NCBI RefSeq assembly: GCF_009727055.1
Contig: NC_052359.1
Location: forward strand, 21,659,952-21,723,951
Direction: 5' to 3'
Length of the DNA: 64,000 bases
Origin: Benincasa hispida
Lineage: Eukaryota; Streptophyta; Magnoliopsida; Cucurbitales; Cucurbitaceae
The stretch's first letter is position 1; each line of letters starts with the position of its first letter. The notes below the pieces were generated by a model, which made no database searches, was not told where the DNA came from, and was given only the letters and a program-made list of their open reading frames with translations. A program made the position numbers and the translations under genes. Shown here piece after piece: positions 1-64,000 of this stretch.

Positions 1-1580
1 AGAGCTTATTCTTAAGTCTCTACTCTTGTCCTATGCGATGATGAAAAATGCATAAAAGCAAGGTGACCGCACTCAATTGTATCCTATCTCTAGGATGCAT
101 GCGATGGGTTAATAGCAAACAGTGCTTATTCCTAAGCTCTTATCTCTTGTATTATGCGTTCTAATCTGACTCTCTCGAGCCTAGATACTGACCTGACCTT
201 CCCAAGCCTAGATCCTGCCCTTAGACTACCCTTCCGAGTATCCCTAATGTGCGAATGAAGCATACATACTATAAGACAATCGTATGAACTTGGTTGACGC
301 AAGGTTGTTACTATCCCTAGTGAACAACACATACATTGCTTAATGCGTCCAACCACTTAGCCTCCCGAGCAGTTGATTGTTGCTGACTTTACTCATAGAC
401 AAGCAATGTGTTAGCCTATAGACAGGCGTTGCAGCAACTTCACACTAAGCAAATAAGGTTACTCACAACACTCGATCAATGCACATCTCTTGGTGGGTTT
501 GCTATAATGCTTCATATTCCTATCCACATGACTAAGTATGCAATACCCAAGCACTCCCACTAATTGTTCCATGAAAGTAAAGATGGCTAAGCAAAGAAGA
601 TGGAGATGGAGTTGAAAGAAACAGAGGAAGTGTATTGAAAACAAGTTGTATCAATTCCTTAATTCCAAAATGTCATACAATACAATATGAGAAAAATAAA
701 GGAAAAGGAAATGACTTGCTGGAAGCAAAGATTTGCTCCCAGTAGATGTGCATCAAGGCTACCGGTGGTGCCATAGATGGGCGGAGGAGCTGACTCTCTC
801 AGAGATCTAGTTCCGGTCGAAGGCTTCGGTCATCACCAGAATGGATGAAGGAGGTGAATAACTCTCAGCGTCTTCTCACGCATTTTGTCTGGATCACAAG
901 GATCTACCCTAGGCGAACCTCAGGCGAAAAACCTTGAATCACTTGAATTTCTGCTCATTAGCTTCTATTTATAGAGCTTGGGATCACCGACAACATTAAT
1001 TAGACGGCTCTGATTCTAACGTTCGGCATGTAGTCCTTTCTGAACCTCTGCCAACCAACAGCGTGGTAAGGTGAAATGTCAGCATCAGCTTTTGGATTTT
1101 CTGGAGGTAGAGTGCGTTGATAAGTTTATTCCACCTACCTTGCGTTGATCCCATTAGTTTGCATTGTCCACGTAGCCGCAATCATTCAATGGCCGCATTC
1201 GCGTAATACCGTAACTCTACATGATGACCGCAATCGCTTGACGAGCGCAACTCCCATGCGATGGACGCATACGGCTGATTACTGCAACATCCATGCGTTG
1301 ATCGATGCGTTTGATTTTGCGATGGAGTGTTTCTCCGTATGCGGTTGTCGATGCGGTGGTCCGATTTTCGTGTTTGCGTTCATTTCCTGCATTGGCTACA
1401 AAATAGAATTTTGAATGCATAATTAACGCAAATTAACGGGTTAGCTGAGATTCGACATGTTGATCGACGCAAACTCGTTTTCTCGTGAATTTCTAACATG
1501 GATTGCCGCATATTCTGCTTAACAACCTTCATAACTCTAAGTAAAAGGACTAAGATTGCATGCATTTCTGCATGTCATCA
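1..1580 (-). repeat. Athila-like Ty3/Gypsy LTR, partial, minus strand
   Basis: Read on the minus strand this starts at 1580 with TGATGACATG and runs off the left edge of the window. It parallels the LTRs at 30511-31893 and 43645-45271: the same order of a TAGAATATGC-type segment, a run of CGCA/GCGATG motifs, then a TATA box (965-973) and a CTCGAAA/CCGGAG-type leader at about 780-860. It is clearly more diverged from those two than they are from each other. It sits inside a minus-strand Copia LTR (1581-2952). Internal sequence would lie left of the window, so solo LTR and full element cannot be told apart. Confidence 0.75.
965..973 (-). promoter_or_regulatory. TATA box of the Athila-like LTR
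   Basis: The minus strand reads TATAAATAG in the context GCTCTATAAATAGAAGC. The same context occurs at 30961 and 44085 in the sister LTRs. A CGCATGCG-type motif block (about 1140-1450) lies just upstream on the minus strand. Confidence 0.6.
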
Positions 1581-2952
1581 CATACTATATATATATAATG
1601 TTATATCAAATATAACACATAACATGTAGTTTATATTATAATCAAATATAATATAATCTATAGTTTGTAACTCTCTCAACAATCTATAATATTTAATATA
1701 AATCAAGTTTATATTAAATATAGTTATATGAATTCAATTTATAATAATTAATATTCGAATCATATTCAAATAATTTTTTACCTCTCAAAATAAATTTTGT
1801 ATTATAATATATCAAATATATTATATTATTTATATCATATATAATTAATTTCCTCAATTAATTTGAATAGTTCAAATTAATCCAAAATTAATTTGATTCT
1901 CAACAATCCCAGTCAAGGTACCGAGGGAACCTTATAGACCTACAGATTGAAGCTTCAACGATATTTGAATAATTAATGAAACTCTTTAATTTAATTGCTC
2001 AACTTCCATTAATTATTGGTCATTCCACTAAAGACCGATAATTGTACTCTTCGTACTATAGATATATTTCTGTGTCCATTGAATTTAACCAATCAATAGT
2101 GTGATAACCTTTCACAAGTTGCTCGTAAGTATAGCTAGGCCAAAATTATTATTTTGCTCCTATCATTACATCTAACTCTTTAAGTACCATTGATCCCTCT
2201 AATGAACAATAAGTCATAATCCAACTATAACCAAACCCCTCTTGGGCCAAGAGAGGGTGTGGCGTCACATTGTTCAAGCCCCAGAATCAGCCCCTAAGGG
2301 AACAATTTATCTACTTACCCCGACATTAGGGAATGAGTGAATTTCTTCTTGTGTAGCTGTGTTTCCAGCTCCTCAATCAGACGAATCCCGAAAATAGTAG
2401 GCATATTATGTCAGCGAACTGACCAATCTCACCTATGCAGATCAAAGGACTACCTTCATAGGCAGGAGTTCACAACTCATTCAGGATTCAGGTCATGTTA
2501 CATTTGGTCATCTTGGTGAAATGTAAGTCTCTACTATTAACAGTGTTATATAGTGAGACTATTCATTTCGTGGTTTGGTCTTATACAAACCCTTTTGTAT
2601 AGAACACCCCTGCTCACGTCTCTACATGAATGATCAAGATCAGATCATTTGTAGAACTTTACAACAATTGTAACATCTATAGAGCGGATCGTACTCGTAG
2701 TGCCACAAGGATATGATATCCAGCCTTATTCATCTACTACAGACCGTGCATGTTATCATTTAAACATAATCCATTCCACATAAATGTTTAAGCTACAAAA
2801 AATAACCTTGGATATTTGTTTATTGGTTTTATGGGTAATGCTACTAAATGTCAAATAAAATACCTATAAAATACCTCATATTTTATTAAGTAAATAAATC
2901 GTTTTTACAATACAATGACAAACTACAGGACCCACAAGATTTAGGGGTGTCA
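1581..2952 (-). repeat. Copia LTR fragment, minus strand
   Basis: The reverse complement beginning at 2952 reads TGACACCCCTAAATCTTG, a variant of the TGATGCCCTAAATC start of the Copia LTRs at 8275 and 56557. The usual blocks follow: CTTATTCATC, GAGACTTACATTTCACC, CCTTTGATCTGCATAGGTG, GGGGCTTGAACAATGTG, TGTTCATTAGAGGGATCAATGG, and an AT-rich tail with ATATATGATATAA. The LTR 3' end is missing because the Athila-like LTR begins at 1580. It probably represents the 5' LTR of a minus-strand Copia inserted into the Copia-1 leader, its body lying outside the window; this is inference. Confidence 0.7.
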
Positions 2953-4020
2953 AATTCGGTCTATTTTGCTATTTAATTTAATTTTGCATATGATGCATGA
3001 TTAAATTACTTTTTAATATATATTGCATAATGTATGTCATACAGTTTAAAATCCCATCTTATGAAAAATATGTTTCATGCATCATATTTAATATAAGTGT
3101 TATATTATATGGCTGCATGATTAATTAAGCCTGATCATGCATCATATTGGAATATAATTGATATATTATTTAATGAAAATGAATTACGCAATGAGCATGA
3201 CATTATTTTAGTAAATGTAAGAGTTATATTTATAATGTCATTAGAATGCATGTTATAGCTTTTATTATTGCATTAAAATATAGAGTGTTATGTATTTAAT
3301 GAATTAGACATTAAAATCTATAATAAAAAATTGCATGCAAACATAGGTTTTAATTAATTTTAAATGGTTTAAAATTAATTCACCTAGATTTATGTTAAAT
3401 ATTTCTAATATGATTAGAAATCAAATAATTTTTTATTTTTCTTTTAATAGGATTAATTTAAAATAATAAGAGATTAAATTTATAAAATAATTATCTATAA
3501 GGGACCTTCGTCAAAAGAAGGTTCTATCTAAGATTGGGGTATTTAAGCTGATGGAAACAGAACACCCTTACCTGGAACTGGCCTGAAAGGTGAATTAAAC
3601 AAATATTTTATAAGTATGCAATAAATGATTGGATTTATTAAAAGTGTTTAATAAATAAAATCATATATTGTTAAAATATTCAATATAAACGTTATATTGA
3701 TAAAATTAACAATGACTTAGTTAAATTAGTTTGCCGGATTTATCTAAGTTAATAAACCCTAGGTTTTAAAATACTTAGTGGGAGGAAAAAAATATGTATA
3801 TGACATGTCATTTTTCACTCACGTTCTCCTTAAAAGTTTGCACTGTCAGATTCATGCTTGGTCTCGTGGTGCCCTATGCGTACTCTCCCTTAGACGAAGG
3901 TATTTATATGGGTCAATATCAAGGTAAATGGAGAAAGTGTTTATAGTAAGTGGGAGAAGAACATATGTCAACACATCCTATGGTCTCCTTTATTAGTTTG
4001 TAATGTTTTTCCATGCTCGA
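2953..4020 (+). other. Copia-1 untranslated leader, first part
   Basis: This non-coding sequence matches the leaders of Copia-5 (28200-29300) and Copia-6 (36250-37300) in block order. First comes an AT-rich stretch with CATGCATCAT-type hairpins (for example 3089-3107, TAATATAA-GTG-TTATATTA). Next is ATCTATAAGGGACCTTCGTC at about 3491, then GGGGTATTTAAGCTGATGGAAAC (3536 onward), then the pre-gag box with CACTCACGTTCTCC at 3818. The 5' part with the primer-binding site is missing, removed or displaced by the minus-strand LTR on the left. It resumes at 5492. Confidence 0.7.
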
Positions 4021-5491
4021 TGTTCGGATCGAAAATTGATGTCGTTAATTTGATTCCAAACCGAAACAAAAATATTTTTTGAATCACCGAAACCTACTTC
4101 TTATACTAACAAGTAGCATAAGCGGCAAGTGCGGCAAGTACGGGGTCAATCCACAGAGAGGCCATGATTTAATCTTCTCTTAAGCTAAATTCAACTATGA
4201 AAAGCAATAAAACCGGGGGTTTTGGTTTTGGATAAAATGAAATCATGCAAGAAATTAAATTACAAAGGATAAATGTAAACTAGGATTGGTCCATCTAGTT
4301 TCTAGAGTTATTCAATGCAATTTCTATTGTCGACTTCTGTAACTTAAACATGCAACTGATTCATGCTTGCACAGCTTGCTCGATGCGATCTAACTAGCCT
4401 CTACAAAGGTAGACGACTAGCAAAGATCGATCTTGGGAGCTTCCTAAGCATCAATTAAGGCCGAAAAGGCCATACCTCAACTAATCTACATGTTTCTAAA
4501 TCCTATTGGGTACGATAGTGTCCATATAGAATTAGAAACACATGTATTATGTTCAAAGATTCTAATGTGTCGATTAATTGTCAAGAAGGCCATGTTCAAT
4601 TAAAGAATTATCTTCGAACATAGAAATTCATGCATCCTAGAAATAGTCATCAAATGCACAATTAACTAATGCTACTTGATTGATTTTAGCTAGATATTCA
4701 GGTAAGAACGTGACGTAACTAGAAATTAATTATCCATGAACAATCAACCTCACAATCATGCGTATAGAAATTATAATGGATTTGAAGAAGACACAAATTC
4801 AACATGAAATTTATTCGAGAACACAGAAAACTCAAGAAATTAGCAAAGAATTAAAGCTCTAAAAACTAGATAGAAAATCTTTAAATCAAACAATCCATAG
4901 ACAAATCGAAGAGGAAGATCCAATCCATCATTTACAATCCAAAATAAAGTAAAAACCTAACCTAAAGATACTGAAAATATAGAGAGGGAGGAAGAAAATC
5001 GGGCCTCTCCTTGGCCTTCATATGATTTCAACAAAAAATTTGACCTAATAAAGATATATGTATATATATATATGTATATAGTCCGTTGGAGCATCAACGC
5101 TGTTATGAAGCTACCCTCAAGCATTGGGTGAGGGATGTGACGTTGGCTTGATACTGGGTTGCGCAAAAGGCACGTACATGGACGCTGACTCTATCAAAAG
5201 TTCCTAGCGTTACAAAGCTATTGGCAGCATTGCAACGCTGCCCTAAATATTTAGCTACTGCCTTTCAGCGTTGGGCTAGCATTGGGCTTAGGCATGATGA
5301 GCGTTGCGATGCTCATATCAAGGGAAGTTTTGTCATTTTTACTCTTTTGAAGCCCAGATGCTCAAATTACCTCCAAATTGCTTTAAATTAACCTTGTTTG
5401 GCTCAAAATACAAAATAGGGTAATTAACATTAAAAATCTACTAACGAGCTTCAGTTAAGCTAGGAATTATACCTCTTTTTTAAAGCTATCA
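4021..5491 (-). repeat. Solo Ty3/Gypsy LTR in the Copia-1 leader
   Basis: On the minus strand it begins TGATAGCTTTAAAAAAGAGG at 5491 and ends near 4021 with a CA terminus. It is related to the LARD LTR at 52373-53806 and to the minus-strand fragment 55608-56556. The flanks read CTCGA (4016-4020) and CTCGG (5492-5496), a target duplication matching at 4 of 5 bases. The host leader continues correctly across the gap into the GCCTCATGGTGACTTGGGAG segment. No internal sequence remains, so this is an LTR-LTR recombination product. A TA-rich microsatellite (5052-5080) sits where the TATA box would be. Confidence 0.75.
5052..5080. repeat. TA microsatellite
   Basis: About 29 bases of nearly pure alternating AT with two TGTA interruptions, inside the solo LTR, directly downstream on the minus strand of a GCGTTGCAACGCT-type motif block (about 5086-5330). 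Confidence 0.8.
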
Positions 5492-5952
5492 CTCGGCCTC
5501 ATGGTGACTTGGGAGCGTCCCCCTTGAGAAGGTGTTTGCATGGAAAGAGACAAAGTGAACTCCAGAAATGGATAAGCTCATTATAGTCGATTGCACAAAT
5601 TATGTTCTTCCCTGAGGTAGACTAGTGTGGTGGGGCTATAGGGTTGAAAATGAAGACTTACACTTATAAGAAAACATTAAGGAAGTTAATGATTTATTGA
5701 CCTTGACCAAATCAATGGTAATTAAATATTATAGGAATAAGAATTATTTTGGTGTAATGTTTAATTGAGAATGTCTGAATTCAATGTAGGAATAATTGTA
5801 CATCCAAGATGACATTTATTCGAAATCATTGAAGTGTCATTGTAAAATTAAATGTTTTTAAGGTTCATTAAATTTTGCTAGATTGATTGGATTAAATGAG
5901 TTTTGCAAATATCTAATATAAACAATTTGTTTTGTATCAGCATCTTATAACC
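5492..5952 (+). other. Copia-1 leader, second part, with candidate 3' splice site
   Basis: This continues the leader interrupted by the solo LTR: CTTGGGAGCGTCCCCC at 5507, the GGGGTTGAAAATG-type segment, then the stretch leading to gag. A T-rich run ends in ATCAG at 5936-5940, thirteen bases before the gag ATG. The equivalent position in Copia-3, -5 and -6 also carries a pyrimidine-rich YAG. Confidence 0.55.
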
Positions 5953-6830
5953 ATGACTAACGTTGTAATCTCCTTAAGTAGTGTTGATTAATCAAACGGT
6001 GAGAACTATGCTACATGGAAAAATATCATTAACATCGTTTTGGTCATCGAAGACCTCAAATTTGTTTTAACGGAGGAATGTCCTCCAGCCCCTGGACTCA
6101 ATGTATCATGAAATGTTCGTGATGCCCATGACAGATGAAAAAAGGCAAATGATAAGGCCCGAGTCTACACTGGCAAGCTTAACTGAAGTCTTGGCCAAAA
6201 AGCATGAGCCATGGTCACTGCACGTAAGAATATGGATTCATTACATGAGATGTTCGGGCAATCGTCCACATATCTCAAGCATGATGCTCTTAAGTTCATC
6301 TTCAACGCCAGGATGAACAAAGAATCATCTGTTAAGGAGCATGTCCTTAACATGATGGTCTACTTCAATGTGGTAGATATGAACAGGGGCTATCGTAGAT
6401 GAGTCTAGTTAGGTAAGCTTTATTTTAGAGACTCTTCCAAAGAGATTCTTGCAGTTCCACAATAATGTTGTCATGAATAAAATAGAATACAACCTTACCA
6501 CCCTTCTCAACGAATTGCAGACTTACGAGTCCTTGATGAAAGTCAAATGACAACACAGGGAGACAAATGTTGCCAGTTCCTCAAAAAACTTTCCACAGGG
6601 GTTCTACCTTTGGGACTAAGTCTGCGCCTTTTTCCTTAGGCTCCAAGAAATGGAAGAAGAAGAAAGGTGGTAAAGGGAATAAAGCTACCATTGTTGCTAC
6701 TACCCAAAAGGCAGAAAGGTCAAGGTTGCAAAGGGAACCTGTTTTCATTGCAACCAAGAAAAGTACTAAAGAGAAACTGTCCAAGATACTGGCCGAGAAG
6801 AAGAAGGCAAAAGAAGGTAAATATGATTTA
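5953..6830 (+). pseudogene. gag: Copia-1 gag, broken
   Basis: The ATG at 5953 is chosen because it follows the conserved T-rich YAG leader end and starts a frame with GENYATWKN then VIEDLKFVLTEECPP, the Gag N-terminus also seen in Copia-6. Stops and frameshifts follow at once (TAA where a residue precedes SNGENY, another after GLNVS). The middle is recognisable as MDSLHEMFGQSSTYLKHDAL and VKEHVLNMMVYFNV (6211-6402). A lysine-rich linker follows (KKWKKKKGGKGNK). The CCHC zinc knuckle survives only in a shifted frame: CFHCNQE near 6735-6760, with its second half in another frame. It would have been the particle-forming RNA-binding protein; this copy cannot make it. Confidence 0.8.
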
Positions 6831-8274
6831 CTAGTTTTAGAAACTTGTTTAGTGAAAAATGACGATACTGTCTGGATACTTGATTCAGGCGCCACTAACC
6901 ACGTTTGTTCATCATTATAGGAAACTAGTTCCTGGTAGTAGTTGGAGGCTGAAGACTTGACTCTACGGGTCGGGACAGGACAGGTCATCTTGACTGTTGT
7001 AGTAGAAAGCTAGAAGTTGTTTTTTAGTTCAAAACTTATATTGTTGGAAAATGTATATTTTGTTTTTCATTTTAAGAGGAATTTAGTTTCTTTATTTTCT
7101 TTATTGGAACATTCATATAATACATCTTTTGTTCGTGATAAAGCATTTATATTGAAAAATGGTATTGATATTTGTTCAGCAATAAACGAAAACAACTTAT
7201 ATGTGCTAAGACTGTTAGCATATAAAAGGATCCATAATGTTGAAATGTTCACTACTAAAACTACACAAAATAAACTACTAAAAGTTTCTCCAAAAGAAAA
7301 TGCTCATCTTTAGCATCTAAGACTGGGTCACATAAATCTCAATAGGATTGAGAGGTTGATTAAGAATAGACTTCTAAAGAAGTTAGAAGTAAATTTTTTA
7401 CTTATATGTAAATCTTGTCTAGAGGGAAAAAAGACAAAACGACCATTTACTGGAAAAAGTTATAGAGCCAAAGAACCCTTGGAACTTGTACATTCAGATC
7501 TTTGTGGTTCGATGAATGTTAAAGCAAAAAAAGAGTATGAATACTTCATCACTTTTATAGATGATTATTCTAGATATGGGTATGTTTACCTAATGCAACA
7601 TAAGTCTGATACACTTGAAAATTTCATGGAGTACAAGGCTGAAGTTGAGAATTTTTATTGGGTAAAAAGATAAAAACATTTCAATCAGATTGAGATGGAG
7701 AGTATATGAATATGGGATTCCAAAACTATTTAATAGAACATGGAATCATATCTCAACTCTCAACATCTAGTAAACCTCAACAAAATGGTGTATCAAAGAG
7801 GAGAATCAGAACCCTGTTAGACATGGTTCAGTCAATGATGAGTTATACTTTCTTTACCAAACTCGTTTCGGGGTTATGCAGTGCAGACTGTAGCTTTTGC
7901 ACTAAGTTCCATCAAAAAGTGTTTCTGAAACACCTTCTGAATTATGGAGAGGTCGAAAAATAGTTTACATAATTTCAGGATTTGGGGGTGTCTAACACTT
8001 GTGCTAGTGGCCAACCCAAAGAAATTGGAACCATGTTTGAAATCATGCCTCTTGTTAGGCTATTCTAAAGAAAGGAGAGGCGGTCTCTTATATGATCCGA
8101 AAGAGAATAAAGTATTTATGTCAACAACTGCAACTTTCTTGGAGGAAGACCAGATTAGAGAGCATAAACCAAGTAGTAAAATCGTATTAGATGAGCTTTC
8201 CAACAAAACTACTAAAATTTCAACAAGAATGTTGAATAAGAAATCACTTCATAAAGAGTTCTTGATGTTGCTTC
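6831..8274 (+). pseudogene. pol: Copia-1 pol (protease to post-integrase), broken and truncated
   Basis: Protease keeps its active-site motif WILDSGATNHVC near 6870-6912. The GAG-pre-integrase domain shows LRLGHINLNRIERLIKN (its first residues are behind a TAG at 7310). Integrase runs from the zinc-binding SCLEGKKTKRPF through ELVHSDLCG and TFIDDYSRYGYVYL; the next block has GNGVSKRRIRTLLDMVQSMM-like sequence with a frameshift near 7673. The segment FRIWGC to STTATFLEEDQIREHKP (7975-8165) is the linker before RT. Coding then stops at 8274, where a Copia LTR starts in the same orientation. RT and RNase H are absent. A nested insertion or a deletion would both fit. Confidence 0.85.
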
Positions 8275-8392
8275 TGTTGAGGTTGATGCCCTAAATCTCG
8301 TAGGGTTCTGTAGTTTGTAATTGTATTGTACAAATATTTTATTTATTTAATAAAATATGAGATGTTTTATTTTACATGTAGTAGCATTAAGC
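8275..8392 (+). repeat. Copia-2 LTR, 5' end
   Basis: It begins TGTTGAGGTTGATGCCC, the LTR start also seen at 56557 and (variant) 22264, and is cut after about 118 bp by the truncated Gypsy-T LTR. The same LTR's last 245 bp lie at 17117-17361. About 1.5 kb of expected LTR middle is missing, so a deletion accompanied or followed the Gypsy-T insertion. Confidence 0.7.
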
Positions 8393-8607
8393 CCACAGTT
8401 CCTTTGAGCCTTTTCCTCTGGCAGCCCTACTCTGAAAACTAGACTTCCAAAGCTTTCAGATGGCTTTGAAATCACTCCAAACGCATGAGTAGATTTGAAG
8501 ATCTCCTCGTCCAAAGTTGACACATTCCTCTGATCCCTCACTGCCCTCTACTTTCTCTACAAAATTTATGATTTTTATGTGATTTGAAAATGAAATCCCA
8601 ACTCCCT

Positions 8608-8616
8608 ATTTATAGG
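8608..8616 (-). promoter_or_regulatory. TATA box in Gypsy-T 3' LTR
   Basis: The minus strand reads CCTATAAATAGGGAG; the identical context is at 16131-16139 in the other LTR. Confidence 0.6.
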
Positions 8617-8984
8617 CATTTAAATTGCTCGTGGGATTGATAGCACCTACTTAGCTGCATGGCCAAATGTTTAATCCTCCCTTTATCAACGTAAGCTGAC
8701 TTCACCTTGGTTCAATGTATTCTTCCCAAATGCATCCAACACGATTTCTTACGGTTTAAGAATTTCTCTTAATCGGACACCTAAATTTTAATTGATGTTT
8801 GCCCTTACGTCTTCAAGCTTTGTTTGTATTCAAATTAGGGTTTTTAAATACATAATCCACCCGAACGCGTCCAAATACATCACCCATAAGCTTGCTCGGC
8901 CGTTCTATGCATAGGCGAGGCGTGGGTGTGATGTTCGAATGCAGCACCGGACAAGGCGTGGCTGACGCATGGGCTGCTCTCGCT

Positions 8985-9245
8985 CTCTCCCACTTTCTCA
9001 CTAGTCTTACTCTCTCCCACTTTCTCACTCAAAATCTCGCTCTCTCCAACTTTCTAGCTCAAAATCTCGCTCTCTCCCACTTTCTCGCTGGTCTTGCTCT
9101 CTCTAATCTCACTCTCTCCCATTTTATCTCCAACTTTCTCTCCAATCTCGTTCTCTTCCACTTTCTCGCTCTCTCCAGTCTCGCTTTCAATGATCTCGCT
9201 GGTCTCGGTCTCAATGATCTTGCTCTCAACGATCTTGCTCTTAGC
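8985..9245. repeat. TC-rich CTCGCTCTCTCC block in Gypsy-T LTR
   Basis: Irregular tandem copies of CTCGCTCTCTCC / CACTTTCTCGCT with TCTCAATGATCT units at the end. The matching block at 16495-16800 in the 5' LTR differs by unit gains and losses. Open frames here (rich in Leu, Ser, Phe) are by-products of the repeat and not genes. Confidence 0.85.
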
Positions 9246-9563
9246 TACTGCGAACATTGTTCATCTCCGTGCAATTTCTACACGATTGTGCCACTAGTCA
9301 CTTGCCTTCCAGTGCTTTGTGCACAACACGCATTTTACATAAATTTTCCATATTTAGCCAATTTTTCCCAAATTTCCCAAACTCAATGTCCATATTTTTC
9401 TTTTCAAATTCCCATTCCTTCTTCACCATTTCATACTAACTTTCTCATCAACCTACTCAACTTATTTATACAAATTTAAATAGGGACACATAATTAAGTG
9501 GAAAATTAAGACAATTAAATAAGAAAACACACTTAAGTGTAAAATTGGGATTCGGGGTTCACA

Positions 9564-9577
9564 TTTACCTCCTTTTT
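9564..9577 (-). other. Gypsy-T polypurine tract
   Basis: The minus strand reads AAAAAGGAGGTAAA, ending exactly where the 3' LTR starts at 9563. This is the plus-strand DNA primer of reverse transcription. Confidence 0.7.
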
Positions 9578-9614
9578 ATAAAAATTTCGTCCTCGAAATT
9601 TCGCCACAAGTCTG

Positions 9615-10034
9615 TCAGTTAAACAACTGCGGATACTTATTTCTGATTTGCTCCTCAGCTTCCTATGTTGCTTCTTCTATAGCATGATTTTGCCATAGCA
9701 CCTTTACTAATGGGATTGTCTTATTCCTCAAGACTTGTTCCTTTCTGTCAGGAATCTCCACTGGTTCCTCCTTATATGACAAATTCTCTTTCAACTGTAT
9801 CGGTTTCTCAGATAATATATGAGTAGGATCTGGCACATACTTTCTAAGCATTGCCACATGAAACACATCATGAACACGAGATAATTCCGGAGGTGAATCC
9901 AATCGATATGCCATTGGACCAATTCTTTCTATTATCTCATAGGGTCCAATATATCTCGGGCATAACTTCCCTTTTCTACCGAACCTGAGTATCCCTTTCC
10001 ACGGAGATAATTTTAGAAATACTTTATCACCCAT
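9615..10034 (-). pseudogene. pol: Gypsy-T pol C-terminus: SH3-like segment and chromodomain
   Basis: The frame opens with GDKVFLKLSPWKGILRFGR then LCPRYIGPYEIIERIG and DVFHVAMLRKYVPDP, the integrase C-terminal region of chromoviruses. The end, PLVKVLWQNHAIEEAT, is followed by a TAG at 9663-9665 that replaces the usual tryptophan; the frame continues EAEEQIRNKYPQLF to a TGA near 9615. This is the chromodomain that steers integration to marked chromatin (family knowledge). An in-frame TGA near 10107 separates it from the integrase core. Both stops are single transitions. Confidence 0.85.
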
Positions 10035-11174
10035 TTCAAACTCTAATTCTCTTCTCCACTTATCAGCATAACTTTTCTGCCTATCTCGAGCCGTCTTAAG
10101 ATTATCTCTTCAAATCTTAATGTTATCTGACATCTGTTGTATAAGTTCTGGACCTAGTAATTTCCTTTCACCAACTTCATTCCAGTATATTGAAGTCCTA
10201 CAAGGTCTTCCGTATAGGGCTTCATATGGTGTCATTCCGATACTCGAATGGTAGCTGTTGTTATATGCAAATTCAATTAACGACAGATGCATATCCCAAC
10301 TGCCTATGAATTGCAATACACATGTCCTCAGCATGTCTTCCAATGTCTGAATTGTCTTCTCAGACTGACCATCCGTCTGTGGATGAAAAGCGGTACTAAA
10401 ATATAACTTGGTCCCCATAACTTTATGCAAACTAGGCCAAAACTTTGATGTAAATCTGGAGTCTCGATCTGATACAATTGAAACTAAAGCTCCAAACTGA
10501 CTTACGACTCGATCAACATATAGCTTAGCGAGTTGGTCCAGGGTATAAGTGGCTTTAATAAGTAAAAACTTAGCTGTTTTTGTCAATCTATCCACAATTA
10601 CCCATATACCATCATAGCTTGCTGGTGTCTTAGGTAATCCATACAAGAAATCCATCTTAATATGTTCCCACTTCCATTCTGGTACTGGGAGTGGATTAAG
10701 TAAACCTGCTGGTTTCTGTCTCTCTGGTTTAACTTGTTGACATATTAGACACTTGTCAACATACTTCGCTATTTCTTTTTTTATACTCGGCCACCAGTAT
10801 GATTTCTTTAATGTTCTATACATCTTCATACTGCCTGGGTGCATAGCATATGCCGAACTATGTACTTCTTCTAGGATAGCTTGTCTAAGAGCTAAGTCCT
10901 TAGGTACGCAAATCCTACCCTCCTTTAGTAGCACTTTGTCTGTTCTTACTTGATAGTCCATCCTCAATTCTTTATCCACTTCTTCAGCTAACTTCTTCAG
11001 ATCAGAATCCTTTAATTGCTCACGTAGAATATTTTCTACAAGAGTAGGACGCACTTGAAATAAGGCTAGTAATCCTCCTTTTCGACCGATTGATAATGTT
11101 GCCCTAGCATTATACAACTCATAGATCAATCTACCCTTCACTAAATTAATACCAGCTCTAGCTGATCTAGTTTT
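10035..11174 (-). pseudogene. pol: Gypsy-T integrase
   Basis: The longest open stretch is 343 codons (11141 to 10110). Counted from its first Met, the HHCC zinc-binding set is H94, H101, C131, C134. The catalytic core has D164 (KMDFLYGLP), D225 (VSDRDSRF) and E261 (TDGQSEKT), exactly the DD35E spacing. GMTPYEALYGR near the end is the usual core C-terminus. A TGA near 11172 splits it from RNase H and another near 10107 from the chromodomain. Core residues are intact, so decay here is recent relative to the Copia copies. Confidence 0.9.
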
Positions 11175-11645
11175 TCAACTTAAGGCATCAGCTACCACAT
11201 TTGCTTTACCTGGGTGATAGTCAATTGTACAGTCATAATCTTTAATCAATTCAAGCCATCTTCTCTGTCTTAGGTTTAGTTCCTTTTGATCAAAGATATG
11301 CTTTAGACTCTTATGGTCTATAAATATATGACATCGCTCACTAAACAGGTAATGTTTCCACAATTTTAGAGCTAACACAACTGCTGCTAACTCTAAGTCG
11401 TGTGTAAGGTAATTACATTCATGCTTCTTTAACTGTCGCAAAGCATAGGCTACTACTTTTCCCTCCTGCATCAGCACACATCCTAATCCTTGTCGGGATG
11501 CATCACAATAAACTTCAAACCCCTTACCTGGTGTAGGTAGAGTTAATACCGGTGCTGATACTAATCTTTGTCTCAGCACTTGGAAACTATGCTCGCATTC
11601 TGGCGACCATTCAAACTTCGCATCTTTTCTGGTCAGGTTTGTCAA
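11175..11645 (-). pseudogene. pol: Gypsy-T RNase H domain
   Basis: 156 open codons. The frame begins [20 protein letters not shown], the thumb-to-RNase H connection, followed by [16 protein letters not shown] (first catalytic Asp), [14 protein letters not shown] (catalytic Glu) and FIDHKSL (second Asp). It ends in [14 protein letters not shown] (last Asp). All four acidic positions expected of Ty3 RNase H are visible. Upstream, a frameshift near 11650 separates it from RT. Confidence 0.9.
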
Positions 11646-12151
11646 TGGAAGGGCTATCTTAGAGAACCCTCCACGAATCTCCTATAATATCCTACTAAAC
11701 CCAGAAAACTGCGTACTTCGGTTACATTCAGGGGTCGTTCCCAATTAACTACTACTTCTATCTTTTAGGAATCAATACTAACTCCGTCAGGTGAAACTAT
11801 ATGCCCAAGAAATATGGCTTGATTTAACCAAAAATCACACTTACTAAATTTGGCATATAACTTCTTTTCTCTTAAAGTTTGTAATACCATCCTTAGATGT
11901 TCTTTATATTTTTCCGCACTACTGGAATACTCTAGTATGTCATCTATGAATATTATCACAAACTGATCCAGATAAGAATGGAATATCCTATTCATCAAGT
12001 CCATAAATACCGCAGGAGCATTTGTCAGTCCAAACGACATTACTAGGAACTCAAAATGTCCATATCTAGTTCTAAATGCAGTCTTTAGAACATCTGTGTC
12101 TTTCACCTTCAATTGGTGATAGCCTGACCTCAAATCTATCTTAGAGAACAT
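11646..12151 (-). pseudogene. pol: Gypsy-T reverse transcriptase core
   Basis: [36 protein letters not shown] and [12 protein letters not shown] are RT motifs. The catalytic box is [12 protein letters not shown], the F-x-DD form normal for Ty3 elements. [10 protein letters not shown] and FLGHIVS follow. The frame is open from 12151 to 11765; the rest ([22 protein letters not shown]) is present in an adjacent frame before the RNase H stretch. Confidence 0.9.
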
Positions 12152-13045
12152 CGTTGCTCCCTTTAACTAATCGAAGAAATCATCTATACGAGGCAATGGG
12201 TTATTCTTAATGGTCACCTTATTCAGCTATCTATAGTCTATGCATAATCTAAGAGTACCGTCTTTCTTCTTAACAAACAAGACTGGCGCTCCCCAAGGTG
12301 ATACACTGGGTCTAATGTACCCCTTATCTACAAGTTCCTGTAATTGAACTTTTAACTCTTTCAACTCCATTGGAGCCATCCTATATGGTGCTTGGGATAT
12401 AGGTGCAGTACCAGGAATTAACTCAATAGTAAATTCCACTTCCCTATCAGGCAGTAAGCATAGTAATTCTTCAGGGAACACATCTAAGAACTTTTGTACT
12501 ATAGGTACATCCTCAGGTTTTAGTTTCTTATCTTCGGAAACTACTACATAGGCTAAATAGGCTTCACATCCTTTACTTAACAACTTCCTAGCCTTCACTG
12601 CTGATATTAAACTTCCTGGAAGTATTCTTTTACTTCCCACCAGGGTTATTTCTTTTTCACCTGGTTTTCTAAACACTATTTCTCTCTTAAAACAATTCAT
12701 AGTGGCATAGTGTTTACTTAGGAAATTCATACCTAAGATAACATCAAACTCTAGTAATTCTAATGGAATCAAGTCGACCCAAAAACTTTGGTCTCCAAGA
12801 ATTACTTCACAATTCCTATAATACTCATGTACCACTAGAGTATCTCCTACAGGCGTAGAGATAAATAATTCCTCATCCATACGTTCAGGTATTTTATCTA
12901 TATGTAATGCACATATACTAGATATGAATGAGTGTGTAGCACTAGAATCAAATAATGCATAAGCGGATTGATTACATAAAGTTATCGTACCAGTTATGAC
13001 ATCTGGAGCTTCTTCTGCTTCCTGGTGTGTCATAGCGTACATTCT
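12152..13045 (-). pseudogene. pol: Gypsy-T aspartic protease and RT N-terminus
   Basis: 271 open codons. The protease motif is [13 protein letters not shown]; the family consensus has Gly in place of the second Ser, so the catalytic D-S/T-G triplet is altered by a single change and may be inactive. [10 protein letters not shown] follows. From about codon 175 the RT N-terminus appears: [45 protein letters not shown] and RLCIDYR, then a TAG. It adjoins gag upstream through a Gln-rich PQQQQGR linker. Confidence 0.88.
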
Positions 13046-14293
13046 ACCCTGCTGCTGCTGCGGTTACTGTTAGGGTCATCCAGCTACCCCTTTCTACTTA
13101 GCCACACCGGATCCTTCTCCCCTAGTCCCGGTCGTTCTAGGTTGGTCCCCGTCTGTGTTACTTGGCTTTGTTCATTTTGTGGTTCCACGAACTTAGTTGA
13201 GGAACAAATTCTCTTTCTATAAAATACCCAGCTTTGTCCTGCACTGGAAACACAACATTCCCTATTACATAACATAACTCCTATATGAGCGCTTCTACCA
13301 CAGTTACACAAAAGTGGTTTCCTCCCCGTACTAGCCACCGACTCACTAGCACGACCTGATACTGATCTACCACTTTGTTTAGCTACAGGTCTGGACTTCT
13401 TTCGACCCAAACTGTGTTGGCTCATGCCCCCAAAACTCCTTATCCCCAACTGTTCAAAGAACGAGGATCTAAATTTTTTACTTTTTGTTTCTCCAGGCAC
13501 TCTAAACTGTCCTTCTCTTGATTGAAGTTCATCCTCCTTCGCTACACTCCGCTCTACTTGGATAGCGGTCTCAGCTAGCTGAGTGAAATTCACCCAATTA
13601 GACGTAGAGGTAACAGGTGTACGTATTTTTCTTCTTAAGCCACTCTCAAATTTCCTACACCTCTCCTTCTCTTCTGCGATGATCGAAAGGGCATACTGAG
13701 ATAACTTAGTAAATTTTTTCTCATACTCAACAACCGTCATCACTCTCTGAGTTAGCCTAAGGAATTCTTCCCTCTTCGCATCTCTAAAAGAACTAGGGTA
13801 GTATTTAGCCTCAAATTTCTGAACTACTCCTTCTAGCCTCTATCACTTTCCACCATTTCTCAGCCCCTTTTTGCAGCAAGAATGTCGCTAACTCGACCTT
13901 ACGATTCTCAGGGCATCTCATAACTTTAAAACACTTCTCAATCAAATCCAACCAGATTTCAGCATCTAATGGATCTGTGGTTTCATCGAACGTCGTGTCT
14001 CCTAAAGCTTTCAGCCTCTCAACGTCGAACTTCTTTTCTGGATCATTTTGAATCGATCCTACACTCGCCGCTAATCTTTGAGTGATTCTATCGAATACTC
14101 GATCCTCTATCTGGGGTTCTACATCTACTTTTGGTGTACTAGACTCGTTTTCAAAAGTTGCCTCCTGTTCTACTGAGTCTCTAACTCTTTTCCCCTTCGG
14201 ATCTAGGTCTGACGAGACCTAAGGACCCCCACTGGTAAGGTCAATATTCCTCTTCTCAGTCTGCTTGCTTGGTCTGCCTCTTTTCCTCAGCAT
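13046..14293 (-). pseudogene. gag: Gypsy-T gag, broken
   Basis: The start is the minus-strand ATG at 14293 (MLRKRGRPSKQTEKRN), about 190 bases after the primer site. A TAG near 14220 interrupts early. Recognisable Gag pieces are DAEIWLDLIEKCFKVM, LATFLLQKGAEKWW and KFEAKYYPSSFRDAKREEFL, then a 219-codon open stretch from 13743 with SGLRRKIRTPV and a basic, Ser-rich tail. The zinc knuckle is degraded to LCNCGRSAHIG with a disturbed second half. Particle assembly and RNA packaging would be its role; it cannot be made as one protein. Confidence 0.8.
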
Positions 14294-14485
14294 CTTTGCC
14301 TAATTATTAGGTACACATGTTAGGGACTTATCTATGGGACTTTAATCTAATGCTTGAACTCTCTCTTTCACCCAAAGTCTTATGTTTTAGTACTAAGCTA
14401 GCTTAAATCTTTCCCAAACTTACGTATAACCCATCCTTTAATACCAAGTACGTATCAACTAATTCCCAATTGTCCAAAAATATTA

Positions 14486-14498
14486 TGCTCTGATACCA
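14486..14498 (-). other. Gypsy-T primer-binding site (tRNA-Met type)
   Basis: The minus strand reads TGGTATCAGAGCA, complementary to the 3' end of plant initiator tRNA-Met. It lies three bases inside the LTR end, TGTGATA. Confidence 0.85.
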
Positions 14499-14873
14499 AA
14501 CTATCACACCCCGCCCCAGATCACCCTCTAAGCCTAGAGAAGGGTGTGACTGCAGCAGTTATCAACCCTTAGGCTAACACTTACTGCCTAAAAACTCTTG
14601 CGGAATAACTCTGATACCAAATACAAATTATATGCAACAGGACCCGGCTTGTAGGCCCACAATTTATTAACTTAGAAACTTAATATGTTTAGAGTATTTA
14701 CAACATTAGATTTACAAGTCCCAAAACCCACAAACCCTAGTCCCTATATGAACAATAGTAACATGTGTACAATATTAACAGTAACCACCTAGCAAACAGT
14801 TACAAGTCTTTTCGTCCTTTAGTGGCAAAGCAGATACTGAGCTGTCTTGAGAGGATTTGACCGCTTACCTGTT

Positions 14874-14888
14874 GGGGGGGGGGGGGGG
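14874..14888. repeat. Homopolymer of 15 G
   Basis: A plus-strand run of 15 G flanked by GTT and AAC, inside the Gypsy-T LTR. Its length may be unreliable in any assembly. Confidence 0.9.
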
Positions 14889-15124
14889 AACAAAAACATT
14901 TGAAAACGGGGTGAGCTTACGCCCAGTGAGTGACCAAGAAAACATAGTAAATTCTCATGCATAATTTCAGAGGATAGTTTTATCTGAAATATAATTCAAT
15001 GCAGCATAAACAATTTCCAAGCGTAATGTATATAAAACTGTTTTAAACATAAAACAGTAAAATCATTTCTCAAATCAGAGTACTGTATAACTAGTAAAAT
15101 AATCCCAACACCAACTACTAGTCT

Positions 15125-15361
15125 AGAGAGAACCCTTTTGCTCAATCTCTGACTTTATTCACCTGTGGCCACATTACGTACTACTGCTCAGATACCTTCT
15201 CCTTGTACTTCAGTATCGAGCTAATAGGATACCTTCTCCAACGTACTTCAATATCCTGTTGGCTTGGTACCTTCTCAAACGTACTTCAGTACCAATAGAT
15301 ACCTTCTTCTTATACTTCAGTATCTAGTTGGGTGGATGCCTTCTCCTTGTACTTCGGCATC
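15125..15361. repeat. Tandem stem-loop array with compensatory stems
   Basis: Five units of about 30-40 bp share a loop close to CTTCTCCTTGTACTTCA but have different, internally complementary stems. These are GATAC/GTATC (15191-15217, extended by GCTC/GAGC), AGGATA/TATCCT (15226-15257), TTGGTAC/GTACCAA (15264-15295), TAGATAC/GTATCTA (15296-15326) and GATGCC/GGCATC (15335-15361). A related unit with loop AACCCTTTTGCTCA and stem AGAGA/TCTCT is at 15125-15150. The array lies between the TATA box and the primer site, so it should be transcribed. Confidence 0.8.
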
Positions 15362-16130
15362 GCATTTTACCAAAATTATTTATAAACAACTTTTCTCTTT
15401 AAAACATGTACAGTATAACACATATACAACATGGCTTTAAAGATGGTAACGCATGCTGGATAAAATCAACATATGTAAATAGTTTTTCAAAATTAGGCAT
15501 GCGTTCACAACACAATTCAAATCTTTCTTGGAAACCACTTTATAAAACTAGTAGGCATGAGAATTATTTTCGCAAACATGCTTTTTGTAAAATGTTTGTA
15601 ATCAAACCAGTTTAAAAACATTTTAGTTCAAAAAAAATTTTAGCCACTCACCTGGAATTCTTAGGAACTTTTCACTCTAGTAGCTCCTCGGGTCCCTTTT
15701 TCACCCCTAGAATCCAGATTCAACTTACAACTTAGATTACTTATAGTTCCGAATCTTATTTGGAAATACTTCCTTCTATAAAATTATTCTAAAATGGAAT
15801 CTTACCATAAACTTTCGGCTTAGAATTCCTCGTGGTTTGGTCGGAATCTCAAAATCTTCAAGACTGCCCCAGACTGATCCGACAGTCTGACCCTTCTGCC
15901 TTCTTCTCAACCTCCAGCCCAGTCCCTTTGAGCCTTTTCCTCCGGCAGAAATACTCTGAAAACTAGACTTTCAGAGCTTTCAGATGGCTTTGAAATCACT
16001 CCAAACGCATAAGTAGATTTGAAGATCTCCTCGTCCAAAATTGACACATTCCTCTGAACCCTCACTGCCCTCTACTTTCTCTACGAAATTTATGATTTTT
16101 ATGTGATTTGAAAATGAAATCCCAACTCCC

Positions 16131-16139
16131 TATTTATAG
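16131..16139 (-). promoter_or_regulatory. TATA box in Gypsy-T 5' LTR
   Basis: The minus strand reads CCTATAAATAGGGAG, identical to the left LTR copy. It is about 360 bp downstream of the TC-rich block. Confidence 0.65.
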
Positions 16140-16494
16140 GCATTCAAATTGCTCGTGGGATTGACAGCACCTACTTGGCTGCATGGCCAAATATTTAATC
16201 CTCCCTTTATCAATGTAAGCTGACTTCACATTGGTTCAATGTGTTCTTCCCAAACGTATGCAACACAATTTCTTAGGTTTAAGAATCTCTCTTAATCGGA
16301 CACCTAAATATTAATTGATGTTTGCCCTTACATCTTCAAGCTTTGTTTGATTCAAATTAGGGCTTTTAAATGCATAATCCACCCCAACGCGTCCAAATAC
16401 ATCACCTATAAGCTTACTCGGCCATTCAATGCATAGGCGAGGCGTGGGCTTGACGTTCGAATGCAGCACCGGACAATGCGTGGCTGATGCACGG

Positions 16495-16800
16495 GCTGCT
16501 CTCGCTCTCTCCACTCTCACTCTCTCCGACTTTCTCGCTCAACATCTCGCTCTCTCCACTCTTGCTCTCTCCAACTTTCTAGCTCAAAATCTTGCTCTTT
16601 CTGCTCTCGCTCTCTCTCACTTTCTCGCTGGTCTTGCTCTCTCCAATCTCGCTCTCTGCCATTTTCTCTCCCATTTTCTCTCCAACTTTCTCTCCAATCT
16701 CGTTCTTTTCCACTTTCTCGCTCTCTCCAATCTCGCTTTCAATGATCTCGCTGGTCTCGGTCTCAATGATCTTGCTCTCAATGATCTCGCTCTTAGCTAC
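16495..16800. repeat. TC-rich CTCGCTCTCTCC block, second copy
   Basis: Counterpart of 8985-9245, with extra units such as CCACTCTTGCTCTC. It lies upstream of the TATA box on the minus strand, a purine-rich GAGA-type tract in the coding sense. Confidence 0.85.
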
Positions 16801-17116
16801 TGCGAACATTGTTCGTCTCTGTGCAATTTCTACACGATTGTGCCACTAGTCACTTGCCTTCCAGTGTTTTTTGCACAACATGCATTTCACATAAATTTTC
16901 TATACTTAGCCAATTTTTCCTAAATTTCCCAAACTCAATGTCCATATTTTTCTTTTCAAATCCTCATTCCTTCTTCACCATTTCACACTAACTTTCTCAT
17001 CAACCTACTCAACTTATTTATACAAATTTAAATAGGGACACACAATTAAGTGGAAAATTAAGACAATTTAAATAAGAAAACACACTTAAGTGTAAAATTG
17101 GGATTCGGGGTTCTCA

Positions 17117-17361
17117 TTTTAGAGGAATCCTTCGTGGTAGTGGCCATTATGATTTCAAGTATGTTATTGTTTGTGATCGACTCCAAAAAAGAGAAAATAT
17201 GTGAAGATTGAATCTTCAAGGGTGAGTATTTTCCATCTTCTTTACTCTTATTTAGCATGTTTTAATTTAAATTAAATGCATAATATATCTATTCATTTCT
17301 GTAAAATTGGGATTTGGGATCAATCCTCATTTTCGCTCTGAACCTTCATCGATTCTTTCAA
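17117..17361 (+). repeat. Copia-2 LTR, 3' end (U5) with splice-donor-like site
   Basis: It ends TTCTTTCA directly before the primer site. It contains CAAGG|GTGAGTATT at 17218-17230, placed like the donor sites in the U5 of Copia-3, -5 and -6. The other part of this LTR is at 8275-8392. Confidence 0.7.
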
Positions 17362-17374
17362 TTGGTATCAGAGT
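17362..17374 (+). other. Copia-2 primer-binding site
   Basis: TTGGTATCAGAGT, one mismatch from the tRNA-Met site; one base from the LTR end. Confidence 0.85.
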
Positions 17375-18278
17375 GAGGTTTTGGCCCAAACTTTTCCAAA
17401 TTTTTAGTATTAGTTTTACAGTTTCATGGTGGGATTTTAGCATTATGTATATTAGTGAATGTATGGAATAATTGTTTACAATTATGGATTTTTTTCAGAA
17501 TTGGATCTAGTCTTTACAGCCTTTACTTTTACAAATTTGATTAGTAAGGGCCCGTATTTTCAGCATAATTTTCATTATAGAGTCTGTTTTTTATGTTTAT
17601 TGAGTCGTTCGTGGCAATTTTGGCCGAGTTCTGAAGAAGACGAGGCAAAAAGCGGAGGAGAATCGAAGAAAATCGCAACTGTACAGGGGCTTCTATACAG
17701 TAGCGTTACAACATTATGCTTTACCGTTGCAACGATGCGAACGGAGCGTTCTATCCATAGCGTTGCAATGCTAGGTCACAACATTGAAACGTTGCGAAAC
17801 AAAAAAAAATAAACCGGTTCGTGAGTGGTCTGGTTCGTGTCTGGTTCAATTGGTTCGAGCAATTCTTGGTCGATTCGGGTGCTGGGCAGTCCGGTTCGTG
17901 CAGTTCAAGACCCGATTCTCTTGCTTTGAATCGATAGACCATGAATTTTGTAATAGATAGTTTTTTTATTAATTAAATTAATATAATCGTTATATTAATT
18001 TAATTAATAGTTTAGGAGTTCAATCCTAGTCAAATAATTATTTTTTGAATGATGCATTTGATGTATGATTTATTTTTTATATTATATATGCCATAATGTA
18101 TGTAACATAGTGAAAATCCCACCATAGGTTATGCATAATTCATGCATCATTTATATTATAAATATTATAATATACAGTTGCATGATTTAATTTTATAGGA
18201 ATCTCATGCATCATATATTATAAGTGTTATAATATATGTTTGCATGCATTAATAACATAGTCATGCATGATTTATATA
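17375..18278 (+). other. Copia-2 leader, truncated
   Basis: Leader blocks in order: GTAAGGGCCCGTATTTTCAG (17546), TTGAGTCGTTCGTGG (17598), a GCGTTGCAATGC-type motif block (17700-17800), GGTTCGTGCAGTTCAAGACCC, then the AT-rich hairpin module at 18141-18238. No gag follows: near 18279 the sequence becomes LTR, so the element was cut and joined to Copia-3. Confidence 0.7.
18152..18238 (+). repeat. Two perfect hairpins in the Copia-2 leader
   Basis: 18152-18174 is TATATTATAA-ATA-TTATAATATA (10 bp stem). 18212-18238 is CATATATTATAA-GTG-TTATAATATATG (12 bp stem, three-base loop). The first is preceded by CATGCATCAT and the second overlaps ATGCATCATA. Confidence 0.85.
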
Positions 18279-19873
18279 TTGGATGCAACCCATTTTGTAT
18301 AGGTAATACAAATGATTTAATCTACATATCATTTATGTAGGGACATATGAATGGGGGCATACTATGCAATGAGTTTGCATAAAGGCTGGACCACGAAATA
18401 ATCAATTTTCTTTATAATGAACATTTACTAATAAAACTGACTATTTCATACTAAAGTAACCTAGGATAACTCGATCTTAATCCTGAGTTAGCTATGAACT
18501 TCTATTTATTCAGGATTGTCTTTTGATCTGCATGGGTGAGAGTAGTCTAACAACACTGCTCAATAAGCCTTCCATTTTAGGGATAAGTCTGGATAGGTAG
18601 CTGGGGACATAGACTTGCAAGATGGAATTCGCTCCTACCCATTTTAGGGTTAGCAGATAGGTTGTTCTCTTAACTGTTGAATCCTTGTCTTGAATAATCG
18701 GGGCCCTACCCTCTCATGATATAGAGGGACATAATTCATAAGTGGTATTATGAATCAGTTGTTCATTAAAGGGTCAGTGGGAGCTTAAGGAACAAGATGT
18801 ATTTACAGGGATAAAATGGTATTTTTGAACCAACTATAAATGCGAACAACCAGTGAAGGATCGACTTACTGATTATGGTTTACATGGATAGAAATACATC
18901 TGTAGTACAGAGAGTGCAACTATCGAACTATAATGGTATGTTTTGATGATTAACGAAAAGTAATTAATTCGATTTAAAGAGTTTAATCAATTGATTACAA
19001 ATCATTGGAGCTCATGATCTGTAGGTCCAATAGATCCCTCTACTAGCTCATAAATTGGAATAATGAATTAAGTATGAATTGGATGAATTTTGAATTTATG
19101 GTTATAAATTTGAAATGTTCAAATTCAGTTTTAGGGTTTTCAATTAATGGTATATGATGCAATTAAAAACATTAAAATTAAAACAAGATTGGAAAATCAA
19201 TTAATATTTAAATTATGATTTAAATATTGATTATATGAATTTGAAACATATTGGTGGAATTGATGTTTTATTAATTTAATATTAAGATATTAAATTAATT
19301 AAATTAGTTTTATTTAAATGAATTTTGAATTAAATTTTATAAAACTAGATTCCAAATAAAATAGTTTTATTCAAAAGAAAATCAATTTCATTTGAGTTAG
19401 TGGATTTTTCCCAAAAATTGGAAAAATCCACTAACCCCTCTTATGGTGTTTTATCACCAATTTCCACCATGAGTTCTTCAACTAATACCAAGAAGAAGCT
19501 GCCCTACATGCAGCCATGTTCTAATGCATGAAAAAAGTCTATATAATGAAGCTTTATGCATGGAATTTGCTATAAAATCGTAACCCTACTACTCTCTCTC
19601 TAGTTCATCTTTAATTCCGCTTGATTAGAGTGTTTCCACCATACATTCCTTCTTGAGCATAGTGGAGAAGATCTTGTCGGTGGTCTATCTGAAGAATCTA
19701 GCTCAAATTTGTGGAGATTCTGCTAAAATCGTGAAGAGAACTACAAAGGTATTGTCATGTTCAAACCCTCTTATGAAAACCTCATGAGTAGCATGTTTAA
19801 AACTCAAGTTAAATGTAGTCTAAGTGCTTATTGATTCTGAATTCTTTCGTTGTATGTTATATTACTCCTTCAG
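18279..19873 (+). repeat. Copia-3 LTR, 5' truncated
   Basis: It begins within the LTR at GGATGCAACCC (compare GGATGCGACCC in the LTR at 22264) and ends CTCCTTCA before the primer site. It shows the usual block order (ATCTGCATGGGTGAG, GTTCATTAAAGGGTCAGTGGG, an AT-rich middle, TATAAAA at 19571, a donor-like AAAG|GTATTG at 19746). It is diverged from the Copia-5 type. Confidence 0.75.
19571..19577 (+). promoter_or_regulatory. Possible TATA box in Copia-3 LTR
   Basis: TATAAAA about 180 bp upstream of the donor-like site. It is a weak call made only from motif and position. Confidence 0.4.
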
Positions 19874-19886
19874 TTGGTATCAGAGC
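19874..19886 (+). other. Copia-3 primer-binding site, duplicated
   Basis: TTGGTATCAGAGC, followed by a second copy at 19895-19907 (ATTGGTATCAGAGCAT). A local duplication of about 21 bp created two tandem sites. Confidence 0.85.
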
Positions 19887-22001
19887 ATGATTTATTGGTA
19901 TCAGAGCATAATTTATGCACTCAACTATTGTTAATTTGAGTTTGGTGGGTGTTCTTCATGAACTGCATGAAATGGTGTATTGATATGATTTTTTAGTGTT
20001 TTGGCATTTGAATCTTTTCAATTATATTGTAACTCTTGTAATTAGCTCTTGTTTGATGGGCCTTAATATGTGTTTAAGAGTCTGTAATTCGTTTGGAGTC
20101 ATTAAAGTTGCAATTAGGATGTAATTGAAGAAAGAAATGAAGAAGGTCGAAGCAGTAGGAACTGGAAATTCGAATTTCTGCCAGATACTCGAAGCTCGAT
20201 GGGATACTCGATGGCATTCTCGATGAAATTTCATGAAATACTCGATGCACGGAGCCATATTCGATGTCACTCTATGCATTTACTCGATGATATTTCATGA
20301 AATACTCAATGCATGATGTCATACTCGATGGTACTCAATGCATCTACTCGATGATATTTCATGAAATACTCGATACTCGATGCTAGATGCCTTACTCGAT
20401 GGTCGATGGTGTCTACTCGATTGTATTTTTGTGAAATATCTGATGTTCGAAGATGCTCTATGTCATACTCAATGCATACTAGCATACTCGATGTTGGTTG
20501 TTTGCTGATACTCAATGAGTTTTGCCCGGTTCAAGGTGGTTCGGGCGATCCAGGAGTTTTTTAAGCCGGTTTTGCTGATTCTTGTAATAGTTAGACTTCT
20601 ATTTTTTTTAAAATGCCAAAACCAAAAACCATATCAGTTTTAGATTTAATTATTTGTGCATTTGATGTTTGTTATAATTAAATATTTTTATATATGCATA
20701 TAGTATGTCATTTAGATTTAAAATCCCACCATAGGTTAACATGTTATATGCATTATTGTATGTTATAATTAGTTATAATATATAGTATGCATTTTTTAAG
20801 GTTTGTTAAAAATTTATGTAATTGTTATATTGATTTTAAATACCTTTGAAGCAAGTTATGGTATGTTAAAGCATGTTTATTTTATAAGTTTGTTATAAAA
20901 TGAAATTAGACTTTAAAATCCATAACAAAGATAAACAACATGCTCACTTTGATTAACAACTAGTTTTAACAGTTAAAATAGATTGTTACCTTATAAAATT
21001 TAGTTACAAACTCAAGTCGGTTCATGAACCTGTCTAAAGCTAGGGGTACTTAAGTTGACAGTTTACGTAACACCTCCTACCTAGGGATTATGACCGAAAT
21101 ATTGAGCGTTGTTAACTGATTTTATGAGCTTGCATGAGTAGTGTGAGGTATAAAACTGGTTTAAACACTTAGACATCATAGGGTAATATCCAAATATAAA
21201 TGTTATACTTGGATGAAAAAAATATAAACTTAGGTTGTTTAAAGTTAGCCGTTTTTAAATCTAAGTAAATAAATACCCAAACATTTAGAACACTTTAGTG
21301 GGAGATTAACAATATATTCGATATATAGTTATTAGCTCTCACGTCCTCAAGAGTTCACACTGTGAGATCCATGCTCGGCTTCGTGTTGTTTTTACCGCGA
21401 CTACTCCATTCGAAAAGACTTTGCATAGATCAATAACAAAGTGAATGGGGGAAGCAGTTCATAGTAAATAGGTGAAGGAAATGTGTCAACATTATCCTAC
21501 GGTCTCCTCTATTAGTTTGAACCGTGAGATTCCTATGTTGCACCTGCTGTCATTTTTAGGCAGCACTAGCTAGTCATTAACCACGGCGATCCCCATGGAG
21601 GATTGTAACATAGGATTCGGAACAACCCAAGCTTCAGAAATGAATAGGGTCTTATAGTTCCGTCTTGGATATTGTCTTCCACCTTAGGGGCATATTCATA
21701 CCATTCTATAAGATCTGAAAATGGCGGGTCACACTTACAAGAATTACTAATTGTCAGTAAAGATCTTGACCGAAAACGATAACAAAATGAACTATAGGAA
21801 TAAAGAGTTAATCTGATATAGTATTTGGTCAGGATTATCTTGCTTCAATGAAAATTTTTTTGACTGCACCACGGTAGCAACTATTCTGAATCACTGAAGT
21901 ATCGTTGCAAAATAAATAAAGAAAAATTGATATTTTATTTCTTTCCTAAAATTGGATTTAGATGCATAAGTTTAATAGAATTTGTTTAAATTTTTTCAGC
22001 A
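19887..22001 (+). other. Copia-3 leader
   Basis: Non-coding leader with a dense TACTCGATG motif array (20165-20515). An AT-rich hairpin follows at 20759-20782 (TATGTTATAA pairing with TTATAATATA through one G-U). After it come TAGGGGTACTTAAGTTGACAG (21040), the pre-gag box with two TTCACACTGTGAGATCCATG / TTTGAACCGTGAGATTCC units (21351, 21516), and the pyrimidine-rich TTTTTTCAG ending two bases before the gag ATG. Confidence 0.7.
20165..20515 (+). repeat. TACTCGATG motif array
   Basis: About 15 irregularly spaced copies of TACTCGATG / ATTCTCGATG, several within the phrase TTTCATGAAATACTCGATG (TTTCATGAAA is itself palindromic). The complementary motif CATCGAGTA recurs in the LARD LTR at 52575-52715. 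Confidence 0.85.
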
Positions 22002-22263
22002 ATGTCTAATTCAATTATACAACTGCTCGCTTTCAATAAGTTTAATGGAGAAGGATATTCAAACTGGAAATCTAACAAAAATACTATATTGTGTTGACAG
22101 AGCAATGTCCTCCAATTCCCAGTACAACAATGAACTGAAGTGTTTGGGACACCTATGATTGGTGGGTTAGGGCTAACGAAAAAGCCAAAGCTTATATCTT
22201 AGCAAGTATAACCAATATACTTAATAAGAAACATGAGGCAATGCCCACTACCCGTGAGATAAT
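22002..22263 (+). pseudogene. gag: Copia-3 gag N-terminus, broken and truncated
   Basis: The ATG at 22002 follows TTTTTTCAGCA and opens MSNSIIQLLAFNKFNGEGYS, then NWKSN. A deletion shifts the frame near 22085, and TGA/TAA codons follow. The frames jointly show TEQCPP, WDTYDWWVRANEKAKAYILAS and ITNILNKKHEAMPTTREI, matching Copia-6 Gag. It ends where a Copia LTR starts at 22264. It is the RNA-binding shell protein of the family, non-functional here. Confidence 0.8.
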
Positions 22264-22991
22264 TGTTGGGGATGATGCCCTAAACTCTCGTTGGGTCCTG
22301 TAGTTTGTAAACACAATTTTGAACAAACGCTTGTGATGTTAATATATGATATTTTCTTCACCTTTTTCTATGAATATTGATGTTTTATTTTCTTTACCAC
22401 AAACAAATAAACTAAGATCCCTAGTTGTCATTTGTAACTTAAGCATGTATGTGGAGACATATAGGTGGATCATGTCTTAAGTGATAACCAAAATGGTCTA
22501 TAGTATATGGATATAGGAGGGAAACCTTATCCTGGTAACGCTACGGATGCGACCCGCTTTATAGAATAGTTACAAGTGTTATGATTTGCTACAGATGGTC
22601 TGATCCCGATCACCCATATGGAGACATGTAAGTGGAGGCGTCCTATATAAAGGAGTTTGTATAAGACCGGACAACAAAGTGTTATAGTCTCATTATATAA
22701 CGTCGTTCATGATAGAGACTTCACTTCACTAGGATGACCATAAGTAACATAACCTCAATCCTGAATGAGTTGGGAACTCCTGCCTTTGAAGCCGGTCCTT
22801 TGATTTGCATGGGTGCGAGTGGCCAGATCGCCAACACAAACCTATCACTTTGGGGATTCGTTTGATTTGGGAGCTAGGAACTCAGCTACACAAGTTGGAA
22901 TTCACTCCTTCCCAGAAGCAGGGGTAAGTAGATAGATTGCTCCCTTAAGGGCTGATTCTGGGGCTTGAACGATGTGGCGCCATACACCTTC
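22264..22991 (+). repeat. Copia-4 LTR, 5' portion
   Basis: It starts TGTTGGGGATGATGCCC inside Copia-3 gag, same orientation, and runs through ACGGATGCGACCC, CTTCACTTCACTAGG and GGGGCTTGAACGATGTGG. At ACACCTTCT (22991) it is cut by the next LTR. The expected continuation (CTTGGTTCGAGAGG-like, as at 33056) is not found on the far side of the Copia-5 array, so it was lost. Confidence 0.75.
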
Positions 22992-24390
22992 TATTGGGAT
23001 TGGTGTCCTAATTCTCCCGGAGTCTCGTTGTTTTGTAAAGATACACATTGTTCAATGAATAAAATAAGTGTTATTTAATTCTGGCATTTACTCATATCCA
23101 ATAAACAAAGCTCCTTGGTTATCTTATGTGAATTTAAACATGTATATGTGATAGACAAGTGGATCATGCCTTAAGTGATAACCTAAATAAGTCTGTAGTA
23201 TAAGGATTAAGATGGGATACCTGATCCTGGTGACACTACAGATACGGCCCGCTTGGTAGAGGTTTGCAAGTGTTATAATCTAATACAGATGGTAAATCCT
23301 AACCATTCATGTGGGGACATGCGAGCGGGGATATCCTATACAAAGAATTTGTATACGACTTGAACCACGAGATGACTAGACTCTGTATATAACGCCGTTG
23401 ATACTAGAGACTTACATCCCTCCTAAACGACCATAGGTAACACGACCTCAATCCTGAGTGTTTTGGGAACTCCTGCCTTTGAAGGCGGTCCTTTGATTAG
23501 TATGGGTGAGAGTGGCCAGATTGCCAACTCAACATGCCTACCTTTTTGGGGACATGTCTGATCTGGGAGTTGGGAACTCAATCTACAAGATGAATAAGTA
23601 GAGAGATTGCTCCTTTAAAGGCTGATTTCGGGGCTTGAACATAGTGGCCACAACTTCTCTTTGGAAGAGAGGACTCAATCATAGTAGGACTATGACTTAT
23701 GTTCATTAGAGGGACCAGTGGTACTTAAGAAGTTAGATGTAACTATAGAGGCATAACGGTTATTGGCCCAGTTGTACTTAAGAGCGATTTGTGAAGGGTT
23801 GTTGCACTTCTGATTGGTTAAGATGGACACATAATATATCTATGGTAAGGAGAGTTCAGTTGTCGGTCTTTAGTGGAGTGCCTGACAGTTAACGGATGGT
23901 GGATCCTGTGACTAAAGAGTTTAGTCAGTTATTCACGTATCGTTGGAGCTTCGAGGTACAGTTTCATAAGGTCCTCTTGGTAGCTCAATGGTTTCAGTTG
24001 AGGATCAGTTCTTGGTGTTGATTTGAAATGTTCAAATTGACAAGAGGTATTTTGATTAAATATGATATAATCTGTATGATGTATGAGACACATCTAGTGG
24101 AGGATTGATGTAAATGAGATTTACATTAAGTACCATGAAATGGAAAAAGAACTATGGTTTATATGTTTCATGAGATGAAATATTAACATTATAGGTTATA
24201 AATATAGTATGATAAGTTGGTTAACATTTATATTTATAATAATATTAATTATTGGATAATTAATTCTTTTTCTTTAATAACCAATTGAGTGGGTGGTTAT
24301 TGGTGATTCATGGTAACTGTGAGTTAAAAGGAAAATTATTTTCCTAATTTTAGTAAGTTTTTACAAAAGGTTGAAAATAATTTTTGATAG
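22992..24390 (+). repeat. Copia-5 family LTR, 3' truncated
   Basis: It begins TATTGGGATTGGTGTCC, one transition from the TGTTGGGATTGG start of the LTR at 48388. It is collinear with 25153-26550 up to the GGTTATTGGTG / GTAACTGTGAG segment, then jumps near 24390 straight into RT coding sequence. The R/U5 end, primer site, leader, gag and most of pol are deleted. Confidence 0.75.
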
Positions 24391-25152
24391 TACGGTCAAA
24401 TCATTTGGCTTTGATAGGAATTTTGATGAGCCTTGTGTTTACAAGAAAATCGTCAACAGCTCAGTAGCTTTCCTGGTACTACATGTGGATGATATTCTAC
24501 TCATTAGGAATTATGTAGTGTTTTTACTACCATTAAAAAGTGGCTAGCCAGCCAATTCCAAATGAAAGATTTGGGTGAGGCACAATATGTTCTAGGGATC
24601 TAGATTAGTAAAGATCGTAAGAACAAAAGGTTAGCCTTGTCTTAGGCATCGTACATCGATCAAATGTTGATCAGGTATGGGATGCAGGATTCCAAGAGGG
24701 GTTTATTACACTTCAGGTATGGAATCGTCTTGTCTAAGGATCAATGTCCTAAGACACCTCAAGGGGTTGAGGAGATGAGACGGATTTGCTATGCTTCAGC
24801 TGTTGGAAGCTTAATGTATGCAATGTTATGTACCAGTCCTGACATTTGCTATACAATAGGGATTGTCAGTCGTTATCAGTCTAATCCAGGATTAGATCAC
24901 TGGACGGCGGTCAAAACGATGCTCAAGTATCTTCGGAGAATAAGGGACTGCATGCTTGTGTATGGAGATAAGGATTTGATCCTTATAGGATACACAGACT
25001 CTGATTTTCAGACTGATTGAGACTCTCATATGTCCTAGTTTATTGTATAGACTGATTGGGGTATAGAGTATGTCCTAATTTATTGTATATTGTACTTGTA
25101 TTTTTCATGTATTGTACATTAGTCTCCCGAGGCAGTAGGACAAGTGGGAGAT
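24391..25152 (+). pseudogene. pol: Copia-5a RT/RNase H fragment and polypurine tract
   Basis: Coding resumes in RT with STVKSFGFDRNFDEPCVYKK, VNSSVAFLVLHVDDILLI and QFQMKDLGEAQYVLG. The catalytic YVDD is HVDD here through TAT/TAC to CAT. A 118-codon open stretch (24664-25020) covers the RT thumb to the RNase H start: CYASAVGSLMYAMLCTSPDI, YQSNPGLDHWTAVK, YTDSDFQTD. The rest of RNase H is missing; the text jumps to the 3' untranslated tail (TATGTCCTAGTTTATTG) and the polypurine tract AAGTGGGAGATT ending at 25152. Confidence 0.82.
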
Positions 25153-26574
25153 TTTTGGGATTGCTGTCTTAATTCTCCTGGAGTCTCGTAGTTTGTAAAC
25201 ATTATACACATTGTTATGAATAAAATAAAAGTTATTTTATTTTGCACTTACTCATATCCAATAAACAAAGCTCTATGGTTATTGTATGTAAACATAAGCA
25301 TATATATAAGATATACAAGTGGATCATACCTTAAATGGTAACCTAAAAAGGTCTGTAGTATAAGGATTAAAGAGGGATACCTGATCCTTGTGACACTACA
25401 GATACGACCTGCTTTGTAGAGGTTTACAAGTGTTGTGAACTACTACAGATGGTTGATCCTGACCATTCATGTGTAGACATGCAAGCGGGGGTGTCTTATA
25501 AAAAAAGTTTGTATAAGATCGGACCACGAGATGATTCGTCTTTTTATAAAACAACGTTGATACTTGAGACTTACATCTCACCTAAACGACCATAGGTGAC
25601 ATGACCTTAATCCTGAGTGTTTTGGGAACTTCTGTCTTTGAGGACGGTCCTATGATTAGTATGGGTGAGAGTGGCCAGATTGCCAACTCAATAAGTCTAC
25701 TTTTTTGGGGATTTCTCTGATTTGGGAGCTGGGAACTCAGTTACACAAGATGGAATTCACTCCTTCCCGTAGCAAGGGTAAGTAGATAGATTGCTCCCTT
25801 AAGGGCTGATTCCGGGTCTTGAATATAGTGGCCACAGCCTCTCTTTGGAAAAGAAGACTCAGTCATAGTAGGACTATGACTTATATTCATTAGAGGAGTC
25901 AGTGGTACTTAAGAAGTTAGATGTAACTACAGGGGCATAACAGTAAATTGGTGCAGCTATACTTACGAGCGATCTGTGAAGGGTTATCACACTGTTGATT
26001 GGTTGATATGGACACAAAATATATTTGTAGTAAGAAGAGTACAACTATCAATCTTTAGTGGAGTGTCCGGCAGTTAATGGATGGTGGATTCCGTGACTAA
26101 AGAGTTTAATCAGTTATTCACGTAATGTTGGAGCTTCAAGCTACAAGTCCATAAGGTCCCCTTGGTAGTTCAATGGATTCAAGTTGAGAATAAGTTCTTG
26201 GGGTTGATTTTGAAATGTTCAAATTGACAAGAGGAAATTCGATTATATATGATATAATCGATGTGATGTATGAGATACATCAAATGGAGGATTAATGTAA
26301 ATGTGATTTACATTAGGTACCATAAAATAGAAAAAGAACTATGGTTTATATTTTTCATGAGATGAAATATTAAAACTATAGGTTATAAATATAATATGGT
26401 AAGTTGGTTATCATATTTATTTATAATAAATATTAATTATTTGATAATTATCTCTTTTTCTCTAATAACCAATTGAGTGGGAGGTTATTGGTGGTTTTAT
26501 GGTAACCGTGAGATAAAAGGAAAAATGTTTTCGTAAAATTAGAGTTGCTACTTTCGGAAAGAAACTCACGGAAT

Positions 26575-26790
26575 GCTATCAAGTAAAATTGTTTCACTAA
26601 ACGATAGGTCACAGAGAGATTAAACGATCATGGAGTGTCACTATGCAATAGTTCACTCAACTCTCGTAGCTAAACGATCGCAGGGCATTGTCTATACGAT
26701 AGGCTGCCATCTTCTACACGATTGAGCATTTCGTCTATACGATAGACTCTTCTCATCTCCCACTTGCTCAATCGTCTACACGATTATTGT
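26575..26790 (+). repeat. ACGATCG motif array in Copia-5 LTR
   Basis: Repeated variants of CTAnACGATCGTnTAG, such as ACTAAACGATAGG, GTAGCTAAACGATCGCAGG, CTATACGATAGG, CTACACGATTGAG and GTCTATACGATAG. The equivalent block in the 3' LTR is 49365-49560. Confidence 0.8.
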
Positions 26791-27068
26791 TCCTCCAATC
26801 TCTTCCTCTAACAAGGTTCATACAGAGCCCACAACTCCTGGATTCTCACATCGAGAATACCAAGGTAACCATTATGGTGGTGTCCTTACTCAACTCGATT
26901 GAGTTCAAGGTTTTAGAGGTCATCCGTTGTGTGTTTGTTTTGTTTGTTTGGTGGTTATTGTAGATCGTGCTATGTTGCGGTCGTTGTGTTCGAGAATTTG
27001 AATATTGCTATCTTGGAGACTGATCGAGCATTCGTGATCGAGGGAGTTTGAAGAATAAGTCTTCAAAG

Positions 27069-27070
27069 GT
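27069..27070 (+). promoter_or_regulatory. Candidate 5' splice site in Copia-5 U5
   Basis: TTCAAAG|GTATGTATAATC is an excellent plant donor match. Similarly placed candidates (120-170 bp before the LTR end) are at 17222, 19750, 35115 and 49840. Confidence 0.5.
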
Positions 27071-27236
27071 ATGTATAATCTATCTTTTGATTATCTTAAA
27101 GCATGCTGTAATTTCGTATTATGCATGACCTGTTAGTTTCCGTTTATTGACTGTAATTGTTAGTGTTCAATTTCAAACGAAATTTGGAACGATCATTCCA
27201 CTGCTCATGGAAATCTTCATGTCTGATTTCCTTTAA

Positions 27237-27249
27237 TTGGTATCAGACC
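27237..27249 (+). other. Copia-5 primer-binding site
   Basis: TTGGTATCAGACC: the tRNA-Met site with a substitution near its end. Confidence 0.8.
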
Positions 27250-29847
27250 CAGGTTGTTCTGATATTCCAAATTTCATGTTTTGAACTCCTTTTATAGTCA
27301 TGGTGGGTTTTCTGCATGCGTTTAAGTGTTAAATGTGTTTATGGATGGTGTTGATGAATATTCACAGGAGAATTGTTTAAAGCTTTCTCTTGATTACAAA
27401 GTGTTAATTTGTAAGGGCCCTTGTGTTTTTGGGCATAACTAACAAGAAATCGAGTCTATAATTCAAAGTGTTTGAGTTTGTTGAGTCTGTCGTGATGAAG
27501 TTTCTAACCATGGAGATGTGGTTCTTAGCGAGGAAGAAGACCAAAAGTTACCCGTATCGTGTAGACTAAGGTAAACGATGGTTGGGATTTGGCTAAACGA
27601 TCATGTAGATTTTTCTTTGACCAAACAATGGGGTAAACGATCGTGTCGTATTTACTAAACGATGGGGTAAAGCGTTCAATCTATCGCGTAGTGTTGGTTG
27701 CCCAATCGCATGAACGCTGGAGGTAAACGATCGAGTGGGAGCATTATATGCTCATCGTTTAATAAAAGGCACGTGCACTAAACGATCGTGTAGTTACCAT
27801 GCCTCATCGCGTAGTCACTAACTACACGATCACATGGTATACGATACCTTTGTGCTTGCTCAATGATCGTTTAGACGATTGTGCTTCACCTCATCGTTGT
27901 CATTTAGATGATCATTTAAGGCTTGCGTTGCTTGTTGCGAGCTACACGATCACGTACCTCATGCTTCAACGCATAGTAAAGGTACACGATCCTTGATAAA
28001 CGATCGTTTAGCTCTGGAAGCATTGGTAAACAATTGAGTAAAGTGTTTACTCTTTCATGTAGGCGATCACTCAAAGTTAGTACACGGTCAGTGGAGACGT
28101 GTTGCTTCGCCCGGACAGTTCAAGATCCAGTTCGCTTGTTTGAACCGGAGACTCTTTGCTATTTGTAATAGTTAGCTTTGGTTTTGAGGATTTTGAGGCT
28201 AATTATCCCGGTTCATCAACTTTTGCTTAATATACATGAGATGTATGTGGTTTATATGGCATAGTGTATGACATATAGATTTGAAACCCACCTTAGGTTG
28301 TGCAATTATTCATGCATCATGTATTATAAGTGCTATATTGTGGCATGATGAAATTACAAGAAAGCATGCGCATGCATCATGGAATATAAGAGTTATATTT
28401 ATGCATACAGTTAGCATATTCATGCATCATCTTTATATTATAAGCATTATAGTGTAAGGGTGAATGGAAGCATATTTTGCTTGGTTCATTGCGTGTTTGT
28501 ATAAGTGTTATATAAAAGTAGCAATGAATGAGTAATGCATGGAGCGTGACACTTAGGCTTTTTATAAAAGTTATGAATGCCTTGTATGTGTTTGCTTCAC
28601 GTTGTGGATGGTTTGGTTGTTTCTGTTATAAGCGTTATAATGGAAATTATAACTAAAATCAATAAGAAAGAGTTGCATGCAAACTTAGGCGAACTCATGT
28701 TTTAAAAAGGTTTTAAAATTGGATTGAGATAGACCTAAGTTCAAAGTTCTAATGGGATTAGCAACCTACTTTAATCCTTTTAAATCGGTTTAATAGGATT
28801 AAATTGATTGCCATAAAAGATTAAAATTGTATTAAATCTATCTATAAGGGACCTTTTTTCTAAGGCGGGTTCTATTTAGGTTGGGGTACTTAAGCAGATG
28901 GAAACGGGACACCCCTACTTGGGAACCTATCTGGAAAGGTGAATTAGATAGATTTTCTACAAGCATGCAACATTTGATCAAAGACTCCGTTAAAGAGTTT
29001 AATGGATGACGATCAAAAGTTGTTTCAAATATCCAAGGGTAAACATTACTCTTGGGCAGATCTAAAAAGTCACTTAGTTAAAATTTTTAGTCGTGTTTTT
29101 CCTAAGTAAACTAAATAGGTTATAAAATACTCAGTGGGAGGAAGAGATATATATGATATGTCAATGATTCCACTCACGTTTCTCCCTGAATGTTCACGTT
29201 GTGAGATTCATGCTTGGCATCATGGTGCCCTGGGAGCATCCCCCTTCGGATGGTGTTTGCAAGAGTCAATATCAAGGTGGACAGAGAGAGTATTTATAGT
29301 AAGTGGGTGAAGGGTGTATGTCAACACGTCCTGTCGTCTCCTTCATTGGTTCGCACCATGAGATCATTCTTGCACTCCCTCGTGGCACCTTGGGAGAGTC
29401 CCCCTTTGGATGGGTTTTATGCAGTTGGTCAATATCAAGGTGGACTTCATAAATGGATAGGGTCACTTTAGTTTTTACCCTAAACAGATTTTTTCCCTTC
29501 AGATTGGCTGCTTGGGGTGAAACTCTAGGGCCTAAAATGACGGATCACACTTAAGGGAAATTGTTAAGTAAGTTAATGATTTCTTGACCAAATCAATGAT
29601 GGCTAGTCGTTATAGGAGCAAGATTTGTTTTGGTATTAATGGCTGGTTGAGAATGTCTCAACTCAGAGGAGGGATAAATTGATCACTCTTCGGCGTCTTT
29701 TGTCCTAAACCTTTGAAGCGTCATTACGAAACTAGATGTCACACGGGGTTCCTATTAGTTTTGCTAAAGCATATTGGATGTTGTATGCTTTTCAACGAGT
29801 ATTTGCTTAAAACCTAACTTAGGTCAATATATTTCTTTTTTAGCAAC
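27250..29847 (+). other. Copia-5 leader
   Basis: A 2.6 kb untranslated leader. Blocks in order: GTAAGGGCCCTTGTGTTTTTGG (27410), GAGTCTGTCGTGATG, the ACGATCG motif array (27545-28090), GTTCAAGATCCAGTTCGCTTG (28119), three CATGCATCAT-plus-hairpin units (28311-28459), ATCTATAAGGGACC (28841), GTACTTAAGCAGATGG (28886). Last come two tandem pre-gag boxes with TGCCCTGGGAGCATCCCCC (29225) and CACCTTGGGAGAGTCCCCC (29387). A TTTCTTTTTTAG acceptor-like end is at 29832-29843. Short ORFs in it are chance. Confidence 0.75.
28311..28459 (+). repeat. CATGCATCAT-hairpin module (three units)
   Basis: CATGCATCAT occurs at 28311, 28371 and 28421, each followed by a hairpin. The second is AATATAA-GAG-TTATATT (28383-28399). 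The third pairs CTTTATATTATAA (28431-28443) with TTATAGTGTAAGG (28447-28459), all 13 positions paired if G-U is allowed. The same order is seen at 36342-36502. Confidence 0.8.
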
Positions 29848-30510
29848 ATGTTTGTTTTTTTCGTTACATGCTTCTAGTTTGACCAATTTCATACAGTGGA
29901 AGAGTCTTGTAAAACATATTTCATGGTAAATGACGTCGAGTTTGTCATGATTGGGGAGTTTCCTCACGTCTCGACCCTTGATGCACCGCGAAGTGTTCGT
30001 AATGCATATGAGATGTGGATGAAGGCTAATTCATTGGCCCGACTTCACATATTGGCTAGCATATCTCATGCTTTGGTGAAAAGGGTTGAGAACATGGTCA
30101 TTGCACGTAAGATCATACACTCGTTGTAAGAATTGTTTGAACATCAGTTCTTACTTTTTGAGCACAAAAGAATGGATGACAAAATCAGTAGTGCTAATTC
30201 CCAAGATAACCTTGAGGAAGAGAAAGCAAGTGTTACTGACTCTGTTAAAGTTCATCGATGAGAAGTGTTCTCTAAAATGGAACTTGGAGCTTATTTAGGT
30301 TATAACGTTGATCCCACTACTCTCCAACAGAGGAAGAAGTTTAAAGACCATAAATATGATTTATTGGTCTTAGAGACGTGTTTGGTAGAGAATGATGATT
30401 CTGCCTGGATCCTTGATTTGGGTGCTACTAATCACGTCAGTTTTTCTTACCAAAGATTTAGTTCCTGGCAAACATTGCCATAGGGAGAGTTAACTCTTCG
30501 AGTTGGTACT
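29848..30510 (+). pseudogene. gag: Copia-5 gag and protease start, broken
   Basis: The presumed ATG (29848) follows CTTTTTTAGCAAC, but the first codons are ruined. Recognisable Gag begins with VNDVEFVMIGEFPHVSTLDA (a decayed form of the FALTEACPP region) and continues SVRNAYEMWMKANSLARLHI, LASISHALVKRVENMVIARK (29896-30129). The Gag C-terminal half and zinc knuckle are largely deleted. Protease follows: YDLLVLETCLVENDD, then WILDLGATNHV (about 30405), where the catalytic DSG is DLG. Coding is cut at 30510 by the Athila-like insertion and resumes at 45272 with GEVVSAIA. Confidence 0.82.
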
Positions 30511-31893
30511 TGATAGCTGGTAGAAATACAAGCTATTTTAGCCTTTTATTTAGAATTATGAGGGCTAACAAGTAGAATATGCATTGATAATACCAAGAAT
30601 TCATGTGAAAAGTGAGCTTGCATCGATCAGCAATGAAAATCTCTGCTAACCCAATATTATGTGTTATTCTGCGTGAAAATGTCTATTTTCATAGCTATCG
30701 CAGGAATTGATCGCATGCGTTGAATCCCAGACCATCGCAAAGTCGATCGTATGCATTCATCGCATGGATGTTGCAGCTACAGAGTAATAACCATGATAGA
30801 AGGGTGATCGCAAGGTGTGTGGAATGCGTTCGTACTTCAGAAAAATAAGCATGAACGCATACCTTGGTAGTATCAAAATATGATGTTGACATTTCACCTA
30901 CCACGCCAAAAGTGGCAGTGACCCAGAGTATAACCACCAATGCTATCGAAGTTTGAGCTTTATAAATAGAACCTTAGAGCCTAAATTCAAGGTATCTGAG
31001 CTTCTACCCTAAGACATTAATACATTGTGTAACCAATGCATTTCTTTAGTTCCTTTAACATCGTCTTCATTATCACCTTTTTCTTTATCATTTTTTACCT
31101 CCACTGTAGAGAGTTGAGTGTAGATTGCAAGAGTTATCGCATACTTAATCATGCGGCATAGAGATATGACGCATGTACCAACCCACCGAGAGGTATACAC
31201 TGTGTGAGTATAACGAGTCAATCCTCTTTGCTTAGTGTGAGGCTATCGCAATGCTTGTCTATGAGTTGAGTAGCTATAACCACTGCCCGAGAGGGTAAGA
31301 AGTAGAACTCACTAAGCAAAGTAAGCAGTGTTCCTAGAGATAGGAATAATCTTATGCTCAAGACAACCATGCATTGTAGAGATATAAGCATGAGGCTGAC
31401 CACTGAGAGGTGTGTGATGCATTAGTGTGGCAAGCTGGGATTACCCTTGCGACCAAACTTAATGTCTTGGTGAATTTATCCCCTCCACAATTCTATTTCT
31501 TCATGCATATTATTACGCGTTAACAGTTGCCAAATCTCTACCAATTGTCATAGATAAACTTCCATTGCTTGATCTGTTTAGTTAAGAGTAGAAGTAGCAC
31601 ATAATTCCTTTAATTTCTATATTTTACTTTTGTTCTTCGCCTCAAACGCATTACTTCACAAATATTATTGAGTTACAAGTCCCTGTGTTCGACCTCGGAT
31701 CACCCCAAGAAACTTGCGTTCTCGTTATACTTGGCGAGAAAGGGAGAAAACTTGTGATAGGAATGCATGGTTATCGCATACGCACTTGAACGCATATTGT
31801 ATATTTCTAAGTCCAACGCATGACCATCGACGCATGGAGATCAATGCATAGATAAGATGCATATTTATTTTCCTCTCCCTTTTCCACGCATCA
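30511..31893 (+). repeat. Athila-like 5' LTR
   Basis: Very similar to 43645-45271 (I count about 17 differences in the first 260 bp), but about 245 bp just after the TATA region are missing: the text jumps from CTTCTACCCTAA (31011) to GACATTAATACATTG. Confidence 0.85.
30961..30969 (+). promoter_or_regulatory. TATA box of Athila-like 5' LTR
   Basis: TATAAATAG after GAGCTT; the same box is at 44085-44093 in the 3' LTR. CGCATGCG / CATCGCA motifs lie upstream at about 30685-30870. Confidence 0.65.
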
Positions 31894-32163
31894 AGTTTTC
31901 GGCGCCATTGTCAAGGACTTGGCAGCTAATAGTTTGTTAAGTTTTGTGTTTTCGCAGGCACCCTTTTAATTGGGCGTATTGTAGCTTGTGCGACCAAGTT
32001 GCAAACAATATTTGAGTGAAGGCGATGCGTCGAAAGTCAATATTGACCCTGAGATAGAAAGGGTATCCGTCGCATGAACTAAAGGCAGTCTTAGGCGCAT
32101 GTCAACCAACATGCGGCCAACAAATGTTGGAAGCTACGATGGTTAGGACGAAGTCTCTTGACC
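31894..32163 (+). other. Athila-like primer site and residual interior
   Basis: CGGCGCCATTGTCAAGGA (31900-31917) is a decayed TGGCGCC-type (tRNA-Asp) primer site. About 240 bp of leader follow, including GCGATGCGTCG and ATCCGTCGCATG. Near 32164 the sequence switches to Copia RT. Confidence 0.7.
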
Positions 32164-32733
32164 TATTACCGTTCAGGCATGCAGTCACTTTGTCTAAGAA
32201 AATGTGTCCTAAGACGCCTCATGAGGTTGAGAAGATGAGACAGGTCCCATATGCGTCTTCCGTGGCAATTTGATGTACACGATGCTCTGTACTCGTCTAG
32301 ACATCTGCTACACCGTGGGCATAGTCAGTAGGTATCAGTCTAACCCAGGCCAGGGTCACTAGACCATAGTGAAGAACATCCTCAAGTATCTTCAGAGAAC
32401 AAGGGACTACATGCTCGTGTATGGTTCGAGGGATTTGATCCTTACAGGATACACGAATTCGAACTTTCAGACTGATAAAGACTCTCGCAAGTCCACATCA
32501 GGGTCAATCTTTACTCTTAACGGAGGTTGTAGTATGGTGAAGAACTAAGCAAGGGTGCATCGCTGACTCCACTATGGAGGCGAAGTACGTAGCGGCTTGT
32601 GAAGCTGATAAGGAGGCCGTCTGGCTCAGGAAGTTCTTGACAGACCTGGAAGTTGTTCCAGATATGTCTAGGCCCATTACCCTCTATTGTGATAATAGTG
32701 GGGCAGTGGCAAACTCCAAGGAGCAAGTAGGAT
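32164..32733 (+). pseudogene. pol: Copia-6L RT/RNase H fragment
   Basis: Near-duplicate of 41125-41694. Translation in broken frames gives TLSKKMCPKTPHEVEKMRQV, then SRYQSNPGQGH and a TNSNFQTDKDSRKSTSGSI RNase H start. YCDNS (TATTGTGATAATAGT at about 32688) supplies a catalytic Asp. Coding breaks off after the ANSKE equivalent and joins LTR-internal sequence at about 32733 (GGATGACCAAGTG). That is exactly the breakpoint seen at 41694. Confidence 0.82.
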
Positions 32734-34364
32734 GACCAAGTGTTAATGTCTCATTATATAACACCGTTCATGACAGAGACTTCACTTCACTAGGATGACC
32801 ATAGGTAACATGACCTTTATCCTGAGTGAGTTGGGAACTCCTGCCATTGAGGGCGGTCCTTTGATTTGTATGGGTGCGAATAGCCAAGTCGCCAATTCAA
32901 ACCTACCATTTTGAGGATTCGTTTGATTTGAGAGCTGGGAACTCAACTACACAAGATGGAATTCACTCCTTCCCCGAGGCAAGGGTAAGTAGATAGATGA
33001 CTCCCTTAAGGGTTGATTCCGGGGCTTGAACAATGTGGCGCCACACACCTTCTCTTGGTTCGAGAGGTGTTCACATATAGTTGGACTATGTTGTATTGTT
33101 CATTAGAGGAATCAATGGTACTTAAGGAATGAGATGTAACTACAGGGGCAAAACGATAAATTGGCCCAGCTGTACTTACGAGCATCTATGAAAGGTCATC
33201 GTACTCATGATTGGTTATATCCGATGGACACAGAAATATATCTGTGGTAAAAAGAGTTCAGCTGTTGGTCTTTAGTGGAATCACTGACAGTTAACGGATG
33301 GTGAATCTCGTGGCTAAAGAGTTTAGTCAACTATTCACGTACTGTTGGAGCTTCGAGCCACAGGTCCATTAGGTCACCTAAGTAGCTTGGATAAAGTCGA
33401 GAACCAATGTTTGGGTTAATTTGAAATGTTCAAATTGACAAGGGAAGTTCAATTATATATGATATAATTGGCTAAATGTATAATATACATTATTTTAGAG
33501 GAAATTAGATATAAATATGATTTATATCAAGTAGAGGAAAAATACTATAGTAGATATATGATATCAAACTATAGGATATAAATATATGATTATATTTATT
33601 AATTAAATTAATTGATTAATTATTTAATAATTAACCAATTAATCCACGTTCGGACGTAGGAAGATGGGGCCACGAAGGTTATGGTAACCGGCGGGTTAAA
33701 GTTTTGAAAATCATTTTCATTTGAAGAAATAATTTAGTCGTGCATTCTAATTGCCCGCGCCCAAAAAGAATCCGTGAAAGAGCAATCGCGAGAGCCTATA
33801 CGATAGAAGCTCATTTGTCTAAATGATCGTCTAGTTCGTGCGTTCTCCAAACGATCGTATACCTCTTTCCTAAATGATCGTTCAGTTTTTCCTAAACGAT
33901 CGTGTAGCTCTACTATACGATAAGCATCTCTGCTATATGATAGAAGAGTTCTTCTCACGTGCGCTTATCGTCTACACGACGTCTTCTCCATCATCCTTTA
34001 CCAAACTCACCAGAGCCTACTCTTTGGGTTTTTGACGTCGAGGATACCTGGGTTTCTCTTGTGGTGGTGGTGTCCCCGTGGCCTTGTTCATGTACATTCG
34101 GATCGTTCAATAACAGTCGACAGACTCGCCGAGTGCTGGTAGATTGGTGGGAAGTTTTCCGCTGCTTTGGGTTCACACATACAAAGACAGTCTTCCTTTG
34201 TTATGAACCTCTTTTCCCTATGTTTTATTGTATTCTGAGCATGTCGTTGATGAGTTTAATATGCATAAGTATTAGTATGGAATGTATATCGTTTATGTTT
34301 TGGTCACTATGAAATCGGAGCGATCTAAGCCTGCTCATGGAACTCTCGATATGAGATCCTTCAA
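32734..34364 (+). repeat. Copia-6L LTR, 5' truncated
   Basis: It begins at GACCAAGTGTTAATGTCTC, about 400 bp into the LTR compared with 22264. It ends ATCCTTCA before a primer site. It has an ACGATCG motif array at 33790-33975. The donor-like U5 position reads TTGTTATGAACC here, so that site is lost in this copy. Confidence 0.8.
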
Positions 34365-34740
34365 TTGGTATCAGAGCTAGGTTTCTGATACTCCGATTTC
34401 ATTTGTTGCAACGAAATAACGTTTACATTCATGGTGGGAGCATTTCTACATAGTTTTAAGTGTTAATACTGTTGTGGATGTGCCGGATTAATGGATGTTT
34501 TCAGGATGAATTGCCTCGGTCTGTTTAATTCCTTTTACATTTGTGGTTGTATGTAAAGGCCCCTGCGTTTTTGGGCATATATAATCATAATCGAGTCTGT
34601 ATTCAAAGTGTTTGAAGTCTTAAGTCGTTCGTCGAAGTTCTGGGCCAAGGTTGCGGCTCTTCGAGGAAGGAGATGATCTAGGGTTGATCGCATCGTGCAG
34701 AAAATGGTTTTATGTGATCGTTGTCCATCGCATCGTGAAG
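34365..34740 (+). other. Copia-6L primer site and leader fragment
   Basis: TTGGTATCAGAGC (34365-34377) then leader collinear with 35278-35652 (GTAAAGGCCCCTGCG, GTCGTTCGTCGAAG, TGATCTAGGGTTGA). It stops at CATCGTGAAG, directly at the ambiguous base. Confidence 0.85.
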
Positions 34741-34741
34741 N
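34741..34741. other. Ambiguous base (N) at a repeat breakpoint
   Basis: The only N I noticed. Sequence left of it is Copia leader and sequence right of it is Copia U5, so the N sits on a junction in a duplicated context. Confidence 0.95.
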
Positions 34742-35277
34742 TCGTCTGCCACACGTTTTCTCTAAACGATCGTATACATTTTCCCTAAATGATCGTTCAG
34801 CCTTTCATACACGATCGTATAGCTCTACTATATGAAAACATTTCCGCTATACGATAGCAGAGTTTCATCTCCCACTTGCTTATCGCTTACACAACGCGTT
34901 CTCCTCAATCCTCTACCAAACTCACCAAAGCCCACTCTTTAGGTTTTTGACACCGAGGATACCTAGATTTCTCTTGTGGTGGTGTCATCCCCGCTGCATT
35001 TTCGTGTATGTTCTGATCGTGCTGTTGCAGCCGACATATTTGCTAGATTCTGGTAGATCGATGGGAGGTTTTCCGCTGTTGAAGGTTCAGACATTCGAAG
35101 AGTGTCTTCATCTGGTATGAACCTTTTCCATGGTTTTTTATTGTATTCTGAGCATGCCAATAATGAGTTTTATATGCATAAATGTATGTGTTGAATGTAT
35201 ATCGTTTTTGTTTCGGTCACTATAAAATCGGATCGATCTAAACCCGCTTATGGAACTCTCGGTATGAGATCTTTCAA
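34742..35277 (+). repeat. Copia-6 LTR 3' fragment
   Basis: The last 536 bp of an LTR collinear with 33830-34364, from within the ACGATCG array to ATCTTTCA. It contains CATCTG|GTATGAACC at 35110, the donor-like site. Confidence 0.8.
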
Positions 35278-35290
35278 TTGGTATCAGAGC
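35278..35290 (+). other. Copia-6 primer-binding site
   Basis: TTGGTATCAGAGC directly after the LTR end. Confidence 0.88.
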
Positions 35291-35766
35291 CAAGTTTCTG
35301 ATACTCTGATTTCATCTATTGCAATGAAATAACATATACATTCATGGTGGGTGCATTTCTACGCTGTTTTAAATGTTAAATCTGTTGTGGATGTGCCAGA
35401 TTAATGGATGTTTTTGGGATGAATTGCCTTGGTTTGTTTAATTCCTTTTACATTTGCAATTTTTTGTAAAGGCCCCTGCGTTTTTGGGCATAAATAATCG
35501 TAATCGAGTATGTATTCAAAGTGTTTGAAGTCTTGAGTCGTTCGTCGAAGTTCTGGGCAAAGGTTGCGGCTATTTGAGGAAGGAGATGATCTAGGGTTGA
35601 CTGCATCGTGATGAAGAAATTCTACGCGATCATTGTCCATCGCATCATGAAGATGAAGGAGTATGTGATCGCGGTTGAACACATCAGTTAAATGATGGGG
35701 TATGCGACCAAGAGTTGGTCGTATCGGGTCGACGATCGGGCATGCGATCGCTGAGTATTGTTTAAT

Positions 35767-35995
35767 GCGCACTCTAGACGATCGTTTAGGTCAGCAAGCT
35801 TCATCGCTTAGTAACTGACTAAACGATCGCTTAGCATCGCAAGGTAAATCGTTTACCAAATTGCACGCATCAGTTAGACGATCAGACGCTCGCGTATCGT
35901 TTAAAGCGCGCTAGACGATCATTTAGGTCAGCAAGCTTCATCACTTAGTAACTGACTAAACGATCGCTTAGTAACTCAAGGTAAATCATTTACCT
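35767..35995 (+). repeat. Tandem repeat of about 138 bp in Copia-6 leader
   Basis: Two copies share CTAGACGATC, TTTAGGTCAGCAAGCTTCATC, CTTAGTAACTGACTAAACG and AAGGTAAATC, separated by 45 bp of partly related sequence. Confidence 0.75.
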
Positions 35996-36341
35996 TTCGT
36001 CGCGCTACACGATTGCATGACGATCAGGCTTTGCAGCCTCATCGTCGTCTACGCGATCGTTTGCTAATGTTCCTATCGTCTAGTGCGCGTTGAAAGATCG
36101 TCTACCTACTGAAGATTGCTACACGATGGAGACCTCCTGGCGATTCAAGACCTGGTTCTCCTGTGAACCGGTTTGCTCGATGAAAAAATGTAATGGATAG
36201 GGTTTTTCATTCCGGTTCTTTTTTTTTGGTTTAAAGGCTCATCCCGATCCATTAATCTATTTGTTTAATACATGCGATGTATGTTTTATATGTCATATGG
36301 TATGCGCATATAGTAAATCTCACCTTAGGTTATGCATTGAT

Positions 36342-36502
36342 CATGCATCATCTCTTTATTGTAATTGTTATAATTTAGAGAAGCATGATTTTAATTATGT
36401 AAGAGCATGCTCATGCATCATATAATATAAGAGTTATATTGATGCATGCATAAAAAGCATTGGCATGCATCATCTTTATATTATAATTGTTATAGTATAA
36501 AG
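36342..36502 (+). repeat. CATGCATCAT-hairpin module in Copia-6 leader
   Basis: CATGCATCAT at 36342, 36412 and 36464. The second hairpin is AATATAA-GAG-TTATATT (36424-36440). The third is CTTTATATTATAA-TTG-TTATAGTATAAAG (36474-36502), 13 pairs with one G-U. The first is an imperfect stem from 36351 to 36381. Confidence 0.82.
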
Positions 36503-37827
36503 GTGAATGATAGCATGTTTGCTTGGTTATTATGCGTTATATAAAAGTTATATAGTAATGACCTGACATTGCATGAAGCATGACACATAGGTTACTTTAT
36601 AATTGTTATAAACGCCTCGTTATGCGTAAAACTTTTTTAGTTATTTCTTTTTAAGAGTTAAAGATTAGAACTAAAAGAAATAAGAAAGACATGCATGCTC
36701 ACTTAGGTTTAATTCATGGTTTTGAAATGTTTAAAACTTGGATCACATAGACCTAAGATCATGGTTCTAATATGATTAGTAACCCAAAGGCTTTAATCTT
36801 TTAATTAGTTAAATAGGATTAAATTGGCTAATAAAAGGTTAAAGTGTAGCAAATCTATCTATAAGAGACCTTTTATCTAAGGCGGGTTCTGTCTAGGCTG
36901 GGGTATTTAAATTGACAGAAACGTAACACCCTTACCTGAGAACTTACCTGGAAAGGTGAATTAGATAGATTTGATGCATGCATGCAAGTTAATAATTATC
37001 CACTAAAGTGTTTAAATGTGACTACTTGAACTTGTTTATATTTCATAAACAAACTTTGTTTATGAGCAGGCTTTAAAAAGACCACTTAGACTAAAATCAG
37101 TAGCCGGATTGTCTAGGTTAATGAATCCCTAGGTAGAACATTCAGTGGGAAATACTTGGGACATAAGATGCTTCACTTAAACCTTTCACTTTTCTCCTAA
37201 AGTCCACACCGTGAGATCTATTCTCGGCCTTATAGCCCCTTTGGCGTGTCCCCCCAATGGATCGTGTTTGGGTAGGTCAATATCAAGGTGGATGGAGAGA
37301 ATGTTCATAGTAAGTGGGAGCAGGAAGTGCGACAGCATATCCCTTGGTCTCCCTCGTTAGGTTGAATAAAGTTACTGCGCATCGCCTCGAGGCACCCTGG
37401 GAGTGTCCCCCCAAAGGATGACAGTTTTGCGCGTTTCTTTATTTGATCTCCTGTAAGAGGATAAGGTAACTTAGTCTCTTGTCCTAATCTATCTTTACCC
37501 TACGGTAAGCGCATTAGGGCGGGACTCTGGCATCGAAAACGAGGGGTTACATGTACACGGAATAGTTAAATGTTAATGATTCTGGATCGAAAAATAGTGG
37601 TCGTTAGGTTCAGTTCCAACAGTTGGTTCTGCCTAATGGTTCAGAATGTCTCATCCCAGTGAAAGGGCAACTGATCACCCTACCGGTGGCGTTTGTCCTA
37701 ACTCATTGGGGCATCATTGCAAAATAGAAGTACGGGTACTTGAAACTATTCTGCAAAACGAATAGGTTTAAAAGTGGTTTAACAAAAAATAATCAAAATT
37801 TGTTCGTATTTTTAGCAACTTTTTCAA

Positions 37828-38735
37828 ATGGCTACAGCCACCTCATCGTTGTTAAGCGCCGAAAAATTAACTGGCGAAAATTTTTCAACATGGAAACATA
37901 TGATCACGATGATCCTAATCATCGAGGATCTCATGTTCGCTCTCACGGAGGCTTGTCCTCCTATTCCAACTCCAAATGCTGCTCGAAATATTCGGGAGGC
38001 ATACGAGCGATGGACAAGGGCGAATGAGAAGGCTCGAGCCTATATCTTGGCAAGTCTTTCTGACATCTTGGCCAAGAAGCATGAGCCTATGGTCTCAGCC
38101 CGTGAGATCATGGAGTCCTTACAGGGGATGTTTGGACAATCGTCTAAACAGCTTATGCATGAGGCTCTTAAATATATATTCAACTCCAAAATGCAAGAAG
38201 GCACCTCTTTTCGTGAACATGTGCTAAACATGATGGTCCACTTCAATGTGGCAAAGTTGAATGGGTCTACCATCGATGAGGACAGCGAGATTAGCATAAT
38301 CCTGCATTCTTTGCTGGAGAGCTTCCTGCACTTTGTTAGCAATGTGATTCTTAACAAAGTGAAATATAACCTTACAACTCTCCTCAACGAGTTGCAGACA
38401 TACCAATTGTGACTGAAAAGTAAGGAGAAGCAGAAAGGTGAGGCAAATTTTGCTTCATCCTCAAGGACGTTCCATAGAGGTTCGACCTCAGGAACGAAGT
38501 CTGCACCTTCTACTTCTACCTCTGCAAAGGGGAAGAAGAAGAAGGGTGGTAAAGGAAAAGGGAAGGCACCTACTAACCCACCACCTGTCACCCCAAGGAG
38601 GCCTCCACCAGTTGCTAAGGGAAAGTGTTTCCATTGCAACTAAGATGGACATTAGAAGAGGAACTGTCCTCGGTATCTGAAGGAGAAGAAAGCAGCCAAG
38701 GCTAAGGCCAAGGCGGATAAAGGTAAATATGATTT
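37828..38735 (+). pseudogene. gag: Copia-6 gag, best preserved
   Basis: The ATG at 37828 follows the TTTTTAG leader end. 194 open codons begin MATATSSLLSAEKLTGEN, then FSTWKHMITMILIIEDLMFA, LTEACPPIPTPNAARN and EAYERWTRANEKARAYI. MFGQSSKQLMHEALKYIFNS and SFREHVLNMMVHFNV follow, ending LLNELQTYQL at a TGA. The frame goes on through KSKEKQKGEANFAS, a basic KGKKKKGGKGKGKAP stretch and a CCHC knuckle, CFHCN*DGH*KRNCPRYL (38628-38680), with two stops (CAA to TAA, TGG to TAG). This is a retrotransposon UBN2-type Gag: the virus-like particle and RNA-packaging protein. Confidence 0.88.
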
Positions 38736-40536
38736 ACTTGTGCTCGAAACTTGTTTAGTGGAGAATGATGATTCAACCTAGATAATTGATTCAGGCGCCA
38801 CTAACCATGTTTGTTCTTCTTTTCAGGGGATTAGATCTTGGCGACAGCTAGAGGCTGGTGACATGACGATGCGAGTAGGCACCGGGCACATCGTCTTAGC
38901 TGTGGCAATGTGAGGGCTCCAGTTGACTTTACAGAATAGGTTTCTAATTTTAAATAATGTATATATTATTCCTGAACTAAAAAGGAACCTTATTTCTGTA
39001 AAGTGCTTATTGCAATGTAAATACGTTGTTTCTTTCAATTTAAGTAAAGCGTTTATTCATAAAGATGATGTTTTTATTTGCACAGCAAATCTGGAATCGA
39101 ATTTATATGTGATAAGGTCGTTAACCATTAATTCCCTTCATAATACTGAAATGTTCAGAACTGTCGTAACTCAATCAAAACGTCAACGAATTTCTCCAAA
39201 AGAAAATGCGTAACTTTGGCATCTACTTTTAGGGCACATCAATCTCAATAGGATTGAGAGATTGGTGAAGAATTGACTTTTAAGTGATTAGAAGAAAATT
39301 CTTTACCTATGTGTGAATCTTGCCTTGAGAATAAGATGACTAAACAACCTTTTACTGGAAAAGATTTTAGAGCCAAAGAGCCTCTTGAATTAGTACATTC
39401 TAACCTTTGTGGTCCTATGAATGTGCCAGCCCGAGGTGGCTATGAATATTTTATCAGTTTTACTGATGATTACTCCAAGTTCGGGTATGTTTATCTTTTG
39501 CAACAGAAGTCTGAATCCTTTGAAAAGTTCAAAGAGTTCAAGGCTGAAGTTGAAAACGCATTGGATAAACGATTAAAACACTTCAATCAGATCGAGGTGG
39601 AGAGTTTTTGGACTCCGCATTCCAGGACTATTTGATAAAACATGGAATCATTTCCCAACTCTCAGCGCCGGGTACACCTCAGCAAAATGGTGTAACGGAG
39701 AGGGGAAATAGGACCTTGTTAGACATGGTTCATTCGATGATGATTTACGCTTTCTTACCGGACTCGTTTTAGGGTTTCGCAGTGGAGACTGCGGTGTACA
39801 TACTCAACTGTGTTCCCTCCAAAAGTGTTGCAAGAACACCTCTGGAGTTGTGGAATGGGTGTAAAGCTAGTTTACGTCATTTCCGCATTTGGGGTTGCCC
39901 TGCACATGTGCTTGAGGCTAATCCCAAGAAGTTGGAACCACGGTCGAGGTTGGGCCTCTTTTTAGGCTTCCCCAAAGGTACACGAGGGGTTTATTTTTAT
40001 GATCCGACAAAAAATAGGGTGTTTGTTTCAACAAACGCTACTTTCCTGGAGGAGGATCATATAAAGAAGCACAATCCACGAAGCAAAGTCGTGTTACGTG
40101 AGCTTTCCAATGAAACTACTGAAACTTCAACAAGAGTTGTTGAAGAGCCTGCTACATCAACAAGAGTTCTTGATGGGAGTTCATCTAGTAGGTCGGTTCC
40201 ACCTCAAGAGTTGAGGGAACCTCGACGTAGTGAGAGGGTTGCGAACCCACCCGTTCGCTATCTGGGTTTCACGAAAATCCTTGCTATGGTAGTAGATGGC
40301 GACGTTGAGGATCCGTTATCTTATAAGAAGGCAATGAAGGATGTTGATCGGGATGAATGGGTCAAGGCCATGGATCTCAAGATGGAGTCGATGTACTTCA
40401 ACTCAGTATGGGATCTTGTAGATCAGGCCGATGGGGTTCGCCCTGTAGGTTGTAAATGGATCTACAAGTGCAAACAGGGTGCTGATGGGAAGGTACAGAC
40501 CTTCAAGGCTCGACTTGTGGCAAAGGGTTATACCTA
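38736..40536 (+). pseudogene. pol: Copia-6 pol: protease, integrase, linker, RT start
   Basis: Protease: YDLLVLETCLVENDD, then IIDSGATNHVCSSF with an intact DSG but a TAG in place of the preceding Trp. GAG-pre-integrase: LNRIERLVKN after a stop at 39211. Integrase: CESCLENKMTKQPF, ELVHSNLCGPMNV (the catalytic HSDLCG Asp is Asn), FISFTDDYSKFGYVYL. A frame change near 39620 and TAG stops at FW*GF follow. A 251-codon open stretch (39782-40537) carries ETAVYILNCVPSKS, RIWGCPAHVLEANPKK and TNATFLEEDHIKKHNP. It ends with RT: WVKAMDLKMESM, VWDLVDQADGVRPVGCKW, FKARLVAKGYT. Confidence 0.87.
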
Positions 40537-41694
40537 GGTAAAGAGAGTCGACTATGAGGAGACTTTCTTGCCTGTTGCCATGTTAAAGTCGATTCGCATC
40601 CTTCTGTCTATTGCAGCATATTATAAATATGAGATCTGGAAAATGGACGTCAAGACGGCCTTTCTGAATGGCAATCTTGAGGAGACCATTTATATGGTGC
40701 AACCCGAGGGATTCGTAGCTCAAGGTCAAGAGAAAAAGGTTTGCAAACTGAATCGGTCCATTTCTGGATGGAAACAGGCATCTCGATCTTGAAACATACG
40801 ATTTGATGTTGTGATCAAGACGTATGGCTTTAACCAAAGCGTTGATGAACCTTGTGTCTACAAGAAGATCATCAACGCTTCAGTAGTCTTCTTAGTATTG
40901 TATGTAGATGATATCCTACTCATTGAAAATGATGTAGGTCTACTGACTGCAATTAAGAACTGGCTAGCGACACAATTCCAAATGAAAGATTTGGGAGAGA
41001 CTCAGTTTGTTATAGGAATCTAGATCTTTCGAGATCGTAAGAACAAAGTGCTAGCACTGTCTCATGCATCGTACATTTTCAAGATGTTGCTCAAGTACTC
41101 GATGCAAGACTCAGAGGGGTCTACTGCCGTTTAGGCATGGAGTCACTTTGTCTAAGCAAATGTGTCCAAAAATGCCTCATGAGGTTGAGGAGATGAGATG
41201 GGTCTCATATGCATCTACTGTTGGAAGTTTGATGTACGCAATGCTCTGTACTCGTCCAGACATTTGCTACGCTGTGGGCATAGTCAGTAGGTATCAGTCT
41301 AACCCAGGCCAGAGTCACTCAACCGTAGTGAAGAACATTCTTAAGTATCTTCGGAGAACAAGGGACTACATGCTCGTGTATCGTTCGAGGGATTTGATCC
41401 TTACAGGGTCAATCTTTTAGACTGATAAGGATGTTTGCAAGTCTACATCAGGGTCAGTCTTTACTCTTAACGGAGGGCTGTAGTGTGGTGAAGCACTAAG
41501 TAGGGGTGCATCGCTGACTCCACTATGGAGGCGGAGTACGTAGCGGCTTGCGAAGCTGCTAAGGAGGCCGTCTAGCTCAGGAAGTTCTTGACAGACCTGG
41601 AAGTTGTTCCAGATATATCTAGGCTCATTACCCTCTATTGTGATAATAGTGAGGCAGTGGCAAACTCCAAGGAGCAAGTAGAATGACCAAGTGT
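40537..41694 (+). pseudogene. pol: Copia-6 RT and RNase H, broken
   Basis: RT palm: MLKSIRILLSIAAYYKYEIW, KMDVKTAFLNGNLEETIYM, KLNRSISGWKQASRS. The catalytic LYVDDILLI is intact (TATGTAGATGAT at 40901). Stops come at TCTTGA (Trp codon) and GGAATCTAG (Gln codon). RNase H begins around CYAVGIVSRYQSNPGQSHST and is frame-shifted; YTDSDF is partly deleted. The final YCDNSEAVANSKE is joined abruptly at 41694 to LTR-internal sequence, deleting the RNase H C-terminus, polypurine tract and LTR start. The identical junction is at 32733. Confidence 0.87.
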
Positions 41695-43291
41695 TAATGT
41701 CTCATTATATAACACCGTTCATGACAGAGACTTCACTTCACTAGGATGACCATAAGTAACATGAACTCTATCCTTAGTGAGTTGGGAACTCCTACCATTG
41801 AGGGCGGTCTTTTGATTTGTATGGGTGCGAGTGGCCAAGTCGCCGATTCAAACCTACCATTTTGGGGATTAACCTGATTTAGGAGTTGGGAACTCAACTA
41901 CACAAGATGGAATTCACTCCTTCCCCAAGGCAGATTCTGGGGCTTGAACAATGTGGCGCCACACACCTTTTCTTGGTCCGAGAAGTGTTTACACATACTT
42001 GGACTATGTTGTATTTTTCATTAGAGGAATCAATGGTACTTAAGGAATGAGATGTAACTACAGGGGCAAAATGGTAAATTGGCCCAACTGTACTTACAAG
42101 CATCTGTGAAAGGTCACCGTATTTATGATTGGTTATATCCAATGGACACAGAAATATATCTGTGGTAAAAAGAGTTCAGTTGTTGGTCTTTAGTAGAATC
42201 ACTGACAGTTAACGGATAGTGAATCTCATAGCTAAAGAGTTTAGTCAGCTATTCACGTACCATTAGAGCTTCGAGCCATAGGTCCATTAGATCACCTAGG
42301 TAGCGTGGATAAAGTCGAGAACCAGTGTTTGGGTTAATTTGAAATGTCCAAATTGACAAGAGGAATTGAACTGGTTAATTATATATGATATAATTGGCTA
42401 AATGTATGAGATACATTATTTTGGAGGAAATTAGATATAAATATGGTTTATATCAAGTAGAGGAAAAATACTATAGTAGATATATGGTATTAAACTATAG
42501 GATATAAATATATTATTATTATATTTATTAATTAAATTAACTGATTAATTATTTAATAATTAACCAATTAATCCACGTTCGGACATGGGAAGATGGGGCC
42601 ACGAAGGTTATGGTAACCGGCGGGTTAAAGTTTTGAAAATCATTTTCATTTGAAGAAATAATTGAGTCGTGCATTCTAATCACCCGCGCTAAAAAAGAAT
42701 CCATGAAAAAGCGATCACAAGAGCCTATACGATAGAAGCTCATTCGTCTAAACGATCTTCTAGTTCACACGTTCTCCAAACGATCGTATACCTCTTTCCC
42801 AAACGATCATTCAGTTTTTCCTAAACGATCGTGTAGCTCTACTATACGATAAGCATCTCCGCTATACAATAGCAGAGTTCTTCTCGCGCGCGCTTATCGT
42901 CTACACGACGTCTTCTCCTCCGTCCTCTACCAAACTCACCAGAGCCCACTCTTTGGATTTTTTACGCCGAGGATACCCGGGTTTCCCTTGTGGTGGTGTT
43001 GTCCCCGCGGCCTTGTTCGTGTACGTTCGAATTGTGCAGTAACAGTTGACAGACTCGCCAGGTGCTGGTAGATCGGTGGAAAGGTTTCCACTGCTTTGGG
43101 TTCACACATACGCAGACAGTCTTCCTTTGTTATCAACCTCTTTTCCCTATGTTTTATTGTATTCTGAGCATGCCGTTGATGAGTTTATATGCATAACTGT
43201 TAGTATGGATTGTATATCTTTTATGTTTCAGTCACTGTGAAATCGGATCGATCTAAGCCTACTCATGGAACTCTCGGTATGAGATTCTTCA
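41695..43291 (+). repeat. Copia-6 LTR, 5' truncated
   Basis: Near-duplicate of 32734-34364, including the truncated start. It ends GATTCTTCA at 43291, after which Athila-like interior resumes (CACCCGTGGGGG) in place of a primer site, so this is a true element end. It has an ACGATCG array at 42700-42910. Confidence 0.82.
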
Positions 43292-43644
43292 CACCCGTGG
43301 GGGCAAGCCAAAATTAAGAGTGTAACCAGGTTCAATGCCCCAATTCAATAATATATCATAGAGCTTTGAATCTTATTAATCGAACGCATTATAAAAAGCT
43401 AAAAGCAAAGTTGCTTGAAATGAGTAAAAAGTTTTTGAGCGGAGGCTTACCAGGATACAACTTAGAAAAGATCTCTTGGAAGAAATAGCTAATTTTGAGG
43501 GGAATGTTGTTGCCAAAGTTAGAGGTGCAAGTTATTTATATTTTGAAAAGTTGGTCAACGCAAAGGGAAAACTAGAGGATTAATTTTGAATTTTCTGAGT
43601 ATAAGACATGCTTGAGGACATTCATGATTCTAAGTTTGGGGGTG
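43292..43644 (+). other. Athila-like 3' interior and polypurine tract
   Basis: About 350 bp without recognisable coding: GAGCGGAGGCTTACCAGG and GAGTATAAGACATGCTTGAGG, then AAGTTTGGGGGTG (43632-43644) directly before the 3' LTR. This is the standard Athila/Tat plus-strand primer. Confidence 0.8.
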
Positions 43645-45271
43645 TGATAGCTGGTAGAAATACAAGCTATTGTAGCCTTTTATTTAGAATTATGAGGGCT
43701 AACAAGTAGAATATGCATTTATAATCCTAAGAATTCATGTGAAAAGTGAGCCTGCGTCGATCAGCAATGAAAATCTCTGCTAACCCAATATTATGTGTTA
43801 TTTTGCATCAAAATGTCTATTTTCGCAGCTATCGCAGGAATCAATCGCATGCGTTGAATCCCAGACCATCGCAAAATCGATCGCATGTATTCATTGCATG
43901 GATGTTGCAGCTACAGAGTAATAACCATGATAGAAGGGTGATCGCAAGGTAGGTGGAATGCATTGGTACTTCGGAAAAACAAGCATGAATGCATACCTTG
44001 GGAGTGTCAAAAGATGATGTTGGCATTTCACCTACCGTGCCAAAAGTGGTAGTGATTAAGAGCAGGACCACTAATACTGTCGGCATTTGAGCTCTATAAA
44101 TAGAGCCTTAGAGCCCAAATTCAAAGTTTCCGAGCTTCTACCCTAAGGCAGATCCTTGTGATCATAGATGAGAGCAGGAGCAAGATTTTCTTTCAGGATT
44201 CTTCACCTCCACAACCCATTCCAAGTGACGACCGGAGTTTCGTCGGAGATGGAGCTCGAAAAAGACTACTCCACCACCCATCCATGGCACCACCGGCAGC
44301 CTTGACGGATATCTGATGGAAGCAAGAGATTACCTACATCTAGCCCTCCATCTTTCTTCTTATCTTTGTATTCTATTACATTTTGGCTTAGACATTGATA
44401 CATTTTGTAACCAATGCATTTCTTTAGTTCTTTCAACATCGTCTTCATCATCATTTTCTTCTTTATCATCTTTTACCTCAATTGCAGAAAGTTAAGTGTA
44501 GATTGCAAGAGTTATCGCATACTCAATCATGCGGCATAGAGATATGAGGCATGTACCAACCCACCGAGAGGTGTACATTGTGTGAGTATAACGAGTCAAT
44601 CCTCTTTGCTTAGTGCAAAGCTATCACAATGCTTGTCTATGAGCTGAGTAGCTATAACCACTGACCGAGAGGGTAAGGAGTGGAACTCACTAAGCAAAGT
44701 AAGTAGTGTTCCTAGAGATAGGAATAATCTTATGTTCAACGCAACCATGCGTTATAGAGATATAAGCATGAATCTGACCACCGAGAGGTGTGCGATGCAT
44801 TAGTGTGGCGAGCTGGGATTACCCATGCAACCATACTTAATACCGCAGTGAATTCATCCCCTTCACAATTCTATTTCTTCATGCATATTATTATGTGTTA
44901 GCAGTTGCCGCATCTCTACCAATTCTCATAGATAAAGTTCCATTACTCAATCTGTTTAGTTAGGAGTAGGAGTAGCTCATAATTCCCTTAATTTCTGTCT
45001 TTTACTTTTGTTCTTTGCCTCAAACGCATTACTTCACAAACATTATTGAGTTACAAGTCCCTGTGTTCGACCTCGAATCACCTCGAGAAACTTGCATTCT
45101 TGTTATATTTGGTGAGAAAGCGAGAAAACTTGTGACAGGAACCCATGGTCATCGCATACACGCTTGAACGCATATTGTATGTTTCTAAGTCCAACGCATG
45201 ACCATCGACACATGGAGATCAACGCATACATAAGAAGTATATTTATTTTTCTCTCCCTTTTCCGCACATCA
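43645..45271 (+). repeat. Athila-like 3' LTR
   Basis: TGATAGCTGG to CACATCA, 1627 bp, with a TATA box at 44085 and an extra 245 bp (about 44146-44390) absent from the 5' LTR. The extra part has a counterpart in the window-start LTR, so the 5' LTR is the deleted one. Confidence 0.87.
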
Positions 45272-46690
45272 GTACTGGTGAAGTTGTTTCAGCTATTGCT
45301 ATAGGCTAGCTGAAGTTATTTTTAGACAACAAACATTATCTGTTACTAGATAATGTTTTTGTAGTTCATCATATCAAGAGCAACTTAATCTCGGTTTCTT
45401 ATCTCATTGAACAAGGTTATACTGTCTCATTTTCTGAGAGTAAAGTGTTTATTTTCAAGAATGGAATGGAGATTAGTTTTGGTTCAATAGAGAATAACTT
45501 ATATGAACTAAGGTCGTTAGCCATCAAAGCCCTGTTTAATACTGAAATGTTCAGTACGACAACAACAACTAAAAGACCAAAGGTTTCTCCTAAGGAAAAC
45601 GCCCATCTTCTGTATCTAAGATTAGGTCACATCAACCTCAATAGGATTGAGCAGTTGGTGAAATGTGGACTTTTAAAGAGTTTAGAAGAAAACTCCTTGT
45701 CAATATGTGAATCATGCCTCGAAGGCAAGATGACCAAATGACCTTTTACTGGAAAAGGTTACAGAGCCAAGGAAACCTTGGAGCTTGTACATTCAGACCT
45801 CTGTGGTCCAATGAGTGTTATGGCTTGAGGTGGGTATGAATATTTCATCTCTTTCATAGATGGTTATCCAAGGTACGGGTATCTCTACCTAATGCAATAT
45901 AAGTTTGAAGCCCTTGAAAAGTTCAAGGAGTATAAGGCTGAAGATGAAAACTTGTTAGGTAAGAAGATAAAAACACTACAATCTAATCGTGGTGAAGAGT
46001 ATATGGACCTCCAGTTCCATAACTGTATGATAGAACATGGAATTACGTCCCAACTCTTAGCCCCAAGTACACCTCAACAGAATGGTGTATCAGAAAGGAG
46101 AAACAGAACCTTGTTGGACATGGTTCGGTCTATGATGAGTTATGCTCATCTTTCAGACTCGTTTTGGGGTTTTGTAGTAGAGACTGCATGATATATTATT
46201 AACAACATTCCCTCGAAAATTTTTTCTAAAACATCTTTTGAGCTGTGGAGAGGCCATAAAGGTAGTTTATGCCACTTCAGGATTTGGGGGTGTCCGGCCC
46301 ACATGCTTTTGACTAACTCGAAGAAGTTGGAAATACGTTCGAAACTTTGCCTCTTTGTAGGCTACCTCAGGGAAACGAGGGGTGGTTACTTCTATGATCT
46401 GAGTGAGAATAAAGTGTTTGTTTCTACAAATGCTATCTTCTTGAAAGAAGACCACATCAAGGATCATAAACAGGAAGCAAGATTATTTTATGTGAGACTT
46501 CTAGTGAGACTATTGAGGGTTGAACAAGAGTTGTTGAACAGACTGATAGATCAATAAGAGTTGTTGAGGTCGGTTCATCTAGTCAACCATCTCAAGAGTT
46601 GAGACTACCTCGACGTAGTGGGAGGGTTATGAACCCATCGAAACGCTACATGGGTTTGACTGAAGCCCAGAACATCATTTCTAATGATGA
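45272..46690 (+). pseudogene. pol: Copia-5 pol after the insertion: protease end, integrase
   Basis: The frame resumes GTGEVVSAIA. GAG-pre-integrase: LRLGHINLNRIEQLVKCGLL. Zinc-binding CESCLEGKMTK is followed by a TGA (Arg codon CGA). Catalytic region: LELVHSDLCGP, FIDGYPRYGYLYL (the second D of IDDYS is G), then TLQSNRGEEYM (the usual Asp is Asn) and PQQNGVSERRNRTLLDMVRS (catalytic Glu present). SDSFWGFVVETA ends at TGA. The linker FRIWGCPAHMLLTNSKK and STNAIFLKEDHIKDHK follows. Several catalytic substitutions show the copy is long dead. Confidence 0.86.
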
Positions 46691-48273
46691 GGTCGAGGAT
46701 CCATTGTCTTTTAAGCAAGCAATGGAGAATGTTGACAAGGATGAGTGGACTAAGGCCATGAACTAGGAAATGGAGTCTATGTACTTCAATAATGTCTGAG
46801 AACTTGTGGATCAGCCTGATGGGGTAAAACCTATAGGGTGTAAGAGGATCTATAAGCAAAAATGAGCTGTAGATGGAAAGGTGCAAACCTTTAAGGCTAG
46901 ACTCGTGGCAAAGGGTTATACCCAGGTTAAGGGACTGAACTATTAGGAAACTTTCTCACCGTTGTCATGCTGAAGTCTATATGGATACTCCTGTCCATAG
47001 CCACATTTTATGATTATGAGATATGGCAAATGGATGTCAAGACTGACTTTCTTAATGGTAATCTTGAGGAGACCTCTACATGGCTCAACCAGAGGGGTTC
47101 ACTGTTCCAGATCAAGAGCAAAAAGTTTGCAAGCTTAATAGGTCCATTTATGGGCTAAAACAAGCGTCTAGATCATGGAACATTAGGTTTGACAGTGCGG
47201 TCAAATCATTTGGCTTTTATCAGAACGTTGATGGGTCTTGTGTTTATAAGAAGAGCATCATCAGCTCAGTAGCTTTCCTGGTACTTTATGTGGATGATAT
47301 CCTAATCATTGGGAATGATAGGGTTTCTGACTGATATTAAGAAGTGCCTAGCCGCCCAATTCCAAATGAAAGATTTGGGTGAGGCACAGTATGTTCTAGG
47401 GATCCAGATCATTTGGGATCATAAGAACAAGAGGTTAGCCTTGTCTCAGGCATCATACATCGATCAAAATGTTAATCAGGTACATGATGCAGGATTTCAA
47501 AAGGGGTTTATTACCCTTCAGGCATGGAATCGTTTTGTCTAAGGATCAATGTCCTAAGACGCCTCAAGAGGTTGAAGAGATGAGATGGATTCGCTATGAT
47601 TAAGTTGTTGGAAGCTCAATGTATGCAATGTTATGTACTAGACCTGACATTTGCTATGCAATAGAGATTGTCAGTCGTTATCAGTCCAATCCAGGATTAG
47701 ATCACTGGACGGTGGTCAAAATGATCCTCAAGTATCTTCGGAGAACGAGGAACTACATGCTCTTGTATGAAGATAAGGATTTTATCCTTACATGGTACAC
47801 AGACTCTGATTTTCAAACTGATAGAGATTCTCGTAAATTGACATCAAGGTCAGTGTTCACTTTGAATGAATGGGCTATAGTATGGCGAAGCATCAAGCAA
47901 GGATACATAGCGGACTCCGCTATGGAAGCCGAATACGTAACTTCTTGTGAATAAGCTAAGAAGGCTGTTTGGCTGAGGAAATTCCTTACAGATTTGGAAG
48001 TTGTTCCAAATATGAACTTGTCAATCACTCTTTATTGTGATAACAGCGAGGTTGTGGAAAATTCGATGGAACCTCGAAGTCATCGTAGAGGCAAGCATAT
48101 AGAACAGAAATATCATTCGATTAGGGAGATTGTGCAATATGGTGATGTAATAGTCACGAAGATCGTGTCGGAGCACAACATTGTTGATCCATTTACAAAG
48201 ACTCTCAAGGCAAAAGTGTTCGAGGGTCATCGGAAGAGTCTGGGTCTACGGAACATGCAGCATCTTGTCTAGC
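46691..48273 (+). pseudogene. pol: Copia-5 RT and RNase H, broken
   Basis: RT begins around FKQAMENVDKDEWTKAMN and GVKPIGCKRIYK, with TAG/TGA at former Trp and Gln codons. A frameshift occurs between IWQMDVKTDFLNGNLEET and AQPEGFTVPDQEQKV. The catalytic LYVDDILIIGND is intact at 47287. RNase H: TWYTDSDFQTDRDSRK, ADSAMEAEYVTSCE*, TLYCDNSEVVENS, SHRRGKHIEQKYHSIR and EHNIVDPFTK (all four acidic residues present), ending HLV at the TAG at 48270. This is the most complete RNase H among the Copia copies. Confidence 0.88.
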
Positions 48274-48387
48274 GCAAGTGGGAGATGATACTGGGGTATA
48301 GAGTATATCCTAGTTTATTTTATATTCTACTTGTATTTTTCATGTATTGTACATTAGTCTCCCAAGGCAATAGAACAAGTGGGAGAT
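48274..48387 (+). other. Copia-5 3' untranslated end with two polypurine tracts
   Basis: GCAAGTGGGAGAT (48275-48287) and ACAAGTGGGAGAT (48375-48387) lie 100 bp apart. The second directly abuts the LTR and is the functional position. Copia-5a has the second tract at 25141, and Copia-7 shows the first type at 52299. Confidence 0.75.
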
Positions 48388-50006
48388 TGTTGGGATTGGT
48401 GTCCTAATTCTCCCGGAGTCTCGTAGTTTGTAAACTATACACATTGTTATGAATAATATAAGAGTTATTTTATTTTGCATTTACTCATATCCAATAAACA
48501 AAGTTCCATGGTTATTGTATGTAAACAAAGTTACAAATGAATCATACCTTAAGTGATAACCTCAAAAGGTCTGTAGTATAAGGATTATACCTGATCCTGG
48601 TGACACTATGGATATGACCCACTTTATATATGTTTACAAGTGTTGTGAACTACTACAGATAGTTGTTCTTGACCATTCATGTGGAGACATGCGAGCGGGC
48701 TGTCCTATACAAAGAGTTTGCATAAGACTGAACCACGAGATGATTCGTCTCTTTATATAACGCCTTTGATACTTGAGACTTACATCTCACCTAAACGACC
48801 ATATGTGACATGACCTTAATCTTGAGTGTTTTGGGAACTCCTGCCTTTGAGGGCAGTCCTTTGATTAGTATGGGTGAGAGTGGCCAGAATGTCAACTCAA
48901 CAAGCCTACCTTTTTGGGGATTTCTCTGATTTGGTAGCTCAATGGATTTAAGTTGAGAATAAGTTCTTGGGGTTGATTTGAAATGTTCAAATTAACAAGA
49001 GGAAATTCGATTATATATGATATAATAGGTGTGATGTATGAGAAACATCAAGTGAAGGATTAATATAAATGTGATTTACATTAAGTACCATAAAATAGAA
49101 AAAGAACTATGGTTTATATGTTTCATGAGATGAAATATTAAAACTATAGGTTGTAAATATAATATGGTAAGTTGGTTATCATATTTACTTATAATAATAT
49201 AAATTATTTGATAATTATCTCTTTTTCTCTAATAACCAATTGAGTGGGAGGTTATTGGTGGTTTATGGTAACCGTGAGATAAAAGGAAAAAAATTTTCAT
49301 AAAATTAGAGTTGCTACTTTCGGAAAGAAACTCACGGAATGCTATCAAGTGAAATTGTTTCACTAAACGATAGCTCACAGAGAGACTAAACGATCGTGGA
49401 GTGTCACTATGTGCTAGTTCACTCAGCTAGTTGTAGCTAAACGATCGCAGGGCATTGTCTATACGATAGGCTGCCATCTTCTACACGATTGAGCATTTCG
49501 TCTATACAATAGACTCTTCTCATATCCCACTTACTTGCTCAATCGTCTGCACAATTGTTGTTCCTCCAATCTCTTCCTCTAACCAAGTTCATATAGAGCC
49601 CACAACTTCTGGATTCTCACACTGAGAATACCAAGGTAACCATTGTGGTGGTGTTCTCACTCAACTCGATTAAGTTCGAGGTTTTGGAGGTCATTCATTG
49701 TGTGTTCGCATTGTTCGGATGGTGGTTATTGTAGATCGTGCTGTGTTGCGGTCGTTGTGTTCGAACGTTCATGTATTTCTGTCTTGGAGACTAATCGAAC
49801 ATTCGTGATTGAAAGAGTTTGAAGAATGAGTCCTCAAAGGTATGTATAATCTATCCCTTGATTATCTTAAAGCATGCTATAATTTCGTATTGTGCATCAC
49901 CTGTTAGTTTCCATTTATTGACTGTAATTGTTAGTGTTCAATTTCGAATGGAATTTGGAATAATCATTCTAATGCTCATGGAAATCCTCATGTCTGATTT
50001 CCTTTA
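48388..50006 (+). repeat. Copia-5 3' LTR with internal deletion
   Basis: It starts TGTTGGGATTGGTGTCC and ends TTTCCTTTA. Compared with 25153-27235, about 460 bp are missing after GATTTCTCTGATTTGG (48935), where the text jumps to TAGCTCAATGG. ACGATCG array at 49365-49560; donor-like CAAAG|GTATGTATAATC at 49836. No matching target duplication is seen between its two outer ends. Confidence 0.82.
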
Positions 50007-50395
50007 GTTGCATGGTTAATGTTTATAAATAAGTTGAATCTCAGCTTTGAAGATGAACTATGCTGCTAGATTTTTTAGTTTGACTCTCACTTTTCCAAAC
50101 CCTCTTCCTTTTCAACTTAATTGACCTTAATTTAGTGATTCCACCTCACAATCCGAGTAAGAGATTAGTAGAAAGATCATTGTGGTGGTTTACTATCAAT
50201 TTGGAGGCCAAATTCGTGAAGAGGAGCTCTGATTGAAGTGTATCAACAAAGGTTGTAGTTTTAAAAACCCTTTATTCTATAAAATTTGTTTTCAACATGC
50301 TTTTAAACTCAAATTAAGTGTAATTAGAGTGCTTATTGATTCTGATTTCTTCCGCTATTTTCATGTTCTATCTATCACATATATCTTGGTAAGCA
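50007..50395 (+). repeat. Copia LTR 3' fragment (Copia-3-like)
   Basis: It resembles 19600-19870: CATTGTGGTGGTTTACTATC, AATTCGTGAAGAGGAGC, AACAAAGGTTGTAG (donor-like) and GTGCTTATTGATTCTGATTTC. It is cut at about 50395, where Copia-7 pol begins. Confidence 0.6.
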
Positions 50396-52372
50396 TATGT
50401 GGGGTTTATTCCATTTCAGGATCTGGGGTTGCCTAGCATATGTGCTTGAGGAAAATCCGATGAAATTGGAACTTCGTTCAAAATTGTGCCTATTTGTAGG
50501 CTACCCTAAAGGAACGAGAGGTGGTTACTTCTTCTATCCTAAAGAAAATAAAGTGTTTATATCGACAAATACTACATTTCTAGATGAGGACCACATAAAG
50601 AAGCATAAGCCCTGCAGTAAGATTGTATGGAATGAACATCCCAAAGAAAGATAGTATTGAATGAACATCCCAAAGAAACTACTAAACCTTCAACAAGAGT
50701 TGATGAAGAACCCAACACCTTAACAAGAGTTGTTGAATTTGGTTCATCTAGTAGGTCAAATCCACTACAAGTGTTGAGGGAACCTCCACGTAGTAGGAGG
50801 ATTGTGAACGCACCTGTCCATTACACGGGTTTAACAGAAATCCTAGCTATGGTAGCTAATGAAGATGTTGAGGATCCATTGGCTTACAAGAAGGCAATGG
50901 AGGATGTTGACAAAAATTAGTGGATCAAAGCTATGGATCTCGAAATGGAGTCTATGTACTTCAATTCTATTTGGGATCTTGTAGATCAACCTGATGGTGT
51001 TAAACCTATAGGTTGTATATGGATCTACAAGAGAAAACAGGGTGTTGATGGGAAGGTGCAAACCTTCAAGGCTAGACTAGTGGCAAAAGGTTATATCCAA
51101 GTTAAGGGAGTCGACTATGAGGAGACTCTCTCACTTGTTATCATGTTAAAGTCTATCCAGATCTTCCTATCCATTACCTTATATTATGACTGTGAGATTT
51201 GGCAAATGGACATCAAGACTGCCTTTCTGAATGGAAATCTTGAGGAGACCATTTATATGGAGAAACCTGCGGGATTCATAACCGAAGGTTAAGAGCATAA
51301 GGTTCTCAAGCTTAATCGGTCCATGGATTGAAGCAAGCTTTTCGATCTTGGAAATAAGATTTGATACTGAAATCAAATCTTATGGCTTTGATCCAAATAT
51401 TGATGAGCCTTGTGTTTACAAGAGAATCATCAATAGTTCGGTAGCTTTTCTAGTGCTATAGTAGACGATATCTTACTCATTGGAAATGATATAAGTTTAC
51501 AGACTGAAATTAAGAATTGGCTAGTGACCCAATTCGAAATGAAATATTTGGGAGAGTGCAATTTGTTATGGGCATTCAAATCTTTAGAGAGCGAAAGAAC
51601 AAAACATTATCTAAGCATTTTATATTGACAAAATGCTTGTTAAATTTTCGATGCAGAACTCCAAGAGAGGTCTACTCCTTTTCCAACATGGAGTTATATT
51701 GTCTAAGAAACAGTGACCTAAGACATCTCAAAAGGTTGAGAAAATGAGACGGATCCCCTATGCATTAGCTATTGGCAGCATGATGTATGCAATGTTCTAT
51801 ACTATACCTAACATCTGCTATATGGTAGGGATAGTCAGTAGATATCAATCTAAACCAAGATTTGGTCATTGAAGCACTGTTAAGAACATCCTCAAGTATC
51901 TACGGAGAATGAGGGACTACATGCTCGTTTATAGTTATAAGGATTTGATCCTTACAAAATACACGAGAAGGGGTGCATGTTGGCAACACCATGGAGGCTG
52001 AGTATGTAGCGACTTGGGAAGCTGCTAAGGAAGCTATGTGGCTAAGGAAATTTCTGATTGATCTGGAAGTGTTTGTGTTGTGGCTAATTCTTGAGAGCCT
52101 CGTAGTCACAAGCGCCAGTAGCATACAGAGTAGAAGTATCATCTCATCTGAGAGATTGTGCATCGAGGGGATGTGATTGTCACGTAGATAACTTCAGAGC
52201 ACAATATTGTTGATCTATTTACAAAGGCCCTCATGGCTAAGGTGTTTGAGGGTCACCTGCAGAGTATGAGTCTACAGGAATGGCCACATATAGTCTAGGG
52301 CAAGTGGGAGATTTTGTACTGGGTGCATTTTATTCCCTAGTTTATTGCTTTGTGTACTTATATATTAATATG
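50396..52372 (+). pseudogene. pol: Copia-7 pol fragment: linker, RT, RNase H, 3' end
   Basis: It starts within the post-integrase linker (FRIWGCLAYVLEENPMKLEL, STNTTFLDEDHIKKHKP). WNEHPKE is duplicated (50632-50680) with a stop between the copies. RT: LREPPRSRRIVNAPVHYTGL, WDLVDQPDGVKPIGC, FKARLVAKGY, QMDIKTAFLNGNLEETIYME. The catalytic YVDD is hit by a one-base deletion (51461-51472). RNase H has EAEYVATWEAAKEAMWLRKF, but its beginning and the DNS region are partly deleted. The end has ALMAKVFEGH, a TAG, then the polypurine tract AAGTGGGAGATT (52301). The 3' tail is interrupted at 52373. Confidence 0.85.
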
Positions 52373-53806
52373 TGATAGCTCTTTAAGAGCTATTATTCTT
52401 AGCTTAATTCGAGCTCGTTATTGGATTTTACATGTTTATTTCGCTATTTTGTAGGTATCAAGAAACCAAGAGGTAGAATTAATAATTTGGTGAAGAACGG
52501 GGTTCATTTGAAGCAATCTGAAGTTGATTTGAGCATTCGGGCTTTAAAAGAGTTGAAATTATCAAAATTCCATCCAAGTTCCACCGAGTATAATCAGCCA
52601 TCGAGTATCATCGAGTAAAAAGCTATTGAGTAATCATGTAAAAGGATATCGAGCAAACGAGCATCGAGCATCGAGTAAAGAAGCATCGGGCATCGAGTAT
52701 CGAGCTTTTGATAGAATGCTCAATGTTGCAACGTTTTCCCTGACGCTCATGGCCTTTTTTGTCGAACGTTGTAACGTTGTTTCTAGCGTTGCAACACTGT
52801 GAAGATTTCTATAAATATCTCCCTTCATATTTAGGTAAAAAAATGCTAAATCTTGGAGGCCGAACCGATGGAGGCCGAAGTTAAACTTCAATCTTCTTCC
52901 TTTCCCTTCAGATTTTGGTAACTTTAGGTTAGATTTTCTTTTTATTTTTAGTTGCAATCGACGGATTGGATGTGTATCTTGGATTTTGTCTATGAATTAA
53001 GAGGTAAATCCTATCTAATTTATTTTGAGCAAGAGCCCTATGTTTAATTTTCTAAAGGTTTTCAAGTTAATTTAACTGAATTGTTGTGAACTCTTTAGGA
53101 TGATTACATTGAATCTTAATGGAATTTTTATAAATTGATCTGAAAAATTAATTTATCGAAATTCTTGTTTGCAAAATCGTCATAGCCTATGCATATATTG
53201 ATTAATTTAGTTGCGCATGTTAGGATCACGTGTAAAGTCTAGACTTTTTCTAACCAAAAGCATGTACGCCCTAGTATAATCTTTCCCAAATAAATCATGC
53301 TATAAGATATGACTTTCCGGCTTGTAATATGTCTCACTAATTGAACACTTTCGTAATGCAATTCAATTTTAAATTGTATGTCGTTAAGAAGGAAGATTTG
53401 TAAATTGAATTAGGGCTAATTTGGTTTAATATCGAATTTGGCTAATTGGTCTTTTAGAGATTCTAATAGGTTGAGGGGTTGACAGACTCAGTGTAATTAA
53501 TTTATGCCTAATGAAAGAAATTGCATAGGAAACTCTCTCTTACTCTAGAAATTAGATAGACTCCTATTCTAGATTACATTTACACTTTTATTTTAATTTC
53601 ACGCATTTATCTCTTCCACACCAAAACCCCTCATTTATCGCTCTGGTTAGAAAATGAACTTAACGAAACAAATCGCGCTTCCCTGCGGATCGACTTGGAC
53701 TTACCACTATTGCTACGTCTTTATAGTGATAGGAGTAGTTCGGTATTATAAATTTTCTTTTGATCAAGTTTGAAGCTTACTAACGACATAAGTTCCAAGC
53801 CTGACA
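52373..53806 (+). repeat. LARD-like Gypsy LTR
   Basis: It starts TGATAGCTCTTTAAGAGC and ends GCCTGACA, four bases before a TGGCGCC primer site. A 19-bp inverted repeat sits at its very start (52375-52393). A CATCGAGTA motif block (52575-52715) and a GTTGCAACGTT block (52722-52800) directly precede the TATA box at 52810. It is inserted in the Copia-7 3' tail; the left flank is ATATG, with no confirmed right duplication. Confidence 0.8.
52810..52818 (+). promoter_or_regulatory. TATA box of LARD-like LTR
   Basis: TATAAATAT after GATTTC, ten bases downstream of the GTTGCAAC motif block. Confidence 0.6.
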
Positions 53807-53810
53807 AAAA

Positions 53811-53828
53811 TGGCGCCATTGCCGAGGA
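53811..53828 (+). other. LARD primer-binding site (tRNA-Asp type)
   Basis: TGGCGCCATTGCCGAGGA, two mismatches from the TGGCGCCGTTGCCGGGGA site typical of Athila/Tat elements. Confidence 0.85.
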
Positions 53829-55330
53829 AGCAAGCCAATTAATATCTTTTAGTTAGAATTGACTGTTACTTTAGAAACCCCAAAAATATTTTTTTTCTTT
53901 TTTTTCGTGTCTACTTTTTTTTCAATGGTAGAAAATATGAACATTTATGTGCTTCAAGCAAGCTACGTGGAACAACGGGAAATACTGGAGGTAAAAGAGA
54001 TTCGTGAACTTAGAGATCAAATATCTGAACTAACCTCTATTGTTCAAGTTATGGCTAGTATGCAGACATAGAATTCTCATGGCCCTAAGTGCGAATACTA
54101 TACTCCTTGGAGTTGCCTAGCCAAACGCTGTTGTCGATGTCGTATTAGTCTGCCCATACAGGTATTTCTTTGGAGGATATAGTTAGGGAACTTTCTAATT
54201 GCTTTGGTGAGTTTGTGCAGGAGTGCCCCTACGATTATCAAGAACCCATCAGGTTCCAGAAGGATGACCTCTTTTTCGAACATGAGGTTAGAGCTGAGCT
54301 TCAGAGTCTGAGTGACCACATCGCTCAGATCACTGAACTAGTTAGAAGACTGAAGGAGTCTTGGGAATCAACATCTTCTGAGGATGTCGAGGTGAGCAAC
54401 GGAGAATTTGCATCGATGATTTCGTAGGGAAACTGATCCCTCAAATTTTTGACAAAGGTAAGATGTTGGATTACTTAATGTGTGAACGTGCTAATGATCT
54501 TTCTGAGTGTGTAGAAATTCATTCAGAGTCATCCTACGTCTGTGGCAATGAGGCCAACCTTGTTAGGGAATACGCATGGACCGATTCAGATGATGATGTT
54601 TATCCTCTATCATCCCAAGAACAAGTTTGCAAGGTTAAATATGAGTATGGGCTTAATTTGAAAAAATCTCAGAAAAAAAAGTCAGAGGCTCCCAAGTCTC
54701 GTCATGTTCTTTGTACTGGTATTCCTCTTATTTTTTAATTTTGCTCACCTTCACCTCACGAGTCAGTCGAGTCAGTTAAGTCAGAATCTTTATTTCAGTT
54801 AAGTCAGTCCCAGAGTCTTTTCTTTTATTTCCTTTTACAAAAATTAAAAATTAAAAATTCGACCTATCTGGTTCTTTTCAAAAGATGAGAACCCTTATGG
54901 CTTTACCTTGCCATACGTCATCCAAGAAAGAACCAGAGAAATATGAGAATTTCTTTGTGTCTTGATAGGGGACGCGTCGAGCAACTGATGTTGTTAAAAA
55001 TTTGCACTTCTTGGAGGCAGCCAGGTTTTTTAAAAAAAAATTCCCTTTTTAGATTTTATTTTATTTTCTTTTTTTCTTTTTAGTTTTGCTAACATATTTT
55101 TTTTGTTTTGTAGGTTTTCTTTTGTAGTTTTTTTTTTCTTTTTCTCTTTTTGTAGGTCTCTCCAGAGCCTAATCTTTATTGAGGGAGGAGGAGATGCCCG
55201 ACCCCCACCATTCTGTGCACACATCATTTTTAGGGGAGGTTTTCTGTTCCCTTGAACCTTTTCATTTTTTAGCTTTACTTGAAATACATTTGGGACAATG
55301 TATTATTTTAAGTTGGGGGTGGGGTACCTA
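53829..55330 (+). mobile_element. LARD internal region with unfamiliar ORFs
   Basis: A 1.5 kb interior between the primer site and a TTTAAGTTGGGGGTGGGGTA purine tract (55308-55327), with no gag, protease, RT or integrase motif. Three open stretches in three frames look like one broken gene. 53925-54070 gives MVENMNIYVLQASYVEQREI and a coiled-coil-like RELRDQISELTSIVQV. 54149-54427 gives GEFVQECPYDYQEPIRFQKD, DLFFEHEVRAELQSL and HIAQITELVRRLKESWES. 54463-54738 gives AWTDSDDDVYPLSSQEQVCK and a basic KKSQKKKSEAPKSR tail. The heptad-like pattern and acidic/basic tail could suit a structural Gag-like role, but I do not recognise the family. GAGTCAGT repeats follow at 54760-54815. Confidence 0.55.
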
Positions 55331-55607
55331 TTGGGTAGTTTTTTTACTAGCTTGGGGTCCTTGAACGTATGCTTTGATTACCTTACTCACTGTTTGCTCT
55401 GTAGTTATCATGATAGTTTATGATGCGCTCTTCCTGTAATAAAATTTGCACGAAAGAACATTAGGACAACATGATTAAGATTTTAGCCCCTTTTCAAAAA
55501 AAATTCTCGTCTCTCATGCATCTTTAAGTCATTCTTTTGTGAAATTAAAGTCTTATGTGCTTAGAATTGAGTTATTTGATTTGTATTTCTATTGTCACCC
55601 CGGAATG
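55331..55607 (+). other. Unassigned stretch after the LARD purine tract
   Basis: 280 bp, AT-rich, no ORF of note. The expected TGATAGC LTR start is not found after the purine tract, so the LARD 3' LTR is missing or this is a 3' untranslated extension. Nothing else recognised. Confidence 0.4.
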
Positions 55608-56556
55608 TCCATTTTGACGTGCCCGAAACTTATATCGTTAATAAGCTTCAAACTTAGTCAAAAGAAAATTTGTAAAATCATCGAACTACTCCTATTAGTA
55701 CTGAAATATAGCAACATTGGTAAGTGCAGGGTCGAACCACAGAGAAGCGAAGAATTAATTTCTTTATGGGTTAGATCTGACTGTGGAAAACAGTAAAAAT
55801 GGGGTTTTGGTTTTTGGTTTTAAAATTGAAAACATTGAAGAAAAAGAAATTGCAAGAGATATATAAAACGGTAATAGATTCATCTAGTTATCGGATCAAT
55901 TAGTCATTCAATATAATTTAAATCATTGTTTTCCACAAAAGTATTATGTTACTGAATTATGCATGCATAGCTACCCAATTGATTCGAATTAACTAATCTC
56001 TTCAAAGGCCGACAATCAATTAATTCGAAACCAATCGAGCATCCTAATTTGTAATTAAGGCTGGAAAGACTGTGCCCTAACTAACCTACATGCTCATAGA
56101 TGCAATTGGGTCCTTAGGGGCCATAAAGAACTAGAAACACATGCATTAAGATTCAGGATTCAACTATGTTGATTAAGTGTCAGGATAGCCATGTTCAAAT
56201 AATCAATTTATTCTTTAAATCTGGATTAAACGTGCGATGCAAAGATTCAAGGTCAGCCTATACACCTAAGCATGCTCATCTAATCGATGTTACAAGGGTA
56301 AACCCAAAGCCTGGATGATTACAAGGATACATGCAAGCTTGAGTTTAACTCGCTAAGATATGCGATCATGATAGGGGCGCCAATCAACACATAAAAGCAA
56401 ATCTAAATCATGCAAGATTCAAAGAAAAACATAATTCTAATTTAAAACGCAAGATTGGATAGAAAACTCATCAAATCACAAGAATGCTTGATCCAAGAAC
56501 TAAACGAAAGAATTACCTCATCGATTCATAGACAAACCTACGAGATACGTCCAACA
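55608..56556 (-). repeat. LARD-type LTR fragment, minus strand
   Basis: The reverse complement shares the closing blocks of the LTR at 53580-53806 (AGGAGTAGTTCG, GAAGCTTATTAACGATATAAG). It also shares the GGGGTTTTGGTTTTGG-type and CTAGATGAATC segments with the solo LTR at 4100-4300. It holds only the 3' part of the LTR; the U3 side is cut by the Copia LTR at 56557. It is closer in layout to 4021-5491 than to the neighbouring LARD LTR. Confidence 0.65.
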
Positions 56557-58242
56557 TGTTGAGGTTGATGCCCTAAATCTTGTAGGGTCCTATAGTTTGT
56601 AAACTTTGTATGAACAAACTTTTATGTGATTAATAAAAATATATGATATTTTATTCTCTTTGTCTATAAAATATGTGATATTTTAGTTGCATTAACCACA
56701 AACCAATAAACTAACATCCAAGGTCATCGTTGTAATTAAACTTTTATGTGGAGATATATAAGTGGATCATGTTTAAGTGATAACCTAAATGGCCTGTAAT
56801 ATATGGATAAGCCTGGTACCTTATCCTGGTGACACTACGAGTATGGCCCACTTTGTAAGTATTACAATTATTGTAAAGTGCTACAAATGATCTGATCCTG
56901 ATCATTCATGTATTAGACATGCGAGCGAGGATATTCTATATAAAGGAGTTTGTATAAGACCGGACCACAAAATGTTTAGTCTCGTTATATAACACTATTC
57001 ATAATAGAGACTTTCATTTCACCAGGATGACCATAGGTAACATGACCTTAATCCTGAGTGAGTTGTGAACTCCTACCTATGAGGGCGGTCCTTTGATTTG
57101 TATAGGTGATAGTGACCAAATCGCCAACTCAACAAGTCTACCATTTTGGGAATTCGTCTGATTGAGGAGCTAGGAACACAACTACACAAGATAGAATTCA
57201 CTCCTTCTCTGAAGCAAGAGTAAGTAGATAAATTACTCCCTTAAGAGCTGATTCTGGGTCTTGAACAATGTGATGCCACAGCCTCTCCTAGCCCGAGAGG
57301 GGTTTAGTCACAATAGGACTATGATCTATTGTTCATTAGAGGGATCAATGGTACTTAAAGAGTTAAAGGTAACCATAGGGGCAAAATGGTAATTTGGCCT
57401 AGTTGTACTTACGAGCAATTTGTGAAGGGTCATCGTACTGTTGATTGGTTCTATCCAATGGACACATAAATATATTTGTAGTGCGAAGAGTGCAGCTGTC
57501 GCGTATCGTTAAAGCTTCAAGCTACAAGTCCATAAGGTCCCTTTGATAGCTCAAAGGGATTTAGTTTAGAATCAGTTTTTAGGTTAATTTCAATTGTTCA
57601 ATGTAATAAGAGCAAATTTAATTATATATATGATATAATTGTTATAATGTATTTGATATATTATAGTTTAATTAGAGGAAATAAATATTTGAATGAGATT
57701 CAAATATATTTTCTATGAATGTGATTCATAGTTGTTAAATTTAATATAAATATGATTTATATTACATGCCATACAATAGAGAAAATGAACTATAGTTTAT
57801 ATTGTATATGAAACAATATTAAAACTATAGGTTATGTTATATTTGATATAACATATAGTTTAATATAAATAAGATATGATAAGTTGGTTATCATATTTAT
57901 TTATATTATTTTATTACTTGAAATAATAATTCTTATTTTCTCTCCAACCTTCTTAGTGGGTGGTTAATTGGTTCTTTGTGGCAAATGGGATAAAAGAAAA
58001 TAGTTTTCTTTTGTTCCTCAGACAACACTACACAACTGGCACTTTTACTATACGATTGAAGAACAGAAACGATCTGTGTACTCAATCTTCTTCCTCCTCC
58101 AAACTTAAAGAAACACTCCAAATCAAAATAGTCAGAGTCCACCACTCTTGGGCTCTCACCCTGAGAATACCAAAGGCTCCCTGTGGTAGTGTCTACTTTT
58201 GGTTTGTGAAGTTCTTGAAGAGGGTCTTTAAGTTTTTGTTGA
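56557..58242 (+). repeat. Copia LTR, plus strand, near full length
   Basis: TGTTGAGGTTGATGCCC start, then the full Copia LTR block order: AAGTGGATCATG, TTTCACCAGGATGACC, GTTCATTAGAGGGATCAATGG, an AT-rich middle, CTCACCCTGAGAATACC. The U5 end and primer site are absent; about 58243 it meets a minus-strand LTR. Left flank CAACA; no right duplication could be read. Confidence 0.75.
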
Positions 58243-59021
58243 ACTTAAGTCCCACTGATTCTCTAATGAATAATTGGTTTGTGATCCAATCAACAAACCG
58301 AGTCCCTCTCGAGCCAATGAGAGGGTGGGGCCCCTTGTTCAAGACCCAAATTCAACACTTAAGGGAACAACCTCTCTAGTATCTCTAAAAGTGGGTAGGA
58401 GTGAATTTCATCTTGCGCTCTATGTCCTCAGCTATCTACCCATTCTTACCTTTGAAATGGAGGTTTATTGAGCCGATTCTGTTGAGCCAACCCTCACCTA
58501 TGCAAATCTAAGGATAATTCCGAATAAACAATAGTTCATAGTTAGCTCAGGATTAAGGTCAAGTTACCGAGGTCACCGCTTTGAAATAGTCAGTCATAAA
58601 CAATAAATAGCGTTATAAAGTAAAAGTGACTGATTTCGTGGTCCGATCTTGTACAAACCCATTTGCACAGGACGCCTTCACTCATCATGTCATAACATGT
58701 ACGAGTTAGGATTACATCGTCTGTAGCACTTTACAACTCCTTGTAACAACTACAAAATGGGTCGCATCCAATAGTGTTACTAGAATAAGGCACCCAACCT
58801 TATTCATATACTATAGATCATTTTGACAGTTTACTCGAACCTGATCCACTTTTATGTCTCCACATAAAGTTCAAGTACTCATGTAATAGTCATGGATCTT
58901 TTAGTTTATTGAATTTATTTCTAAATCCAAATAAGAAACTCATATATAACAACTTATTGAATTTTTAGAATAAGTTTTATTGTTTACAAACCACGAGTTT
59001 TAAGACATAAAACCCAACAGT
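58243..59021 (-). repeat. Copia LTR 5' part, minus strand
   Basis: The reverse complement starts TGTTGGGTTTTATGTC at 59021, flush against Copia-8 pol, and covers about the first 780 bp of the LTR, ending at the GTTCATTAGAGAATCAGTGGG segment. With 56557-57370 it forms an imperfect inverted repeat. Confidence 0.72.
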
Positions 59022-60420
59022 TGATTCTTCAGTAACTTCATTTAATACTACTTTGCTCCATGGCTTATGATCTCTCATGTGGTCTTTCTTCAAGAATGTA
59101 GCGTTTTTCAATACGAACACCTTGTTTTCTTAAGGGTCGTAGAACATAGCACCTCTCGTTTCCTTAGGATAACCAACAAATTGGCATAATCTTGAATAAA
59201 ATTCCAATTTCTTAGGATTTGTCATTAACACATGTGCAAGACAATCCTAGATTCTGAAGTAATGTAAACTAGGTTTACGCCCCCTCCATAGCTCAAAAAG
59301 TTTTTCAGAAACACTATTCAAGAGAACATTATTCAAGATGTGAACTGTAGTCTCTACTGCATGCCCCTAAAATGAGCTAGGAAATTTAGCATAGCTCATT
59401 TTACAACAAACCATGTCAAACAAGGTTCTATTTCTCCTTTCTGATACATCATTCTGCTGAGGTGTACCAGGTGCTGAAAGTTGGGATTGGATTTCATGTT
59501 CTATCATATAGTCTTGGAATGCCAAATCCATGTACTCTTCACTCTGATCAAATTGAAGTGTTTTAATCAATTTACCTAACAGGTTTTTAACTTCAGCCTT
59601 ATACTCCTTGAACTTTTCAAGAGCTTTAGTCATGTTCCATTCGATATAAGTAACCATACCTCAAATAATCAACCATGAAATAGAAGAATAATTTGTACCC
59701 TCATCGAGCTTTTACATTCACTGAACCATAAAGATCTGAATGTATATGCTCTAAGGGCTCTTTAGCTCTATAAACTTTTCCACTAAGAGATCTTTTAGTC
59801 ATTTTTCTTTCAAGACATGGAGGTAATGAATCATCTTCTAACTCGCTTAGAATTCCACTCTTTACTAATCTCTCGATCATATCAAGATTAATGTGACCTA
59901 ATCTCAATTGCCAAAGATATGTATTATTATTACTTGGAGAATATTTTTGCCTTTTTGTTTGAGTATTAGCAGTTTTAAACATCTCATAATTTAAAAGTGG
60001 TTTTGCTTCAGTTGATCGTAACACATACAAGTTCTTTTCTAATTTAACTGAACAAATAGTCACACCATTTTTCATAATGAACGCTTTATTAAATGAAAAA
60101 GAAACTGAATAAATATGTTTGATTAAACAGGAAATAGATATAAACTTCCTTTTAATTTTGGAAACTTCATACAAGTTTTCTAAAAACAGGTATCTATTTC
60201 CAAAAAAAAATTTGTAGATCCCACTGCACGAGCTAAAATGGCATCTCCAAGTTCCAACCTTTAGCATCATTTCACCCTCATCTAGCTGCTGGAAGGAACT
60301 AATTCCTTGTAAAGGGAAAAAAAAAACATGATTAGTGGCTCCCAAATCAAGTATCCAGGCATTATGATCACTTTCCACTAAACAAGTTTATAGAATAAGT
60401 AAATCATATTTAACTTCTTT
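59022..60420 (-). pseudogene. pol: Copia-8 pol: protease, integrase, linker; truncated
   Basis: Minus strand. Protease WILDLGATNHVFFF (about 60330-60360) has DLG in place of DSG. LSFNKAFIMKNGVTICSVKL-like and LRLGHINLDMIERLVKSGIL give GAG-pre-integrase. Zinc region PPCLERKMTKRSL lacks one Cys. The catalytic region shows LEHIHSDLYGSVNV, then after a frame change KTLQFDQSEEYMDLAF and GTPQQNDVSERRNRTLFDMV (59367-59657). The post-integrase linker with FELWRGRKPSLHYF and KNATFLKKDHMRDHKPW runs to 59022, where an LTR starts in the same orientation. RT and RNase H are missing. Confidence 0.85.
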
Positions 60421-61150
60421 TTCCTTCTTTTTCCTTCTTTTTCAACGAGGTATTTAGGGCAATCGCATTTTCAGTGACCATTCACATTGCAGTGAAAGCA
60501 CTTGCCTTTGTCAGCCACCTTGGCGTTACCCTTATCTTTTCCAGTAACGGGAGCCATCCTCTTTCCTCCTTTCTTCTTCTTGATCTTCATAGAACTAGAC
60601 AAAGAGGGAACATACTTAGTTCTAGAGGATGAATCCTTGTGGAACTTCTTGAAATGGGCAACATTTGCCTCTACTTCTATTGGTCTTTTATTTTCAAAAG
60701 AGACTGATAAATCTCATCGAAATATATTCCAGAATAAGGGACACCTAAATTTGCTCATCAATGATCGCAGTGTTCATTTCCGCGACATTGATGTGGGCTA
60801 TCAGGCTTATTGGCCTTGCTTCATGCGCCCATTATGAATGTACTTGAGGGCCATGTGCTGAATCTGAGAGGATGGTTGTCCAAACATCTCCTGAAGGGTC
60901 TCCATGATCTAAAATGTAGTAATCATGGCCTCGTGTTTCTTAGTAAGAACATTAGACAGACTTGCCAAGATATAGACTCGGGCCTTATCATTGGCCTTTT
61001 TCTAGTGGTCATAAGTATCCTTCAATGCTTAGGATGCATTTCGAGCGGGGATTGGAGGACACTCCTCCGTTAAGACGAACCACAGATCATCTATTACTAG
61101 AATTGTATTCAAGTTAGATTTCTACATATTACTGAAACGAATAACAAACA
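60421..61150 (-). pseudogene. gag: Copia-8 gag, broken
   Basis: Minus strand, several frames: WFVLTEECPPIPARNAS (about 61040-61095), NDKARVYILASLSNVLTKKH, IMETLQEMFGQPSSQIQHMA. Then a basic region and a zinc knuckle KCFHCNVNGH*KCDCPKYL (about 60445-60505), with TGG changed to TGA. The start Met cannot be fixed because the N-terminus carries a TAG and no clear leader acceptor is visible. Confidence 0.78.
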
Positions 61151-63245
61151 ATGGACCGTATCAGTTATTTTTTCCTTAACCCATTATACAAAATACAAGT
61201 ATCCATTCAATTCAACAAAAACAAGCAATCATAGAACCCTAATTAAATTATTGATTTAGATTTTGTAATGATACTTCAGAGGTTTAGAGCAACAACCACC
61301 GAAGGGTGATCGACTACCCCTCTCCTGAATTGAGACAACCTCAACTAATTACTAATACCAGAATAACTCTTAGTCCTATAGTTCTTAGCTACCGTTTTCA
61401 GTCAATGGTTCATTAACAAGCTAAATTCATCCTATAAGCTAACCCTGTCATTTTCATATCCTAGAGGTATGCTTTGATAGGTTATCGTAAGGAAAGACAA
61501 CTATTAAAGACTAACCTAAGAAATCCTATCTATTACCAGAGTTTGCATTGTTCTGAATCCTATGATCAAGCCCTCCAAAGGGATGGTCGCTCCAGGACGT
61601 AGGTGGACTATAGGACTCTCACAGTGCAACCTAATGGAGGGGATCGTAGGATGCATTGACATGCGTCCTTCTCCTACTTACTATGAACACTTCCCCTATT
61701 CACTTTGGTATTGACTAATGCAAACACTTTCCAAAGGAAAACTATGCCCAAGGCGACATGAAGCCAAGCATGGATCTCACGGTGTGAACTCTTAGGGACG
61801 TGAGAGCTAAAAATTGATATATCCAAATACCATTTTTCTCTCATTAAAGTGTTCTACCATTTTAGGATTTTATTACACTTAGTTAAATTTCAACTAATGA
61901 ATCTATTTAAGTATATGCCTATGATAACTCTTATAATAAGGTCTTTGCTCTAATGTTTATAGTGAATTAAACCATTTAACCATTGCATTTAACAGGACTA
62001 ACGTTAATTCAACTCAAGTTCTGGGTTAGTTCCCAAGTAGAAAGGGTTCCGTAAACCATCATCTTAAGAACGCTCAACCTAGACAGAACTTCACTGGTAG
62101 AGTTCCCTTATAACCTAAAGTCTTGTTTGTCCTATTAGTTATATTTTAAATCTATTAAGACAACATGGGACTTAATTCTAATCTTATTAGAATTAATGTG
62201 ATTTAAGGTCTAAATTCATTTTAAACTATTTAAAATTAGTTCCAATTCCCTAAGATCCTAAGTTTGCATGCAACTCTTTATTATAGGTTGACGATTACTA
62301 AATATTAATTTTATAACTATTACAAAATTAATTATTAGCCCTATATTATGCTTTCTATGGTTTAATTGATTAACAATCAAATTCTAATTAACAAAAAAAA
62401 CCATATTATATGCATTTCATGACTTTAATATAACACTTATATTAAACTATGAATGTGTCATGCTCAATGCCAATTGATTTTCAACTTTATTAATATAACA
62501 CTTATGTTAAACAATTCATGAAAATCAGCCATGCATACACAAAACATACATAAATATAACTCTTTATAGTTACCTAAGTAATGTCGAGTATCATACATTT
62601 TCAATTTCATATATTTAATATATTTTATATTTAACATATCAAAATATATTAAATAACTCATGAAATTATATACATATCATGCTTCAATACCATATATTAA
62701 AATGCTTATAACATATTAAAATGCATGAACATGCTTAACCTATGGTGGGATTTCAATAAATAACATCCACAAAACATTTAAATAGCAAATGAAACGGTAA
62801 TTTTGGCCCATAGGATAAAATAAAGCAATAAATTACAATGATTATGCAAATTTTATCCTAAAATATGCTTATGTTGCTCCAAAATCAAACTAAACTAACT
62901 CGAACCGACCCTAACCGCTTCAAATCGGACCCCAAAACCACGAACCTAGCCAACTTAATGCAAAATCGGACCAAACCACTTTGAACCAGTCGAACCAAAC
63001 CGAACCACCTTGGACCGCAGCTCAACTGCGCACAACGCAAGCCTAGCGTCGCATGTGTCATTGTGTTGTAACCCAAGAGAAGCGTTGCAATGCTGTGACA
63101 CCAGAGCGTGATTCTATGCAGTTCTTTGATTATTCTTGAATTTTTGGCCAACATTGGTCTCGATATTCATCGTTTACAGCCCTAATTCTGGATACAAACT
63201 TATAGAATACTCAAATTACATGATTAAATGCCCAAAAATGCAAGG
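61151..63245 (-). other. Copia-8 leader, minus strand
   Basis: The reverse complement shows the family leader blocks. The pre-gag box is TTCACACCGTGAGATCCATG with GCCTTGGGCATAG (61750-61790). The AT-rich hairpin module is at about 62400-62720 (ATATAACACTTATATTA type). A GCGTTGCAATGCTGTG motif block (63015-63115) and TGCATTTTTGGGCA (63229-63242) follow. The 5' end with the primer site is cut by the Gypsy LTR at 63246. Confidence 0.72.
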
Positions 63246-64000
63246 TGTCACATCCCTTTCCGAATTACCCTCCTAATTCGAGAAGAAGTGTAAATACAAC
63301 AATTGCCAACCCTCTTATGACAATTACTGCCAACATACTTCCATGTTCCAACACCCTTGGTACCTGATAAACAATTTATATCTTATAACAAACTATTACC
63401 ACATAGTCAACACAACTTAACATATAGATTTTCATACAGCCGAACACTTATTCACATATATCATAGTTAAGGGGTTCAGTAAGTCTATTTACAACAACCG
63501 TAAAACTCTACCCTAACTTCCCACATTATGAACTATAGACATGATGAACCACCTAATCTTCCAGTTTTTTGAGGTTCTTAAGAAATGACTGACTTGCAGA
63601 ACTACTAGGCCTCAAGTCGTCGACCGCTACCTGGGGAGGAAAACATTAAAAAGAGTGAGCTGAAAATTCCCAATGAGTGACTTCTTAAAAAAAAATGCTT
63701 TCGTAAACTTATGGTATAAACATGTTTGCAATAAAACATTTACATTCACATTCTAGGGTTCGAAAATAAAAACTAGGAAATATGAAATAATAGCTTGTAA
63801 AACCCTAGAATAAAGCTCATCATCATTTTCTTTAAAAATCCTCTATTTCTTTGCCTAAATATGCAGGAGAGCCATTTTGCTCAATCCCTAGTAACCTTAG
63901 TTGAGAGAGAGCCCTTTTGCTCGATCTCATCAATGTTAATAACATAGATCTTATGTGCACGTAGAACTGAGTAGGATCCTGCTTACCTTACCATACCTTC
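63246..64000 (-). repeat. Chromovirus LTR, minus strand, partial
   Basis: The left end TGTCACATCCC is the minus-strand LTR terminus GGGATGTGACA. It is related to the Gypsy-T LTR: a shared GTGAGCT / CCCAGTGAGTGAC segment (63652-63682 against 14912-14935) and TTTTGCTCAATC hairpin units (63863-63935). Left flank CAAGG; it splits the Copia-8 leader at a CAAGGGCCC block. It continues past the window. Confidence 0.75.

Follow-up and report, generated by a model that had tools for sequence, protein, structure and literature searches.

A tandem hairpin array with a near-constant loop and variable, paired stems in Ty3/gypsy LTRs of Benincasa hispida

The loop-constant, stem-variable hairpin array in the Benincasa hispida genome is real. 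Five tandem hairpins lie on the minus strand at positions 15186-15361 of the window (the whole 64,000-nucleotide stretch of DNA analysed here), and they share the near-constant loop GAAGUA...AGAAGG, with stems that differ between units yet pair. The repetition of the unit, the conservation of its loop between families, the retained pairing, the preference for the sense strand, the single orientation and the genome-wide abundance are all observed, and the hairpins are very probably genuine RNA structures under selection. The RNA structure is well supported; its function is something that we infer. We tentatively favour a multi-site protein-binding signal in the sense RNA, most likely for Gag recognition and packaging, in the LTRs of plant Ty3/gypsy elements.

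The array belongs to a degenerate element on the minus strand, a Ty3/gypsy LTR retrotransposon that carries an integrase and an SH3 domain of the Tf2-1 type. Its 2.6-kb 5' LTR (about 14502-17116, from a BLAST search of the window against itself and a reading of the boundaries) and the remnant of its 3' LTR (8396-9566, from the same search), cut off before the array position, enclose separate coding remnants at 9663-14218, in which Pfam recognises gag, protease, RT, RNase H, an integrase zinc domain and SH3_Tf2-1. Pfam domains occur in six of seven minus-strand pieces, in the order gag, protease, RT, RNase H and integrase, with the frames broken apart. Positions 8396-9566 pair with 15920-17119 at 91% raw identity in the window self-BLAST, a shared part of 1.2 kb, and the LTR pair is 94.4% identical over 1155 aligned positions (K2P 0.059). 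The 5' LTR starts at about 17116 with TGAGAACCCC and the other LTR with TGTGAACCCC, just after a purine tract; two LTRs, a primer binding site (PBS) by the 5' LTR and a purine tract (PPT) by the 3' LTR are all present. The PBS, TGGTATCAGAGC (14487-14498, minus strand), adjoins the end of the 5' LTR and is presumably of the tRNA-iMet type. Domain order, the LTR pair and the PBS bear out the Ty3/gypsy half of the initial annotation's "chromovirus LTR", whereas Pfam finds no chromodomain at the integrase C-terminus of this element; we take the integrase tail to resemble Tekay chromodomains and the element to be Tekay-like. The window holds a single copy of the array because the left LTR copy stops at 8396, short of the array's place. 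Both LTRs also carry a long imperfect TCTCGCTCTCTCC-type repeat in their presumed U3 part (8978-9241 and 16499-16793). Elsewhere in the window, within 22264-58008, diverged repeats in both direct and inverted orientation are numerous; they reach 2.6 kb, share about 70-92% identity and resemble a duplicated-gene cluster or nested elements.

As first described, the array (15186-15361) lies between a TATA box, TATAAAT in the GCCTATAAATAGG context at 16132-16138 on the minus strand, and the PBS at 14487-14498; it should therefore be part of the element's RNA. Transcription would start from this presumed promoter and place the array in the leader of the genomic RNA. All five stems originally named are present. 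Hairpin 5, the first in the RNA (15335-15361), has the stem GATGCC/GGCATC; hairpin 4 (15296-15326) has TAGATAC/GTATCTA, lengthened by CCAA/TTGG beyond a bulge; hairpin 3 (15264-15295) has TTGGTAC/GTACCAA; hairpin 2 (15226-15257) has AGGATA/TATCCT; and hairpin 1 (15186-15221) has GATAC/GTATC within GCTC-GATAC/GTATC-(T)-GAGC, where a single nucleotide bulges out of the 3' arm. In hairpin 2 there is a U.G pair where most of the family copies read have C-G. The loops measure 15-20 nt, and the constancy claimed for them applies to their two sides: 5' GAAGTA and 3' AGAAGG are invariant, whereas the middle varies. A further TATAAAT occurs at 15378-15384, just upstream of the first hairpin; this alternative promoter, if used, would place the RNA start inside that hairpin.

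Within the window, the shared loop and the register of the stems set the array apart; the density of hairpins alone is not unusual there, and the array is not listed by TRF. In the five-unit alignment, the proposed register gives 92.5% standard pairs over 8 stem positions, against 32.5-47.5% when it is slid by 1-3 columns, and four of the eight stem pairs change on both sides, which none of 500 shuffles reaches. Over seven positions, 30 of 35 cells are Watson-Crick, a value matched by two of 120 arm permutations, one of them the true arrangement, and reached by a neutral point-mutation simulation in 190 of 200,000 runs. The inner five positions alone make a weak case (24 of 25 paired, matched by 6 of 120 permutations and 5,488 of 200,000 simulation runs), and the window units continue to pair well when their arms are exchanged. 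A primer-like reading of the stems, based on AGGTATCTGAGC (15186-15197), which shares 10 of 12 positions with the PBS, was rejected; the GGTACC and GATGCC stems of other units lose this match, and thus it is pairing, not tRNA-like letters, that is kept.

The hairpin loop recurs thousands of times in the host genome (912,946,352 bases searched). Exact loops number 7,548 in all (control 5), with 1,684 exact matches to CTGAAGTAC-N2-6-GAGAAGG (reversed control 3) and 5,864 to CYGAAGGAC-N2-6-GAGAAGG (control 2); a rarer loop variant gives 101 matches against 10 in the control. With the array as a query, and the best 40 of 1,826 candidates scored, 41 matches were listed, one being the window copy, 39 sharing 96-97% and one sharing 90% identity. 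These counts show abundance and not independent origins, the copies having spread through transposition. Across the 104 loci read, arrays hold 1-10 units, most commonly spaced by 38, 56, 37, 55 or 65 nt, and just two loci have units on both strands. The units run head-to-tail with a near-constant period, as in a short tandem DNA repeat (minisatellite).

The arrays fall into families with different numbers of units: five in family A (that of the window), three in B, two in C, five in D, which is related to B, one in E and three in F, and a further group has long arrays with GAAGGAC loops. Unit number changes, since one A-family copy (L176, C2:39760990) has six units, with one unit and its spacer apparently duplicated. 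In a blastn comparison of one copy per family, A-B and B-C align at the units only; A-C share, besides the units, one 120-nt stretch at 73%, A-D one 28-nt match and C-D three stretches of 75-119 nt; B and D are close relatives (82-86% over 300-400 nt). The LTR-end motif GTGTGACA follows about 700-930 nt downstream of the array in 9 of the 17 loci checked (families A, C, D and E), and family A copies stop aligning at it; families B and F and the long arrays are likely LTRs as well. Copia-type domains in L191, a flank piece next to one B copy, were set aside; they lie outside the aligned B repeat, which ends before that piece. All four B copies checked have TATAAATA just upstream of the first unit. 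A second PBS-like site, TGGTATCAGAGT, is found inside the window LTR at 14608-14619, about 110 nt ahead of the LTR end; copy L121 of family A also has a PBS-like match ahead of the LTR end, and related TTAATATCAGAGT matches occur in the B copies L133 and L139.

Outside the host genome, which was the sole plant collection covered, the searches took in Rfam and viral, phage, plasmid, bacterial and archaeal sequences. Rfam gave no matches in 7000-18000, and two hits from a further Rfam search (E 0.9 and 0.98) are far below gathering scores and lie beside the hairpins. Motif and protein-piece scans of viral contigs and BLAST against phage and plasmid DNA found no relative, and at least 119 matches of a 17-mer in bacterial and archaeal genomes were taken as chance. 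Neither a description of such an array nor any of six sequence fragments searched as text was found in the partial literature library that was searched.

Pairing of the upper stem is retained across copies well above what the phylogeny of the units predicts. We analysed 283 distinct units from 103 of the 104 loci, keeping the longest unit chain per locus and leaving out L130 (same place as L131), L177 (overlapping L176), the flank pieces L191 and L192, and units with N or with more loop mismatches than allowed. The same four pieces were excluded from the per-pair test, the arm-swap comparison of 174 units and the strand comparison below, and the per-pair test and the strand comparison likewise used the longest chain at each locus. 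Pair 1 is biased in the loci found by pattern, where the anchor unit is required to have C and G at that pair, and some loci of one contig (C1) were chosen by eye for loop variety from lists limited to 100 places. In the null, each substitution was moved to a branch with a clade of equal size, on one tree from all columns and one without the stem columns. The five positions of the upper stem are 0.898 Watson-Crick, compared to null means of 0.707 (all-column tree) and 0.751 (stem-free tree), and none of 400 simulations on either tree reached the observed value. For the lower stem, a register that allows a 1-nt 3' bulge gives 0.527, a value reached by 1 and 5 of 400 simulations, and the unbulged register does not exceed the null (113 and 57 of 400). 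In an earlier analysis of 180 distinct units, 0 of 500 simulations on either tree reached the observed Watson-Crick pairing of the upper stem, 5 and 9 of 500 did so with G-U counted as paired, and 75 and 28 of 500 did so for unbulged pairs 6-7 alone, which are not clearly above the null. A first null with random branch placement was dropped for putting too many changes on deep branches; pairs 1-5 and 1-7 gave 0 of 400 there too.

Several paired forms of the upper stem coexist. Fully paired stems among the 283 units include GATAC/GTATC (100), AGTAC/GTACT (37) and GGTAC/GTACC (17), and more rarely GATGC/GCATC (5), AATAC/GTATT (5) and TGTAC/GTACA (1); AATAC/GTATC (20) is among the common unpaired forms. 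Pair 6 shows AT, TA, GC and CG in different unit classes. Upper stems with at least five pairs made up 79% of 174 distinct units with their own arms, 44% with right arms swapped and 0.5% when shuffled. Samples of 15 units with one copy per family, drawn from 9 A, 19 of 30 B, 13 C and 1 D copies, gave 0.81 Watson-Crick over seven positions (0.76-0.84), against 0.64 (highest 0.78) with right arms swapped.

The covariation that the initial annotation expected holds for the stem as a whole, which exceeds the null on both trees, and not for any single pair. A per-pair, tree-aware G test in the manner of R-scape, with simulated nulls, found no significant pair; pair 4, the best within the stem, has E = 2.3, and the highest score overall (E = 0.58) falls on a pair outside the stem. 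Double transversions at pair 5 had no matches in exact short GAAGTAC loops. Among units with long loops, three have a change in both outer letters (control 1), and all three are complementary; two of them are double transitions, which are complementary automatically. Pairing is thus held as a whole, and the independent changes are too few for per-pair proof.

The strand data favour, on balance, the element's own RNA. In a random 120 units, the mean MFE per unit was -8.3 kcal/mol for the sense strand versus -6.2 kcal/mol for the antisense, the sense folding better in 102 of the 120, and swapping the right arm costs about 2.3 kcal/mol. Broken pairs at positions 2-4 are more often G-U in the sense RNA (23) than A-C (10), and the reverse holds at pair 5 (A-C 29, G-U 18). 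For the window fold, the z-score is -2.15 in sense and -2.93 in antisense. The minus-strand folding predicted at the outset is borne out in part: in a 251-nt sense RNA of the window, units 1, 4 and 5 form with a pair probability above 0.9, whereas units 2 (about 0.05) and 3 (about 0.18) are not predicted to form in this copy. In the 1,602 nt of the presumed leader, unit 1 falls to about 0.55 and unit 3 to 0.09. The recurrence of the loop across LTR-like families, the whole-stem pairing above the tree nulls and the better folding of the sense strand together support the original proposal of selection on folding.

A second hairpin class often accompanies the array. This hairpin, AGTC-AGAGA/TCTCT-(A)-GACT with the loop UUGAGCAAAAGGGUUC (15120-15154, minus strand), had been taken for a sixth related unit; the stem AGAGA/TCTCT is indeed present, but it represents a separate class met in other families, and the covariance model of the five window units does not find it. 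With a relaxed motif, it follows the array in six of seven checked loci (families A-D) and in part of the further loci, and its exact pattern has 1,556 matches in the host genome (reversed control 0). Its arms differ between families, and a TC repeat leaves the register ambiguous. Between the array and this hairpin lies a perfect 10-nt palindrome, TGTGGCCACA (15164-15173).

The array is best read as a structured cis-acting RNA signal of a retroelement in an unusual multi-copy form that is not in Rfam. In each unit, a purine-rich loop of about 16-20 nt, UGAAG(U/G)AC-N2-6-GAGAAG, tops an upper stem of about 5-7 bp; beneath it comes a lower stem, often set off by a 1-nt bulge in the 3' arm. The UUGAGCAAAAGGGUUC-loop hairpin often follows. 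The array sits upstream of the primer site, in a stretch of the LTR that is presumably transcribed. A protein may read the loop, which the paired stem would hold open; the reader may be the element's own Gag/NC, and the array would then work as a multi-copy packaging, possibly dimer-nucleating, signal. Conservation of the loop, combined with a stem whose main requirement is to pair, is the mark of a loop-reading protein, and the place of the array between the TATA box and the primer site, where retroelement packaging and dimer signals sit, favours recognition by Gag/NC. We infer protein binding, Gag as the reader and packaging from these features, and if the hairpins are real, selected structures, a packaging role has a little less than an even chance.

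Known packaging signals offer partial parallels. MLV SL-C/SL-D and HIV-1 SL3 are retroviral packaging hairpins with exposed purine loops, and alphaviruses have multi-stem-loop packaging signals. The hairpins described here resemble them in being short elements of genomic RNA, in several copies, with fixed loop letters and freer stems, and differ in lying in plant LTRs, in having up to 10 tandem units and a loop of 16-20 nt, and in being known from sequence alone. Tandem repeats in plant LTR and 3' UTR regions seed satellites; these too are tandem units of changing number in LTR elements, and we know of no loop-constant, stem-paired units among them. In yeast Ty3, dimerisation, packaging and primer-annealing sequences are located at the structured 5' end of the RNA, and the packaging sequences are not precisely defined, according to the available part of one account (PMC11381356). 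As a member of the chromovirus-clade Metaviridae with cis signals in a structured 5' end of its gRNA, Ty3 is comparable, whereas the available parts of the reports on it mention no tandem conserved-loop array (PMC11381356, PMC4974528). An HMM survey of LTRs likewise describes, in the part available, TATA, AATAAA, a GT-rich stretch and terminal inverted repeats; that part does not model plant Metaviridae and describes no hairpin array (PMC3601003).

A role in 3'-end formation or strand transfer is unlikely, although it is the strongest of the alternatives. Here R would end just past the array, and hairpins at both RNA ends would govern poly(A) site choice or the first strand transfer. A possible poly(A) signal, AATAAA in the sense strand (15154-15159, minus strand), lies about 25 nt past the window array and is followed by a G/U-rich stretch at 15097-15120, an arrangement in line with the AATAAA and GT-rich stretch that modelled Metaviridae LTRs carry in the available part of the survey (PMC3601003). 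In the B copies L139 and L147, an AATAAA occurs about 110 nt past the array. The signal is not found in every copy checked: within family A, L121 has it at the window's place and L122 lacks it, and it is absent near the array in the B copies L132 and L133. This inconsistency is why a poly(A) role is not the leading view.

A mutational origin with no RNA function is somewhat less probable again. A tandem repeat of about 38 nt with a palindromic edge would expand in the LTR, and template switching, during replication or reverse transcription, would rewrite one arm from the other. The spacers between neighbouring window units seem alternately inverted (S12 matches inverted S23 at 15 of 19 positions), as arm-to-arm copying would make them, so that adjacent units can also form longer, competing pairings, chiefly in the antisense strand. 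Simple two-unit (dimer) duplication was rejected as the source of these spacers, the loop similarity being without the two-unit period expected from it. Template switching is described as creating and maintaining hairpin stems (PMC8794818) and as turning quasi-palindromes perfect (PMC3820800), as far as the available parts of these sources go. The initial annotation had judged such stems hard to get by drift, which was too strong, given that template switching writes paired stems (PMC8794818, available part) and that independent stem changes are few. Nonetheless, template switching leaves unexplained both the sense preference and the persistence of the loop across families with flanks that have ceased to align. 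It may instead supply the stem changes and inverted spacers, with selection then keeping the stem changes.

Control of translation through the leader is improbable. The array does lie in the presumed leader upstream of gag, where hairpins could shape a long 5' leader through shunting, initiation or ribosome blocking, but a simple roadblock needs no fixed purine-rich loop. A role at the DNA level, as binding sites for host factors or as cruciforms, is very improbable: the units are tandem and fixed in orientation, as promoter repeats can be, and TATAAAT(A) closely precedes the first unit in the window, in L122 (not L121) and in all four B copies checked, yet a duplex-binding factor would fix the sequence of the arms and not their pairing, and the antisense folds worse than the sense even though the DNA is identical.

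Recognition by Gag thus remains our preferred reading. Ty3/gypsy elements fill much of many plant genomes, and to our knowledge their packaging and dimerisation signals in plants are undefined. A loop-fixed hairpin present in thousands of copies is a concrete, short target for binding and probing, and it could serve to detect such LTRs independently of protein homology. In a more elaborate form that we regard as doubtful, the packaging signal would be a two-part code of 1-10 GAAG(U/G)AC hairpins plus the UUGAGCAAAAGG hairpin, in which Gag holds the loop and template switching rewrites the stems. If this is true, hairpin number would vary by family, and the repeat would be a record of a packaging arms race within one genome.
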